Shown here piece by piece: positions 1-64,000 of a stretch of DNA of 64,000 nucleotides. Source of the DNA: Salinicoccus carnicancri Crm. Its GTDB lineage: Bacteria > Bacillota > Bacilli > Staphylococcales > Salinicoccaceae. The stretch covers positions 124,001 to 188,000 of the forward strand of contig NZ_ANAM01000006.1 of assembly GCF_000330705.1 (NCBI RefSeq), read 5' to 3'. The notes beneath the pieces are model-generated. The model ran no database searches and was not told the origin of the DNA. It was given only the letters and a program-made list of their open reading frames with translations. The stretch's first letter is position 1. Every line of letters begins with the position of its first letter. Position numbers and translations under genes: made by a program.

Positions 1-126
1 TGCACGGTCATCGGCGTTTCCGGACGTATTGAAATCTGGGATTCTGCGGAGTGGGACGCTTTCTATGATGAATCCGAAGAGAATTTTGAAAACATTGCAG
101 AAGATTTAATCGACTTTGATCTATAG
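1..126 (+). CDS. mraZ: MraZ, C-terminal end (partial)
   Basis: The window opens inside a reading frame whose last 41 residues begin [14 protein letters not shown] and end in an acidic tail. This matches the second SpoVT-AbrB repeat and C terminus of MraZ, the DNA-binding regulator that sits first in dcw clusters. It lies 11 bases before rsmH, its usual neighbour, so the identification rests on both sequence and context. The N terminus, the promoter and the MraZ-binding repeats lie upstream of the window. Confidence 0.85.
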
Positions 127-137
127 GGTGTGAAAGA

Positions 138-1067
138 ATGTTCAGGCACGAAACCGTTCTATTGGAAGAAACAGTGGATGGACTGGATGTACATCCGGAG
201 GGTATCTATGTGGATGCCACCCTGGGCGGCGGAGGCCACTCCGAATATCTTCTTGACAAGCTGACAACAGGCAGGCTGATTGCATTCGACCAGGATGCGA
301 CGGCCATAAAGAATGCTGAGGGGAAATTCAGGGGACGGGAAAATCTGACGCTGATCCATTCCAATTTTGAAAATCTGCAGGAAGAACTCGACAGGATAAA
401 TGTACATAAAATTGATGGTATTTTATACGATCTCGGGGTATCGAGCCCGCAGTTCGATGTAACAGAACGGGGGTTCAGCCATTCCAGGGAAGCGAGGCTG
501 GATATGAGGATGGACCAGAGCCGTGACCTCGATGCACATGAAATAGTCAACAGCTATTCATATGAACAGCTCGTCAGCATCTTTTTCCGATACGGAGAGG
601 AGAAGTTCTCCAAAAAGATTGCGAGAGAAATAGAGCGCAGGCGGGCTGAAGCTCCGATTGAGACGACCACAGAGCTGACTGAAATAATCAAATCGCAGAT
701 TCCGCATAAGTTCAGAAGAACGGGCGGGCATCCTGCCAAACGTGTTTTCCAGGCACTGCGCATTGCAGTGAATGACGAACTCGGTGTGTTTGAACGTTCG
801 CTTGAACAGGCGATAGAGCTCCTCGATAAAGGCGGAAGGGTCTCTGTCATAACGTTCCATTCGCTGGAAGACAGAATATGCAAACAGATGTTCATGGAAT
901 ATGAGAAGGGTCCGGATCTGCCAAGGAACATGCCGGTGGTGCCGGAGGAATACCAGCCAATCTTAAAGCGGGTCAACAGAAAGCCGATCACGGCTGAAGC
1001 CGGGGCGGTCGAGGATAATCCGCGTGCAAGAAGCGCGAAGTTGCGAGTAGCAGAGAAACAGAGGTAG
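138..1067 (+). CDS. rsmH: 16S rRNA (cytosine1402-N4)-methyltransferase RsmH (MraW)
   Basis: This 309-residue protein has the usual family length (about 310). It methylates N4 of C1402 in 16S rRNA with S-adenosylmethionine in the cytoplasm. The N terminus [15 protein letters not shown] and the SAM-binding loop [14 protein letters not shown] near residues 27-40 are diagnostic, as are [12 protein letters not shown] (about 96-107) and [10 protein letters not shown] (about 237-246). The ATG has a purine-rich ribosome site just upstream. It lies between mraZ and ftsL, as in other Bacillota dcw clusters, and is probably cotranscribed with them. Confidence 0.97.
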
Positions 1068-1078
1068 GGAGTGTTATC

Positions 1079-1459
1079 ATGGCGGTAGAAAGTTATAGAC
1101 GTAATGTCATGCCTGAGCCCCAGGTTGAACCGAAGACCCGGGAAAAATCCGGCACGAGGACCAGGACACGTGTCGTAAGCCTGAAAAAGGCGGAGACCCT
1201 GGTATATTTGGCACTGTTTGTTTTGATTGCGGCTGCTGCGATTTTTGTGCTATCTTTAAAAATGGAAGCCTATGAGCTGCAGACTGAAAAGGCCCAGCTT
1301 GAAAATGAAATTGCAATCAAGGAAGGCGAGATCAGCGAACTCAGGACGGAAGTGACGGACCTTGCATCCTACGACAGAATATATGAAAAGGCAAATGAAC
1401 TCGGGCTCGATCTGAACAATGGAAATGTAAAGGTTGCTGAGAAGTATGGCAAGGATTAG
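1079..1459 (+). CDS. ftsL: Cell division protein FtsL
   Basis: A 126-residue bitopic membrane protein. It has a basic N-terminal cytoplasmic segment (about residues 1-40), one transmembrane helix (about 41-59, LVYLALFVLIAAAAIFVL) and an extracellular leucine/glutamate heptad-like coiled coil (about 60-105). This is the architecture of FtsL, which forms the DivIB-DivIC-FtsL complex that activates septal peptidoglycan synthesis. Primary sequence is poorly conserved in this family, so position between rsmH and the PBP gene carries much of the call. Its end overlaps the PBP start by 14 bases. Confidence 0.9.
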   Translation: MAVESYRRNVMPEPQVEPKTREKSGTRTRTRVVSLKKAETLVYLALFVLIAAAAIFVLSLKMEAYELQTEKAQLENEIAIKEGEISELRTEVTDLASYDRIYEKANELGLDLNNGNVKVAEKYGKD

Positions 1460-3596
1460 ATTCAAGCTTGGCGATAAAACAAAAAGACTATCTGTCGGTG
1501 CGCTCCTAATTTATCTTGGTATAGGAGTGCTTTTTGTTTGCATATTTTGGCAATTCAGCTATTTAATGATTGTCAAAACACTGGATGACGAAGATCTGGT
1601 GGCACACGGGCAGGACAAATTTTCACGTTCTGCCGAAATGGAGTCCGAACGCGGACAAATAACCGACAGGGAAGGGAACGTGCTTGCGAGCGACATGGAA
1701 TCCTACCGTCTGGCGCTCATAACAGACTCTGACTATCCGAATCATGTCACGGATCCGGAAAAAGCGGCTGAAACACTTGCCGGTGTGATAGATATGGAAC
1801 AAAAGGATATCGAAGCCCGTATCAAAGAGGGAATTGACAAGGAGCAGTTCCAGGTGGAATTCGGCAGGGAAGGCAGGGACCTTTCCTATAATCAGAAGAA
1901 GACGCTCGAGGAATCCGGGACCGCCGGGCTGGTCTTCGTACCTGAGACGAGGCGTTTCTACCCGAACGGTGACTTTGCCTCCCATCTCATCGGCTACGCT
2001 GAAGAGAGCGGCGGGGGCGATGAACTTTCGGGTCAGGTGGGTCTCGAGCGTGCCTATGACGATGTTTTAAACGGTCAGGACGGCACAATAGACTATACAC
2101 AGGACCTGTGGGGGTATATCGTTCCGAATAGTGATACGGTGAAGCCGCCGCAAGACGGAGCAAATATGAAACTGACCATCGATTCGAACATCCAGCTCTA
2201 CCTGGAGGATTCACTGGATACCATGGAAGAGCATTTTGAACCGGAGGAACTTTTCGCAGTTGTTGCCGATGCAGAATCGGGAGAGATTCTTGCGAGCGGA
2301 CAGCGGCCTTCATTCAACCCGCGGACGCGTGAAGGATTCGGCAACAGCTGGTTGAACATGCTCTATCAGTACTCTTTCGAGCCTGGTTCCACGTTCAAGG
2401 TGTTCGGCCTGGCGGCTGCCATTGCAGAAGGGGAATATGATCCGAATGCGACGTATGAATCCGGTTCCTATGATGTGGACGGGCATACCATCTACGATTG
2501 GCAGAAAGAAGGGTGGGGCAATATTACCTACAACCAGGGGATGCAATATTCATCCAATGCACTGATGATGCTTCTGCAGGATAGAGTTGGTGAAGAGAAG
2601 ATGCTCGAATACTACAGGAAATTCGGATTCGGCGAACCGACGGGATCGGAATTTCCCAATGAACCATCCGGCATCCTCGCCTGGGACAATGAACTTCAGA
2701 GAAAAACCACTGCCTTCGGTCAGAGTTCCACAGTCACCCCGATACAGATGATCCAGGGAATGACTGCGATATTGAACGGTGGAAAGATGAAGAAGCCGTA
2801 CGTCGTTGATGAAATCACCGACCCTGAAACGGGTGAAGTAATCCATGACGGTAAAGAGACGGCCGTGCGTCAGGTCATTCCGAAAGAAGCGGCCGACAAG
2901 ACGCAGGAAGAGATCAATACATTCGTCGGCGGTTCGGAAGACCATAATTCACAATACCTGCTGGATGATTACGAAGTTGCCGGCAAGTCCGGAACGGCAC
3001 AGATCATCGATCCCGAGGGCGGCGGCTATATGGACGGCGATTACGAATTCCTGACGTCATTCCTCGGCTATGCTCCGGAGGATGACCCTGAGGTGATTGT
3101 CTACTACGGCATCAAACTTGCAAGCAAGAATAAATCCGATACATGGGATTATGGTGTCATGCACGGATTCAATCCGTTGATGGAACGCACTCTGAAATAC
3201 CTTGAAGTGGAAGGTGCGGATGATGGTGAAGGCGGAGAAGCTGTTGAAGTCGGTGATTATACCGGACGGCAGCTATCTGAAGCAGAGCCGGCGGCCGAGG
3301 ATACGATCCAGACGATCATCACCGGTGACGGCAAAGAGATTGTCGACCATTATCCGAAAAATGATACACTATTGCCATATGATACATTCTTTGTCAAAAC
3401 GGATGGTGAACAGCTGATGCCTGATCTTCAGGGATTGTCGAAGCGGGAGGCACTGATGTTTGGCGAATTCATGGGAATCGATGTGTCAGTTGAAGGCGAA
3501 GGCTTCATCCAGGAGCAATCCGTCAAACCGGGTACACCGATTGATGGAGAGACATCGCTGGAGCTGACACTGTCATCGAATGACCCGAATGATTAG
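1446..3596 (+). CDS. pbp1: Septal penicillin-binding protein 1 (class B PBP with PASTA domains)
   Basis: A 716-residue monofunctional transpeptidase for septal cross-linking, orthologous by position to staphylococcal PBP1 and B. subtilis PbpB. After a basic start comes a signal anchor (about residues 17-45), then the PBP dimerisation domain, then the transpeptidase domain. The active-site motifs are GSTFK (nucleophile Ser about 315), YSSNAL and AGKSGTAQ. Two PASTA repeats follow at the C terminus (about 595-710; VGDYTGRQLSEAE and MPDLQGLSKREAL). ATG at 1446 is preferred over a TTG at 1434; either overlaps ftsL. The sporulation paralogue SpoVD is unlikely in a coccus of this type. Confidence 0.95.
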   Translation: MARIRFKLGDKTKRLSVGALLIYLGIGVLFVCIFWQFSYLMIVKTLDDEDLVAHGQDKFSRSAEMESERGQITDREGNVLASDMESYRLALITDSDYPNHVTDPEKAAETLAGVIDMEQKDIEARIKEGIDKEQFQVEFGREGRDLSYNQKKTLEESGTAGLVFVPETRRFYPNGDFASHLIGYAEESGGGDELSGQVGLERAYDDVLNGQDGTIDYTQDLWGYIVPNSDTVKPPQDGANMKLTIDSNIQLYLEDSLDTMEEHFEPEELFAVVADAESGEILASGQRPSFNPRTREGFGNSWLNMLYQYSFEPGSTFKVFGLAAAIAEGEYDPNATYESGSYDVDGHTIYDWQKEGWGNITYNQGMQYSSNALMMLLQDRVGEEKMLEYYRKFGFGEPTGSEFPNEPSGILAWDNELQRKTTAFGQSSTVTPIQMIQGMTAILNGGKMKKPYVVDEITDPETGEVIHDGKETAVRQVIPKEAADKTQEEINTFVGGSEDHNSQYLLDDYEVAGKSGTAQIIDPEGGGYMDGDYEFLTSFLGYAPEDDPEVIVYYGIKLASKNKSDTWDYGVMHGFNPLMERTLKYLEVEGADDGEGGEAVEVGDYTGRQLSEAEPAAEDTIQTIITGDGKEIVDHYPKNDTLLPYDTFFVKTDGEQLMPDLQGLSKREALMFGEFMGIDVSVEGEGFIQEQSVKPGTPIDGETSLELTLSSNDPND

Positions 3597-3607
3597 AGGA
3601 GGAAAAA

Positions 3608-4585
3608 ATGTTTACACTACTACCATTATCTATTTTAGGGCTGGCTGCATTCATACTGACTGCTGTGCTCGTGCCGTTTTCCCTGCCGATCCTGAAGCGG
3701 TTGAAGTTCGGCCAGTCCATCAGGGAGGAAGGGCCAAAGAGCCATCAGGTCAAGACCGGCACGCCCACGATGGGCGGCCTGACATACCTGGTTCCAATGC
3801 TCGCGCTCGCGCTCATATCCCTGCTGTTTGCCGACGATGCCTATAAGATGCTTGTACTGATCATCGTCACTGTCGGTTTCGGCCTGATCGGGTTCATCGA
3901 TGACTACATCATCGTTGTCAAAAAAGACAACACCGGCCTGACTTCTAGGCAGAAGTTCCTGGCACAGATAGCCGTCTCCGTCATCGTCTATTTCATACTT
4001 ACATTTGCGATTCCGGACATTTCTCCTGCAGTCCATATTCCTGGCACAGGCATAAATATTCCGCTCGGAGTCCTGTTCATAGTATGGATTGTATTCTGGC
4101 AGGTCGGGTTCTCCAATGCTGTGAATCTGACAGACGGACTCGATGGCCTTGCAACAGGACTTTCGATCATTGCTTCCGCAAGCTTCCTCGCCATTGCACT
4201 GATGCGCGGGGAGATGGCTGTTGCGATTTTTTTGACCATCATGATCGGAGCACTGGCCGGATTCCTGCTGTTCAATAAATATCCGGCGAAGCTGTTCATG
4301 GGTGATACCGGCTCACTTGCCCTCGGCGGGATCATCGCGACTGTCTCCATCATGCTGAATGACAGTCTGCTGCTCCTCATCATCGGCATTGTGTTCGTCA
4401 TCGAGACGGCATCTGTAATGCTGCAGGTTGCATCATTCAAACTGACGGGCAAAAGGATATTCAAAATGACGCCGATCCATCATCATTTCGAGCTCACCGG
4501 CTGGAGCGAATGGAAGATTGTCATCGTTTTCTGGGTGACAGGTGCAGTTTGCGGTGTAATCGGTGTATTGCTGGGGGCGCTCTAA
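3608..4585 (+). CDS. mraY: Phospho-N-acetylmuramoyl-pentapeptide transferase MraY
   Basis: A polytopic membrane enzyme of 325 residues, the family's normal length. It transfers phospho-MurNAc-pentapeptide from UDP to undecaprenyl phosphate to make lipid I. Visible signatures are GTPTMGGL (about residues 53-60), the acidic GFIDDY motif (about 97-102), NLTDGLDGLA (about 174-183) and the C-terminal MTPIHHHFE histidine motif (about 291-299). About ten hydrophobic helices are evident. A strong GAGGAGG ribosome site precedes the ATG. The stop codon directly abuts the murD start. Confidence 0.98.
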   Translation: MFTLLPLSILGLAAFILTAVLVPFSLPILKRLKFGQSIREEGPKSHQVKTGTPTMGGLTYLVPMLALALISLLFADDAYKMLVLIIVTVGFGLIGFIDDYIIVVKKDNTGLTSRQKFLAQIAVSVIVYFILTFAIPDISPAVHIPGTGINIPLGVLFIVWIVFWQVGFSNAVNLTDGLDGLATGLSIIASASFLAIALMRGEMAVAIFLTIMIGALAGFLLFNKYPAKLFMGDTGSLALGGIIATVSIMLNDSLLLLIIGIVFVIETASVMLQVASFKLTGKRIFKMTPIHHHFELTGWSEWKIVIVFWVTGAVCGVIGVLLGAL

Positions 4586-5926
4586 ATGGAAAAATATGAC
4601 GGCTTCAAAAACAAGAGAGTGATTGTTCTGGGTTACGGCAGAAGCGGGCGGAGTGCTGTTTCTTCACTCGTGTCGCTCGGTGCGGATATTGTCCTTACAA
4701 CCAATGAAGTACTTGCCGATGAGCGCCTCAGGCAGACGATGAAAGGGTGGGGCGTTGAAATTGTAGACGGCCATCATCCATCGAGTCTCCTGAACGATGC
4801 ACAGCTTATCGTAAAAAATCCGGGGATCCCCTACGATATAGAGTTCCTTCAGGAAGCTGAAAAAAGAGGCATTCCGATCATAACGGAAGTCGAGATTGCC
4901 GGACATATTTCAGAGGCACCGATCATCGGCATTACAGGTACAAACGGCAAGACGACCGTGACCCATCTGATAGGGGAAATGCTGACTCATTCGGGCCTCA
5001 GTCCGATCCTTTGCGGTAACATCGGCTATCCGGCCACAAGTGCCGCAAAAGAGGCGGACGGAAATGATATTCTCGTAATGGAGCTTTCTTCATTCCAGCT
5101 TATGGGAATCATGGATTTCAAGCCGGATACAGCAGTCATCACCAACATATACAAAGCGCATATCGATTATCACGGATCGGTGGAGGCGTATGAAGCGGCG
5201 AAACTCAATCTTCTGAGGAATATGGGGGAAGATGACAGACTGGTTTTCAACGGCATGCAGAAGGGAAAACTCGACAGGCTTGACCACGCCATCGATGTTG
5301 AATTCTTCTCGATTGAAGGTGATGCAGCTGCCTGTATAAAGGACGGAAAGATTACCTATAAGGACAGACCGCTCATCCATGTGGATGATGTGAAGCTTTT
5401 GGGTGGCCATAACCATGAAAATATACTGGCTGCGGTAATCGCTGCAAAAATGCACGGGGCGACTGATGAAGGAATTGTAAAGACGCTCACCACCTTCGGA
5501 GGTATCCCGCACAGGATGGAGTATCTGGGTGCTGTCGGCGGGACCGATTATTACAATGACTCCAAGGCGACCAATAATCTGGCTACATCATTTGCGCTTA
5601 AGACATTCAAATCGCCTGTAATTTGGATTGCCGGAGGATTGGACAGGGGCCAGTCACTCGATGAACTCATTCCCCGCATGGAACGTGTCAGGACGATTAT
5701 CACGTTCGGTGAAACGAAGGATAAATTCATTGCGCTGGCCGACAGGACAAACAAGGAAATTCTGACCGTGGAAAATCCATATGATGCAGCCGGACTTGCT
5801 TCATGCATAAGCGGTCCGGGGGATACGGTACTGTTTTCCCCTGCCTGCGCAAGCTGGGATCAATACAAAGATTATGAAGCACGGGGCGATCATTTCAAAG
5901 AAGGCTTCAGTAATTTGGAAGACTGA
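4586..5926 (+). CDS. murD: UDP-N-acetylmuramoylalanine--D-glutamate ligase MurD
   Basis: A 446-residue cytoplasmic Mur ligase that adds D-glutamate to UDP-MurNAc-L-Ala with ATP. It shows the Rossmann-like UDP-binding N domain (VIVLGYGRSGRSA, about residues 12-24), the ATP loop GITGTNGKTT (about 114-123), the ELSSFQL and HIDYHGS motifs of the central domain, and the C-terminal ligase domain with NDSKATN (about 326-332). Length matches the family. It starts immediately after the mraY stop, which implies translational coupling. A ligand-bound lysine is expected at ITNIYKAHID, where most MurD proteins have N-x-DHLD-like sequence. Confidence 0.97.
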   Translation: MEKYDGFKNKRVIVLGYGRSGRSAVSSLVSLGADIVLTTNEVLADERLRQTMKGWGVEIVDGHHPSSLLNDAQLIVKNPGIPYDIEFLQEAEKRGIPIITEVEIAGHISEAPIIGITGTNGKTTVTHLIGEMLTHSGLSPILCGNIGYPATSAAKEADGNDILVMELSSFQLMGIMDFKPDTAVITNIYKAHIDYHGSVEAYEAAKLNLLRNMGEDDRLVFNGMQKGKLDRLDHAIDVEFFSIEGDAAACIKDGKITYKDRPLIHVDDVKLLGGHNHENILAAVIAAKMHGATDEGIVKTLTTFGGIPHRMEYLGAVGGTDYYNDSKATNNLATSFALKTFKSPVIWIAGGLDRGQSLDELIPRMERVRTIITFGETKDKFIALADRTNKEILTVENPYDAAGLASCISGPGDTVLFSPACASWDQYKDYEARGDHFKEGFSNLED

Positions 5927-5943
5927 AATCAGGAGGTGAGCCG

Positions 5944-7176
5944 ATGGAAGAACGTCCGGATATCAATGACCTGAAAAAAAGACTGAAAGATGACCGCACG
6001 GAAGGTAAGGACGAGCATGAAGATATGCTGAGGGCGCGTCTTGAAGGCGAACCCAATGAAGATGCTGCAGCGCCCGGGGAGGAACCTGGAGCCCCTGCTG
6101 AAATGGAGAAGGCAGGAAATGACAATCCAACAGCCGCTGCAGAAACTGAAACCGCAAGCCAGTATGAACAGGAAGAAGCCGAAGAGGGCTCAGATGAGAT
6201 AGAGACATTCACCAGGGACGGCAAGCCGATTTCCGTCGATACCTACAACCGGACCGATGATGAAAAGGAAAAACATCGAACGGGACAAAAAGCGCGCCGT
6301 TTCGAAAAAACGGCAGCGAAAGAAAAAGTGAAAAAAGAGAGGAAACCTCTGAAGTCGTATTTCAGGAAGCCGAAGCGTGTACATGTCTATACGGGATTGA
6401 TCATACTGGCTCTCATGATGTTCGGCGTGCTCGTCTGGTATGTTTTTTCCGATGCAAGTTCGGTCAAGGAAGTCAGTATTTCCGGCAACAGCCTGATCAA
6501 TGATGAGGAGATTGCCGAAAGGCTGCAGTTTTCAGAAGGTGACAAGATGTTCAGCATCAATACAGACCGGGCGGAAGAGAACATTGCCCTTCTGCCTGCG
6601 ATAGAGGAAGTCCATGTGGCGCGTTCCTGGTGGAACGGCGTGGATGTGAACATTTCAGAATACAGGCCACTCGGTTATGTCACCAACGACACAAACTACT
6701 ACCCGGTCCTTGAAAATGCCAGGGTGCTGCGCGGTTATCCGGCACCGCCGAATGAGGCCCCCATCCTCCATTATTTCGAAGGTGAGGAATTTGACGCCCT
6801 GGTGGAAAGTCTGGGTAAAATCGACCCTTCGATACTTGGCGGAATATCGGAAATCTATTACCGTCCGTCTGAACAGTCATCTACACGGATCCATATGTTC
6901 ATGAATGACGGGCAGGAAATTGTGGCCGACTATCGTACAATCGACAGCAAGATGAACTATTATATCGGCATGCGCGAAGAGATAGGCGACAGCAAAGAGG
7001 GTGTAATCGATCTTGAGATAGGCAGCAGTTTCCTGCCGTATGACAGTGCGGAGGCGGAAGATATAAAGCAGGGCATCTATGAAACGCCGGTCCAGGCGCA
7101 GTATATAGAAAATGTGAGTGGCTCTCTTGGCAATGTGAAGGAAGTATTGTCCGGTTTCGGGGACGGGGATGAGTGA
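5944..7176 (+). CDS. divIB: Cell division protein DivIB (FtsQ family)
   Basis: A 410-residue bitopic divisome protein. It has a long, highly charged cytoplasmic tail (about residues 1-147, rich in Glu/Lys/Ala), one transmembrane helix (about 148-167, GLIILALMMFGVLVWYVF) and an extracellular POTRA domain starting VKEVSISGNSLINDEEIAERL. The rest is the FtsQ/DivIB beta domain and a short gamma tail. Length is near the 439 residues of the S. aureus protein. It works with FtsL and DivIC to stabilise and activate the septal synthase. A terminator hairpin overlaps its stop codon, ending the first dcw unit. Confidence 0.93.
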   Translation: MEERPDINDLKKRLKDDRTEGKDEHEDMLRARLEGEPNEDAAAPGEEPGAPAEMEKAGNDNPTAAAETETASQYEQEEAEEGSDEIETFTRDGKPISVDTYNRTDDEKEKHRTGQKARRFEKTAAKEKVKKERKPLKSYFRKPKRVHVYTGLIILALMMFGVLVWYVFSDASSVKEVSISGNSLINDEEIAERLQFSEGDKMFSINTDRAEENIALLPAIEEVHVARSWWNGVDVNISEYRPLGYVTNDTNYYPVLENARVLRGYPAPPNEAPILHYFEGEEFDALVESLGKIDPSILGGISEIYYRPSEQSSTRIHMFMNDGQEIVADYRTIDSKMNYYIGMREEIGDSKEGVIDLEIGSSFLPYDSAEAEDIKQGIYETPVQAQYIENVSGSLGNVKEVLSGFGDGDE

Positions 7177-7195
7177 TTCCCCGTCCATTTTTTTA
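7161..7195 (+). terminator. Rho-independent terminator after divIB
   Basis: A 9-bp stem, GGACGGGGA (7161-7169) with TCCCCGTCC (7178-7186), is followed by A and a T run (7188-7194). The 5' arm lies inside the last codons of divIB and the loop holds its stop codon. It separates the mraZ-to-divIB unit from ftsA-ftsZ. Confidence 0.85.
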
Positions 7196-7233
7196 CTGGA
7201 CTATTCCCCCTAAATAGTTCACAATATATAAGG

Positions 7234-7239
7234 TATAAT
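7234..7239 (+). promoter_or_regulatory. Candidate -10 element for ftsA-ftsZ
   Basis: A perfect TATAAT lies 51 bases before the ftsA start in the AT-rich 113-base gap after the divIB terminator. No good -35 hexamer is visible 16-18 bases upstream, so the call is tentative. A promoter here is expected because the terminator closes the previous unit. Confidence 0.4.
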
Positions 7240-7289
7240 GTAAACTGTATATAGAGAAAACTGAAAAAGCTTGCTAGGAGGCAGACGAG

Positions 7290-8750
7290 TTGAAGGAACA
7301 TTATTATGTCGCCCTTGATATCGGTTCCACCAGTGTCAAAGCGGTGGTCGGTGAAAAATTCCATGATGGTGTGAACGTCATCGGTACCGGTCAGACCTTC
7401 ACTGATGGGATTTCCAGGGGAATGATCAAAGATTTTGAACTGGCAAGAAATGCTATAAAGGATACTATTAAAAAGGCGAAGATTTCATCAGGGATTGAAA
7501 TTGATGAAGTCTTTCTTAAAATGCCGATAACCGGCACGGAGTTCAGGACTGGTGAAGAGGAACTACGTTTCGGTGGAAACTCCACGGAAATCACCGGGGA
7601 GCATATCGAAGAGCTCCTTGAAACGATCAGGGAGCGTGAGATGCACAGTGACAAAGAGGTCATCACTGTCTTCCCTAATTACTTCAGAGTGGATGATCTG
7701 CATGAAGTGGCCGATCCGAAGGAAATGATGGCAACCCAGTCGCTGTATGTGAATGCAGGCATCATACTAATCAACAGGTCACTACTGATGAATGCAGTCA
7801 AATGCGTTGAAGACTCGGGTCTGACCGTCCTGGATGTATACTCTGATGCTGTGAACTATCAGCATGTCCTGAGTGAATCCGAAGTTGAACTCGGTGGAGC
7901 GGTCATTGATATCGGCGCCGACCTGACCCAGTTCGGCTACTATGAGCGTGGTGCATTGAAATTTGCAGGCAGCCTTCCTGTCGGCGGCAGCCATATTACA
8001 AATGATTTGTCGGAGGCTTTCAATACACCGTTCGAAGTTGCGGAGAAAGTGAAGCACCAGTACGGTCATGCATTCTTCGACCTCGCTTCGGATGAAGATA
8101 TCGTCAGACTTCCCCAGAGGGACGGAGAGCCTGATGTCGAGGTTACCCCGAAGGATCTGGCGGATATCATCGAACTCAGACTCGAAGAGATGCTTCTTGA
8201 TGTATTCGCAGAACTTCAGACAGCCGGCATTACAAGAGTGAGCGGCGGATTCATAGTCACAGGCGGGACTGTCAACCTTCTCGGAGTCAAAGAACTTCTC
8301 CAGGACCTCGTAAGCGAAAAGATCAGGATCCATATTCCCAAACAGATGGGGGCAAGAAAGCCTGAATATACGAGCGCCATTTCAACCATATCCAGTGGAA
8401 TAATGTTTGATGAACTACTTGAGTATGTTACAATTGATAATTATGAGACGGAGCCTGAGGAAGCTGTCGGGGAAACGCCGGCAGAGGATTCCGGGAGCTT
8501 CTTTACGGGACTGTTCAATAAGCGTAAGGAAAACAATGCCCGTCAGCTGGAGGAGGAAACTGATCAGTACTCCTACGATGGAGAAAGTGCCGAAACATCC
8601 GAGAAGGATGAAGAATATTCCGATTACGCTTATGAAGATGACCGGCCGGATGAACCTGTCACGAGAAGTGATGAGGAAACAAAACGGCCGGATAAACCCA
8701 AGGACTACCGTGGATATATGAAAAAATTATTTAAAAATCTGTTCGAGTAA
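7290..8750 (+). CDS. ftsA: Cell division protein FtsA
   Basis: A 486-residue actin-like ATPase that tethers FtsZ to the membrane and recruits late divisome proteins. The phosphate-1 loop is ALDIGSTSVKAVVG (about residues 8-21), phosphate-2 is AVIDIGADLTQFG (about 204-216) and the adenosine motif is VTGGTVNLLG (about 324-333). The C terminus is an acidic, disordered linker of about 85 residues that ends in the amphipathic membrane-targeting helix GYMKKLFKNLFE. The start is TTG, chosen because GGAGG lies 10 bases upstream and the N terminus aligns with the family. It forms a unit with ftsZ, 26 bases downstream. Confidence 0.96.
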   Translation: MKEHYYVALDIGSTSVKAVVGEKFHDGVNVIGTGQTFTDGISRGMIKDFELARNAIKDTIKKAKISSGIEIDEVFLKMPITGTEFRTGEEELRFGGNSTEITGEHIEELLETIREREMHSDKEVITVFPNYFRVDDLHEVADPKEMMATQSLYVNAGIILINRSLLMNAVKCVEDSGLTVLDVYSDAVNYQHVLSESEVELGGAVIDIGADLTQFGYYERGALKFAGSLPVGGSHITNDLSEAFNTPFEVAEKVKHQYGHAFFDLASDEDIVRLPQRDGEPDVEVTPKDLADIIELRLEEMLLDVFAELQTAGITRVSGGFIVTGGTVNLLGVKELLQDLVSEKIRIHIPKQMGARKPEYTSAISTISSGIMFDELLEYVTIDNYETEPEEAVGETPAEDSGSFFTGLFNKRKENNARQLEEETDQYSYDGESAETSEKDEEYSDYAYEDDRPDEPVTRSDEETKRPDKPKDYRGYMKKLFKNLFE

Positions 8751-8776
8751 GATGAATGACTGGGAGGAAAAATAAA

Positions 8777-9916
8777 ATGTTAGAATTTGAGCAAGGTTTC
8801 AACCATATGGCTTCGTTGAAAGTCATCGGCGTAGGGGGCGGCGGAAACAACGCCGTCAACCGCATGATTGATGACGGCATGCAGAATGTGGAGTTCATCG
8901 CCATCAATACTGACGGACAGGCGCTGAATCTTTCAAAAGCTGAATCCAAAATCCAGGTCGGTGAAAAACTGACACGCGGTCTCGGTGCGGGCGCCAATCC
9001 GGATATCGGTAAAAAGGCGGCTGAGGAATCCCGTGAACAGATCGAAGATGCAATCCAAGGAGCGGACATGGTGTTCGTCACTGCCGGAATGGGCGGTGGA
9101 ACAGGTACGGGGGCAGCACCGGTTGTAGCAAAGATTGCAAAAGAGATGGGTGCGCTTACTGTCGGTGTCGTTACAAGGCCGTTCTCATTCGAGGGAAGAA
9201 AACGCCAGACACAGGCAGCGGCGGGTGTAGATGCAATGAAGGCGTCAGTGGATACACTGATTGTCATCCCGAACGACAGGCTCCTAGATATCGTTGATAA
9301 ATCCACGCCGATGATGGAAGCTTTCAAAGAAGCGGATAACGTACTCCGTCAGGGTGTACAGGGCATCTCCGACCTCATCGCTGTAAGCGGTGAAGTCAAC
9401 CTCGATTTCGCAGATGTCAAGACGATCATGACGAACCAGGGTTCCGCACTCATGGGAATCGGTGTATCAAGTGGTGAAAACCGTGCAATCGAAGCGGCCA
9501 AAAAAGCCATTTCAAGCCCGCTCCTTGAAACATCGATCGTCGGTGCGCAGGGCGTTCTTATGAACATCACAGGCGGAGAGTCACTCTCGCTGTTCGAAGC
9601 CCAGGAATCCGCAGACATTGTACAGGATGCGGCAGATGAAGATGTGAACATGATCTTCGGTACAGTGATCAATCCTGAACTCGAGGATGAAATCGTGGTT
9701 ACGGTCATTGCGACCGGCTTCAACGAAAAATCCGTAAACAGAACACCTGAAAGAGAAGAAAAACGGGATTCTGTTTCATCTCCGACCTCCCAGAGAGTCG
9801 ATGATACACCGCCGTCACGACCGGCGCGTGAACCTGAAAGAAGCACTCCGGAAACGAAAGATGAAGACTACGAAGTGCCGACATTCCTTAGAAACCGTTC
9901 AAGACGCAGACGATAG
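8777..9916 (+). CDS. ftsZ: Cell division GTPase FtsZ
   Basis: A 379-residue tubulin homologue that polymerises into the Z ring. Visible landmarks are the N-terminal [13 protein letters not shown] nucleotide loop (about residues 17-29), the tubulin signature [13 protein letters not shown] (about 103-115), the NLDFADV catalytic T7 loop (about 208-214), a variable linker (about 320-360) and the C-terminal peptide EVPTFLRN that binds FtsA, SepF and other partners, followed by a basic tail of arginines. The ATG at 8777 has GGGAGG 10 bases upstream; an upstream in-frame ATG at 8756 lacks one. A strong terminator follows. Confidence 0.99.
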
Positions 9917-9926
9917 AATAGAACTT

Positions 9927-9960
9927 AAGTCAGAAAGGCGAGCCTTTCTGACTTATTTTT
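9927..9960 (+). terminator. Terminator after ftsZ
   Basis: A perfect 12-bp stem, AAGTCAGAAAGG (9927-9938) with CCTTTCTGACTT (9943-9954), has a CGAG tetraloop and is followed by ATTTTTT. It ends the ftsA-ftsZ unit 10 bases after the ftsZ stop. Confidence 0.95.
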
Positions 9961-9975
9961 TGAGGTGTGACGATG

Positions 9976-10746
9976 ATGAATCTTGTAAACCACCGCCATC
10001 ATGTCGGTTTTGAAAATCATGAAATATTGATGGGCTATACAAAAAGGGGAGGCGGCCGGAGCAATTATCCCAAGGACAGCTTCAACATGGCACTTTACAT
10101 AGGTGACGAGGACAGAAATGTCCATTCACACCAGGATGCACTGGGTCAAGAAATCGGTTTTCCGCCTGAGGAATGGATACTGCCCATACAGAAACACGGC
10201 GGGAATATCCGGGAGGGCGGAACACAGGATGCAGGTGTGAATATAAGACGGCTGACCGGTGAACTTCATGATGTGGACGGCATATACACATATGATCCCC
10301 GCCTGCTGCTGACCATGAATTATGCAGATTGTGTGCCGGTCTATATGTGGAGCAGGAAAAACAGCTTTACCGCCCTGGTCCATGCAGGGTGGCGGGGGAC
10401 ATCACACAATATAACAGGCCGGATGGCTGGATATTATGACGGCGATCCTGCCGATCTGGAAGTTGTCATCGGTGTGGCGATCAACGGTTCCTGTTATACT
10501 GTGGATAATAAGGTCATCGATGCGCTGGAATCTGCCGGCCTGCCCGCATGGGCATTCGAGGCGCATCAGGGCGGGTTCGACCTGGATCTGAAGGCTGTGA
10601 ACCGACATCAGGCGGTCATGGCAGGCGTGGATGCCCGCTCGGTGCATGTCACTGAAATTGGAACTGAAGAGACGGAGAAATTCTTCTCTTACCGTCTTGA
10701 GTCGGGCGACACAGGACGCGCCCTTGCATTCATCGGGAGGAAATAG
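9976..10746 (+). CDS. pgeF: PgeF/YlmD/YfiH family protein (multicopper oxidase-like, purine nucleoside hydrolase or peptidoglycan editing factor)
   Basis: A 256-residue member of the DUF152/YfiH family. The family binds a metal with conserved His and Cys residues, seen here as NYADCVPVYMW (about residues 112-122) and LVHAGWRGTS (about 134-143). Family members have been described as purine nucleoside phosphorylases/adenosine deaminases, as laccase-like, and in E. coli as a factor that prevents L-Ser misincorporation by MurC. The exact activity here cannot be told from sequence. In Bacillota it is always just downstream of ftsZ in the ylmDEFGH cluster. GTG 9967, ATG 9973 and ATG 9976 are all possible; 9976 has the best spacing from GAGGTG. 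Confidence 0.85.
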   Translation: MNLVNHRHHVGFENHEILMGYTKRGGGRSNYPKDSFNMALYIGDEDRNVHSHQDALGQEIGFPPEEWILPIQKHGGNIREGGTQDAGVNIRRLTGELHDVDGIYTYDPRLLLTMNYADCVPVYMWSRKNSFTALVHAGWRGTSHNITGRMAGYYDGDPADLEVVIGVAINGSCYTVDNKVIDALESAGLPAWAFEAHQGGFDLDLKAVNRHQAVMAGVDARSVHVTEIGTEETEKFFSYRLESGDTGRALAFIGRK

Positions 10747-10750
10747 ATAA

Positions 10751-11392
10751 ATGATCAGAGAGAATTACACACGTATCAAAGAGGAAACGGGTGATGATGC
10801 GACAATCATTGCCGTGACGAAATACCATACTGTCGAAGAGGCCCTGGAAGCTTATGATGCAGGTATACGGGATTTCGGCGAAAACCGTCCGGAAGGATTC
10901 CGCGAGAAACGGGAGGCGCTGCCCGCGGATGCAAATGTGCACTTCATAGGCACCCTCCAGTCGCGCAAAGTGAAACTGATTGCGGACGATCTTTATTACC
11001 TGCATTCGCTTGACCGTGAGTCGGTCGCAAAAAAAATTGAACAATACAGCGATCATACTGTAAAATGTTTTATACAAGTCAATGTCTCCGGCGAAGATTC
11101 AAAACACGGGCTTGCTCCGGCGGATGTCCCTGGATTCCTCGGTGCTCTCAGAGACTGCGAAAAGATCGAAGTCATCGGTCTGATGACCATGGCACCGAAT
11201 ACTGGAGACAGGCAGCTGATAGATGATGTTTTCAGGAGGCTTTCGGAGCTGAACCGGGAGCTTTCTGCGGAAAACGGCGGCAATATTCAGATCAGTGAGC
11301 TCAGCATGGGGATGAGCAATGACTATGACATTGCACTCCGCCATGGTGCGACCTTCGTCCGGATCGGCAGCAAAATTATGGGAAGCAGGTGA
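10751..11392 (+). CDS. ylmE: PLP homeostasis protein YlmE (YggS/PROSC family)
   Basis: A 213-residue pyridoxal-phosphate-binding TIM-barrel protein. The PLP lysine is in [13 protein letters not shown] (about residues 18-30, Lys about 24), and [24 protein letters not shown] and [12 protein letters not shown] are conserved family motifs. It is thought to control the free PLP pool and amino acid balance and has no known catalytic reaction. It starts 4 bases after the pgeF stop and overlaps sepF-proximal sequence at its end. It is slightly shorter than the usual 225-230 residues, with a compact N terminus. Confidence 0.92.
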
Positions 11393-11397
11393 ATGCC

Positions 11398-11997
11398 ATG
11401 GCCATCAAGAAATTTTTTAAAGATATGTTCGTAGTGGAATACGAAGAAGACGTCCCGGCAGAAACTCAGGAGCCGGAGAAAAAGAAATCCCAGGCAAATC
11501 CAAAGGTGACCAGTTTTGAGCAATCAGCCAAAAAACGCCCAGCTCCTGTGGAAACTGAAAAAGACGGGGATAAGAAACAGGCGAAGGGCCAGGGTGCCAG
11601 GGAAAAGAAGATGACGGAAGGCACCCGGGGTCCCGACAGAAGAAAATCAGCTGCAGGGCGCCGGGAGAAAGACAAGAACACAATCAGGAACGAGAAGGAG
11701 ACGAAACTGATGACGGCAGAAACGAGCAATACGAAAGTTTGTCTTTTCGAACCGAGGGTTTTTTCAGAAACACAGGATATTGCCGATGAGCTGAAGGCTG
11801 AACGTGCAGCACTTGTTAATCTGTCCAAAGTGGACCATGGTCCGAAGATGCGCATTGTCGATTTTCTGAGTGGAACGGTATATGCGCTTGACGGTGATAT
11901 TCAGAAAGTCGGAAGCGACATCTTCCTGTGCACTCCGAACAGTGTAGGTGTAGAAGGGGAAATCAGCGGACAGAAAGACCACTCAGAAGAAATTTAA
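11398..11997 (+). CDS. sepF: Cell division protein SepF
   Basis: A 199-residue protein with a short N-terminal amphipathic helix ([18 protein letters not shown]), a long Lys/Glu-rich disordered stretch (about residues 20-105) and the C-terminal SepF (DUF552) domain, where [20 protein letters not shown] and [19 protein letters not shown] are recognisable. SepF polymerises into rings, binds the FtsZ C-terminal peptide and anchors it to the membrane. The linker is longer than in B. subtilis SepF (about 150 residues in total). ATG 11398 is preferred over GTG 11389, because AGGTGA lies 6 bases upstream. Confidence 0.94.
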
Positions 11998-12008
11998 GGA
12001 GAGTTATT

Positions 12009-12314
12009 TTGGATAATCAATTAATCATTGAAATACTTTTGTTTATAAGGAACTTCATCAATACAGTATTCCCCATCTTCACATGGGGACTGATCATATA
12101 CATTCTGAGTTCGTGGCTGCCGGCACTGCGTGAATCCGCGTTCGGCCGGATACTCGGGAAAATCTACGAACCGATATTGGAACCGGTCAGGAATCTGATC
12201 CCGCCTCTCGGAGGGATGCTCGACCTTTCCCCGATCATCCTTCTTATCGGGCTGAAATTATTCCAAAGCGGCCTGAACTCCATTTTCCAGGCGATCATCA
12301 CGGCACTGGTCTGA
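12009..12314 (+). CDS. ylmG: YggT-family membrane protein YlmG
   Basis: A 101-residue protein of the YggT/YlmG family, with two hydrophobic segments (about residues 5-35 and 70-98) and the conserved patch ILGKIYEPILEPVRNLIPPLGGMLDLSPI between them (read here in two parts). Its role is unclear; it is linked genetically to division and membrane organisation. The start is TTG, set by AAGGAGA ending about 6 bases upstream and by the family N terminus LDNQLIIEILL. It sits between sepF and ylmH as in other Bacillota. Confidence 0.88.
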   Translation: MDNQLIIEILLFIRNFINTVFPIFTWGLIIYILSSWLPALRESAFGRILGKIYEPILEPVRNLIPPLGGMLDLSPIILLIGLKLFQSGLNSIFQAIITALV

Positions 12315-12329
12315 ACCGAATATGAGGTA

Positions 12330-12383
12330 TGGGCGCCCGGGACGGATATGTCATGAATGCGTATCCCGGAGCGCCCAATTTTT
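12330..12383 (+). terminator. Terminator between ylmG and ylmH
   Basis: TGGGCGCCCGGGA (12330-12342) pairs with TCCCGGAGCGCCCA (12364-12377) with one bulge, leaving a 21-base loop, followed by ATTTTTAT. It probably stops or attenuates reading into ylmH. No clear promoter for ylmH was found in the remaining 40 bases. Confidence 0.75.
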
Positions 12384-12423
12384 ATATGCAGCACGAGTAT
12401 CAAAGTAGGATGGCGGAGGATGA

Positions 12424-13209
12424 ATGATGAAAGAGATCTATCAGCATTTCAGGAAAGAAGAACATGATAGGATTACGATGCTGAACGGTAAGTTTGAAAT
12501 AGCGTCCAGGGATTACTACCCGGTCCTCCTGGATTTCCTTGATCCCCGGGAGCGGAAGATTGTACGCAGTATCGCCGGTTCATATCCGGATCTGAGGGTC
12601 GAATTTTACGGCGGAGGCACAGGGGAGCGGGAACGTGAGCGTGCGATGATAATCCCGGAATTGCTCGAAGCAGCGAAGGATGACTTTGAGGTGCTGGTAT
12701 TTGAAATAGGCTATCCCGAAAAATTCGTCACGCTGACCCACCGCAATGTTCTCGGCGCTGTCATGAATGTCGGACTCGACCGATCCCTCATTGGTGACAT
12801 CATAACAGGGGACAGGATCCAGCTCGCAATCGCGGCACCCTATGCGCCGATGTTCGAAGAGACGCTCAGCAGGATAAAAAATGCACCGGTGACCCTCACC
12901 GAAATCCCCCATGAATCATTCATGGATCCTGTGGATGATGGAAAGAGCCACGTCATACTGTCGTCATCATTCAGGCTGGATACCGTCATTTCGGAGGTCA
13001 TCAACGAAGGCAGGGCCAAGTCCAAAAGCCGCGTGGAGAAGGGCAGAGTGAAGGTGAATCATTCGATTGTTAACGAACCATCGTTTATAATGGAAACCGG
13101 CGATATCATATCGGTGAGGCACTTCGGCCGTTTTGTCATCGATTCCCTGATTGCAGAAACCAGGAAAGGGAAGTACCGCATTCTGGTTAGACTGTACAGA
13201 GACGGGTAA
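12424..13209 (+). CDS. ylmH: S4-domain RNA-binding protein YlmH
   Basis: A 261-residue protein with an N-terminal YlmH domain (LLDFLDPRERKIVRSIAG near residue 37) and a C-terminal S4 RNA-binding domain (about residues 180-255, with INEGRAKSKSRVEKGRVKVN). YlmH homologues bind stalled 50S subunits carrying peptidyl-tRNA and act in ribosome-associated quality control as an alternative to RqcH; rqcH is also in this window at 39370-41067. GGCGGAGG lies just upstream of ATG ATG at 12424/12427, and either could be used. divIVA follows 21 bases downstream. Confidence 0.9.
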   Translation: MMKEIYQHFRKEEHDRITMLNGKFEIASRDYYPVLLDFLDPRERKIVRSIAGSYPDLRVEFYGGGTGERERERAMIIPELLEAAKDDFEVLVFEIGYPEKFVTLTHRNVLGAVMNVGLDRSLIGDIITGDRIQLAIAAPYAPMFEETLSRIKNAPVTLTEIPHESFMDPVDDGKSHVILSSSFRLDTVISEVINEGRAKSKSRVEKGRVKVNHSIVNEPSFIMETGDIISVRHFGRFVIDSLIAETRKGKYRILVRLYRDG

Positions 13210-13230
13210 ACACAAGTTGAGGTGAAGGAT

Positions 13231-13740
13231 ATGGATAGAGAGGAAGCGGTGAACAGGAAGTTCGCAACAGTATACCGCGGATTGGATGAAAAAGAGGTGC
13301 GCGACCACCTGAAAAGGCTGCAGGATGAAATTGAATCCCGTGAGGAGAAAATCAGGCAGCTTGAAGGTCTGCTTGATGACCGCGAGGAGAACCTGAACAG
13401 TTTCAGAAATGTCGAAACGAGCATCAACGAGGCAATCCTTACTGCCCAGCGTGCAGGGGATGAGACTAAGCGCATTGCCAGTGACCGTGCCGAAGAGATA
13501 GTTGCGGGGGCTTCGGCAGAACGCGAACGCATCATTGAGGATGCGATGGCACGCGCCCGTAACATAGCGTCACAGACAGAGGATATGAAACGGCAGTCCA
13601 AAGTTTTCAGGGCGAGGTTCAAAATGCTCGTCGAAGCACAGCTAGACCTTCTCAAATCGGAGGATTGGGACTATCTTCTCGATTTTGAGCAGAATCAGGC
13701 ACACCGGCTGGACGACAGGGAGCCGGGGTCCGGCGAATGA
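13231..13740 (+). CDS. divIVA: Cell division/polarity protein DivIVA
   Basis: A 169-residue coiled-coil protein. The N-terminal lipid-binding domain is recognisable (NRKFATVYRGLDEKEVRDHL, residues about 8-27), followed by nearly continuous heptads to about residue 150. DivIVA binds curved membrane at the septum and recruits partners. It is the last gene of the ylm block and lies before ileS, its usual place. ATG 13231 has GAGGTG 6 bases upstream; an in-frame GTG at 13222 is less likely. Confidence 0.92.
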   Translation: MDREEAVNRKFATVYRGLDEKEVRDHLKRLQDEIESREEKIRQLEGLLDDREENLNSFRNVETSINEAILTAQRAGDETKRIASDRAEEIVAGASAERERIIEDAMARARNIASQTEDMKRQSKVFRARFKMLVEAQLDLLKSEDWDYLLDFEQNQAHRLDDREPGSGE

Positions 13741-13744
13741 CATA

Positions 13745-13773
13745 TTGACGGATTGTCAAATATTTAGCATAAT
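13745..13773 (+). promoter_or_regulatory. Promoter of the ileS T-box leader
   Basis: TTGACG (13745-13750) and CATAAT (13768-13773) are separated by 17 bases, 5 of 6 matches each. A second pair, TTGTCA (13753) and TAGTAT (13776), overlaps it. Either would begin transcription just before the T-box stem I. Confidence 0.6.
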
Positions 13774-13789
13774 AATAGTATTGTTAGAC

Positions 13790-13976
13790 ATGCAGGCGTC
13801 ATTGAGTGATACCAGCGACCGGAGGATGGTGAGAGCTCCGGCTCAGGGTGACGGTGCTGATATCACTAATGATGTATTTGAATATACTGGACAAGTGGAC
13901 TCATGTCGTGGGTCAATGAGGGTGGTACCGCGGATATTCATTCGCCCCTGTTGAAACACGGCATGAGTCCTTTTTA
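13790..13976 (+). promoter_or_regulatory. T-box riboswitch (isoleucine) upstream of ileS
   Basis: The 267-base gap before ileS holds a T-box leader. The hallmark AGGGTGGTACCGCG is at 13919-13932. A terminator stem GGACTCATGTCGTG (13897-13910) pairs with CACGGCATGAGTCC (13957-13970) with one G-U pair, followed by TTTTT. Stem I lies at about 13800-13870 and contains the GA-rich AGTGATACCAG region. An ATC at 13862-13864, in GATATCACTA, is the likely isoleucine specifier codon. Uncharged tRNA-Ile should stabilise the antiterminator and let ileS be transcribed. The specifier assignment is inference from position and from the downstream gene. Confidence 0.93.
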
Positions 13977-14007
13977 ATGACAATACATTTGAAAAGGAGT
14001 TAGGAAA

Positions 14008-16746
14008 ATGGACTATAAAGACACATTGCTGATGCCAAAGACGAAATTCAAGATGCGCGGCGGCCTTGTCAATAAAGAACCGCAGATGCAAAAAGAGTGG
14101 GCTGAAGCCAACCTTTACGAAAAGAAACTGAAACAGAACGAAGGCAACACGCGGTATGTGCTTCATGACGGCCCGCCGTATGCGAACGGTTCGCTCCACA
14201 TGGGTCATGCCCTGAACAAGATCATCAAGGACATCATCATCAGAAACAAGCAGATGCGCGGTTTCTATGCCCCGTATGTTCCCGGGTGGGACACTCACGG
14301 CCTGCCGATAGAGCAGGCGCTGACAAACAAAGGCGTGGACCGCAAAAGCATGTCCATCGAGGAATTCAGGAACAAATGCATCGAATTTGCGAATACGCAG
14401 ATCGATCAGCAGCGCGAAGGATTCAAACGCATGGGAATCGATGGTGAGTGGGACAATCCTTATCTGACATATAAGCCGGAATTCGAAGCCGCGCAGGTCC
14501 GGGTGTTAAAAGATATGGTCGGAAAAGGTCTGATCTACAAAGGGAAAAAGCCGATCTACTGGTCTCCTGTAAGCGAATCCTCGCTTGCTGAAGCTGAACT
14601 TGAATATAAGGACAAACGTTCGCCGTCAATCTATGTCGCCTTTGATGTGGAAGATGGTAAAGGCGTGGTGGATTCCGGAGTCAAAATCGTCATCTGGACA
14701 ACCACTCCTTGGACGATCCCGTCCAACCTGGGCATTGCTGTCCACCCAGAACTGAACTATGTACAGTTCAACTATGAAGGGGCGGAGTATATCGTAGCGG
14801 AAGGCCTTCTTGACTCATTCTGCGAGGATGCTGATCTCAACAAGGAAAAAGTTGTGCGCACCAGGGAATTCAAAGGTTCAGAACTTGAATATATAACGGC
14901 AAAACATCCACTTTTCGACAGGTCGAGCCTTGTGGTCCTCGGCGAGCATGTCACACTCGACGGTGGAACAGGCTGTGTTCATACTGCCCCGGGACACGGT
15001 GACGATGACTTCATCATCGGCCAGAAATATGAACTGGGTGTATTAAGTCCTGTCGACGACAAAGGGGTGTTCACAAATGAAGCGGGCAAATATGAAGGGC
15101 TTTTCTATGACAAGGCCAACAAAGTGATTACAGAAGATCTTGAAGCGGCCGGTGCACTTGTGAAAATGAACTTCATCACGCACTCCTATCCACATGATTG
15201 GAGGTCGAAGACGCCCGTCATCTTCCGTGCGACACCACAGTGGTTTGCTTCAATAAAAAATGTGCGCCAGGATATCATCGATGCCCTTGATGATACAAAG
15301 TTCCAGGTGGAATGGAACCGCAGGCGCATGTCGAACATGATCAAAAACCGTGGTGACTGGGTCATTTCCCGCCAGCGTGTATGGGGTGTACCGCTGCCGT
15401 TCTTCTATGCAGAAAGTGGAGAGGAAATCGTCGATACCGGAGTCATTGAACATGTTGCCGCCCTGTTCGAAGAGCACGGTTCGAACATCTGGTTCGAATG
15501 GGATGCAAAAGCGCTTCTGCCGGAAGGGTTTACGCACCAGGGCTCACCGAATGGTGAATTCACAAAAGAGACGGATATCATGGATGTATGGTTCGATTCC
15601 GGTTCCACCCACCGTGGTGTGCTCACAACGCGGGACTATCTCACATATCCGGCAGACCTTTATTTTGAAGGTTCCGACCAATACCGTGGATGGTTCAATT
15701 CTTCAATCATCACCAGCGTGGCGACCAGGGGAATCGCCCCTTACAAGGAACTTCTGAGCCACGGGTTCGTCATGGACGGACAGGGCAGGAAGATGTCCAA
15801 GTCCGTTGGGAACGTGATACTGCCTGAGAAAGTGATGAAGCAGATGGGGGCTGACATCATCCGTCTGTGGGTAATGTCATCTGACTTCGAGGAGGATGTG
15901 AGGATTTCAGACGACATCCTGAAGCAGGTCTCCGAAGTGTACCGCAAGGTCAGGAACACATTCAGGTTCCTGCTCGGAAACGTGGCGGACTTCAATCCAT
16001 CGGAAGATGCGATCCGGTATGATGACATGATGGAAGTCGACCAGTTCATGTATCAGCGCTTCAATGAAATGATCAACCTGATGCGCGACTGCTATGAAAG
16101 GTACGACTATGTATCCATGTACCAGGCACTCCAGAACTACATCAATGTCGACCTGTCGAACTTCTATCTGGACTACGGCAAGGACATTCTCTACATCGAA
16201 CAGGAGAATGCACACATCAGGCGCAGCATGCAGACGGTCCTGTATAAGATTGTGACGGAACTAAACCGGCTCCTCGCACCGGTCCTTGTGCATACATCAG
16301 AAGAGATCCACCGGCACACACCGCATGTGGAAAAGGAAAGTGTACATCTTGAGTATCTGCCGGAAGAGGCGGAAGTTGATGAAAAACTCGTTCAGAAGTG
16401 GAAGGAATTCATGGCCGTGCGCGATGATGTATTCAAAGCCCTTGAATCGGCAAGGAATGAAAAGGTGATCGGCAAATCACTCGAGGCAAAAGTTTATGTG
16501 ACACGTCCTGACGGATTTGACTTTTCTGATATCAACGGCAGTCTCGAGCAGCTGTTCATCGTATCCCAGGTCGAAGTCGCGGATGCGCTTTTCGACGGCA
16601 TTGAATATGACAATGTCACTGTCAAAGTGGAGCATGCGGAAGGCACACGCTGCGAACGCTGCTGGAACTATTCCACGGCAGAGTCAATCAATGAAGGTGA
16701 CGATGATATCTGTCCGAGATGCCGCAGTGTTGTCGATGCGCTGTAG
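14008..16746 (+). CDS. ileS: Isoleucyl-tRNA synthetase
   Basis: A 912-residue class I aminoacyl-tRNA synthetase that charges tRNA-Ile. The HIGH motif is in [14 protein letters not shown] (about residues 51-64), the CP1 editing domain occupies about 200-400 (including [11 protein letters not shown]), and the KMSKS loop is [10 protein letters not shown] (about 593-602). A C-terminal zinc motif CERCWN...CPRC lies near residues 880-905. Length is typical of bacterial IleS. It is controlled by the T-box in front of it, and lspA follows 9 bases after the stop, so the two are probably cotranscribed. Confidence 0.99.
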
Positions 16747-16755
16747 GAGGGGCTC

Positions 16756-17241
16756 ATGAAAAGCTATAGAATCATACCGATGGCCCTCTTTGCCGCCTTT
16801 CTGATCGGGCTGGATCAGCTGACCAAATTTCTGGTTGTCACCCGGATGGAGGAGGGTGAGTCCATACCGGTCCTCGGAAAATACCTTGCGATCACTTCCC
16901 ACCGCAACAGTGGTGCCGCCTGGGGGATGCTCCAGGGGCAGATGATCTTCTTTTATATCATCACTGTGGTCGTACTCGCCATTTTGGTTTATGTGTACAT
17001 CAGGGAAGCAAAAGATAATTTACTGCTGCAGACTGCCATCGTGATGCTCGCTGCCGGTTCATTCGGCAATTTCATCGACCGCATTCTGTTCCAGGAAGTA
17101 GTGGATTTTGTTGACGTACTCCTGATCTTCTACGACTTTCCGATCTTCAATGTTGCCGACAGTGCACTGACTGTCGGCGTCGTGCTGATGATCGTTGAAT
17201 TCTTCTTTATGGGAAAAGGTGAAAAAGATGCAGGAAATTAA
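16756..17241 (+). CDS. lspA: Lipoprotein signal peptidase LspA
   Basis: A 161-residue inner-membrane aspartyl protease with four transmembrane helices. It cleaves signal peptides from diacylglyceryl-prolipoproteins. Conserved boxes are DQLTKF (about residues 20-25), NSGAAWGML (about 52-60), and the two catalytic aspartates in GNFIDRI (about 104-110) and FNVADSALTVG (about 130-140). It lies between ileS and rluD, as in staphylococci and bacilli, and overlaps the rluD start by 14 bases. Confidence 0.98.
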   Translation: MKSYRIIPMALFAAFLIGLDQLTKFLVVTRMEEGESIPVLGKYLAITSHRNSGAAWGMLQGQMIFFYIITVVVLAILVYVYIREAKDNLLLQTAIVMLAAGSFGNFIDRILFQEVVDFVDVLLIFYDFPIFNVADSALTVGVVLMIVEFFFMGKGEKDAGN

Positions 17242-18133
17242 AGTGACACATGCAGAGGATGGTCTCAGGATAGACCGTTTCCTTGCGGGAGTCGTGCCGG
17301 ATACATCCCGCAGTGACATGCAGGGGCGTATCAAAGAAGGCATAGTACTGGTAAACGGGAACACTGTGAAACCGAATTACAGAGTGAAGAAGGATGACCT
17401 GGTGAAAGTGGATGAGCGTGAGCTTGTCGAAAGCGACATCGTCCCTGAAGACCTTGGTCTTGATATCGTCCATGAAGACGATCATGTGGCCGTTGTGTAC
17501 AAGCCGCGCGGCATGGTGGTGCACCCCGCCGCCGGCCACACTTCCGGTACGCTCGTCAACGGTCTGATGCACCAGTTGGATAACCTGTCCGGCATCAACG
17601 GTGAATTGAGGCCCGGTATCGTGCACAGGATTGACAAGGATACGAGCGGGTTGCTCATGGTGGCCAAAGACGATGTGACGCACCGGGCGCTTGTCGATCA
17701 GCTTGTGGACAAGTCCGTGACGCGCAGATATACTGCACTGGTCCACGGCGTGATCCCCCATGACAAGGGAACAATCGAGGCGCCGATCGGCAGGAACCCG
17801 AAAGAGCGCCAGGCAATGGCCGTAGTGGATGATGGCAAGGAAGCTGTGACGCATTTCAATGTGATTGAACGCTTCGATGATTTCACTCTGGTGGAATGCA
17901 TACTCGAGACCGGCCGCACTCATCAGATTCGCGTCCACATGAAATACATCGGCTACCCCCTTGCCGGCGATCCGAAGTACGGACAGCGCAAAACACTTGA
18001 TACAGACGGTCAGATGCTCCATGCGGGCACCATCGGATTCGTCCACCCGGCGAAGGATGAGTATATGGAATTTACGTCGCCGCTGCCGGATGAATTCGAA
18101 GATATCATTTCAGAACTTGAACACAAATCCTGA
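17228..18133 (+). CDS. rluD: Ribosomal large-subunit pseudouridine synthase, RluD family
   Basis: A 301-residue RluA/RluD-family enzyme that isomerises uridines in 23S rRNA. An S4 domain at the N terminus (about residues 12-70, LRIDRFLAGVVPDTSRS) is followed by the catalytic domain with the aspartate motif HRIDKDTSGLLMVAK (about 132-146) and the C-terminal TGRTHQIRVHM motif. In B. subtilis the syntenic gene is ylyB. The exact target uridine is not certain. ATG 17228 follows AAAAGGTG and gives the family N terminus. Confidence 0.94.
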   Translation: MQEIKVTHAEDGLRIDRFLAGVVPDTSRSDMQGRIKEGIVLVNGNTVKPNYRVKKDDLVKVDERELVESDIVPEDLGLDIVHEDDHVAVVYKPRGMVVHPAAGHTSGTLVNGLMHQLDNLSGINGELRPGIVHRIDKDTSGLLMVAKDDVTHRALVDQLVDKSVTRRYTALVHGVIPHDKGTIEAPIGRNPKERQAMAVVDDGKEAVTHFNVIERFDDFTLVECILETGRTHQIRVHMKYIGYPLAGDPKYGQRKTLDTDGQMLHAGTIGFVHPAKDEYMEFTSPLPDEFEDIISELEHKS

Positions 18134-18140
18134 TAAATCC

Positions 18141-18169
18141 TTGACTTTGGAATTCATTAGGCATAGACT
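18141..18169 (+). promoter_or_regulatory. Promoter of the pyr operon
   Basis: TTGACT (18141-18146) and TAGACT (18164-18169) are separated by 17 bases and sit 8 bases after the rluD stop, directly before the PyrR attenuator. The -35 matches 5 of 6 and the -10 matches 4 of 6. Confidence 0.6.
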
Positions 18170-18191
18170 GTTATAGAAAAGTGAATAGAAA

Positions 18192-18320
18192 ATGTCTTTA
18201 AACGGAGTCCCGTGAGGCTCCAAAGACATGATATGGACGGATGCATCCTGCCCGCGGGCGGGACTGCAGGTTTTTTGGGATACGTGTATACTCATGTCTT
18301 TGGACATGAGTATTTTTTTA
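18192..18320 (+). promoter_or_regulatory. PyrR-dependent transcription attenuator
   Basis: The leader folds into three mutually exclusive hairpins. The anti-antiterminator pairs ATGTCTTT (18192-18199) with AAAGACAT (18222-18229) and shows the PyrR-binding loop AGTCCCGTGAGGCT (18206-18219). The terminator pairs ATACTCATGTC (18288-18298) with GACATGAGTAT (18303-18313), followed by a run of T. The antiterminator pairs CAAAGACATG (18221-18230) perfectly with CATGTCTTTG (18293-18302). UMP-bound PyrR should stabilise the first hairpin and cause termination. It is the only such leader visible in the operon. Confidence 0.95.
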
Positions 18321-18349
18321 TACAAAAATTCGGATAGGAGACAGGGAAA

Positions 18350-18877
18350 ATGAAAAAGAGAACGATTCTGGATGAATCACAGATCACAAGATCACTGACG
18401 CGCATATCACATGAAATACTGGAACGGAATAAAGGGACGGAGGGCCTCGTATTCGTCGGAGTCAAAACGAGAGGGGAGTTCCTGGCCAACCGTCTTCAGA
18501 AGAAGGTCGAGGAGATAGACGGTGTCACGATTCCGACAGGCACACTGGACATTACAGCCTACCGGGATGACAAGGAACCTGATACCGATGCACTGGCGGA
18601 TGCGATAGACATCGATGTTGCGCTTGATGGCAGACATGTCATCATCGTCGATGATGTACTCTATACCGGCCGCACCATCCGGGCGGCGATGGATGCGATA
18701 CTGAACCGGGTGCGGCCATCGAAAATATCCCTTGCAGTCCTGATAGACCGCGGGCACAGGGAGCTGCCGATCCGGGCAGATTACGCCGGCAAGAATATCC
18801 CGACCGCACGGGATGAAAAGATAAGTGTCAATCTGGAAGAATACGATGATGTGAACGAAGTGGTCATCAGCGAATAA
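18350..18877 (+). CDS. pyrR: PyrR, pyr operon attenuator and uracil phosphoribosyltransferase
   Basis: A 175-residue bifunctional protein. It binds the pyr leader RNA when UMP is high and causes termination, and it has weak uracil phosphoribosyltransferase activity. The PRPP-binding motif is VIIVDDVLYTGRTIRAA (about residues 97-113). The basic N terminus (RTILDESQITRSLTRI) and VGVKTRGEFLANRL fit the family, as does the length. It is first in its own target operon, 30 bases after the attenuator's T run. Confidence 0.98.
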   Translation: MKKRTILDESQITRSLTRISHEILERNKGTEGLVFVGVKTRGEFLANRLQKKVEEIDGVTIPTGTLDITAYRDDKEPDTDALADAIDIDVALDGRHVIIVDDVLYTGRTIRAAMDAILNRVRPSKISLAVLIDRGHRELPIRADYAGKNIPTARDEKISVNLEEYDDVNEVVISE

Positions 18878-18891
18878 CGGGGGGATCCTGA

Positions 18892-20220
18892 ATGGAAGAG
18901 AAAGTGGAGAATGAAGAGATGTACGAAAGAACCACGGAGCCCGTCCTCGATGTTGGAGATCGGCCCACCCCGAGCCAGTGGCTGCTCCTGAGCTCACAGC
19001 ATCTGTTCGCCATGTTCGGTGCGACAGTGCTCGTGCCGTTTCTGACCGGGCTGCCTGTCTCAGCTGCACTCATTGCGAGCGGGGTCGGTACGCTGCTCTA
19101 CATAATGATCACGAAAGGTCAGATTCCGGCCTATCTTGGATCAAGTTTTGCATTCATACTGCCCATCACGATCGCGCTCGGGTCAAACAGTCTCGGTGAA
19201 GTGCTCACAGCATTGTTTGCGAGCGGGGTGCTGTACGTAATCATCGGGCTTGTGATCAAAATATTCGGTGTCAGATGGCTGATGCACCTGCTGCCTCCGG
19301 TGGTGGTCGGCCCGGTCATCATGGTCATCGGCCTCGGCCTTGCACCGGTGGCTGTGGATATGGCGATGTATACGGATTCCGGCAATCAGGAAGGCTACAG
19401 CATGACCTATATATTCGTCGCATTCGTCACGCTCGCAATCACGATACTCGCAAGCGTCTTCCTGCGCGGTGTCCTCGGCCTGATACCGATACTGATCGGA
19501 ATCATCGGGGGATACATTACAGCGGTGTCCACGGGCATAGTGGATTTCACACAAATCATGGAAACCGGCTGGTTCCATATGCCGGATGTCTATATCCCGT
19601 TCGTTTCATATGAGCCAACAGTCAATCCGGGACTTCTCGCCGTAATGCTGCCGATTGTCTTTGTAACGGTCAGTGAACATATCGGCCACCAGGTAGTCAT
19701 CAACAAAGTTGTCGGCAGGAATTTCTTCAAGAATCCGGGGCTGCACCGCTCACTGGCCGGCGACGGCGTCGCTACGATGTTTGCAGGCATAATCGGCGGG
19801 CCGCCGACAACGACTTACGGGGAGAACATCGGGGTGCTGGCTATCACAAGGATATTCAGCGTATGGGTCATCGGCGGGGCTGCCGTTCTTGCCATTATAC
19901 TCGGCTTTGTCGGTAAGTTCACCGCTGTTGTACAGAGTATACCGTCACCTGTGATGGGCGGGGTTTCCATACTGCTGTTCGGCATAATCGCAGCTAGCGG
20001 GCTCAGGATGCTGATCGATGCACAGATCGACCTTGATTCCAAAAGGAATCTCAGCATCGTATCCGTCATACTGGTCGTCGGCATAGGAAAGGCACATCTC
20101 GATTTCACGATTGGTGACATCCCCTTCAACCTCGAAGGGATGGCGCTCGCTGCACTCACAGGCATCATACTGAATGCAATTCTGCCAGACGACAAGGAGG
20201 AACCGGTAACCCATGGATAA
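18892..20220 (+). CDS. pyrP: Uracil permease PyrP
   Basis: A 442-residue NCS2 (nucleobase:cation symporter 2) transporter that imports uracil, with 12-14 predicted membrane segments. Family motifs include QHLFAMFGATVLVP (about residues 38-51), SEHIGHQVVINKVVG (about 259-273) and GGPPTTTYGENIG (about 301-313), the last being typical of uracil/xanthine permeases. It lies second in the operon as in B. subtilis and S. aureus. Its end overlaps the pyrB start by 8 bases, so there is no room for a second attenuator here. Confidence 0.97.
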   Translation: MEEKVENEEMYERTTEPVLDVGDRPTPSQWLLLSSQHLFAMFGATVLVPFLTGLPVSAALIASGVGTLLYIMITKGQIPAYLGSSFAFILPITIALGSNSLGEVLTALFASGVLYVIIGLVIKIFGVRWLMHLLPPVVVGPVIMVIGLGLAPVAVDMAMYTDSGNQEGYSMTYIFVAFVTLAITILASVFLRGVLGLIPILIGIIGGYITAVSTGIVDFTQIMETGWFHMPDVYIPFVSYEPTVNPGLLAVMLPIVFVTVSEHIGHQVVINKVVGRNFFKNPGLHRSLAGDGVATMFAGIIGGPPTTTYGENIGVLAITRIFSVWVIGGAAVLAIILGFVGKFTAVVQSIPSPVMGGVSILLFGIIAASGLRMLIDAQIDLDSKRNLSIVSVILVVGIGKAHLDFTIGDIPFNLEGMALAALTGIILNAILPDDKEEPVTHG

Positions 20221-21094
20221 TCTGCTTTCAATGGAACATATGGATGAGGAGGAGGTCATGCGCCTCATCAGACGGGCGCTTGAGATGAAGGCCGGCAATT
20301 ATATGCCTTATCAGGAGCCCAGATATATCGCAAACCTATTTTTTGAAAATTCGACGCGGACGAAAACGAGTTTCGAGATGGCTGAGCTGAAGATGGACGT
20401 CACATCGATTCCTTTCGATGTGAATTACAGTTCCGTTTCAAAAGGGGAGACACTTTACGACACATGCAAGACACTCGAATCGCTCGGTGCGGATGCATTG
20501 GTCATCCGGCACTCTGAAAAGGAGTATTATGGGCAGCTTACGGGTCTCGGCATCCCGGTGATAAATGCCGGCGACGGCAGCGGATCGCATCCGACACAGT
20601 CTCTGCTCGACCTGATGACGATTTACGAGCGGTTCGGCACTTTCCGCGGTCTCAAAATCGTCATCGCCGGCGACATCGTCCACAGCCGTGTTGCCCACAG
20701 CAACCAGCAGGCGCTCGAACGGCTCGGGGCGGATGTATGTTTCTCAGCACCTCCTGAATGGGTCGACCATGATGCCCTTGTGCCATATAAGGAACTCGAT
20801 GAGGTGATCGGAAATGCGGACGTGATTATGCTGCTCCGTGTGCAGCACGAGCGGCATGATGTCGCAGCGAAGTTTACAAAGGAAGACTATAACAGGAAGT
20901 ACGGGATGAACCTTGCGCGGTACGGCCTCATGAAAAAGGATGCAATAATCATGCATCCCGCCCCGGTCAACCGTGGCGCTGAGATATCGGAAGAACTTGT
21001 TGAAAGCGAAAAATCGGTCATTTTTGAACAGATGAAAAATGGTGTTTTTGCACGCATGAGTGTACTACAGGAAATTCTGGGGAGTGTTGAATAG
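20213..21094 (+). CDS. pyrB: Aspartate carbamoyltransferase, catalytic subunit
   Basis: A 293-residue enzyme that condenses carbamoyl phosphate with aspartate. The carbamoyl-phosphate motif FENSTRTKTSFEMAE is at about residues 43-57, HPTQSLLDLMT at about 126-136, and MHPAPVNRG near 245-253. There is no PyrI regulatory subunit nearby, as expected for Bacillota. It overlaps pyrP and abuts pyrC. Confidence 0.98.
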   Translation: MDNLLSMEHMDEEEVMRLIRRALEMKAGNYMPYQEPRYIANLFFENSTRTKTSFEMAELKMDVTSIPFDVNYSSVSKGETLYDTCKTLESLGADALVIRHSEKEYYGQLTGLGIPVINAGDGSGSHPTQSLLDLMTIYERFGTFRGLKIVIAGDIVHSRVAHSNQQALERLGADVCFSAPPEWVDHDALVPYKELDEVIGNADVIMLLRVQHERHDVAAKFTKEDYNRKYGMNLARYGLMKKDAIIMHPAPVNRGAEISEELVESEKSVIFEQMKNGVFARMSVLQEILGSVE

Positions 21095-22369
21095 ATGAGT
21101 CTGCTTTTGAAAAATGGAATGATACTGGAACAGGGCGGAAAAGTGAGAAGAGATTTACTTATCGAAAACGGCAAAATTGAGCGGATGGATGAAAGAATAG
21201 AGGCAGAGGCAGAGGAAATAATGGATCTTGGAGGAAAACTTGTCACACCGGGGTTCGTGGATGTCCATGTCCATCTCCGTGAACCGGGGGGTGAACATAA
21301 GGAAACGATAGAGACGGGGACACTGGCAGCAGCAAGAGGCGGTTTCACCGCTGTCTGTCCGATGCCGAACACACGGCCCGTACCTGACAATGTGGAAACG
21401 ATGAACAGGCTCCGGCAACGGATCAGGGAGACGGCGCATGTCAAAGTGCTGCCCTATGCCTCGATCACCATACGCCAGCTCGGCCGTGAACTGGTCGATT
21501 TCGAAGGTCTGAAGGAAGCGGGCGCATTCGCCTTCACCGATGATGGTGTCGGTGTACAGAGTGCTGACATGATGCTCCGGGCGATGTACAAAGGTGCAGA
21601 AACAGGCATGCCGATCGTCGCCCATACCGAAGAGAACACACTGATCCACGGCGGTGCAGTACATGAGGGTGAAACGAGTGAAAAACTGGATATACCAGGC
21701 ATCCCGGCAGTGACCGAATCCGTCCATATCGCAAGGGACATACTGCTCGCGGAAGCGGCGGGCTGCCACTACCATGTGTGTCATGTGAGTACAAAGGAAA
21801 GCGTGCGTATAATCCGGGACGCCAAGCGGGCCGGCATCCATGTGACGGCGGAAGTCACGCCGCACCATCTTGTCCTGGACGATACGGATATTACCGGCAA
21901 AGACCCGAATTTCAAGATGAACCCGCCGCTCAGGGCACCGGCAGACCGCGAGGCACTTATCGAAGGGCTGCTTGATGGCACGATCGACTTCATCGCAACA
22001 GACCATGCACCTCATGCCGAAGAGGAGAAGGCGGTTGGCATAGAGACTGCCCCGTTTGGCATCACCGGCAGTGAAAATGCCTTCCAGCTCCTTTATACGA
22101 AACTGGTGAGAGCCGGGGTATTTACACTCCATCAGTTGGTGGAATGGCTGACAGTCAGGCCGTCCGAAGTTTTCGGACTCGGCATGGGTGTCCTCACAGA
22201 AGGACAGGCTGCCGATATTACGGTGATCGATCTCGGGAAGCAGTACGTTCTGGACAAAAATGAATTCTACAGCAAGGCAAGGAACACGCCATTTCACGGA
22301 GAACAGCTTGAAGCGGATATCTACATGACAATTGTCGACGGCAACGTGGCATACAAGGAGGAAAAATAA
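21095..22369 (+). CDS. pyrC: Dihydroorotase
   Basis: A 424-residue class I dihydroorotase of the amidohydrolase superfamily, which closes carbamoyl aspartate to dihydroorotate. Metal ligands are visible in [11 protein letters not shown] (about residues 54-64) and IATDHAPH (about 302-309), with further ligand histidines at VAHTEEN and [10 protein letters not shown]. Length matches the family. It starts directly after the pyrB stop and shares one base with carA (TAATG). Confidence 0.97.
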
Positions 22370-23460
22370 TGCTTACAGAGAAAAGGTACCTGGTATTGGA
22401 AGACGGTACAGTCTATGAAGGATACAGATTCGGGAGCGACCGTACTGCAGAAGGGGAACTGGTTTTTAATACGGCCATGACCGGTGCACAGGAAATAATT
22501 ACAGACCTGTCGTATACCGATCAGATCATCACATTCAGCTACCCGCTGATCGGGAACACGGGCGTTAACATCGAGGACAACGAAACGCTCGTCCCCTCGG
22601 CGAGAGGGGTTGTCGTAAGAGAAGCGTGCAGCGAGCCGTCGAATTTCAGGGCATCCGAATCACTGGATTCTTTTCTCAGAAGGCATAACATACCGGGAAT
22701 CAGCGGAGTGGATACGCGGAGCATTACGAGAAAGATCAGGGACAAGGGCGTCATGAAAGCCGTCATGACAGATGACGAAAACCATGAAGAGCTGGTCGGG
22801 CTGCTTCAGAATGCAAGTTTCAGGACGGATCAGGTTAAGCGGGTATCCACCAGGGCACCGTATATTTCAACCGGACCCGGGAAACGTGTGGTACTTGTCG
22901 ACTATGGTAAGAAAGAGAATATCGTAAGATCACTCAATACGCACGGCTGTGACGTCACAGTCGTCCCGCATGATACCACAGCGGAAGACATTCTGAAGAT
23001 GAAACCCGATGGCGTGATGCTCTCAAACGGGCCGGGTGACCCGGAAGATGTGGAGGCGGGTATCCGCACTGTGAAAAATCTAATCGGCAGGGTACCTTTA
23101 TTCGGCATATGCCTTGGCCATCAGCTCATCGGCCTCGCCTGCGGCGCGAAGACCTTCAAGATGAAATTCGGACACAGGGGAAGCAACCAGCCGGTCATCA
23201 ATCATGCAACGGGCAGGGTCGAGATCACTGCGCAGAATCACGGTTTCGCAATCGATGCCGACTCGCTCGGGAGCACCGGGCTTGAAATCACGCACACCGC
23301 ACTGAACGACAGGACGGTCGAAGGCGTCAGACATGTCAAGCATCCTGTGTTCTCCGTCCAGTACCACCCCGAGGCATCTGCAGGACCGCATGATTCGGAA
23401 TATCTTTTCGGTGAATTCGTAAATATGATGGAAACAAAAAAGGAGGCTAACAATGCCTAA
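22369..23460 (+). CDS. carA: Carbamoyl-phosphate synthase, glutaminase subunit (pyrimidine type)
   Basis: A 363-residue small subunit that releases ammonia from glutamine for CarB. The N-terminal CPSase domain is followed by a class I glutamine amidotransferase domain, with the nucleophile in [11 protein letters not shown] (Cys about 247) and the His/Glu pair in [14 protein letters not shown] (about 331-344). Placement inside the pyr operon marks it as the pyrimidine-dedicated enzyme. It overlaps carB by 8 bases. Confidence 0.98.
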
Positions 23461-26400
23461 ACGTACAGACATCAAAACAATCATGGTAATAGGCAGTGGC
23501 CCGATCATCATCGGCCAGGCAGCAGAATTCGACTACGCAGGTACACAGGCCTGCCTTGCTCTCAGGGAAGAGGGTTACCGGGTCATCCTTGTAAACTCGA
23601 ATCCGGCGACGATCATGACGGATAAGGAGATTGCCGATGTGGTCTACATAGAGCCGCTGACGACAGATTTCCTTTCCAGGATCATCCGCAAGGAACAGCC
23701 CGATGCCCTCCTGCCGACTCTCGGCGGGCAGGTCGGTCTGAACATGGCTGTTGAGCTTGATGGGCTTGGTGTTCTCGAAGAGAACAGCGTCGAGCTGCTC
23801 GGTACGAGACTGGATTCCATCAAACAGGCGGAGGACCGTGATCTGTTCAGGACACTCATGAACCAGATGGAGGTTCCTGTGCCGGAATCGGATATCATCA
23901 ATACTGTAGAACAGGCCTATGATTTTGTCGGGAAGGTGGGCTATCCGTTCATCGTCCGTCCGGCATTCACGATGGGGGGCACAGGCGGCGGCATATGCTA
24001 TAACGAGGACGACCTTACGGAAATCGTGGCGAACGGGCTGAAATATTCACCTGTCAGCCAGTGCCTGGTCGAAAAGTCCATCGCCGGTTTCAAGGAAGTA
24101 GAATACGAAGTGATGAGGGACTCGAATGATAATGCCATCGTCGTATGTAACATGGAAAATATCGACCCTGTCGGCATCCATACCGGCGATTCCATCGTCG
24201 TTGCCCCGACGCAGACGCTGACGGACAAGGAGAACCAGATGCTGCGTGATGTGTCACTCGATGTCATCCGCGAGCTCGGCATCGAGGGCGGCTGTAACGT
24301 TCAGCTTGCCCTCGACCCGAATTCATTCGACTACTATATCATCGAAGTGAATCCGAGGGTCTCAAGGTCATCCGCCCTGGCTTCGAAGGCGACAGGGTAT
24401 CCGATCGCAAAGCTTGCTGCCAAGATTGCAGTCGGACTGACGCTGGATGAGATGATCAACCCGGTGACGGAAACGAGCTATGCCGCCTTTGAACCGGCTA
24501 TCGACTATGTGGTATCGAAAATACCGCGTTTTCCGTTCGACAAGTTTGCCAAGGGTGCACGCAAACTCGGGACACAGATGAAGGCGACCGGTGAAGTAAT
24601 GGCCATCGGCCGTACGTATGAGGAATCGCTCTTAAAAGCGATCCGTTCCCTTGAATACGGAGTGCATCATCTTGGCCTGCCGAACGGTGACGAGTTTGAG
24701 CTGGACTACATCATCCGCATGATCGAGGCACAGAGTGATGAAAGGCTGTTCTACATTGGCGAGGCGCTGAGACGCGGGGTTTCCATGGAGGAAATCCATG
24801 AATGGACCATGATAGACATGTTCTTTTTGAGGAAGTTCCAGCATATCATCGACATTGAACATGAGCTGAAAGAGAATACCGGTTCCATTCCGCATCTGAA
24901 ATGGGCGAAGGAGTACGGCTTCAGCGACAGGGTCATTGCACATCGCTGGAATACTGATAAATCTGCGGTGTTCAGGTTGCGCAGGGAGAACGGAATCATG
25001 CCTGTCTATAAGATGGTGGATACATGCGCTGCGGAATTTGAATCGGCCACCCCATATTTCTATGGTACCTACGAGTTTGAAAACGAATCGGTGAGAAGCG
25101 ACAGGAAAAAAATCCTGGTGCTCGGCAGCGGACCGATCCGCATCGGTCAGGGGGTTGAGTTCGACTATGCGACAGTCCATGCCGTATGGGCCATACAGGA
25201 AGCAGGGTACGAGGCAATTATCGTCAACAACAACCCGGAAACCGTGTCAACGGACTTTTCAATCTCCGACAAACTTTATTTCGAACCTCTGACGCATGAA
25301 GACGTGATGAACATCATCGAACACGAACAGCCTGAAGGCGTGGTTGTCCAGTTCGGAGGCCAGACGGCGATCAACCTGGCCGACAAGCTGGAAGAGGACG
25401 GCGTGAAAATTCTCGGCACGACGCTCGATGATCTTGACAGGGCGGAGAACAGGAAACGGTTCGAACAGCTGCTGCATGACATCGACGTTCCGCAGCCGCT
25501 CGGGAAGACAGCGACCAATGAAGAAGAGGCGCTCGGAAATGCCGAATACATCGGCTATCCGGTACTTGTGCGCCCAAGCTATGTGCTGGGTGGACGTGCA
25601 ATGGAAATCGTCTATAACGAAACGGAACTGAAAAACTATATGAGGGACGCCGTCAAGGCCTCCCCGGAACACCCGGTGCTGATTGATCGCTACCTGACCG
25701 GCAAGGAGATTGAGGTGGATGCCATCAGCGACGGTGAGAAAGTGATCATCCCGGGCATCATGGAGCATATCGAGCGCGCGGGTGTGCACTCCGGTGATTC
25801 CATCGCGGTCTATCCGCCGGTGACACTCTCCGACAGTGAAACCGATACGCTCAGGGATTATACAGAGAGGCTGGCGCTCGGGTTGAATACGGTCGGGCTG
25901 ATCAATATACAGTTCGTCCTCTCAGATGGTGAAATCTATGTGCTCGAAGTCAATCCGAGAGCGAGCCGTACAGTGCCGTTCATGAGCAAGATCACTGGAA
26001 TCCCTATGGCAAACCTTGCAATGAAGGCCATCCTCGGGATGAAAATCGAAGAGGTCGGATTCCAGCCGGGACTGGCACCGTTCAAGGAAGGCTATCATGT
26101 CAAAGCCCCCGTGTTCAGCTTCAGCAAGCTGAAAAACGTTGACATCACACTCGGACCGGAGATGAAATCGACCGGTGAGGTCATGGGTAAGGATATGAGT
26201 CTGAACAAGGCACTTTTCAAGGGGCTTGTCGCAAGCGGTCTTGAAGTGAAAGACCACGGCACTGTTCTGTTCACTGTGGCGGACAAAGACAAGGAAGAAG
26301 CGGTGGAGCTTGCCCGCAGGCTGTCCCAGTGCGGTTACAGACTGATGGCGACAGAAGGCACCGGCAGGACGCTTGGGAAACATGGCATTCCATTCATCAC

Positions 26401-26629
26401 AGTTGACAAAGTGGGAGCGGGACAGACCAGCCTGCTGCGTGCGATACAGGGCGGCAGTGTGCAGATTGTCGTCAACACGATGACAAAAGGCAAGCAGGTT
26501 GAACGCGACGGCTTCCGCATCCGGAGGGAATCCGTGGAAAACGGCATACCATGCCTGACATCCCTTGATACGGCGCGGACGCTTGTGGAAGTGATTGAAA
26601 GCATGACATTCAATATGGAAAAAATGTAG
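23453..26629 (+). CDS. carB: Carbamoyl-phosphate synthase, large subunit
   Basis: A 1058-residue enzyme that makes carbamoyl phosphate from bicarbonate, ammonia and two ATP. It is an internal duplication: each half starts with a phosphate-binding motif ([20 protein letters not shown] near residue 14 and [20 protein letters not shown] near 558) followed by an ATP-grasp domain. The C-terminal MGS-like allosteric domain lies at about 930-1058. Length agrees with B. subtilis and S. aureus CarB. The frame is intact throughout. Confidence 0.98.
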
Positions 26630-26637
26630 GTGATGGA

Positions 26638-29019
<2,382 letters not shown>

Positions 29020-29023
<4 letters not shown>

Positions 29024-29628
29024 AGGGAAAAATAGCGGAAATACTTCTGGATATAAATGCGGTGGAGCTGAGACCGGACGATCCATTTACATGGTCGAGC
29101 GGAATCGTTTCGCCGATATACTGTGATAACAGGAAAGTCATCGGCGATGTCCATGCACGCGCAGAAATTGCGGATGCATTCACGTCACTGATCGAGCGGC
29201 ATGCACCGGACGTGGAAGTCATTGCAGGGACTTCCACTGCAGGCATTCCGCATGCTGCCTATATCAGCGAGCGTATGAATCTGCCGATGTGTTATGTGCG
29301 CGGATCCAGGAAAAAGCACGGCAAAGGCAATCAGATTGAAGGAGCGGATGTATCCGGCCGCAAAGTTGTTGTCATCGAAGATCTGATTTCAACCGGAGGC
29401 TCAAGCCTCGAGGCGGTATGGGCGCTCAGGGAGAACGGCGCTGAAGTGATGAGTGTATTCGCCATCTTCACCTACGGCATCAAAAAGGCGGCCGATGCAT
29501 TCGAAGCGGCTGAGGTGTCATTCCATACGCTGAGCGGCCTCGATGCACTTCTTGACATCAGCATGAAAAAAGGTACGCTGGATGAAGGGAATAAGCAGGC
29601 CGTCATCGATTTCAAGAACAGCCTGTGA
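29020..29628 (+). CDS. pyrE: Orotate phosphoribosyltransferase
   Basis: A 202-residue enzyme that joins orotate to PRPP. The PRPP motif is VVVIEDLISTGGSSLEA (about residues 114-130), and the flexible-loop region RKKHGKGNQIEG is at about 98-109. It is the last gene of the pyr operon. The long hairpin at 29641-29709 follows 12 bases after its stop. Confidence 0.97.
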
Positions 29629-29640
29629 ATTAAAAATAAG

Positions 29641-29709
29641 AATCTATAGCACAAGACCCGCACGTCAGTCTCCCCGGGAGCATGATGTGCGGGTCTTGTG
29701 CTATAGATT
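29641..29709. terminator. 23-bp perfect hairpin between convergent pyrE and pgcA (bidirectional terminator)
   Basis: Two 23-base arms (29641-29663 and 29687-29709) are exact reverse complements around a 23-base loop. The loop itself contains a near-palindrome CTCCCCGGGAG. Reading leftward, the stem is followed by a T-rich CTTATTTTTAATTC, which suits a terminator for pgcA. Reading rightward it is followed only by a short T stretch. The stem is unusually long for a simple terminator. Confidence 0.75.
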
Positions 29710-29752
29710 TACTGCATATCGGCTTTTTAAGTATTCTTTTGCATATAGACGC

Positions 29753-31396
29753 CTAAACACCAAAAATCATATCATTGATGATCTTGCCCTCCTGTTCGAT
29801 CTGTGTGCTGTCCAGTGATACATATAGCTTTATTTTGGGCTCAGTACCCGAAGGTCTGAGGGCAATCCAGCCGTCTTTGAAATGGAGTTTGATGACATTG
29901 GCTTCGGGGAGATCGATTTCTTCACTGTTTCCTGAGCTATCGGTACGTCTGCCGAGGAGGAAATCCTCGACCAGGATGACTTCCCGCCTGCCGATCTCTT
30001 TGGGCGTATTACTTCTGAAATTGCTCATGATCTCGTCGATGTATTCACGGCCTTCTGTTCCCTCGAATGTATGGCTGTACAGGACTTCCATAATACGTCC
30101 ATGTTCCTCGTATATGTCCTCCAGCTGATCGACGAGCGTCCGCCCCTCATTCCTGAGTCCGGCTGCCATGGATATGATGTAGGGCACGACCTGGATGGCG
30201 TCTTTATCCCTGACGAATGGTTCGAGCAGGTAGCCGTAGCTCTCCTCATAGCCGAGCACAAACTGCTTATCAGACTCATTTTCCAGAGACTTTATCCGTT
30301 CGCCGATATATTTGAAGCCGGTCAGCACTTCGATCATTTCCCCACCTGCCGCTTCTGTAATTTTACGGCCGAGATCGCTCGTAACGATGGATTTTATGAC
30401 CACAGGCGTTTTACCTCTCTTTTCCTTCATGCGCTGATCCAGCAATAGAATCCCGAGCTGGTTGCCATTCAGATGCACATACCTGTCTTCATGCCTGACG
30501 ATCACGCCCATCCTGTCTGCATCGGGGTCTGTGGCAATCAGCAGATCTGCACCGGTCTCACGCCCGAGCACCTTCGAGTATTCGAAGGATTCCGGGCTCT
30601 CCGGGTTCGGGGAAGTGGTGGTCGGGAAGTCGCCATCAGGCACACACTGTTCAGTTACAAGTGAGTAGTCATTGAATCCGAGAGAATCAAGCAGTTCGGG
30701 AACGATGGGAACGCTTGTTCCATGAAGGCTTGAGAACACGATGGAAAGCTCCGATTCAGGGATGCTGCCGATGAAGCTGGTGACATGATTCCTGTAGCTG
30801 TCCACCACTTCACCTGATACATACTGGATGATCCCTTCCCCAAGACCGTCTTCGAACGGTTGGCTTCCGATAGAGAATACATCCTCGATCGCATTGATCT
30901 TTTCGCTGAGGGCGGCAGCCGGTGCATCGATCAGTTGCGCGCCGTCCGGCCCGTATACTTTTATGCCATTGTATTCGGGCGGATTATGGCTCGCTGTGAT
31001 CATTACTCCGATGGAAGCGCCGTAACTGCGTATGAAAAACGAAAGTTCAGGTGTCGAAGTGTACTGCTTTGTCACCTTGACTGAAATGCCGTTGTGTGCA
31101 AGGACTGAAGCCATGGTCTGTGAAAATTCGATGGAGAAATGTCTTGTATCATAACCGATTACAACAACCGGGTCAGATTCATCTTTCAGTGAATGTGCAA
31201 GACCAAGTGCCACCTTTTCGACAGTGTAGCGGTTCAGGCGGTTTGGCCCAAGCCCGATTTTCCCTCTGATGCCTGCCGTCCCAAAAGACAGTGTGCCGCC
31301 AAATGATTCCTCCTTGTCAGCCGTACTCAGTGCCTCATAACTTTTCCTGTCTATGAAACTTCCGCTGATGTGGTCTTCCCATTGTTTTCTATCCAT
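29753..31396 (-). CDS. pgcA: Alpha-phosphoglucomutase
   Basis: A 547-residue phosphohexomutase of the PgcA/YhxB type, interconverting glucose 1-phosphate and glucose 6-phosphate. The phosphoserine loop is MITASHNPPEYNG (Ser about 136), the metal loop is ATDPDADRMG (about 287-296), and the sugar-phosphate loop is ALRPSGTEPKIKLY (about 510-523). It feeds glucose 1-phosphate to GlgC/D and to UDP-glucose synthesis. It is downstream of pulA, with an 8-base overlap, and divergent from glgBCDA, which supports a role in glycogen turnover. Confidence 0.94.
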   Translation of the reverse strand: MDRKQWEDHISGSFIDRKSYEALSTADKEESFGGTLSFGTAGIRGKIGLGPNRLNRYTVEKVALGLAHSLKDESDPVVVIGYDTRHFSIEFSQTMASVLAHNGISVKVTKQYTSTPELSFFIRSYGASIGVMITASHNPPEYNGIKVYGPDGAQLIDAPAAALSEKINAIEDVFSIGSQPFEDGLGEGIIQYVSGEVVDSYRNHVTSFIGSIPESELSIVFSSLHGTSVPIVPELLDSLGFNDYSLVTEQCVPDGDFPTTTSPNPESPESFEYSKVLGRETGADLLIATDPDADRMGVIVRHEDRYVHLNGNQLGILLLDQRMKEKRGKTPVVIKSIVTSDLGRKITEAAGGEMIEVLTGFKYIGERIKSLENESDKQFVLGYEESYGYLLEPFVRDKDAIQVVPYIISMAAGLRNEGRTLVDQLEDIYEEHGRIMEVLYSHTFEGTEGREYIDEIMSNFRSNTPKEIGRREVILVEDFLLGRRTDSSGNSEEIDLPEANVIKLHFKDGWIALRPSGTEPKIKLYVSLDSTQIEQEGKIINDMIFGV

Positions 31397-33485
31397 TTAA
31401 TCCACGCTCCTCAATGTTTATAGATTCACTGCCTGACCTTGCAAGGATTACGACTTCGTAACCTTTTATATAAAAACTGTTTCTATAGATGGCTTTATCC
31501 GTATTCCGCTGATTGGAAAGCCTGATGCCGAATGCCTCATCACTTCCCAAGGAGAGTTCCGCCGAAGTCTCCGCCGGATTGATCAGAATCGTGAAATCAC
31601 TGTCCCTGTATCTGATTCTGGCCCCGAATACCCGGGGCATGCGGTCGAATGAAAGGAGAGTCACCGCTTTCTCCACGGATTCCCGGTCCTTCAGTCTGAA
31701 TACCGGTTCAGATTTTCTGAATGCAATGAGGGATTTCACAAATTCAATATTATCCTGATATCTGGCACGCCGGTTCCAGTCCATCCTGTTCAGCATGTCG
31801 CTCAGATTGTAAGTATTGCCGTGACCGAATTTGGTCCGGAAGAATTCCTGGCCGGCATGCAGAAACGGTGTGCCGAATGACAGAAGCACGAGCGCCGTGG
31901 CAAGCTGATGCTGGCTTTCAAGCACATACTGGCGTTTGCCGGAGGAATACCTCAGGCGGTCATATAATGTGTGGTTGTCATGGACTTCCACATAATTGAT
32001 GCTCATATCTGCGGAAAAATCTTCAAATGAGCCGGTGAACAATTTGCGGATTGCATCTATCCCTGCACCTTCACCATTCACATACCCTTTTGCAGCAAGC
32101 TCAAAATTAGCGCCTTTGACTGCATCCCTGAAATGATCGTTGAAAAAATGTATGGATGCGGGACGGTCCAAGGAATCTGGCAGTGTCTTTTTGGATTGAT
32201 CGAGCGCGGTCGGCAGATCCCATCCTTCACCGAGCAGAAATATTTCACGGTCCTGACGCCGGGCGATTTCTGCGACACCCTGCATCGTTTCGATATCGAG
32301 CGCGCCCATCAGGTCGAACCTGAAGCCGTCCACCCTGTAATGATCGAGCCAGAATGAGATGGTATCGTGGATGAATCGTCTTGCCATCAGCTTTTCAGAA
32401 GCAAAATCATTGCCCACGCCTGTGCCGTTTGACAGGGAAAGGTCGGCATTATGCCTGAAATAGTAGCCCGGGACAAGCTTTTCAAAACTGGAGTTTTCCA
32501 CTTCATAAACGTGGTTGAGCACCACATCGAGGATGACTTTCATGCCGTTTTCATGCACAGCTTTCACCAGTTCCTGCAATTCGAGCACCCGGATCAGCGG
32601 GTTGTTCGGATCGGTGGCATAACTGCCTTCAGGGACCATGAAGAACTTCGGGTCGTATCCCCAGTTATAGCTTTTCGAAGCATTGAGTTCATCGACGGTG
32701 GGAAAGTCATTGACAGGCATGAACTCGACATGGGTGATACCGAGTTCCTTCAAATAGTTGAGGCCGCTCGAAAGGCCGTGTTCTGTGAAGGCATATTCAG
32801 CCATCCCGGAATACTTCCCCCGGTGTTCTTTTTTCACCCCGCTGTTTTGGTGGACGGTCATATCCCGTATGTGTATTTCGTAGATGATGGCCCCATCATT
32901 TTGGGCATCAGGGACGGGATGTTTCCTGAAGCCCGGGTTAAGCCGTTCGAAATCAATTACCATGGCTTCCCGCGAGTTCGCTGATACACCTTTGACGTAG
33001 GGGTCGATGACGAAATGCGTCACATCATTATGGCTGACTTCGTAGTGGTAGTGACTGCCGTGGCAGTCTGAATGGACTGTAATTTCAAAATAGCCGCCCC
33101 TTTTTTCCATTTCCTTCACTTCGTTATCAAGCAGCAGACGGCAGATGACTGCGGTCGGCGCAAATACTCTGAACACCGTATGCGTTCCCGTGTAGGTTAC
33201 GCCCATTTCTTCGGCGGTCGAATACTTCATATCGAAATCGATGGAATGGATGTACGTTCCGTTAAGCAGCGGGTACATTCTCCCTTCATATTCTATATGG
33301 GAAAATTGATCGAGGCCGATATCCTCTTTATATTTCAGGCGGACCTGTCCGTCTGAAACCACTTCGCTTTCCCGCTCCAACAGCGCCCCGTCCTGCAGCA
33401 GATTTATATTCCCATAGTTCAATTCATGACCATCAAAAGGTCTGACTGTAATTTCATCAGATGAGTCAAGGTAGGCTCTGAGCAT
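31389..33485 (-). CDS. pulA: Type I pullulanase (glycogen/starch debranching, GH13)
   Basis: A 698-residue GH13 enzyme that hydrolyses alpha-1,6 branches. A CBM48-like N-terminal region (about residues 95-200) precedes the barrel. The type I pullulanase motif YNWGYDP is present, the nucleophile is in DGFRFDLMGALD (about 385-396), the acid/base in FLLGEGWD (about 417-424) and the third acid in VEVHDNHTLYDR (about 497-508). No signal peptide is visible, so it is probably intracellular, like B. subtilis AmyX (about 718 residues). Overlap with pgcA indicates one leftward unit. Confidence 0.93.
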   Translation of the reverse strand: MLRAYLDSSDEITVRPFDGHELNYGNINLLQDGALLERESEVVSDGQVRLKYKEDIGLDQFSHIEYEGRMYPLLNGTYIHSIDFDMKYSTAEEMGVTYTGTHTVFRVFAPTAVICRLLLDNEVKEMEKRGGYFEITVHSDCHGSHYHYEVSHNDVTHFVIDPYVKGVSANSREAMVIDFERLNPGFRKHPVPDAQNDGAIIYEIHIRDMTVHQNSGVKKEHRGKYSGMAEYAFTEHGLSSGLNYLKELGITHVEFMPVNDFPTVDELNASKSYNWGYDPKFFMVPEGSYATDPNNPLIRVLELQELVKAVHENGMKVILDVVLNHVYEVENSSFEKLVPGYYFRHNADLSLSNGTGVGNDFASEKLMARRFIHDTISFWLDHYRVDGFRFDLMGALDIETMQGVAEIARRQDREIFLLGEGWDLPTALDQSKKTLPDSLDRPASIHFFNDHFRDAVKGANFELAAKGYVNGEGAGIDAIRKLFTGSFEDFSADMSINYVEVHDNHTLYDRLRYSSGKRQYVLESQHQLATALVLLSFGTPFLHAGQEFFRTKFGHGNTYNLSDMLNRMDWNRRARYQDNIEFVKSLIAFRKSEPVFRLKDRESVEKAVTLLSFDRMPRVFGARIRYRDSDFTILINPAETSAELSLGSDEAFGIRLSNQRNTDKAIYRNSFYIKGYEVVILARSGSESINIEERGLNG

Positions 33486-33653
33486 AGATTCCCCACATCC
33501 CTTTTCAGGAGAGTATTTTAAACGGAATAATAAAAAATATTAATTTTTTGAAAATTTTGATAGAATTATATTAATACAGGTTTTTTCTTTCTGAACAGTA
33601 GTATACTTACGAATAAGGGTATAACTACAGTATAACCGAAAGGGGGGATTTTT
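33486..33653. promoter_or_regulatory. Divergent regulatory region between pulA and glgB
   Basis: This 168-base AT-rich gap must drive pulA-pgcA leftward and glgBCDA rightward. Several A/T-rich -10-like boxes (for example TATACT at 33602-33607 and TATAAC at 33619-33624) are present, but no pair with a convincing -35 at correct spacing was found. No CcpA cre site could be recognised by eye. Confidence 0.4.
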
Positions 33654-35582
33654 TTGAGCATAGATGACTTTGATCTCGACAAATATCTTTTCCATCAGGG
33701 GAATCATTACCATGCCTATGAATTTATGGGCGCCCATCCTGAGCCGGAAGGGAAAATACGATTCATCACATGGGCGCCGAAAGCGGATCATGTGCAGCTC
33801 GCGTGTGATGTGAATGACTACACCGGCAGGGGCATGGACTTTGAACGGCTGGGAGATAACGGCCTGTGGATATTCAGGAGCGGGGAATTGTCCATCGGTG
33901 ACACTTACAAATACAGGATCCACTTTGACGGAACTTCCCATCTCAAGTCAGACCCTTACGGCTTCTATCATGAAATTCGGCCGGCTACCGCAAGCATCAT
34001 CCATGCGGATGAATTCGAATTTACAGATGATGCCTGGCTCAACCGGCGCAGCGGCTCGAATGTCTACCGGTCTCCGATAAGCATATATGAAATGCATATG
34101 GGAACGTGGATGAAGCATGAGGTCACCGAAACAGAAGGACTTACAGATGATGAACTGACCGACCTTGCCCATTATTCCTACAGGGAAACGGCAGAGGAGC
34201 TGATTCCTTATCTCAGGGAGATGGGATACACCCACGTGGAGTTTCTGCCGCTTACAGAATACCCTTTTGACCTGTCATGGGGATACCAGGTGACGGGTTA
34301 CTTCTCTGCAACAAGCCGCTACGGTGACCCTGAAGGGCTGAAATTCCTGATCAATGAACTGCACCGGGCGGAGATAGGAGTGATCATGGATTACGTCCCC
34401 GCCCATTTTTGCAGGGATGACCATGGCCTGCGTCTGTTTGACGGCACACCAACCTACGAACATCCGGATCCGCGCATTGCGGATAAAAGACAGTGGGGGA
34501 CGCTGACATTCGACTACGGCCGCCCGGAAATCCAGTCATTCCTCATCTCGGCTGCGATGTTCTGGTTCAGGGAATTCCACGTGGACGGTCTCCGTATAGA
34601 TGCTGTGCACAGCATGATCGACCTGAACTTTGAAAATCATGAACCGCACGAGAAAATCTACAACAGTGACGGTACAGAGGTTAACAGAGAAGGTGTGAGT
34701 TTCCTGAAAAAGCTCAATACGGCGGTCTTCGCTTACGATGAATCACTGCTCATGATGGCGGAGGACTCTTCGGATACACCAATGGTAACCTCGCCTGTGG
34801 ATGCCGGAGGTCTGGGATTCAACTTCAAATGGGACCTGGGCTGGATGCATGACAGGCTCTCCTATATGGACAAGGATTTCAGCGACAGGGATTATTTCCA
34901 CAACCGTATGACGTTCTCTCTTGCCTATAAGTACCATGAAAACTATGTACTGCCATTGTCACATGATGAGGTGGTCCATGGAAAAAAATCCATTGTGGGG
35001 AAGATGTACGGGGACCAGTGGCAGCAGTTTGCCCAGGCACGTCTCCTGTACGGCAGCCAGGTGTCGGAGCCGGGCAAGCAGCTTTTATTCATGGGACAGG
35101 AAATCGGAATGTATCATGAATGGAAGGACAAAGAGCAGGTCGATTGGCATCTGCTGGACTATCCCTATCACCGGACACTGAAAAGATATGTGCAGTCACT
35201 GAACGGGCTCTACAGGGCTAATCCCGAATTCTACAGGGCAGATTATGATCCGGACGGGTTCAGGTGGCTCGTTGTCGATGACAAAGTACATTCTGTCTTC
35301 AGCTACGTGAGACGGTCGGGTGCGGAATTCAAAGTCTGCATACTGAATTACAGGCCGGTTGCTTACCATGATTTTAAAATTCCAGTACCGTCACCGGGCA
35401 CGTACAGGGAAGTATTCAACAGTGACAGTACGGAATTTTCCGGTTCCGGTGTAACGAATCCCGGCCGGCATTTCAGCTTCGATGAACACCATATCAGGGA
35501 AAATCAGCATATAAAGGTTACGGTGGCACCTCTGGCGTTCCAAGTATTCGAAATAGAAAATAATCCAGATGGAGGTTTTTAA
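33654..35582 (+). CDS. glgB: 1,4-alpha-glucan branching enzyme GlgB
   Basis: A 642-residue GH13 enzyme that creates alpha-1,6 branches in glycogen. A CBM48 domain (about residues 20-105, with YEFMGAHPE) precedes the catalytic barrel; catalytic acids are in [11 protein letters not shown] (about 310-320), LMMAEDSSD (about 365-373) and [11 protein letters not shown] (about 434-444). Length is normal for B. subtilis-type GlgB. The start is TTG, with GGGGGGA ending 6 bases upstream. It is the first gene of the rightward glgBCDA unit. Confidence 0.95.
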
Positions 35583-35583
35583 T

Positions 35584-36741
35584 ATGACGTCCAAAGTTGT
35601 AGCCATGCTTTTGGCCGGAGGAAAGGGAACAAGGCTTGGGGAATTGACAAAAGACCTTGCAAAACCGGCAGTCCCGTTCGGCGGCAAGTACAGGATCATC
35701 GACTTTACGATGAGCAACCTGGCCAACTCGGGTATTTCGACGGTCGGAGTGGTGGTGCAGTACTCCCCGCTCATGCTCAATAAACACATCGGTATCGGCA
35801 AGCCGTGGGGACTGGAGAGGCAGACCGGTGGTGTCAGTGTACTTGCACCCTTCTCTGATAAGGGGGGAGGTTCATGGTTTTCCGGGACAGCGGATGCCAT
35901 CGTCAAAAATTTGAAGTATGTCGAACAGTTCGAACCGGATGAGCTGCTGATACTGAGCGGTGATCATGTATATCAGATGGATTATACGAAAATGCTTGAC
36001 TTCCACAGGTCCAGGGGAGCGGATGCGACAATTTCGGTCATTGAAGTTCCGATGGAGGAAGCGGACCGTTTTGGCATTCTGAATACCAATGAAGACTTCA
36101 GCATCTATGAATTTGATGAGAAGCCCGAAAATCCGAAAAACAATCTTGCTTCCATGGGGATCTATATTTTCAGATGGGATATTATAAGGTCATATCTTCT
36201 CGAGGATGAAAAGGATGAATTGAGCGATCACGATTTCGGCAAGAATATCATACCGAAAATGCTTTTGGATGAGAGGCGTTTATTCGCCTACAGATTCGTC
36301 GGCTACTGGAAGGATGTCGGAACTGTTACCAGTTACTGGGAAGCGAACATGGATCTCCTCAAGGAGGATTTCCAGACGCTGCTCAGGTCCAATTCATGGG
36401 CGACTTATCCGAATGAAGAGAACAGGCCGCCGGAATATATAGGAGAGACTGCTGAAGTCACCAATTCGCTGATTTCCTCCGGTTCCTTCATAGAGGGCAG
36501 AATCGAAGATTCAGTCCTGTTCACAGGCGTCAGGACATGCGGGGGCACGGAAGTGAAATCTTCCATCATACTGCCTGATGCCGTGATTGGCAATAATGTC
36601 ATACTGGAGCGGGTCATTGTGACCACCGGACTCAGGGTGCCGGCGGGGACCGTGGTGCGGGCGGCTGGTGATGACCCCGTTGTATTGAGTGAAGGCACTT
36701 TGGGAGACTATCTGCATAAGGGGGGCGGAAAAAATGAATAG
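35584..36741 (+). CDS. glgC: Glucose-1-phosphate adenylyltransferase, catalytic subunit GlgC
   Basis: A 385-residue ADP-glucose pyrophosphorylase, the committed step of glycogen synthesis. The nucleotide loop [15 protein letters not shown] (about residues 8-22), the catalytic aspartate in [11 protein letters not shown] (about 123-133) and FDEKPENPK (about 178-186, sugar phosphate lysine) are intact. A left-handed beta-helix follows at about 285-380. ATG 35584 has GGAGG 6 bases upstream, better than an in-frame ATG at 35569 inside glgB. It overlaps glgD by 8 bases. Confidence 0.95.
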
Positions 36742-37840
36742 AGATGTCCTTGGACTGGTGAATCTGCAAGCGGAACAGGATGACCTGGATGAGCTGACAT
36801 ATTTCAGAAGCGGAGGCTCTGTGCCGTTCATGGGAAGATATCGACTGATTGATTTCGCATTGACAAACATGTCTCACTCCGGCATAAAGACTGTCGGTGT
36901 ATTCGCCGGCAATAAATTCAGATCGCTGCTCGATCATCTGAGCCGCAAGGAGGACTTCGGTTTCGAGGGCAGGAACTCGAGGATATTCATCCTGCCCCCG
37001 GATTGGAACGATCCTTCGGACATTTCAGAAGGGGACCTGAGGCACTTCCATAACCACTGGGACCTGTTCGACCGTTTCAAAGGCGACCACGTCATGGTTA
37101 CGGGCTCGCAGTTCATTACGAACACCAATTGCAGGGGGGCAATCCGGTATCATAAAGAGCAGGATAATGATATCACCTTCATCGCAGAGAGGCGGCCGCA
37201 GGAAGACATCCCCGGCGCACCGGCCCTGAAAATCCTGACGGAGGGAGACAGTCTTACCGGTTTCAACAATAGCAGTGATCACAATCATATCTATACGGGT
37301 ATTTTCATAATCAAAAAGCAGGTACTGCTCGACATAGTGCGCTACTGCATCGACAACTACAAAACGAATCTGTTCCACAACGGCATCCGTGAGCAGCTGG
37401 ACCGCTTCCGTACCGGCTATTTTGACATTGAAGGGTCGACCTATTATTTCCATAATGTCCAGGCATATTTCAAAAACAGCATGTCGCTGCTCGTCAAGGA
37501 GAGGTACCAGGATTTCTTCCATGGCGAAAACCTTGTAAAAACGAAGATCAGTACAAACCCGCCGGCGTTGTACAAGAAGGGCAGTGATGTAAAATCTTCA
37601 ATTGTCGCCAACGGTGTAGTGATTGAAGGCAAGGTGGAATCCTCGGTCATTTCCAGAAATGCGGCGATTGGAGAAGGGGCAACCGTCAAAAACTCAGTGG
37701 TATTTGCGAATTGTTCGATCGGCCGGGGGGCATACCTGGAAAATGTAATATTGGATAAAGGCGTGACTATTACAGAAGACCGCAGACTCATTGGTTCAGA
37801 AGATAAACCGTACATCGTTGCGAAGCGGTCCACGATTTAA
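36734..37840 (+). CDS. glgD: Glucose-1-phosphate adenylyltransferase, GlgD subunit
   Basis: A 368-residue homologue of GlgC that forms heterotetramers with it in Bacillus and Geobacillus. The fold-specific [18 protein letters not shown] segment (about residues 33-50) and the C-terminal beta-helix (about 275-365) align with GlgC. The N-terminal glycine-rich GGxGTRL loop is replaced by [16 protein letters not shown], so it is expected to be poorly active and to act as a modulatory subunit. ATG 36734 follows AAGGGGGGCGG. Confidence 0.92.
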
Positions 37841-37860
37841 AAGAAGGAGGCGGCAGTTAC

Positions 37861-39267
37861 ATGAAACATGTGCTTTTTGCAGCGAGTGAATGCACTCCGT
37901 TTATAAAGTCCGGGGGGCTGGCGGATGTCGCCGGCAGTCTGCCCCAGGCACTGGCAGAACAGGGGATGGGAGTTTCTGTCATACTGCCGCTCTACAAGGA
38001 GATCATAGAGTCCGGTTACCGTCCTGATATGGAGGAAGTCATTGTCTTCAGCACCCCGGTAGGCTGGCGCAACCAGTATACGCGAATACTGAAGCTTAAT
38101 GACCGGGGTGTCGACTACTATTTTGTCGACAATGAATACTATTTCAACCGTGACGGTCTGTACGGCTATGTCGATGACGGCGAGCGATTCATCTTTTTCT
38201 CCAGTGCAATCATAGAGTTCATGTACCGCACAGAAGAACATTTCGACGTGCTGCACTGCCATGACTGGCAGACCGGTGCCGCTGTAGCGATCGGCAGCAT
38301 CAAACGGCCGCATCCTGGGATGAAGACGGTCTATACGATCCATAACATAAAATATCAGGGATGGTTCGAACATTCAGGATTCGGGGAAATGCTCGATCTC
38401 GGCATGGAACATTTTGCAGGATTTGAATGGCGCGGGATGATGAACATGATGAAGGCGGCAATCTATCATGCGGATATTATAACGACGGTTTCGCAAACAT
38501 ATGTGGATGAAATTCTTACCCCCTTTTTCGGAGAAGGGCTGGAAACGGTGCTTGCCGACAGGCGCGGCGATCTGTACGGCATCCTCAACGGTCTGGACAC
38601 AAAGGGCTATGATCCGCTCTCGGATCCTGCCATCAGCTCGCACTTCAGCTCTTCACGCGCCGGCAAACTGGAGAATAAGACAGCCATGCAGGGAGCGCTT
38701 GGATTCAAAGTGGATGAACGCATACCGATGTATGGCATCGTCACCCGGCTTGTTGCCCAAAAAGGGCTGGACCTCATCAGACACATCATGCATGGATTTC
38801 TTGAATCAGACGTCCAGCTTGTGGTCCTCGGCTCCGGTGATACTGAATATGAAGAGTATTTCAGGTCACTTGAAGCGCGTTTCCCCGGGAAAGTCCACGT
38901 TAAAGTCGGTTTCAGTGAACCATTCGCCAGGAGAATCTATGCCTCGGGTGACTTCTTCATCATGCCGAGCCTTTTTGAACCATGCGGTCTCGGCCAGCTG
39001 ATTGCGATCCGCTATTTGAGTGCGCCGATCGTAAGGGAGACCGGGGGGCTGAAGGACACAGTCATACCGTATGATGAATATGACCATACAGGGAACGGCC
39101 TGTCATTTGCCAATTACAATGCGCATGAATTGCTGGACAGGCTCGAGTACAGCCTGAGATTGTACAGGATGCCGGAACATATGGATGCACTGTGCAGGAA
39201 CATGGCGGCTTCCGACTACAGTTGGGCGGCTTCCGCACAGCACTATGTGGAATTGTATGATAAATGA
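37861..39267 (+). CDS. glgA: Glycogen synthase GlgA (GT5)
   Basis: A 468-residue retaining glucosyltransferase that extends alpha-1,4 glucan from ADP-glucose. The N-terminal ADP-glucose motif is KSGGLADVAGSLPQAL (about residues 19-34), and the C-terminal catalytic region carries VTRLVAQKGLDLI (about 296-308) and PSLFEPCGLGQL (about 368-379). Length is close to the family norm of about 480. In B. subtilis a glycogen phosphorylase gene glgP follows; here there is none, and the next gene faces the other way. Confidence 0.95.
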   Translation: MKHVLFAASECTPFIKSGGLADVAGSLPQALAEQGMGVSVILPLYKEIIESGYRPDMEEVIVFSTPVGWRNQYTRILKLNDRGVDYYFVDNEYYFNRDGLYGYVDDGERFIFFSSAIIEFMYRTEEHFDVLHCHDWQTGAAVAIGSIKRPHPGMKTVYTIHNIKYQGWFEHSGFGEMLDLGMEHFAGFEWRGMMNMMKAAIYHADIITTVSQTYVDEILTPFFGEGLETVLADRRGDLYGILNGLDTKGYDPLSDPAISSHFSSSRAGKLENKTAMQGALGFKVDERIPMYGIVTRLVAQKGLDLIRHIMHGFLESDVQLVVLGSGDTEYEEYFRSLEARFPGKVHVKVGFSEPFARRIYASGDFFIMPSLFEPCGLGQLIAIRYLSAPIVRETGGLKDTVIPYDEYDHTGNGLSFANYNAHELLDRLEYSLRLYRMPEHMDALCRNMAASDYSWAASAQHYVELYDK

Positions 39268-39320
39268 AGCGGTGCCTCCTCATTGAGAGGGATTGCCTTC
39301 GCCAAAGGGGTACCCTGCCA

Positions 39321-39356
39321 AAAATTAAAAAATACGGACCGTAATCGGCCCGTATA
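39321..39356 (-). terminator. Terminator downstream of rqcH (leftward)
   Basis: Read on the minus strand, ATACGGGCC pairs with GGTCCGTAT around GATTAC-type loop sequence (plus coordinates 39332-39355) and is followed by TTTTTTAATTTT. It closes rqcH transcription. A plus-strand terminator for glgA was not obvious in this gap. Confidence 0.8.
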
Positions 39357-39369
39357 TCCATGATGGAGT

Positions 39370-41067
39370 TCATTTCACTGCCATGCTGTCGACTTTTTTC
39401 TTCTCGGGGGTCACGAACACAGTCTGCTGGTCTGTATATGTGACAAATCCGGGTTTGGCCCCGCTGATCTTGTGTACATGCCTGATTTCTGTGAAATCGA
39501 CGGGTACGGATTCGGATTCCTTCGCCTTTGAGAAGTAGGAGGCAAGCATGGCGGCCTCCAGTATGTCCTGCTCTTCGATCTGACCAGGTGGATGGGTAAG
39601 GACGACATGTGAGCCGGGAATGTCTTTTGTATGGAACCACAGGTGGTTGTTCTGTGCTTTCCTCGATGTCAGATAATCGTTCTGCTTGTTGTTCTTGCCC
39701 ACCAGCACGTCCAGACCATTGGTTGTCCGGAACTGGTGCAGCTGGATATGACGGTTCTTCTTTTTCTTCCCTCTGTTCTTTCTCGCCTTGATGATTCCCT
39801 GTTCATACAGTTCGTCACGGATTTCACCGACCTCCTCTTCTGTTGTGATCTCTTCCATCTGATGGAGCAGGTTCGAGAAGTACTCCATATCCATACGCGC
39901 CTGGTCGAGCTGCTTTGCCGCCTCGCTTTCACGCTTTTTCAGCTTGTTGTACCTGCTGTAGTATTTCTGGGCATTGTCACTCGGTGAAATATCCGGGTCG
40001 AGTGGTATGGTGGCTTCTCCGCCTGTGTAATAGTCGAGAACCGTAACGGAATCCTGGTGTGGCTGCACCTGATGCATGTAGGCGGTGAGCAGTTCCCCGT
40101 ATTTCTGATGTACATCTTTCTCAGCCGCTTCCCCCAGGTCTCCCTTCAGTTTTTCTATCTTCCGCTCCGTGCGCTCATATTCCCGGCTGATGACATTCAG
40201 GTAATCATTCGCCTTCTGCTTGATCAGTGCAGTCTGGTAGCGGTTGTGATAGTAATGGTCCGCGAGCTCAGACAGCGTACCGAAAGTTTCAGAGGGTTCC
40301 CCGAGATGCCCAAGGGGTGTATGATAAAATGTCTCGCTGCCGCCCCCCTCATAAAGGGAGGGGCGGATTTCCCCGGCCTTGGCGAGTGTCTCCCTGACTG
40401 CCGGCACGATATTCCGTATGTTGAAGTGCCCGGCGTTGTACTCGATTTCCCGGACGAACAACGGACTGAATCCCTCAACGGCGGCAAGGATCTGCCTGCT
40501 CACCTTGCCGCTGTTGAAATCAATACGGGAAGGCAGCTTTTCTATTTCCTCCGTCCTCGGATTGAGCTTTTCCGCCGTCGGGGGTGCCTTGTATGCGAAC
40601 CCCGGCATGATCGTGCGGGCATTGTTGTTTGGTGTCAGGTGCTTGATGCCTTCCAATATATTATATTGTTCATCGGTGATGATGATGTTCGAGTGCCTGC
40701 CCATGATCTCGAGGATGAGTATGCGCCCGACGTCATCCCCGATCTCATTGCGGGACTGGATATGGAATTCCACCCGCCGGTCGTTGCCGATCTGCCGGAT
40801 GCTTTTGATGATGCCGCCTTCGATATGTTTTCTCGCGACGCGCAGGAACATCGGCGGGTCGAACGGGAATTCATACTTCTGATGCGTCAGATGGAAACGT
40901 GCATACATCGGGTGTGCACTGATCAGGAGATTATGATTTGCCCGCTGCGAGCGGATTTTGAGTATAAGGGATGTATCATCCATCTGCTGGATCTTATTGA
41001 TCTTGCCTTTTTCCAATATTGAAAGTTCGTCGGTGAGTGCATGGACAAAGTTGCCGTCAAATGCCAT
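39370..41067 (-). CDS. rqcH: Ribosome quality control factor RqcH (NEMF/NFACT family, FbpA-like)
   Basis: A 565-residue NFACT protein. It binds obstructed 50S subunits and directs addition of alanine tails to stalled chains, marking them for degradation; older annotation calls it a fibronectin-binding protein. The order is NFACT-N (about residues 1-180, starting MAFDGNFVHALTDEL), a helix-hairpin-helix region, a long coiled coil (about 280-430, with paired heptads) and NFACT-R with LWFHTKDIPGSHVVL (about 475-489). It is transcribed against its neighbours and divergent from gmk, as in staphylococci. Confidence 0.93.
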   Translation of the reverse strand: MAFDGNFVHALTDELSILEKGKINKIQQMDDTSLILKIRSQRANHNLLISAHPMYARFHLTHQKYEFPFDPPMFLRVARKHIEGGIIKSIRQIGNDRRVEFHIQSRNEIGDDVGRILILEIMGRHSNIIITDEQYNILEGIKHLTPNNNARTIMPGFAYKAPPTAEKLNPRTEEIEKLPSRIDFNSGKVSRQILAAVEGFSPLFVREIEYNAGHFNIRNIVPAVRETLAKAGEIRPSLYEGGGSETFYHTPLGHLGEPSETFGTLSELADHYYHNRYQTALIKQKANDYLNVISREYERTERKIEKLKGDLGEAAEKDVHQKYGELLTAYMHQVQPHQDSVTVLDYYTGGEATIPLDPDISPSDNAQKYYSRYNKLKKRESEAAKQLDQARMDMEYFSNLLHQMEEITTEEEVGEIRDELYEQGIIKARKNRGKKKKNRHIQLHQFRTTNGLDVLVGKNNKQNDYLTSRKAQNNHLWFHTKDIPGSHVVLTHPPGQIEEQDILEAAMLASYFSKAKESESVPVDFTEIRHVHKISGAKPGFVTYTDQQTVFVTPEKKKVDSMAVK

Positions 41068-41826
<759 letters not shown>

Positions 41827-41827
<1 letters not shown>

Positions 41828-42021
41828 TGCTTTACCCATCAATCCATGAACTGAAAAAGAATGTCGATTCCAAATATCTCGTCGTGACCATGGCTGCCAA
41901 ACGCGCACGACACCTGCAGGATGAACCCGAAGATCTGATTTTGGATGAGTATAAGACACTCAAGACTGTAAGTCGGGCTTTAGAGGAAATCGCAGAAAAC
42001 AAAGTGACAGAACAACGCTAG
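41827..42021 (+). CDS. rpoZ: RNA polymerase omega subunit
   Basis: A 64-residue protein. [27 protein letters not shown] matches the omega fold that binds the beta-prime subunit (shown here as a short recognised region at residues 4-30). Length agrees with Bacillota omega proteins (about 65-72). It overlaps gmk by one base, and a terminator hairpin begins at its stop codon. Confidence 0.94.
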
Positions 42022-42047
42022 CTGACAATTCATTGTCAGCTTTTTTT
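42020..42047 (+). terminator. Terminator after rpoZ
   Basis: AGCTGACAA (42020-42028) pairs exactly with TTGTCAGCT (42033-42041) around TTCA, followed by a T run. The first base lies in the rpoZ stop codon. coaBC begins only 15 bases later with no visible promoter, so partial read-through into coaBC is likely. Confidence 0.9.
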
Positions 42048-42061
42048 AAAGAGGTGAGGAC

Positions 42062-43252
42062 ATGGCAAATATTGTAATAGGTGTGACAGGCGGCATCGCT
42101 GCCTATAAAGCAATCGATCTTACGAGTAAACTGATACAGTCCGGACATGCAGTCCGTGTCGTGCTCACGGATAATGCACTTGAATTCGTAACGCCTCTTG
42201 CCTTCCAGGCAATCGGGCGCAATCATGTTTATACGAATACATTCAAAGAGGAAGATCCTTCTGTCATCTCCCATATAAAAATTGGGGAGTGGGCGGATGC
42301 AATCGCTGTTGTTCCGGTCACTGCAAATACGATCGGCAAGCTGGCAAACGGGATTTATGACAATATGCTGCTCAATGTACTTGCTGCAAACACGAAACCC
42401 GTCATCATGGCCCCCGCCATGAACGTGCATATGTACAACCAGCCGGCCGTCCGCCGCAATATAGAACTGCTTATGGGAGAGGGCTATCATTTCATCGATG
42501 CGGAATCGGGTTTCCTTGCCTGCGGCTATAATGCAAAAGGCAGGATGGCAAACGTCCCTGAAATAAAAGCCTATATAGAGGATATGCTGACGGTTGAGAA
42601 GACGCTTGAGGGCAAAAAAGTGCTCATCACAGCAGGCCCGACCCGGGAGGCCATCGACCCGATCCGTTATCTGACCAACCATTCCAGCGGCAAGATGGGA
42701 TATGCGATCGCTGAAGCGGCCTCTGCGCGCGGCGCGGATGTCGTACTCGTCTCAGGCCCGGTCAACCTGCCCGCGCCGCCCGGTGTGACAGTGATCGATG
42801 TGGAGTCGACTGCGGATATGTTCGAGGCGGTCAAAAGCCATATGGATTCGGATCTCGGCATTTTCACCGCGGCCGTCAGTGATTTCACACCAAGGGACGT
42901 ACAGAGTTCCAAAATGAAGAAATCAGAAGATGATGATGAACTGTCCATTGAACTGAAAAAGACAGAGGACATTCTCCAGTATGCAGGGGATCATAAAGGG
43001 GATATGTTCGTTGTGGGATTTGCCGCGGAGACTGACAATGTGCGCAAGTACGCCTCAGCCAAACTGGAAAAGAAAAATGCAGACTGCATCGTCATGAATG
43101 ATGTATCGAACAAAGAGATAGGGATGAACAGTGATGATAACGAGGTCATCATGCTGTTCAGAGACGGTTTTGAACAGCCTTATCCGAAGATGGACAAGCA
43201 GGCGCTCGGTGCAGAGATCATCGGTACGGTCGTCAAGAGGTGGCGGGGTTGA
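42062..43252 (+). CDS. coaBC: Phosphopantothenoylcysteine decarboxylase / phosphopantothenate-cysteine ligase
   Basis: A 396-residue bifunctional coenzyme A biosynthesis enzyme. The CoaC flavin domain begins GVTGGIAAYKAIDL (about residues 6-19), contains PAMNVHMY (about 118-125) and the catalytic cysteine in FLACGYNAKGRM (about 155-166). The CoaB ligase domain starts near 185 with LITAGPTREAIDPIRYLTN and NHSSGKMGYA, and includes the SKMKK lysine motif near 285. Its stop overlaps the priA start. Confidence 0.96.
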   Translation: MANIVIGVTGGIAAYKAIDLTSKLIQSGHAVRVVLTDNALEFVTPLAFQAIGRNHVYTNTFKEEDPSVISHIKIGEWADAIAVVPVTANTIGKLANGIYDNMLLNVLAANTKPVIMAPAMNVHMYNQPAVRRNIELLMGEGYHFIDAESGFLACGYNAKGRMANVPEIKAYIEDMLTVEKTLEGKKVLITAGPTREAIDPIRYLTNHSSGKMGYAIAEAASARGADVVLVSGPVNLPAPPGVTVIDVESTADMFEAVKSHMDSDLGIFTAAVSDFTPRDVQSSKMKKSEDDDELSIELKKTEDILQYAGDHKGDMFVVGFAAETDNVRKYASAKLEKKNADCIVMNDVSNKEIGMNSDDNEVIMLFRDGFEQPYPKMDKQALGAEIIGTVVKRWRG

Positions 43253-45630
43253 TGTTTGCTTCAGTAATAGTTGATGTACCGAGTAAAAGCGTCAACCAGG
43301 TTTTCGATTACCGGATACCGGAGGGCATGCAGGGCATCGTCAAAGTCGGGCACAGGGTCCTCGTGCCGTTCGGCCGCCGGACGATACAGGGCTATGTGAT
43401 GAACATGAAGGATACCGCGGATTTCGATCCGTCCAGGATAAAGCCGGTTGCAAGGACATTGGATATCGAGCCGGTTCTGACCGAAGAGATGATCGTGATT
43501 GCGAAATATCTTGCGGAATACTACGTCGACCAGTATATCAGTGTCATTGAGACCATCCTTCCCGCCGCGCTGAAGGCAAATTACAAAAAGATCATCCGTC
43601 CCACTGCTGATGACAGGGAAGCGGCACAGGCGCTGTCATCGCTTGGTTTTTCAAAAGAAGCGGAAACGCGCCGTCTCACAGCAGAACAGCTGAATATCCT
43701 GCGTCCTTACCTGAAATCCGGTGCACTCGCTGAGGAAACGGTGATGACCCAGCATACCCGCAAAAAGACGGCGCTTGGTGTTTATTCGCTGAAAGTGCCG
43801 GAACCGAACCTGGGCCGGGCTAAAAAGCAGGCTGAACTGCTTGAGCGCATCGATATGTCATCCGAACCCGTGCTAATCAGAGACCTCAGCGCAGAGGGCT
43901 ATTCGAATGCCATGGTGAACGCGCTATACAAAAAGGGACTCATCGATAAAGTGGACGTCGAAGTCGAACGCGACCCGTACTCCGGCCGGATCTTTGAGTA
44001 TGACCGGCCGAAGGTCATGAACGAGGAACAGCAGCATGCCTATGATGAAATCACCGCATCCATGGACACGGAGACTGCAGACACCTTCCTGCTCCATGGC
44101 ATCACGGGCAGCGGCAAGACGGAAGTCTACCTTCAGGTCATCCAAAAAGTGCTGGAAGGGGGGCAGTCGGCGATCATGCTTGTGCCTGAAATCGCACTGA
44201 CACCGCAGATGGTGAACCGCTTCAAGATGCGCTTCGGAGATGATGTGGCGGTGCTCCACTCCGGCCTGTCCGCCGGTGAGAAATATGATGAATGGCGCAA
44301 GATCAAAGAAGGCCGTGCAAGAGTGTCCGTCGGTGCACGGAGCAGTGTGTTTGCACCGTTTGAGGATGTCGGGGTCATCATCATCGATGAAGAGCACGAA
44401 ACAACATACAAACAGGGTGACCGGCCGATGTATCATGCGGCAGAGGTTGCGAAATTCAGAAGCCGGCGCCACAGGTGTCCGCTTATCCTCGGTACAGCGA
44501 CACCGAGCCTCGAAACATATGCAAGAAGTGAAAAAGGCGTATACAGACGCCTTGAGCTCACCGAAAGGGCAGGGGCGAAAGTGCTGCCCGAAGTCCGGGT
44601 CGTCGACATGTCGGAAGAGCACCGCACGGGAAACACTTCGATCATATCCAAACAGCTCCATGACGCGATACAGGACCGGATTGAAAAACGGGAGCAGACG
44701 GTCCTGCTTTTGAACCGGAGGGGCTATTCGAATTTCCAGATATGCCAGAACTGCGGGCATGTGCCAATGTGCCCGAACTGCGACATATCACTCACATATC
44801 ACAAGTCCAACAGTTCGCTTCTGTGCCATTACTGTGGCTATGAGTCAGCCGTCAGCAGACAGTGTGACAACTGTTCGGGCACTGATGTGACGTTCCGGGG
44901 CACGGGCACCGAGAAAGTGGAGGAGATATTGCGCGATATGTTCGACACCGATGTCGTCAGGATGGACAATGACACCACGCGCCGCAAAGGCATGCACGAG
45001 AAGCTGCTGGACCAGTTTGAAAAAGAGGAGATACCAATCTTGCTCGGGACACAGATGATTGCCAAAGGCCTGGACTATCCGAAAGTGACGCTTGTCGGTG
45101 TGCTGAATGCGGATACGATGCTCAATCTTCCGGATTTCCGGGCGAATGAAAAGACATTCCAGCTTCTGACCCAGGTATCAGGGCGTGCGGGGCGGCACGA
45201 GCTGAGCGGTGAGGTCATCTTCCAGACTTATAATCCATCGCACTATGCGATAGAGCTTGCCCGTCACAATGACTACCGCAGTTTCTATGAAAAGGAAATG
45301 GCATTCCGGCGCATGGCACGGTATTCGCCGTTCTATTTCCATGTATTGTTCACGGTTTCCAGTGAAGAGGTGAGGAAGTGCCTGGATGCCACAAGTCATA
45401 TACACAAAACACTTGCCGGGGCGATGAGTGGACAGTCAATCATTGTCGGTCCCTCACCGAGCCCGATAGAGCGCATAAACCGCCAGCACCGTTTCCAGAT
45501 ACTGCTGAAGTACAAGCGGGAGCCGGCACTGCTTGACATCCTCACCGCATTGGATGAGGAATATCACGAAAAATACAAGAAGGAAGGCGTCTCCCTGAAA
45601 ATAGATGTCAATCCGCTTGTAATTATGTAG
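43252..45630 (+). CDS. priA: Primosomal protein N' (replication restart helicase PriA)
   Basis: A 792-residue superfamily 2 helicase that reloads the replisome at stalled forks. A 3'-DNA-binding domain (about residues 1-100) and winged helix precede the helicase core with Walker A GITGSGKTEVYL (about 283-294) and DEEH (about 379-382). Zinc cysteines CxxCGHVPMCPNCD and LCHYCGY...CDNCSG follow at about 497-545. ATG 43252 has AGAGGTGG 8 bases upstream and is preferred to GTG 43240. fmt follows 12 bases later without an intervening def gene. Confidence 0.97.
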   Translation: MFASVIVDVPSKSVNQVFDYRIPEGMQGIVKVGHRVLVPFGRRTIQGYVMNMKDTADFDPSRIKPVARTLDIEPVLTEEMIVIAKYLAEYYVDQYISVIETILPAALKANYKKIIRPTADDREAAQALSSLGFSKEAETRRLTAEQLNILRPYLKSGALAEETVMTQHTRKKTALGVYSLKVPEPNLGRAKKQAELLERIDMSSEPVLIRDLSAEGYSNAMVNALYKKGLIDKVDVEVERDPYSGRIFEYDRPKVMNEEQQHAYDEITASMDTETADTFLLHGITGSGKTEVYLQVIQKVLEGGQSAIMLVPEIALTPQMVNRFKMRFGDDVAVLHSGLSAGEKYDEWRKIKEGRARVSVGARSSVFAPFEDVGVIIIDEEHETTYKQGDRPMYHAAEVAKFRSRRHRCPLILGTATPSLETYARSEKGVYRRLELTERAGAKVLPEVRVVDMSEEHRTGNTSIISKQLHDAIQDRIEKREQTVLLLNRRGYSNFQICQNCGHVPMCPNCDISLTYHKSNSSLLCHYCGYESAVSRQCDNCSGTDVTFRGTGTEKVEEILRDMFDTDVVRMDNDTTRRKGMHEKLLDQFEKEEIPILLGTQMIAKGLDYPKVTLVGVLNADTMLNLPDFRANEKTFQLLTQVSGRAGRHELSGEVIFQTYNPSHYAIELARHNDYRSFYEKEMAFRRMARYSPFYFHVLFTVSSEEVRKCLDATSHIHKTLAGAMSGQSIIVGPSPSPIERINRQHRFQILLKYKREPALLDILTALDEEYHEKYKKEGVSLKIDVNPLVIM

Positions 45631-45642
45631 GAGGCACCATTT

Positions 45643-46587
45643 ATGAACGAAACCATCATTTTCATGGGTACACCCGATTTCTCCGTGCCGGTGCTCAGGG
45701 CACTGCACGAGAATCATGGAGTCTCCATGGTCATCAGCCAACCGGACAAGCCCGTGGGGCGAAAGCGCATATTGACACCGCCGCCGGTTGCGGCTGCAGC
45801 GGAAGGCATGGGCATCCCCCTTTTCCAACCAGAGCGGATCAAGGATTTTGGAGCGGTTGACAAGATAAGGGAAATGAATCCGGACCTCATCATTACTGCA
45901 GCATATGGCCAGATACTTCCCAAAGAACTGCTTGACATCCCGCGGCTCGGCGCCGTGAATGTCCATGCCTCACTGCTTCCGCGCCACAGGGGCGGCGCCC
46001 CCATCCATCGTGCGATACTCGAAGGAGACCGGGAGAGCGGTGTATCCATCATGTATATGGCCGAAGGACTGGACTCGGGTGATGTCATCAGCCAAAGTGC
46101 CGTACAGATCACAGATGATGACAATACGGGCACGCTCCATGACCGTCTGAGCACAATCGGTGCAAAACTGCTGCTTGAGACACTGCCGTCCATATTGGAC
46201 GGGACGAATGACCGGGCGCCCCAGGACCCGGCGGAAGTGACTGTCAGTCCGAACATCCAAAAGGAAGATGAACGGCTTGACTGGACGCGGGATGCGCGGG
46301 CCGTGTTCAACCACATACGGGGCCTGTCACCATGGCCCGGTGCATACACGATGCTTGATGGTAAGCGTCTTAAAATCTACGGTGCACTCAAACCGGCAGG
46401 CAGTACATCTGAAATGCCAGGCACCATCACCGGCATTACAGAGCGGGGGTTTACAGTTGCGTGCGGTGATGGCCGGGCTGTGGAAGTGACGGAAGTCCAG
46501 CTCTCCGGCAAGAAGAAGTCGCCTGCGCATCATTTTGCAGCAGGAAGACAGGATCTGACCGGCACAGTCATGGGGCAGGTGGATTAG
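45643..46587 (+). CDS. fmt: Methionyl-tRNA formyltransferase
   Basis: A 314-residue enzyme that formylates Met-tRNA-fMet. The N-terminal FMGTPDFSVPVL (about residues 6-17), the catalytic NVHASLLPRHRGGAPI (about 105-120, with Asn/His) and GLDSGDVISQ (about 143-152, catalytic Asp) are intact. A C-terminal OB-like domain follows. It directly abuts rsmB. Confidence 0.98.
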   Translation: MNETIIFMGTPDFSVPVLRALHENHGVSMVISQPDKPVGRKRILTPPPVAAAAEGMGIPLFQPERIKDFGAVDKIREMNPDLIITAAYGQILPKELLDIPRLGAVNVHASLLPRHRGGAPIHRAILEGDRESGVSIMYMAEGLDSGDVISQSAVQITDDDNTGTLHDRLSTIGAKLLLETLPSILDGTNDRAPQDPAEVTVSPNIQKEDERLDWTRDARAVFNHIRGLSPWPGAYTMLDGKRLKIYGALKPAGSTSEMPGTITGITERGFTVACGDGRAVEVTEVQLSGKKKSPAHHFAAGRQDLTGTVMGQVD

Positions 46588-47889
46588 ATGAATGTGAGAG
46601 AACTTGCACTAAAAGCATATACACGTATTACTGAAGAGGGCGGCTACAGCAACATCGTCCTCAATGACATCATTGGAGAAAATTCGCTGGACCCTTCAGA
46701 CAGGGGGTTATTGACCGAGATCGTCTATGGTACAATTTCAAAGCGACTGACAATTGAATTCTATATAAAACCCTACATCAGAAAGAAGATCAGGCGCTGG
46801 CAGAAAAGCCTGCTGTACCTCTCCGTCTACCAGATAATATGGCTGGAACGCGTGCCGAACTACGCTGTGATCAATGAAGCGGCGGATATCGCCAAATCGA
46901 TCGGCGGGCCGGGTCATGCCAATGTCATAAACGGCATACTCAGGAATTTCGAACGCAATCCCCTCCGTGACATCAACAGTGTAAAGAAAGATATTTCAAG
47001 GCTGTCGATAGAAACCAGCATCCCGCAGTGGATATTGAAACAGTGGGAGGTGCATCATGGCCTGGAGGGGGCGTCTGAGATCGCCCATGCCCTCGAAGCC
47101 CATCCTGAAATGTACATCCGCACGAACACATCGCGCATATCCCGCACAGAACTCCTTGAAAGATTGCAGCTTGACGGTCACGATGTAGAAGAGAGCACTC
47201 TGCACGCCGATGCGATCAGAGTGCGCGGCGGAGATATACTGCGGTCACCCCTGTACAAGGAAGGAAATTTCAGCATCCAGGATCTGAGTTCGATGCTTGT
47301 GAACACCGCACTTGAACCGGAGCCGGACGATACGGTGCTCGACGCCTGCAGCGCACCGGGGGGCAAAGGGCTCCATGCACTTGAAAAGATGCCGGACGGG
47401 CATATTGATATGTCGGATATACACGAGCATAAAATTCCGCTGATCAAAGCCCAGGCGAAGCGGCTCGGGCTCACAAATTTCAGCGCATTCCGTGGTGATG
47501 CTTCATCCGACGACTATCCCCGGCTGTATGACCGCATCATCGTTGACGCACCATGTTCGGGGCTCGGTGTGATCAGAAGGAAACCGGAAATCAGGTATGA
47601 ACGCACAGAACAGGATATAGAGCCGCTTGTAGAACTGCAGCTGGAAATACTGAATCACGTTAAAAACTATTTAAAGCCTGGCGGGATACTCGTCTATTCC
47701 ACATGCACCATCCACCAGATGGAAAATGAAAATGTGGCCTTCACTTTCAAAAAGCAGAATGAAGATATGGAGTTTGATCCATTTACCATCGACGCACTCG
47801 GCTTTGAAGGGCACTTCAGACAGATTCTGCCCCAGGAAGCGGGCACCGATGGGTTCTTCATCGCCAGGTTCAGGAAGAAGGAAAAGTAA
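46588..47889 (+). CDS. rsmB: 16S rRNA (cytosine967-C5)-methyltransferase RsmB
   Basis: A 433-residue m5C methyltransferase. The N-terminal NusB-like RNA-binding domain (about residues 1-140) is followed by the SAM domain with [12 protein letters not shown] (about 252-263), the first cysteine in [16 protein letters not shown] (about 316-331) and the catalytic cysteine in VYSTCTIH (about 369-376). It begins immediately after the fmt stop, matching the conserved fmt-rsmB-rlmN order. Confidence 0.96.
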
Positions 47890-47891
47890 TC

Positions 47892-48995
47892 ATGATAGAA
47901 AGACCACCTAAAAAAGAGATCAGGAACTACAAATTGCCGGAATTCGACCAGCCGTCGATCTATTCGCTGTCAAAGGATGAACTGAAAGAGCTTGCAGTGG
48001 AATGGGGAGAGGCGGACTACAGAGGGGAGCAGATATTTGAATGGCTCTATGTCCACCGGACGGACCATTTCGACGGGATGCTGAACCTGCCGAAACCGTT
48101 CCGTGAAAAGCTTGCTCGAAACTACAACATGGACAGCCTGGAGACCGTGGTGCGGCAGGAAAGCAAAGACGGTACGATGAAGTTTTTATTCCGCCTGAGG
48201 GACGGCTATACGATCGAGACCGTCCTGATGCGTCACGACTACGGCAATTCGGTCTGTGTCACAACACAGGTAGGCTGCCGCATCGGCTGCAGCTTCTGCG
48301 CTTCGACGCTTGGAGGGTTGAAGCGTAACCTTGAAGCGGGCGAAATCGTTTCCCAGGTACTGAAGATTCAAAAAGCCCTGGATGAAACGGATGAGCGGGT
48401 GAGCAGCATCGTCATCATGGGCATCGGGGAGCCGTTTGAGAACTACAACCAGATGATGAAATTCCTCCGCGTCGTCAATCATGACGACGGCCTGAACATC
48501 GGCGCGCGCCACATCACCGTATCGACAAGCGGCATCGTGCCGAGGATATATGATTTTGCGGAGGAGGATATCCAGATCAATTTCGCAGTCAGCCTGCATG
48601 CTGCAGATAATGAAATACGCAGCAGACTGATGCCTATAAACAGGGCGTATGATATCGATAAGCTGATGGATTCCCTGAAGTACTATCAGCAGGTCACAGG
48701 CCGCAGGGTCACATTCGAGTATGGGCTGTTCGGCGGTGTGAACGACCAGCCCCATCATGCGCGGGAATTGAGCGAGCTGATAAAGGATCTGAAATGCCAT
48801 GTCAACCTGATTCCCGTGAACCATGTACCGGAACGCAATTATGTCCGGACGAGCCGTGATGATATTTTTGAATTTCTTGAAACATTGAACGCATGCGGTG
48901 TCAATGCAACTCTCAGGCGCGAACAGGGCACCGACATCGATGCAGCCTGCGGGCAGCTCAGGGCAAAGGAATCAAAAGAAGAGACGGAGGAATGA
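47892..48995 (+). CDS. rlmN: 23S rRNA/tRNA adenine-C2 methyltransferase RlmN (radical SAM)
   Basis: A 367-residue radical SAM enzyme that methylates C2 of A2503 in 23S rRNA and A37 in some tRNAs. The CxxxCxxC cluster is in [12 protein letters not shown] (about residues 127-138), the GIGEP motif is at about 177-181, and the resolving cysteine is in [11 protein letters not shown] near the C terminus (about 346-356). The short acidic/Lys-rich C-terminal tail is not conserved. It lacks the Cfr-specific sequence pattern and sits in the normal rlmN position, so it is not a resistance gene. Confidence 0.95.
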
Positions 48996-48998
48996 ACC

Positions 48999-49745
48999 TT
49001 GAGAGTAGTTGAAAAGAGCATTTGCGGAAACTTCAGAAGTACGAACGAAGATGTGACCGGTATTTTCCATAATGGTACCGGGCAGCTCCTGATCATGGTT
49101 TCTGACGGCATGGGCGGCCACCAGTATGGTGATGTGGCCAGTAAATTCGTGCTGGATGAAATCGGCGAAGCATGGAGAGCGGAAAACCTGCTCGATGTAC
49201 AGACCGGTGAACAGTATCTGCGCAATCTGGTGATGAAAGTGAACCGCAGCCTGTTCGACTACCAGGAGGAGAACCCTCAGTACCGGGGAATGGGCACGAC
49301 GCTTGTCCTGGCAGCTTTCATAGATGAGACGATCATCGTGCTGAACGTCGGTGATTCCAGGGCCTATGTCATGAATCCGAGATCCATAGAGCAGGTGACG
49401 AAGGACCATTCGTTCGTCAACCTGCTTGTGGATGCAGGCGAAATCACAGCAGAGGAAGCAAAGAGGCATCCGAAGAAAAACATCATCACCAAAGCGATGG
49501 GGACAGATCGCCTCATACAGGCGGATGTTTTCAGACTGAGGAACAGGCAGTATGACTATCTGATGGTTGCATCCGACGGACTGACGGATGAGATGGCAAC
49601 GGATGAGATACACAGCCTGACATATGCATCAGGGAAAGAACTGTCCGACAGGGCGGAGGGAATGGTTCGCAGGGCGGAGAAAAACGGTTCCACTGATAAT
49701 ATCAGCCTTGTCCTGGCCGATCTGAAAGCGAGTGAAACAGAGTGA
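48999..49745 (+). CDS. stp: PP2C-type serine/threonine phosphatase Stp (PrpC)
   Basis: A 248-residue metal-dependent phosphatase that reverses PrkC phosphorylation. PP2C metal motifs are visible in order: RSTNEDV (about residues 12-18), MVSDGMGGHQYGDVAS (about 31-46), GMGTTLVLAAF (about 94-104), NVGDSRAYV (about 113-121), MVASDGLTDEM (about 189-199) and STDNISLVL (about 231-239). The start is TTG with GGAGG 8 bases upstream. It overlaps prkC by 4 bases, the usual phosphatase-kinase pair. Confidence 0.96.
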   Translation: MRVVEKSICGNFRSTNEDVTGIFHNGTGQLLIMVSDGMGGHQYGDVASKFVLDEIGEAWRAENLLDVQTGEQYLRNLVMKVNRSLFDYQEENPQYRGMGTTLVLAAFIDETIIVLNVGDSRAYVMNPRSIEQVTKDHSFVNLLVDAGEITAEEAKRHPKKNIITKAMGTDRLIQADVFRLRNRQYDYLMVASDGLTDEMATDEIHSLTYASGKELSDRAEGMVRRAEKNGSTDNISLVLADLKASETE

Positions 49746-51721
49746 TAGGAAGAGTGGTATCAGAACGCTATAAAATCTTAAAGTACCTGGGCGGCGGCAT
49801 GAGTTCCGTCTATTTAGCGAGTGATATCATACTGGGCCGCGAAGTGGTCGTCAAGCTGATCAAGGTGGACCATCATGACCGTAACAAGTCTAAAGCACGC
49901 TTTCAGCGTGAAGTGGAAAGTACCATCCAGCTGTCCCATCCGAATATAGTGAGTGTACTGGATGTCGATGAATCAGACGAATACCATCTTCTGGTCACAG
50001 AAGTGGTGAGGGGGCCGACGCTCAAGGAGTACATACGCGACAATCACCCGATTCCGCTGGATGAGGCTGTAAGGATTGCATTGATGGTGCTCGGGGGCAT
50101 CAGACACGCGCATCAGGCCGGTATCATCCACAGGGACATCAAACCCCAGAATATTCTGCTGGATGAAGAGCACCGGGTGAAAATCACGGATTTCGGCATT
50201 GCCAAGGCCCTGAGTGAAACGCGTATGACGGAGACGAACCAGGTGATGGGCTCTGTACAGTACATTTCCCCTGAACAGGCAAAAGGGCGCCAGACAGATG
50301 AGCGGACCGACATCTATTCTTTCGGGGTCGTCCTTTTCGAACTGCTGTCGGGACGGCTTCCATTCGAGGGTGAGACACCGGTATCTGTGGCGCTGAAGCA
50401 TATTTCCGAACCGGTGCCTGATATTCTTGAGTACCGGGATGTACCCCGCGGCCTGATAAACATCATTTTAAAATGTACCGAAAAGGACCCGTATGACAGG
50501 TACAGACACGCCGATGATGTCATAAAGGCAATCGGTGAATACAGGGATAATGATGCCCCGTACACACCTTCTGCTAAAATGGATGATGAAAACACGGTGG
50601 TTACATCAGTGGCCGCCCCGGTACAGGCCGGCGCGCCGCCGGAAGAAGAGGAAGCGGACAGAGAAGAAAAGCCCCGGAAGAGACGCCTGTTTTTATTATG
50701 GCTGATCCCGATTCTTCTCCTCCTGTCCGCCGGCGGGGTGCTTGCGTCAGCCTTCTGGCCCGAGCAGACCGTGGCCATGCCTGATTTTGAGGATTCCACC
50801 ATGGGGGAAGCAGAACAGCTGCTTGATGAAAATAATCTGATCAAGGGCGAAGTCAGCGAGGAATATGATGACTCCATAGAAGGGGAACATATCATCAGCA
50901 CTTCCCCTGGGGCCGGGACAGAAATCGAAGAGGGGACGGCTGTGGATTTTGTCATGAGCCTCGGAGAAGAGCCGTACAAGATGGAGGATTTCACGGGGGA
51001 GAACTATGATGATGTCAGCAATGATATCAATTCGCTTGGATTTGGTGCGGTGAACATAGAGGAACAGTATGATGAAAGTGAACCGGGGACGATCCTGTCA
51101 CAATCCATTGAGCCGGAAGATGAAGTGCATCCCGGCGAAGAGGACTTGATCCTCACAGTGTCACAGGGGCTCGAGCCGATCGAAGTCACCGATTATACAG
51201 AAGAGCCGTATGAGACTGCACATGAACAATTGACATCCCAGGGGTTCAATGTCGAAGTTTCCAATGAACTTTACAACGATGATGTGCCGGAGGGCCATAT
51301 CATCAGCCAGAGCCCGAACTATGGCGACTTCCTTCCAGGTTCGACCATCCAGATGGTTGTATCCCGCGGCCAGGAGCCCGGTGAGAAGCAGTATGTACAA
51401 AACATCACGATCCCTTATCTGAAAGAGGAGGGTTCATCCGCAGAGGAAGCTGAAGAAGATCCGTCGGAAGAAGAGTCTTCGGAGAGTGGAAAAGGTGACA
51501 AGGAAGAAAACGCTTCAGAAGAGGACTCAGAACCTGAGCCGCAAACTGTTGAAATTTTCATCGAAGACAAGGATAATGACATCAGTACGGCCGCCGACAC
51601 CTTTGAAATGACTGAAGAAAGAGAGTACAGCATCGATCTGACGATTGAAGAGGGGGAGACGGCTTCCTACAAAGTTGTAATCGACGGTGAGACTGAAATA
51701 GAAGATGAGATTCCATATTAG
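49742..51721 (+). CDS. prkC: Serine/threonine protein kinase PrkC with PASTA repeats
   Basis: A 659-residue receptor-like kinase sensing peptidoglycan or lipid II. The kinase domain (about residues 10-265) has YLGGGMSSVYLA, VVVKLIK, IHRDIKPQNILL and ITDFGIAKAL. A single transmembrane helix lies at about 316-338. Three extracellular PASTA repeats follow (about 340-545), then a Ser/Glu-rich stretch (about 560-600) and a short C-terminal domain, as in S. aureus Stk1 (664 residues). The start is GTG 49742, inside the stp stop region. No terminator was found after it. Confidence 0.96.
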   Translation: MIGRVVSERYKILKYLGGGMSSVYLASDIILGREVVVKLIKVDHHDRNKSKARFQREVESTIQLSHPNIVSVLDVDESDEYHLLVTEVVRGPTLKEYIRDNHPIPLDEAVRIALMVLGGIRHAHQAGIIHRDIKPQNILLDEEHRVKITDFGIAKALSETRMTETNQVMGSVQYISPEQAKGRQTDERTDIYSFGVVLFELLSGRLPFEGETPVSVALKHISEPVPDILEYRDVPRGLINIILKCTEKDPYDRYRHADDVIKAIGEYRDNDAPYTPSAKMDDENTVVTSVAAPVQAGAPPEEEEADREEKPRKRRLFLLWLIPILLLLSAGGVLASAFWPEQTVAMPDFEDSTMGEAEQLLDENNLIKGEVSEEYDDSIEGEHIISTSPGAGTEIEEGTAVDFVMSLGEEPYKMEDFTGENYDDVSNDINSLGFGAVNIEEQYDESEPGTILSQSIEPEDEVHPGEEDLILTVSQGLEPIEVTDYTEEPYETAHEQLTSQGFNVEVSNELYNDDVPEGHIISQSPNYGDFLPGSTIQMVVSRGQEPGEKQYVQNITIPYLKEEGSSAEEAEEDPSEEESSESGKGDKEENASEEDSEPEPQTVEIFIEDKDNDISTAADTFEMTEEREYSIDLTIEEGETASYKVVIDGETEIEDEIPY

Positions 51722-51727
51722 TAATTG

Positions 51728-51757
51728 TTGGCATTGGGTCAACTGTTTATATATAAT
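51728..51757 (+). promoter_or_regulatory. Promoter of the oleT-like P450 gene
   Basis: TTGGCA (51728-51733) and a perfect TATAAT (51752-51757) are separated by 18 bases, 32 bases before the gene start. With the terminator after the gene this makes the P450 an independent unit. Confidence 0.75.
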
Positions 51758-51788
51758 GGTATGGAAACTGAAATTTGGAGGAGAGTTT

Positions 51789-53060
51789 ATGGGCACAATT
51801 AGCAGAGACAAAGGTCTCGACAACACTCTGAAAGTTATGAAACAGGGCTATCTCTATATGACCAACCAGAGGAAGCGCCTTGGAAGTGAAAATATTTTTG
51901 AAACACGGGCACTCGGCGGAAAAAAGATTATTGTCATCAGCGGTAAAGATGCTGCTGAATTGTTCTATGACAACGACAAGATCGAACGTTCCGGCACACT
52001 GCCAAAACGTGTCGTGAATACATTGTTCGGTAAAGGGGCAATCCACACGACCACGGGTAAAAAGCATATTGACAGAAAAGCCCTGTTCATGTCCCTCATG
52101 ACTGAAGGCAACCTGAAGCATCTGAGGGAACTGACACGCAACCATTGGTACATGAATACCCAGAAGATGGAACAGATGGAACAGATCAACATCTACCGTG
52201 AGTCCATCGTGCAGCTGACCAAGATCGGGACCAAATGGGCCGGCGTACAGGCACCTGAGGAGAAGATTGAAGAGATTGCGACTGACATGGATGTCATGAT
52301 CGACTCCTTCAAAGGTCTCGGCGGAAAATTCAAAGGATATAAAGCGTCTGTGGATGCCCGCAAACGTGTTGAGGACTGGCTTGAAGATCAGATCATCCAA
52401 ACACGCAAAGGCAAAATATTCCCTCCGGAGGGCACTGCACTGTATGAATTCGCCCACTGGGAAGACTATAAAGGAAATCCGATGGATTCCAGGCTCTGCG
52501 CAATCGACCTGATGAACACATTCCGCCCGCTCATCGCCATCAACCGCTTTGTTTCATTCGGTCTCCTTGCGATGCATGAGCATCCGATTACGCGGGAGAA
52601 GATCAAGTCCGATGATGACTATGCATACATGTTCTCCCAGGAAGTAAGAAGGTTCTATCCGTTCGTTCCTTTCCTGCCTGCCAAAGCAAAAACGGACATA
52701 CAGTTCGAAGGGCATCCAATTGAAAAGGATACAATGATTGTTCTCGATATATATGGAACGATGCACCGCGAGGACGTATTTGAAAACCCGGATGATTTCT
52801 ATCCGGAGCGTTTCAGGGACTGGGACGGCAGCCCGTTTGATCTCATACCGCAGGGCGGTGGAGACTATTACACGAACCACCGTTGTGCCGGAGAGTGGAT
52901 GACGATCATCATCATGGAAGAGACGATGAAATACTTTGCCGGTCGTGTGACCTATGATGTGCCTGAACAGGATCTTACCGTAGACCTTAACAGTATTCCA
53001 GGCTATGTGAAAAGCGGATTCATCATTGAAAATCTCCGTGAAGTCGTGGACCGCAAATAA
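51789..53060 (+). CDS. oleT: CYP152-family P450: OleT-like fatty acid decarboxylase / peroxygenase
   Basis: A 423-residue soluble P450 that is collinear with OleT of Jeotgalicoccus (422 residues), with long identical stretches recalled across the protein. Enzymes of this family use hydrogen peroxide to decarboxylate fatty acids to terminal alkenes or to hydroxylate them. The heme ligand is in NHRCAGEW (Cys366). The carboxylate-binding arginine is in NTFRPLIAINRF (Arg246), and the helix I Pro follows it. The residue that favours decarboxylation is kept as His in GKGAIHTTTG (His86, equivalent to OleT His85), where hydroxylating relatives have Gln; Phe80 matches OleT Phe79. ATG 51789 has GGAGGAGAG upstream. 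No redox partner is nearby, as expected for a peroxygenase. Product profile is inference. Confidence 0.9.
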   Translation: MGTISRDKGLDNTLKVMKQGYLYMTNQRKRLGSENIFETRALGGKKIIVISGKDAAELFYDNDKIERSGTLPKRVVNTLFGKGAIHTTTGKKHIDRKALFMSLMTEGNLKHLRELTRNHWYMNTQKMEQMEQINIYRESIVQLTKIGTKWAGVQAPEEKIEEIATDMDVMIDSFKGLGGKFKGYKASVDARKRVEDWLEDQIIQTRKGKIFPPEGTALYEFAHWEDYKGNPMDSRLCAIDLMNTFRPLIAINRFVSFGLLAMHEHPITREKIKSDDDYAYMFSQEVRRFYPFVPFLPAKAKTDIQFEGHPIEKDTMIVLDIYGTMHREDVFENPDDFYPERFRDWDGSPFDLIPQGGGDYYTNHRCAGEWMTIIIMEETMKYFAGRVTYDVPEQDLTVDLNSIPGYVKSGFIIENLREVVDRK

Positions 53061-53074
53061 TAGGACGGATCAAG

Positions 53075-53101
53075 GCAGTACCGCACAGGTGCTGCTTTTT
53101 T
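53075..53101 (+). terminator. Terminator after the P450 gene
   Basis: GCAGTACC (53075-53082) pairs with GGTGCTGC (53088-53095) with one G-U pair, followed by TTTTTT. It starts 15 bases after the stop. Confidence 0.8.
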
Positions 53102-53106
53102 GCATG

Positions 53107-53137
53107 AAAAAGCCGGGTTCCATATGGAACCCGGCTT
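53107..53137. terminator. Perfect palindromic terminator between P450 and rhodanese genes
   Basis: AAGCCGGGTTCC and GGAACCCGGCTT form a perfect 12-bp stem (14 bp if the central ATAT pairs). A runs on the left and T on the right make it functional for both strands. It ends the leftward rhodanese gene and backs up the P450 terminator. Confidence 0.85.
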
Positions 53138-53152
53138 TCATGCCTCAAAGTG

Positions 53153-53458
53153 TCAAATATGGTTGACCGGCCCTTCGTAGGATGACATGCCCCCCAGCAC
53201 GTTCACAGCCTCGTAACCGTTTTCGAGCAGATAGTTCTGCACGTTTTCACTGCGTTTCCCCGATCGGCAGATGACATAGTATTTCTTGTCCTTATCGAGG
53301 CTTGCTAAGGTACTCTCGAAGTTTGACATTGGATAATGGACCGCCCCGGGGATGAATCCTGTTTCCTCGAGCTCCGGCGTTTCCCTGACATCTATGAGGA
53401 CATTGCCTTCGTTCCTGACTGCATCGCCGACTTTGCTGATATCAATTGTTTCTGCCAT
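53153..53458 (-). CDS. Single-domain rhodanese-like protein
   Basis: A 101-residue protein made of one rhodanese domain. Recognisable parts are NVLIDVRETPELEETGFIPGA (N-terminal CH2A/aspartate region, given here as residues about 19-38), HYPMSNF and the active-site loop YVICRSGKRSENV with a catalytic cysteine (about residue 60). Such proteins carry sulfur as persulfide or act in sulfide detoxification; the substrate cannot be told. ATG 53458 has AGGAGGCGC upstream; an in-frame start further upstream has no ribosome site. It is monocistronic and lies between oleT and rsgA. Confidence 0.88.
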   Translation of the reverse strand: MAETIDISKVGDAVRNEGNVLIDVRETPELEETGFIPGAVHYPMSNFESTLASLDKDKKYYVICRSGKRSENVQNYLLENGYEAVNVLGGMSSYEGPVNHI

Positions 53459-53495
53459 TTTAATGCGCCTCCTGATATAGTAATACACTACATAT

Positions 53496-53524
53496 TTTAT
53501 CATAAAGAATTAAACTGTTATAAT
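53496..53524 (+). promoter_or_regulatory. Promoter candidate for rsgA
   Basis: An extended -10, TGTTATAAT (box at 53519-53524), lies 30 bases before rsgA. The -35 (TTTATC, 53496-53501) is poor but correctly spaced at 17 bases. Confidence 0.5.
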
Positions 53525-53554
53525 AAAGTAAAACAGTCCAAACAGGGGTGAGGT

Positions 53555-54421
53555 ATGATAAAAGGCAGAATCATCAAGGCGTTGAGCGGATTTTATTATG
53601 TGGAGAATGACGGTGCCGTCTATGAGACCCGTGCGAGAGGGAAGTTCAGAAAGACGCAGGAGACACCGCTTGTCGGGGATTTCGTAACGTTCCAGATAGA
53701 AAATGAAAGCGGCGGCTATATAAATGAAATACATGAGCGGAAAAATTCACTCATCCGTCCGCCGGTGGCGAACATCGACCAGCTCCTCGTGACGATGAGC
53801 ATGAAATCCCCGGACTTCAACTACTATCTTCTGGACCGTTTCCTCGCCTATGCAGAAGCCCACGATATGGAGCCTGTGATCATCATTACAAAAAAGGACC
53901 TTGATGACGATCCGACAAAGCACGAGGAGATCAGGGGGGTATATGCAAACATCTATCCCGTGCATTTCACTGATCAGGAACACATCGGTGAAGACCTGAA
54001 AGGGATCTTCCGGGACAGGCTGAGTGTGCTGGCCGGACAATCCGGCGTGGGGAAGTCGACCCTGCTCAATACGCTTGTGCCGGATCTTGGGCTCGGCACG
54101 GGTGAGATATCAGGTGCGCTGAACCGCGGCAGGCATACGACACGGCATGTCGAACTCGTCCGTACCGGCGGTGGTCTGATAGCCGATACCCCGGGTTTCA
54201 GTACGATAGAATTCACGGATATCGATAAATACAATATCAAGTACTGCTTCCCTGATTTCAATGAGTACAGTACATCATGCAAATTCAGGGAATGCTCCCA
54301 CATCAATGAGCCAAAATGCGGTGTGAAAGCTGCCGTCGCTTCCGGTGAACTCACCCGGAGCCGTTACAGCAGCTACCTTGCCATCCATCAGGAAATAGAA
54401 AACAGAAAAGAGAGGTACTGA
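53555..54421 (+). CDS. rsgA: Ribosome small-subunit-dependent GTPase RsgA (YloQ/CpgA)
   Basis: A 288-residue circularly permuted GTPase that assists 30S maturation. An N-terminal OB domain (about residues 1-65) precedes the G domain, with G4 ITKKDLDD (about 110-117) before G1 GQSGVGKSTLLN (about 160-171) and G3 DTPGFSTIEF (about 211-220). The zinc motif CKFRECSHINEPKCGV lies near 242-257. It usually follows prkC directly; here the P450 and rhodanese genes separate them. Confidence 0.96.
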   Translation: MIKGRIIKALSGFYYVENDGAVYETRARGKFRKTQETPLVGDFVTFQIENESGGYINEIHERKNSLIRPPVANIDQLLVTMSMKSPDFNYYLLDRFLAYAEAHDMEPVIIITKKDLDDDPTKHEEIRGVYANIYPVHFTDQEHIGEDLKGIFRDRLSVLAGQSGVGKSTLLNTLVPDLGLGTGEISGALNRGRHTTRHVELVRTGGGLIADTPGFSTIEFTDIDKYNIKYCFPDFNEYSTSCKFRECSHINEPKCGVKAAVASGELTRSRYSSYLAIHQEIENRKERY

Positions 54422-54423
54422 AC

Positions 54424-55068
54424 ATGGTTAAAATACTGCCCTCGCTGCTTGCAGCGGATTTTACAGCTTTGGGTGAAAATATCAGGGATATGGAGGCGGC
54501 AGGTGCCGATATCTTCCATCTCGATATAATGGACGGCCGGTTCGTCCCGAATATCTCCTACGGCCTGCCGGTGGTGGAGGCCATTGCAAAAGAGGCATCC
54601 ATTCCGCTCGATGTACATCTTATGACACAGGACCCGGGACAGTTCATTCCGGAATTTGCGGATATGGGGGTGGACATGGTGTCATTCCATGTGGAAGCGA
54701 CCCCCCACCCGCACCGTGTCATGCAGCTGATACAGAACCGCGGGATGAAAGCCGGGATTGTACTCAATCCCCACACTTCCGCAGACAGCATCAGGTATCT
54801 TCTGCCTGAGGTGGACTATGTGCTTGTCATGACAGTGAACCCGGGATTCGGCGGCCAGGAGTTCATTTCTTCCTGCGTGGATAAAATCAGTGAGCTCGAT
54901 GGAATGAGGAAAAAACATGGATATGATTTTGAAATAGAAGTGGACGGCGGCATCAATGATGAAACCGCCGCAATATGTACAGGGGCAGGCGCCGGACTGC
55001 TTGTCAGCGGCTCACATCTGTTCAGTTCCCCGGACTGGAAACAGGCTGTCGCTGCACTGAAAGGATAG
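54424..55068 (+). CDS. rpe: Ribulose-phosphate 3-epimerase
   Basis: A 214-residue TIM-barrel enzyme of the pentose phosphate pathway, interconverting ribulose 5-phosphate and xylulose 5-phosphate. KILPSLLAADFTALGENI (residues 3-20), HLDIMDGRFVPNISYG (about 33-48), DVHLMTQDP and MTVNPGFGGQEFI (about 138-150) hold the metal and phosphate ligands. It starts 2 bases after rsgA. Confidence 0.97.
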   Translation: MVKILPSLLAADFTALGENIRDMEAAGADIFHLDIMDGRFVPNISYGLPVVEAIAKEASIPLDVHLMTQDPGQFIPEFADMGVDMVSFHVEATPHPHRVMQLIQNRGMKAGIVLNPHTSADSIRYLLPEVDYVLVMTVNPGFGGQEFISSCVDKISELDGMRKKHGYDFEIEVDGGINDETAAICTGAGAGLLVSGSHLFSSPDWKQAVAALKG

Positions 55069-55073
55069 ATGAT

Positions 55074-55703
55074 ATGCACATGAATGTAATAGTACGTGCT
55101 GAAGCGGATTATACTGAGGAAATACTAAAAGAAAGGGCCGGAGAATCCTGGGCAGGGGTGGACCACGGTGTGGTGCTGCTGCTTGAGGCCGGAATCATGC
55201 CGGAGTACAGTTACGGTGACTTTGATTCGATTACTGAAGCGGAGAGGGAGTTCATCACCAGGCAGCTGGATATAGATCCTGTGCCCGCTGAAAAGGACGA
55301 TACCGACCTCGCCCTCTGTCTGGGCGATCTCGTGGGGAGGGGGTACAGTACCATCAATGTTTTCGGTGCGACGGGCGGCAGGATGGATCATGCCCTGGGG
55401 AACATCCACCTGCTCATGCATGAAGCACTCCGCACCACGGATATAAGGGTCATCGACCGGCAGAATGTGGTAAGCCTGCTTACTCCGGGTGCACATGAAG
55501 TATTGCGTCAGGAGGGAATGGAATATATATCCTTCCTGCCATTTAATGATGAAACCGTGCTGTCGCTCGAGGGCTTCAAGTATGAACTTGATGAAGAGCG
55601 GCTTGGATTCGGCACAACGCTCACTATAAGCAACGAATTTATCAATAATAAAGGGAATGTGTATACAGACAGTGACATTCTTATGATACAATCCATAGAC
55701 TAG
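55074..55703 (+). CDS. thiN: Thiamine pyrophosphokinase
   Basis: A 209-residue enzyme that converts thiamine to thiamine pyrophosphate with ATP. The N-terminal catalytic domain has GDFDSITEAE (about residues 47-56), EKDDTDLALCLGD (about 71-83) and FGATGGRMDHALGNIHLL (about 97-114). A C-terminal beta domain follows. ATG 55074 has AAAGGA upstream; ATG 55080 is an alternative. Position after rpe is conserved in Bacillota. Confidence 0.93.
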   Translation: MHMNVIVRAEADYTEEILKERAGESWAGVDHGVVLLLEAGIMPEYSYGDFDSITEAEREFITRQLDIDPVPAEKDDTDLALCLGDLVGRGYSTINVFGATGGRMDHALGNIHLLMHEALRTTDIRVIDRQNVVSLLTPGAHEVLRQEGMEYISFLPFNDETVLSLEGFKYELDEERLGFGTTLTISNEFINNKGNVYTDSDILMIQSID

Positions 55704-55721
55704 CATGAAAGAGGTGATCGG

Positions 55722-56423
55722 ATGATGTTCATGGGTGCAGTTGCCAACGGTCTGGCAATTGTCATTGGGGGCCTGCTGGGCCTGATATTCACTTTCATAC
55801 CCGAACCGATAAAAGATTCAATCATGAAGATCCAGGCGCTTGTCATCATGACACTCGGGATTCAGATGGTTGTCGAGGCGGAGGATATCATCGTGACACT
55901 CCTCAGTCTGATCATCGGTGTGGTCATAGGGGAAGTGATCCGTCTTGAAGAGCAGCTGAACCGCTTCGGACACTGGATGGAGTTCAAGCTCGGGGATAAG
56001 CATGCCGGCAACCTTTCCCAGGGATTCGTCTCGGGTACACTCGTATTCATCGTCGGTGCGATGGCAATCGTCGGCGGGCTTGATGCAGGACTCAGAGGAT
56101 CGAACGAAGTACTGTACACCAAATCGATTATGGATTTCTTCATTGCCATAGTCATGACCACGACCTACGGTCTCGGAGTGATCATTTCCGGAGTGCCGGC
56201 CTTCCTCTATGAATCGGGAATCATCGTTTCCGCTTCACAGATTGCCCGTCTCATCCCGGAGTATATACTCGATCAGATGATACTTCAGGTATCGGCGACC
56301 GGCGGTGTCATCCTGCTGGCCATCGGTCTCAATATGCTGAACGTGACGCAAATGAGAGTGGGGAATATGATTCCCTCCATCTTCACGGCAATGGCAATGG
56401 TCTACATCATAAATATTTTCTGA
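55722..56423 (+). CDS. DUF554-family integral membrane protein
   Basis: A 233-residue polytopic protein of the DUF554 (YdfK-like) family, with about six or seven hydrophobic segments and glycine-rich starts such as GAVANGLAIVIGGLLGLIF. EEQLNRFGHWMEFKLG and SQGFVSGTLVFIVGAMAIVGG are typical family sequence. Its function is unknown; a transporter role has been suggested for the family but cannot be supported here. It is 18 bases after thiN and ends in a terminator. Confidence 0.85.
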   Translation: MMFMGAVANGLAIVIGGLLGLIFTFIPEPIKDSIMKIQALVIMTLGIQMVVEAEDIIVTLLSLIIGVVIGEVIRLEEQLNRFGHWMEFKLGDKHAGNLSQGFVSGTLVFIVGAMAIVGGLDAGLRGSNEVLYTKSIMDFFIAIVMTTTYGLGVIISGVPAFLYESGIIVSASQIARLIPEYILDQMILQVSATGGVILLAIGLNMLNVTQMRVGNMIPSIFTAMAMVYIINIF

Positions 56424-56429
56424 ATCAGT

Positions 56430-56457
56430 CCCCGGACCGCCATCCGGGGGTTTTTTT
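56430..56457 (+). terminator. Terminator after the DUF554 gene
   Basis: CCCCGGA (56430-56436) pairs with TCCGGGG (56443-56449) and is followed by a run of T. It lies 6 bases after the stop. Confidence 0.85.
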
Positions 56458-56484
56458 GCACCCCGGATGGTATAATGAGGATAT

Positions 56485-56516
56485 AAAAAATCCACCCGGG
56501 ATACCCCGGATGGATC
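56485..56516 (-). terminator. Terminator downstream of rpmB (leftward)
   Basis: On the minus strand ATCCATCCGGGG pairs with CCCGGGTGGAT (one mismatch) and is followed by TTTTTTATAT. It closes rpmB 11 bases after its stop. Confidence 0.8.
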
Positions 56517-56526
56517 GTGTACGGCA

Positions 56527-56715
56527 TTATACGCGCTGTACTTTGCCAGATTTGAGTGCACGGGCGGAAACCCAGACTTTTTTCGGTTTACCGTCAACCA
56601 TGATTCTTACTTTCTGAAGGTTCGCACCGAAGCTTCTCTTGTTGGCGTTCATAGCGTGTGAACGGTTGTTCCCGGAAGCTGCTTTGCGTCCTGTGAAATA
56701 GCAGATTTTAGACAT
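56527..56715 (-). CDS. rpmB: 50S ribosomal protein L28
   Basis: A 62-residue basic protein beginning [20 protein letters not shown], with [11 protein letters not shown] and the C-terminal [14 protein letters not shown], typical of L28. Only one cysteine is present, so this is the form without a complete zinc ribbon. It is transcribed leftward, divergent from the Asp23-family gene, the usual arrangement in Bacillota. A strong promoter lies at 56782-56810. Confidence 0.97.
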
Positions 56716-56781
56716 GTTGTCATCTCCCTCTTATAAAGATTTAGGTAATGATTGATTGCTTTATTCATAGCATACTATAAT

Positions 56782-56810
56782 ATAATACATGATTGGAACT
56801 TGATTGACAA
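56782..56810 (-). promoter_or_regulatory. Promoter of rpmB
   Basis: On the minus strand TTGTCA (56805-56810) and TATTAT (56782-56787) are separated by exactly 17 bases, 5 of 6 matches each, 66 bases before the gene. This fits a highly expressed ribosomal protein gene. Confidence 0.75.
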
Positions 56811-56854
56811 GTGATTTTATATTCATATGAAAATGGAAAACTGTCGGATTAAGC

Positions 56855-56884
56855 TTGTATTTACAGCATATTTTTGATTATAAT
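56855..56884 (+). promoter_or_regulatory. Promoter of the Asp23-family gene and fakA
   Basis: TTGTAT (56855-56860) and a perfect TATAAT (56879-56884) are separated by 18 bases, 26 bases before the start codon. Confidence 0.65.
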
Positions 56885-56910
56885 TAAATGATGTGTCAGG
56901 GGGGAACGAT

Positions 56911-57279
56911 ATGACATTGGAAATAAGGAACGAGATGGGCAGTATAGACATTGCAATCGATGTAATCGCAAACATTGCCGGCAACGCCGTAGTGGAGAGC
57001 TATGGAGTGGTGGGAATGGCGTCAAAGCACCAGGTGCGCGACGGTTTTGCAGAGCTGCTCGGTAAAGAAAATTATGCACGCGGTGTAATCATTGAAAATA
57101 ACGAAGGCAGTCTGGATGTGGACCTGTATATCATAGTCGGATACGGCATCAAAATATCCGAGGTGGCAGCGAATGTCCAGTCCACTGTTAAATATAATCT
57201 TGAAAAGACACTCGGACTGAATATCAATGCTGTGAATATTTATGTGCAGGGAGTCAGGATCATCAATTCTGAGGATTGA
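56911..57279 (+). CDS. Asp23/Gls24-family envelope stress protein (YloU)
   Basis: A 122-residue Asp23 (DUF322) protein. IDIAIDVIANIAGNAVVESYG and VDLYIIVGYGIKISEVAANVQ are the conserved strands and helix of the family (seen at residues about 11-30 and 72-91). In B. subtilis the syntenic gene is yloU, upstream of the fatty acid kinase gene yloV; Asp23 relatives are membrane-associated proteins linked to cell-wall stress. ATG 56911 follows GGGGGGAAC; a GTG at 56893 lies before that site and is not favoured. Confidence 0.9.
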   Translation: MTLEIRNEMGSIDIAIDVIANIAGNAVVESYGVVGMASKHQVRDGFAELLGKENYARGVIIENNEGSLDVDLYIIVGYGIKISEVAANVQSTVKYNLEKTLGLNINAVNIYVQGVRIINSED

Positions 57280-57301
57280 TCAGGGAGGATTTACGATAGC
57301 A

Positions 57302-58936
57302 ATGAATAAGATAGATGGCAGAATGTTTAAAAATATGATTTTGAGTGGTGCCGAAAATCTCCGGCAGCATGCTGAATATGTGGATTCATTAAACGTCTTC
57401 CCTGTCCCGGACGGTGATACAGGCACGAATATGAACCTTTCGATGACTTCCGGGGCGAATGAGGTCGAGGATAAGGACGAAACCCACATCGGAACAATCG
57501 GGAAATATTATTCGAAAGGGCTGCTGATGGGTGCGAGGGGCAATTCCGGCGTCATCCTGTCACAGTTGTTCAGAGGATTTTCAAAAGCGATCGAGGGCAA
57601 GGCTGAAATAGGTGCCCCGGAATTCGCAGATGCGCTCGAGGCTGGCGTGAGGACAGCATACAAGGCAGTCATGAAACCGGTCGAGGGCACGATCCTCACG
57701 GTTGCCAAGGATTCATCTGCCGTTGCAGAAGGTGCTGCAGGTAAAGACGGTTCTGTAATCAGCGTGATGGAAGCCGTGATCAAAGAGGCGAAGGCTTCGC
57801 TCGAACGCACCCCGGACCTGCTGCCGGTCTTAAAGGAAGTCGGCGTCGTGGATTCCGGCGGCCAGGGGCTTGTCTATGTGTATGAAGGGTTCCTTGCCGC
57901 GCTCAAGGGCGAGAAGCTGGAAATGAGGAGCACGAAAGTGGATACGGAAACATTCGTCGAGGATGTACATGAATTCGAGGAATTCATGACGGTCGAAGAT
58001 ATTGAATACGGCTTCTGTACCGAATTCATGGTACGCTTTGAAGAGGGGAAACGGGAATTCGACGAAGATGCATTCCGCAGCGATATGAGCGAATTCGGTG
58101 ATTCCCTGCTCGTGATCTCGGATGATGAAATCGCAAAAGTCCATGTGCATACTGAAACACCGGGCGAGGCAATGACATACGGCGCGACGTACGGTGAACT
58201 CATCAAGATGAAGATTGAAAACATGCGTGAGCAGTTCCGGGCAATCCAGGAGAAAAAAGGTCCGAAAGAGAAGAAGTCATACGATACAGCTGTAATCACC
58301 GTATCGTCCGGAGAAGGAATCGACAAACTCTTCAGGAGCATCGGTGCCACACATATCATTGCCGGCGGACAGACGATGAACCCGTCCACAGAAGACATAC
58401 TTAAGACCATCGAAGGTGAAGATGTCAAAAAGGCCATCATCCTCCCCAACAATAAAAACATAGTCATGGCTGCCGAACAGGCACGGGATATGCTGGATAT
58501 TCCAGCGACCGTCATCCCGACCACATCTATCCCGGAAGGTCTCGCCGGCCTTCTGTCATATTCTCCCGAAGCATCGCTTCAGGACAACCAGGATGCCATG
58601 CAGGAATCCCTTGAATATGTGAAGACCGGACAGGTGACATATGCGGTTCGCGATACACAGATTGACGGCATGAAAATTAAAAAAGATCAGCATATGGGAA
58701 TCAATGAAGGCGAAATCACAGCCGCGGATGATTCCCGGGAAAAAACATTGAAGACACTGATTGAATCAATGCTTGATGACGATTCTGAAATCGTAACGAT
58801 CCTGATCGGCGAAGAGGGCAGCCGTGAAGAAGTGGACCGCATTGTGGAATCGATTGAAGCTGAATATGACGAGGTTGAATTTGAAGTTCACGATGGTCAG
58901 CAGCCGGTGTACAGTTACCTGCTATCTGTAGAATAG
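57302..58936 (+). CDS. fakA: Fatty acid kinase, ATP-binding subunit FakA (YloV)
   Basis: A 544-residue protein with an N-terminal DhaL-like ATP-binding domain (about residues 1-200; metal aspartates in PVPDGDTGTNMN at about 34-45), a middle domain (about 210-310) and a C-terminal EDD-type domain resembling FakB. With FakB it phosphorylates exogenous fatty acids to acyl phosphate, the PlsX/PlsY substrate. plsX begins later in the window at 63874. GGGAGG ends about 13 bases before ATG 57302, which is wide spacing. Family N termini support this start. Confidence 0.94.
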   Translation: MNKIDGRMFKNMILSGAENLRQHAEYVDSLNVFPVPDGDTGTNMNLSMTSGANEVEDKDETHIGTIGKYYSKGLLMGARGNSGVILSQLFRGFSKAIEGKAEIGAPEFADALEAGVRTAYKAVMKPVEGTILTVAKDSSAVAEGAAGKDGSVISVMEAVIKEAKASLERTPDLLPVLKEVGVVDSGGQGLVYVYEGFLAALKGEKLEMRSTKVDTETFVEDVHEFEEFMTVEDIEYGFCTEFMVRFEEGKREFDEDAFRSDMSEFGDSLLVISDDEIAKVHVHTETPGEAMTYGATYGELIKMKIENMREQFRAIQEKKGPKEKKSYDTAVITVSSGEGIDKLFRSIGATHIIAGGQTMNPSTEDILKTIEGEDVKKAIILPNNKNIVMAAEQARDMLDIPATVIPTTSIPEGLAGLLSYSPEASLQDNQDAMQESLEYVKTGQVTYAVRDTQIDGMKIKKDQHMGINEGEITAADDSREKTLKTLIESMLDDDSEIVTILIGEEGSREEVDRIVESIEAEYDEVEFEVHDGQQPVYSYLLSVE

Positions 58937-58942
58937 ACATAA

Positions 58943-58977
58943 TGGCCACACGGGTTGTACAATCCGTGTGGCCTTTT
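58943..58977 (+). terminator. Terminator after fakA
   Basis: GGCCACACGG and CCGTGTGGCC form a perfect 10-bp stem (with further G-T/A-T pairing towards a TTGTACAA loop), followed by TTTTT. sdaAB starts 30 bases later without an obvious promoter. Confidence 0.9.
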
Positions 58978-59006
58978 TGAAAAGAACGTCAATGAGGAGG
59001 ATTACC

Positions 59007-59672
59007 ATGAAATATAAAAGCGTATTTGACATTATCGGACCGGTGATGGTTGGACCATCATCCTCCCATACCGCCGGGGCGGCGAGAATCGGGCTCCTAG
59101 CCCGCAGCCTGTTCGGCGGACAGCCGGATCATGTGGATATATATCTTTACGGCTCATTCAGGGATACGTACAGGGGGCACGGCACCGATGTCGCACTCAT
59201 CGGCGGGCTGCTCGGATTTGACACTGATGATGACCGTATCATCACAGCGGAGGAGAAGGCAAGGGAAGCCGGCATGCATGTCCAGTTCATAGAGATGGAG
59301 GAGGAACGGTCACACCCGAATACGGCACTCCTGCACCTTGTCAGAGGTCAGGAGCGGCTGACGGTGGAGGGCATCTCCATCGGCGGCGGCAAGATAGAGC
59401 TTGTAAGCATCAATGATTACGACATCAATGTATCGGGCAACTATCCGACGCTCCTCATTTTCCACAAGGATACTTTCGGTACGATTGCGCGTGTAACGAC
59501 GATACTCGGCAACAACGAGATAAACGTCAGCCAGATGAATGTATCACGCAAGGAAAAAGGGGACATTGCACTGATGACGATCGAACTCGACGATGAAATC
59601 GAAGATTACATCATCGAAGAGATAAATGGAGCTGAAGGCGTCGACAGAGTCATAGAAATGGAAGAAAGCTAG
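59007..59672 (+). CDS. sdaAB: L-serine ammonia-lyase, beta subunit
   Basis: A 221-residue subunit of the iron-sulfur L-serine dehydratase, which deaminates serine to pyruvate and ammonia. The family motif GPVMVGPSSSHTAGAARIG (about residues 12-30) and a C-terminal ACT domain (about 145-220, with TILGNNEINVSQMNVSR) are present. ATG 59007 has GAGGAGG upstream. sdaAA follows 13 bases later. This pair lies between fakA and recG in B. subtilis too. Confidence 0.95.
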   Translation: MKYKSVFDIIGPVMVGPSSSHTAGAARIGLLARSLFGGQPDHVDIYLYGSFRDTYRGHGTDVALIGGLLGFDTDDDRIITAEEKAREAGMHVQFIEMEEERSHPNTALLHLVRGQERLTVEGISIGGGKIELVSINDYDINVSGNYPTLLIFHKDTFGTIARVTTILGNNEINVSQMNVSRKEKGDIALMTIELDDEIEDYIIEEINGAEGVDRVIEMEES

Positions 59673-59685
59673 GAGGGTCGGATAT

Positions 59686-60558
59686 ATGTTCAGCAGTATA
59701 GATCAATTGGTGGAAGCAGCTGTAACACAGGAAAAGTCAATTGCGGATGTGATGATCAGCCAGGAGATGGAAGTGACAGGCCGCTCTTACCTTGATGTGT
59801 ATAAAGATATGGAAAGAAACCTTGAAGTGATGGAATCCGCAGTGGAGGAAGGCATCGGCGGTGTCACCAGTACGACCGGGCTGACGGGTATGGACGCTGT
59901 GAAGATGCAGAAATATATCGACAGCGGTAAGGGCCTGAGCGGCGACCTCACGCTGTATGCAATCGCCCATGCGGTCAGTACCAACGAAGTGAACGCAGCG
60001 ATGGGCAAGATATGCGCGACACCGACCGCGGGATCTGCGGGTGTTGTGCCCGGAGTATTGTTCGCCATGAAGGAGAAACATGACGTGCCCCGTGAGGACA
60101 TGGTCAAGTTCCTCTTCACTTCAGGTGCGTTCGGCTTCGTAGTGGCGAACAATGCAAGCATCTCTGGGGCTGCGGGCGGCTGCCAGGCGGAAGTGGGCAG
60201 TGCGAGCGCAATGGCGGCAGCCGCCCTTGTTGAAATGGCGGGCGGCACTCCGGCAATGAGTGCACATGGCTTTGCCATCGCACTTAAAAATATGCTTGGT
60301 CTGGTCTGCGATCCGGTGGCGGGGCTTGTGGAGGTTCCATGTGTGAAGCGTAATGCAGCAGGTGCGAGCAATGCGCTTACTGCAGCAGACATGGCACTTG
60401 CCGGCATCGAATCGAGGATTCCTGCAGATGAGGTCGTGGAGGCGATGTACAAGATCGGCCTCACGATGCCGTCGGCACTGCGTGAGACTGGACGCGGCGG
60501 TCTGGCGGGAACTCCGACCGGCCAGCGCCTGAAACAGGAAATATTCGGTGGTCAGTAA
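59686..60558 (+). CDS. sdaAA: L-serine ammonia-lyase, alpha subunit
   Basis: A 290-residue catalytic subunit carrying the [4Fe-4S] cluster. Cysteine-containing motifs are ICATPTAGSAGVVPG (about residues 109-123), GAAGGCQAEVGSASAMAA (about 160-177), GLVCDPVAGLVEVPCVKRNA (about 204-223). Length is typical. The stop overlaps the recG start by one base. Confidence 0.95.
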   Translation: MFSSIDQLVEAAVTQEKSIADVMISQEMEVTGRSYLDVYKDMERNLEVMESAVEEGIGGVTSTTGLTGMDAVKMQKYIDSGKGLSGDLTLYAIAHAVSTNEVNAAMGKICATPTAGSAGVVPGVLFAMKEKHDVPREDMVKFLFTSGAFGFVVANNASISGAAGGCQAEVGSASAMAAAALVEMAGGTPAMSAHGFAIALKNMLGLVCDPVAGLVEVPCVKRNAAGASNALTAADMALAGIESRIPADEVVEAMYKIGLTMPSALRETGRGGLAGTPTGQRLKQEIFGGQ

Positions 60559-62531
60559 TGGCCGCGATGTACCAGGTCATTACACCACAGAAACCGGCGG
60601 CCATCCTTAAGGGTGTCGGCCCGAAAATGGCGGAAAAACTCAGTTCAATAGGGATTGAAACAGTAAACGATGTGCTTTTCCATCTGCCTTCGAACTATGA
60701 GAACCTGAGCATCATGAACCTGGCGGATGCTGAGAACAATGATAGGGTCACTGTCATGGGGACTGTCATGACGGAACCTGCCGTCGCCTATTTCAGGGGC
60801 GGGAAAAACCGCCTGACGGTTTTCATGGAAATTGACGGAATCTATGTAAAGGTGACATTCTTCAACCAGCCTTATCTGAAAGATAAGCTTATCGTGGGCG
60901 AAGAGGTCAGACTGTCGGGGAAATATCTCAGGCACAAACTTGAAATCAATGGACAGAGGCTGATATACGAAGCAGGCGGGGGCTACCGCGTGACATACCC
61001 CATGGGGAAAGTGATGCATTCGAAGACCTTCAATAAAATTGTAGCAGAAGTATTCGGCGGGTTTTCATTCAACTATGATATTCCTGAAACCGTCAGGGAC
61101 AAATATCGTCTGCTGTCGATGAGGGAGGCTCTCAGGCGGATCCATTTTCCGAAAAGCCCCGCTGACATAAAAGAGGGGCGCCGGACGATCAAGTTTTACG
61201 AGCTGTTCATGTTCCAGCTCAGGTTGATGGAGAGACGGCAGAAGGAGCGGGTCAGGAACGAGCGTTATATCATAGACTATGATATTGATGAACTGAAAGC
61301 TTTCATCGATACTCTGCCGTTCGGCCTCACCGGGGATCAGAAGAAGTGCACCAATGAAATATGCCGGGACTTGAAACAGAATGTCTCCATGCACCGCCTG
61401 CTTCAGGGTGATGTCGGAAGCGGCAAGACGATTGTTGCAGGCATCGCTGCATATGCAGTGAAGACAATCGGTGAACAGACGGCGGTAATGGTGCCGACGG
61501 AGGTGCTTGCAAACCAGCACTATCAGTCTTTCACTGATACGTTCGAGGACCGTCTCACGATTGCCAAACTGACCGGTACAACGACAAGGAAGGAAAAGAT
61601 GGAGATTTCGAGCCGGCTTGAGTCGGGTGAAATCGATCTGATTGTGGGTACGCACGCATTGATCGAAGATGATGTACTGTTCAACCGGCTATCCCTCATC
61701 ATCACCGATGAGCAGCACCGCTTCGGTGTCAACCAGCGCAAACGGCTGAACGACAAGGCACACCGTAAGAACGTGCTCTACATGACGGCAACGCCGATAC
61801 CGAGGACACTTTCAATCACAACTTTCGGAGACATGGACGTCTCAATCATCAGGGAAATGCCGGAAGGGCGCAAGCCGGTTGAAACATACTGGAGGCGCTA
61901 TGATGAGGTGGATGAAGTGATGGCGTCCATCGAATCGGAAGTGAGAAGCGGGCACAGTGCCTACATTGTCGCTCCGTTGATTGAAGAGTCCGAGACATTG
62001 GACCTTAAAAATGTCCAGGAAATCTACCACCTGTTCCTGGACTATTTCGGGGAGGAACAGGTTGAGCTGGTGCACGGGCGCATGAAACCGGCAGAAAAGA
62101 ACGAAGGCATGGGTAGATTTGAGCGGCTCGAGAAGCCGGTCCTCGTCTCTACAACAGTAATCGAAGTCGGCATAAATGTTCCGAATGCAACATATATGGT
62201 GATCTTCAATGCCGAACGCTTCGGCCTCTCGACACTGCATCAACTGCGCGGCAGAGTCGGCAGAAGTGATATGCAGAGCTACTGTGCCCTCATCAGCGAT
62301 CCGAAAACCGAGAATGCGAAGCAGAGGATCGATATAATGACGTCCACGACGGATGGTTTCGAGCTCAGTGAACAGGACCTTGAGATGCGGGGCCCCGGCG
62401 ACTACTTCGGCGTCAGACAAAGTGGTCTGCCCGAATTCAAGGTTGCAGATCTTGCTGAAGATTACCGGATTCTCGAGCATGCACGTCTCAGTGCCATCGA
62501 ACTGTCCGGAGAAATGAGGAAAGAGACATGA
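60558..62531 (+). CDS. recG: ATP-dependent DNA helicase RecG
   Basis: A 657-residue branch-migrating helicase that remodels stalled forks and Holliday junctions. The N-terminal wedge domain (about residues 10-200, starting ILKGVGPKMAEKLSSIGI) precedes the helicase core with Walker A GDVGSGKTIVAG (about 283-294), DEQHRFG (about 384-390) and LHQLRGRVGRSD (about 562-573). It is a little shorter than the usual 680 residues. Its end overlaps the sortase gene by 4 bases. Confidence 0.96.
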   Translation: MAAMYQVITPQKPAAILKGVGPKMAEKLSSIGIETVNDVLFHLPSNYENLSIMNLADAENNDRVTVMGTVMTEPAVAYFRGGKNRLTVFMEIDGIYVKVTFFNQPYLKDKLIVGEEVRLSGKYLRHKLEINGQRLIYEAGGGYRVTYPMGKVMHSKTFNKIVAEVFGGFSFNYDIPETVRDKYRLLSMREALRRIHFPKSPADIKEGRRTIKFYELFMFQLRLMERRQKERVRNERYIIDYDIDELKAFIDTLPFGLTGDQKKCTNEICRDLKQNVSMHRLLQGDVGSGKTIVAGIAAYAVKTIGEQTAVMVPTEVLANQHYQSFTDTFEDRLTIAKLTGTTTRKEKMEISSRLESGEIDLIVGTHALIEDDVLFNRLSLIITDEQHRFGVNQRKRLNDKAHRKNVLYMTATPIPRTLSITTFGDMDVSIIREMPEGRKPVETYWRRYDEVDEVMASIESEVRSGHSAYIVAPLIEESETLDLKNVQEIYHLFLDYFGEEQVELVHGRMKPAEKNEGMGRFERLEKPVLVSTTVIEVGINVPNATYMVIFNAERFGLSTLHQLRGRVGRSDMQSYCALISDPKTENAKQRIDIMTSTTDGFELSEQDLEMRGPGDYFGVRQSGLPEFKVADLAEDYRILEHARLSAIELSGEMRKET

Positions 62532-63172
62532 GGCTATTCCTGAGGATGGTCGGTGTCGCGATGATAATTTCAGCTGCCGTCCTTTTTTTCTGGCAGGATA
62601 TACGCGAATTTTTCACCGACAGGGTCAATGACCGTATCATCGAGGCCTATCAGAATGGTGAGTCGTCGGTGGACGTCGGACGGTTCGAATCGATGATTAC
62701 CGGTGTCAGCCCGGAAGCCGGGGATGAAGGTGAGGATGCCCGCGGGGACATCGATATCGGTGAAGGGATGGCCGGTGTATTGAAAATAGACTCCGCCGGC
62801 ATCAATGAACCGGTATTCGAGGGACCTGTCACCGAGGATAAGATGAAAAGCGGCATTTCATTTGTGCATGAAAGGGACCATCTTGAGATGCAGAACATAC
62901 CGATTGCCGGCCACCGCGTTGAAGGTGCCGGCATCCGTTTCAACTACCTGGACCGGGCGTCGGTCGGTGACCGGATTGAATTCATGACTGAGGACGGCAC
63001 ACGGGTATACGAGATCACTGATATATTTGATGTGAATCCATCCCAGGTGGAAGTCATGGACCAGCGGAAGGGTGAGCCGCAACAGCTTACACTGATCACA
63101 TGCGAGGACTACAACCCGGAGACGCTTCTTTTCGAAAAAAGGATGATCGTGAAAGCGACTATAGTGGAATGA
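62528..63172 (+). CDS. srtA: Class A sortase
   Basis: A 214-residue membrane-anchored transpeptidase that cleaves LPXTG proteins and joins them to the cell wall. An uncleaved N-terminal anchor (about residues 5-22) is followed by an acidic linker and the sortase barrel. The catalytic triad is complete: His129 in IPIAGHRVEG, Cys192 in LTLITCEDYN and Arg205 in LLFEKRMI, closely resembling S. aureus SrtA. It overlaps recG by 4 bases and is followed by a terminator, so it is probably expressed with recG. Substrates are not in this window. The position between recG and fapR is unusual. Confidence 0.93.
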   Translation: MRLFLRMVGVAMIISAAVLFFWQDIREFFTDRVNDRIIEAYQNGESSVDVGRFESMITGVSPEAGDEGEDARGDIDIGEGMAGVLKIDSAGINEPVFEGPVTEDKMKSGISFVHERDHLEMQNIPIAGHRVEGAGIRFNYLDRASVGDRIEFMTEDGTRVYEITDIFDVNPSQVEVMDQRKGEPQQLTLITCEDYNPETLLFEKRMIVKATIVE

Positions 63173-63180
63173 AAGTTAAA

Positions 63181-63214
63181 ATGGTTACTTCCAGAGGGAA
63201 GCAGCCATTTTTTT
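63181..63214 (+). terminator. Terminator after the sortase gene
   Basis: ATGGTTACTTCC (63181-63192) pairs with GGAAGCAGCCAT (63197-63208) with one G-U pair and one mismatch around AGAG, followed by a T run. It insulates fapR-plsX. Confidence 0.85.
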
Positions 63215-63236
63215 GTGCCCTTTATATCAATTTTAT

Positions 63237-63265
63237 TTGAAATCAGAAAGTCACTTATATATACT
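63237..63265 (+). promoter_or_regulatory. Promoter of fapR-plsX
   Basis: TTGAAA (63237-63242) and TATACT (63260-63265) are separated by exactly 17 bases. The FapR operator begins 5 bases downstream, over the expected transcription start. Confidence 0.8.
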
Positions 63266-63269
63266 GATG

Positions 63270-63286
63270 TTAGTACCAACTACTAA
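63270..63286 (+). promoter_or_regulatory. FapR operator
   Basis: TTAGTACCAACTACTAA is a perfect inverted repeat (TTAGTA and TACTAA) with a 5-base spacer, the known FapR-binding pattern. It lies just after the -10 box and just before the fapR ribosome site, so FapR bound here would block its own operon. Malonyl-CoA releases FapR in characterised species. Confidence 0.92.
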
Positions 63287-63299
63287 ATGAGGTCATCAC

Positions 63300-63881
63300 A
63301 TGGCAAGATACAAAAAAAGGGAACGGCAGGAACTCCTTTTGGAGAAAGTATCCACAGATCCTTTCCTGACTGATGAAAAGCTGAGCGAAGTTTTTGAAGT
63401 CAGCATACAGACGATCCGCCTGGACCGCCTCGAACTCAACATCCCTGAACTCAGGGAGCGCATCAAACACGTTGCGAGGGAAGAGACGGAAAAGATAAGG
63501 AGCCTATCACTGCAGGAAGTCATCGGTGAAATAATCGATATAGAACTGAACGATCATGCACTGTCGCTGTTCATAGTGGAAGACGGGCATGTATTCCAGA
63601 AGAATAAGATTACCCGGGGACACTATCTTTTTGCCCAGGCGAATTCGCTGTGTGTCGCTGTGATTGATGAGCCGCTGGCACTGACGAAGTCAGCCGATAT
63701 AGAATTCACGCGGGCATCGAAGCTCGGTGACAAGGTGATTTCCAAAGCGGTGGTTGAGAAGATGGATGGGCATAGGGCGATAATCACCGTTACATCCAGA
63801 GTGGAACAGAGGCTTGTCTTCAAGGGGCGGTTTGAAATGTATTACACAGATGAAACTGATGAAGGTGAAAAATATGGTTAA
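63300..63881 (+). CDS. fapR: Fatty acid and phospholipid biosynthesis repressor FapR
   Basis: A 193-residue regulator. The N-terminal helix-turn-helix (about residues 20-60, [21 protein letters not shown]) and linker helix (about 60-80) are followed by a hot-dog domain that binds malonyl-CoA (about 90-185, with [17 protein letters not shown]). Length is near the 188 residues of B. subtilis FapR, with a short acidic C-terminal extension. It overlaps plsX by 8 bases and carries its own operator upstream. GAGGT precedes the ATG. Confidence 0.97.
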
Positions 63882-64000
63882 AGTGGCAGTAGATCTGATG
63901 GGCGGCGACAACGCCCCTGCTGAAATTGAAAAGGGTGTCCTGGCCGCCGTCGGGGAAGATGAATCACTGGAAGTGAAGCTGTATGGCACAAAAGGTGCAT
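63874..64000 (+). CDS. plsX: Phosphate acyltransferase PlsX, N-terminal part (runs off the window)
   Basis: The first 42 residues, [20 protein letters not shown] and onward, match PlsX, which makes acyl phosphate from acyl-ACP for phosphatidic acid synthesis. It overlaps the fapR end by 8 bases, as in B. subtilis and S. aureus. The frame is open to the window end, and downstream fabD and fabG would be expected. Confidence 0.95.

Follow-up and report, generated by a model that had tools for sequence, protein, structure and literature searches.

A glycogen gene block between pyrE and rqcH in Salinicoccus and its probable repeated loss among the relatives of Staphylococcus

The block and its flanks

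Six intact genes, pgcA, pulA, glgB, glgC, glgD and glgA, lie between pyrE and rqcH in the window analysed here, a 64-kb stretch of the Salinicoccus carnicancri Crm genome (2.67 Mb). The left flank, pyrE (28996..29628, plus strand; TIGR00336, 137.5 bits, cut-off 106.8), is likelier to start at ATG 29020 than at GTG 28996, and the right flank, rqcH (39370..41067, minus strand), is recognised by the Pfam domain NFACT_N (442 bits). The block itself consists of two divergent units, pgcA-pulA and glgB-glgC-glgD-glgA, separated by an intergenic region of 168 bp (33486..33653). Genes pgcA and pulA overlap by 8 bp, as do glgC and glgD, with a gap of 1 bp between glgB and glgC and of 20 bp between glgD and glgA.

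On the minus strand, pulA (31389..33485) encodes a debranching enzyme of the type I pullulanase family (TIGR02104, 636 bits, cut-off 504.5) with the YNWGY motif and three acidic motifs. Its neighbour pgcA (29753..31396, minus strand), a predicted alpha-phosphoglucomutase, has all four PGM_PMM Pfam domains and the TASHNP and DPDADR motifs. No NCBIfam model reached its cut-off for PgcA (the best scored 199 of 439), and the name therefore rests on fold family and context. On the plus strand lie the branching enzyme gene glgB (33654..35582; NF003811, 773 bits, cut-off 741), which starts at TTG 33654 preceded by AAAGGGGGG; glgC (35584..36741; NF003670, 551 bits, cut-off 470), for the catalytic subunit of ADP-glucose pyrophosphorylase; glgD (36734..37840; TIGR02092, 308 bits, cut-off 236.6), for the non-catalytic subunit; and glgA (37861..39267; TIGR02095, 499 bits, cut-off 328.45), for an ADP-glucose-type glycogen synthase. 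The starts of glgC and glgD were taken as ATG 35584 and ATG 36734, within longer listed ORFs. In PgcA, PulA, GlgB, GlgC and GlgA the motifs taken as catalytic are unbroken. GlgD has neither the nucleotide loop nor the catalytic Asp stretch, as would be expected of a non-catalytic partner subunit.

These genes make up the classical GlgC-GlgA-GlgB pathway in its Bacillota form, in which GlgC stands beside a GlgD without catalytic residues, and the genome also holds a debranching enzyme (pulA, in the block) and a phosphorylase (glgP, with malQ, elsewhere). The block is an ordinary glycogen cluster of a known kind, intact and inherited. PgcA would convert glucose 6-phosphate to glucose 1-phosphate, from which GlgC/GlgD would make ADP-glucose; GlgA would then extend a linear glucan that GlgB would branch into glycogen, and PulA would debranch it during breakdown. 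Gene names, orientation and location given by the first-pass annotation agree with the ORFs, families and motifs (for pgcA, with Pfam only), and its full route from glucose 6-phosphate to branched glycogen is what these families and motifs predict. The enzyme activities, and with them the accumulation of glycogen in Salinicoccus, are predictions from sequence.

Between the converging pyrE and pgcA there is an inverted repeat (29641..29709) with 34-nt arms, 91% complementary, and 1 nt between them, one of just two in the window at the search settings used and probably a two-way terminator. A terminator-like hairpin with a 10-pair stem followed by a T run lies on the minus strand between the converging glgA and rqcH (39332..39355); a terminator scan of the region gave 5 sites, below the shuffle mean of 11.7. 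The marks of a horizontal island are missing from the block. Its G+C content (0.49-0.52) is close to that of both flanks (0.52), no direct repeat links one junction to the other, no tRNA was found in the 64-kb window, and there is no room for an integrase gene, since the six genes fill the interval and the largest gap is the 168 bp before glgB. Elsewhere in the window, a PyrR binding site (RF00515, 59.4 bits; 18191-18321) lies upstream of pyr genes.

Distribution across the order and the pyrE-rqcH site

The comparison set comprised 157 genomes of the order, including 33 of the Salinicoccus family. Its genera are numbered: g1 is Salinicoccus (with Salinicoccus cyprini CT19, itself a block carrier, as G040), g11 includes Macrococcus bovicus (G058), g13 is Macrococcus sp. 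DPC7161 (G072), and g14 (84 genomes), g12 and g10 I take to be Staphylococcus, Mammaliicoccus and Macrococcoides, respectively. At E 1e-20, GlgA was found in 39 of the 157 genomes: in 11 of 12 from g1, the single g2 genome, all nine of g10, all six of g11, the single g13 genome, and 11 of 15 from a distant family, f3. At the same threshold it was found in none of g3, g4, g5, g6 and g7, in 0 of 8 g12 genomes and in 0 of 84 from g14, which bears out the earlier claim that Staphylococcus is without glycogen synthesis. The f3 enzymes have 40-44% identity and are encoded on another contig than pyrE or more than 100 kb from it in the 10 of 11 genomes for which both positions were listed. PulA at E 1e-40 picks out exactly the 28 GlgA carriers outside f3, and GlgP occurs in 40 of the 157 genomes. 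Within the Salinicoccus family the distribution is all-or-none: 12 of the 33 genomes have all four of GlgA, PulA, GlgP and MalQ, and at the thresholds used none of these was found in the remaining 21. No relative of PgcA was detected at E 1e-60 in any of the 14 genomes of g3, g5 and g6, so these genera appear to have lost PgcA-type phosphoglucomutase altogether.

Wherever the six genes occur as a block they have one order and orientation, across five genera (g1, g2, g10, g11 and g13) and two families. The block is contiguous in 27 of the 28 carriers and is interrupted by contig ends, with fitting pieces, in the other (G053). It is also at the same place: pyrE lies less than 1 kb from pgcA in 27 of 28 carriers, and at about 14 kb in G044. 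On the other side, rqcH follows glgA within 0.2 kb in all 11 carriers from g1, and at 0.9 kb, partly masked, in g2; it comes after glgP in all six g11 genomes, and is more distant in g13 and in g10 where the contig is common. Two pyrE-linked Macrococcus loci (L088 and L089) equal that of Salinicoccus in the six genes, their order and their site, but differ in having glgP directly after glgA. In the extra sequence of about 14 kb in G044 (L024:1-12326), Pfam recognises two GNAT acetyltransferases and, below its cut-off, a phospholipase A2-like ORF, beside further ORFs.

The first-pass annotation called pyrE and rqcH close neighbours in Staphylococcus. They are near each other but not adjacent: in the 12 g14 intervals read, out of 84, the distance between them is 1.3-11.5 kb. 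One of these intervals, in G093 (L069:3141-13458), has ten ORFs and resembles a capsule or exopolysaccharide cluster; three of its ORFs were checked by Pfam, as a ParA-like ATPase, Polysacc_synt_2 and Epimerase_2. In G037, a g6 genome, simple-repeat ORFs of the SYSYDKIRFLKLSSISD type occupy part of the interval (L044:4016-4630).

Age of the block and its losses

The block seems to be as old as its flanks. In a GlgBCDA tree of 58 rows (a quick tree without bootstrap), the carriers of the two families form sister clades with an SH-aLRT of 100, and halophilic Bacillaceae stand next to them, four with pulA divergent from glgBCDAP. Within g1 the branching order of this tree is that of the tree of RqcH and PyrE, in which one such branch is unsupported. 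The ratio of between-family to within-genus distance is 1.88 for pyrE and 2.38 for rqcH, and those of the block are alike (pgcA 1.88, pulA 2.31, glgB 2.02, glgC 1.75, glgD 1.83, glgA 2.08), which suggests that block and flanks were of equal age at the family split. Transfer between the families after that split, with the conserved flanks as the substrate for recombination, would also give an identical site and order, but the sister clades of the Glg tree and the match of block distances to those of pyrE and rqcH make it very improbable, and it is possible only if it happened very soon after the split.

Direct traces of loss lie at the site itself. In G038, a genome of the Salinicoccus genus without GlgA, GlgP or MalQ, the order is rqcH, then 31 residues that match the end of PulA and have a stop of their own, then pgcA and pyrE, and the positions are as a deletion predicts. 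The match covers PulA residues 654-684 at 58% identity just before pgcA and scores 43.5 bits; none of 500 single-base shuffles exceeded 21.9. This pulA tail is a deletion scar. In all six g4 genomes pgcA is what is left of the block at the site, 23-33 bp from rqcH and with unrelated ORFs between it and pyrE, and its product clusters with the PgcA encoded in the g1 and g2 blocks (100/99).

Other intervals hold no such traces. Relics were absent at E 0.1 from those of 8 of 8 g12 genomes, 6 of g14, 2 of 3 of g5, 2 of 2 of g6, 1 of 9 of g3 and the one f2 genome, and at E 0.01 from six further g14 intervals (12 of 84 altogether). The remaining g3 intervals are short, for example 42 and 180 bp, and little could fit in them. 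For the losses among these lineages, the evidence is that of the trees and of the common site.

The first-pass annotation had described the block as an insertion between its two flanks in this lineage. A recent gain of this kind would account for the lack of glgA in the closely related g3 and g4, and plain parsimony on the RqcH and PyrE tree, on which one outgroup genome of f2 also lacks the block, requires 4 changes. This is fewer than one gain followed by five losses, so the count of changes alone does not favour loss, and it is site, order, age and scar, rather than the count, that carry the case for loss. These stand firmly against a recent gain: the identical block occupies the identical site in Macrococcus, it co-diverges with its flanks, and the scar in G038 and the pgcA relics in g4 remain where it has gone; the ordinary G+C and the missing junction repeats also speak against it. 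I regard a recent gain as extremely unlikely. The block would instead be ancestral, vertically inherited and then repeatedly lost, a reading to which I give a probability of about 0.9.

On the reading of ancestry and loss, the last ancestor shared by the Salinicoccus and the Macrococcus/Staphylococcus families would already have carried the block between pyrE and rqcH, and any insertion at the site would have occurred once and earlier, in or before that ancestor. Its age relative to the family split follows from the shared site and order, the co-divergence, the sister clades, the scar and the pgcA of g4, and the same evidence points to about five losses, the number that one early presence requires on the RqcH and PyrE tree: one in the line of g14 and g12, one in that of g5 and g6, one in g3, one in g4, where pgcA stayed behind, and one in G038 of the Salinicoccus genus, which still has pgcA and the pulA tail. 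The RqcH and PyrE tree places g2 (82/93) and g3 (77/80) by weak branches, and if these are redrawn so that g3 joins g5 and g6 the number would be four. The direction of change is thus the reverse of that first proposed, although the contrast with Staphylococcus was right. The first-pass annotation had itself noted that the same block at this site in all relatives would mean loss in Staphylococcus; to the letter this does not hold, as many genera are without the block, but its sense does.

A supposed gain hence becomes a well-supported case, in the order to which Staphylococcus belongs, of a whole pathway lost repeatedly from a single site, one loss having left a scar. It provides natural pairs with and without the block within one genus, in which to study the role of glycogen in cocci that live in salt or on skin. 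One idea is that glycogen loss marks a parasitic life, and this case gives a test of it. Among the listed titles and abstract openings on glycogen, glg genes or comparative genomics of Macrococcus, Salinicoccus and Staphylococcaceae, a description of the locus was not found, which is weak evidence of absence. In the passages searched, PMC6008420 names glycogen 5 times, each within a list of acid tests, and lacks 'glg', and PMC6686919 lacks 'staphylococc'.

Degradation, related clusters and control

No glgP follows glgA directly in Salinicoccus, where rqcH stands instead. The notion that the organism has no phosphorylase was ruled out by a malQ-glgP pair outside the window, on another contig than the block (G000:C1:318910-322712; L197:5851-9716). 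This unlinked pair probably serves glycogen degradation, and would be the most likely agent of phosphorolysis. Its GlgP is 78-84% identical to those of four other genomes of the Salinicoccus genus and of a different lineage from the Macrococcus block GlgP (42-44% identity); among 200 genomes sampled from the class at E 1e-150, none beyond the genus has a GlgP more than 49% identical. In the GlgP tree the Macrococcus enzyme groups with the block enzymes of Bacillaceae, and that of Salinicoccus stands apart on a long branch flagged by the program. It is probably a replacement, as its separate grouping suggests, though the branch is long.

Pullulanase, MalQ and GlgP also work in maltodextrin use, and on that ground the cluster might be taken as one for breaking down alpha-glucans from outside rather than for storage. 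Against this, GlgA, GlgB and GlgC are biosynthetic, intact and accompanied by the GlgD partner, and within the family MalQ and GlgP are confined to the 12 of 33 genomes that have GlgA; I consider such a role highly unlikely.

As described in PMC4282360, the glgBCDAP-amy-pgm operon of Lactobacillus acidophilus is co-transcribed in one direction with glgP inside it. The Salinicoccus block resembles this operon in the order glgB-C-D-A and in including an amylase or debranching-type gene and a phosphoglucomutase gene, but differs in the divergence of pulA-pgcA from glgBCDA, in having glgP at another locus and in its place between pyrE and rqcH. In the glgBCDAP loci of Salipaludibacillus sp. CUR1 (L094) and Aquibacillus kalidii (L091), pulA likewise diverges from glgB-C-D-A; these halophilic Bacillaceae rank among the closest outside relatives on the GlgBCDA tree. 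Unlike Salinicoccus, both have glgP after glgA, and neither 21-kb locus has a match to pgcA or pyrE. In Alteribacillus (L093), pgcA occupies the place of pulA.

Upstream of glgB there is a candidate sigma-B-like promoter on the plus strand, GTAGTA-13-GGGTAT (33598..33622), with the -10 at 33617-33622. The GGGTAT resembles a sigma-B -10 box, and the -35 half is poor, matching the sigma-B consensus at just 3 of 6 positions. About 37 bases before the glgB start, GGGTAT is exact in 8 of the 11 g1 carriers and has at most one mismatch in all 11; it is exact in all six g11 genomes, at -42 to -52, and lies further upstream in 3 of 7 g10 genomes examined. It was not found upstream of glgB in g2 or g13, and no exact copy was found there in five Bacillaceae. 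The base-shuffled window region contains GGGTAT in 4.4% of trials, and the counts are weaker than they look because the sequences are related. A SigB-type factor is present in all 12 genomes tested. The promoter is a lead, and stationary-phase or stress control of the block by sigma-B may follow from it. Two consensus patterns for CcpA-type sites gave two hits in the window, at 56960 and 47983, both outside the block, and a sigma-70 scan gave 18 sites against 15.3 expected, no excess over chance.

Taken together, I would tentatively propose, as somewhat doubtful, that the whole glycogen economy, including the unlinked, non-orthologous malQ-glgP, is all-or-none in the family, disappeared through about five deletions at one ancestral site in the two families, with pgcA spared in two lineages, and in these non-sporing cocci has its glgB promoter under sigma-B. 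Two PgcA copies of different lineages are present in one g14 genome (G110; L231 and L232) and one g12 genome (G069; L236 and L237), and the 16 PgcA rows of g14 and g12 that were examined fall into two clades.
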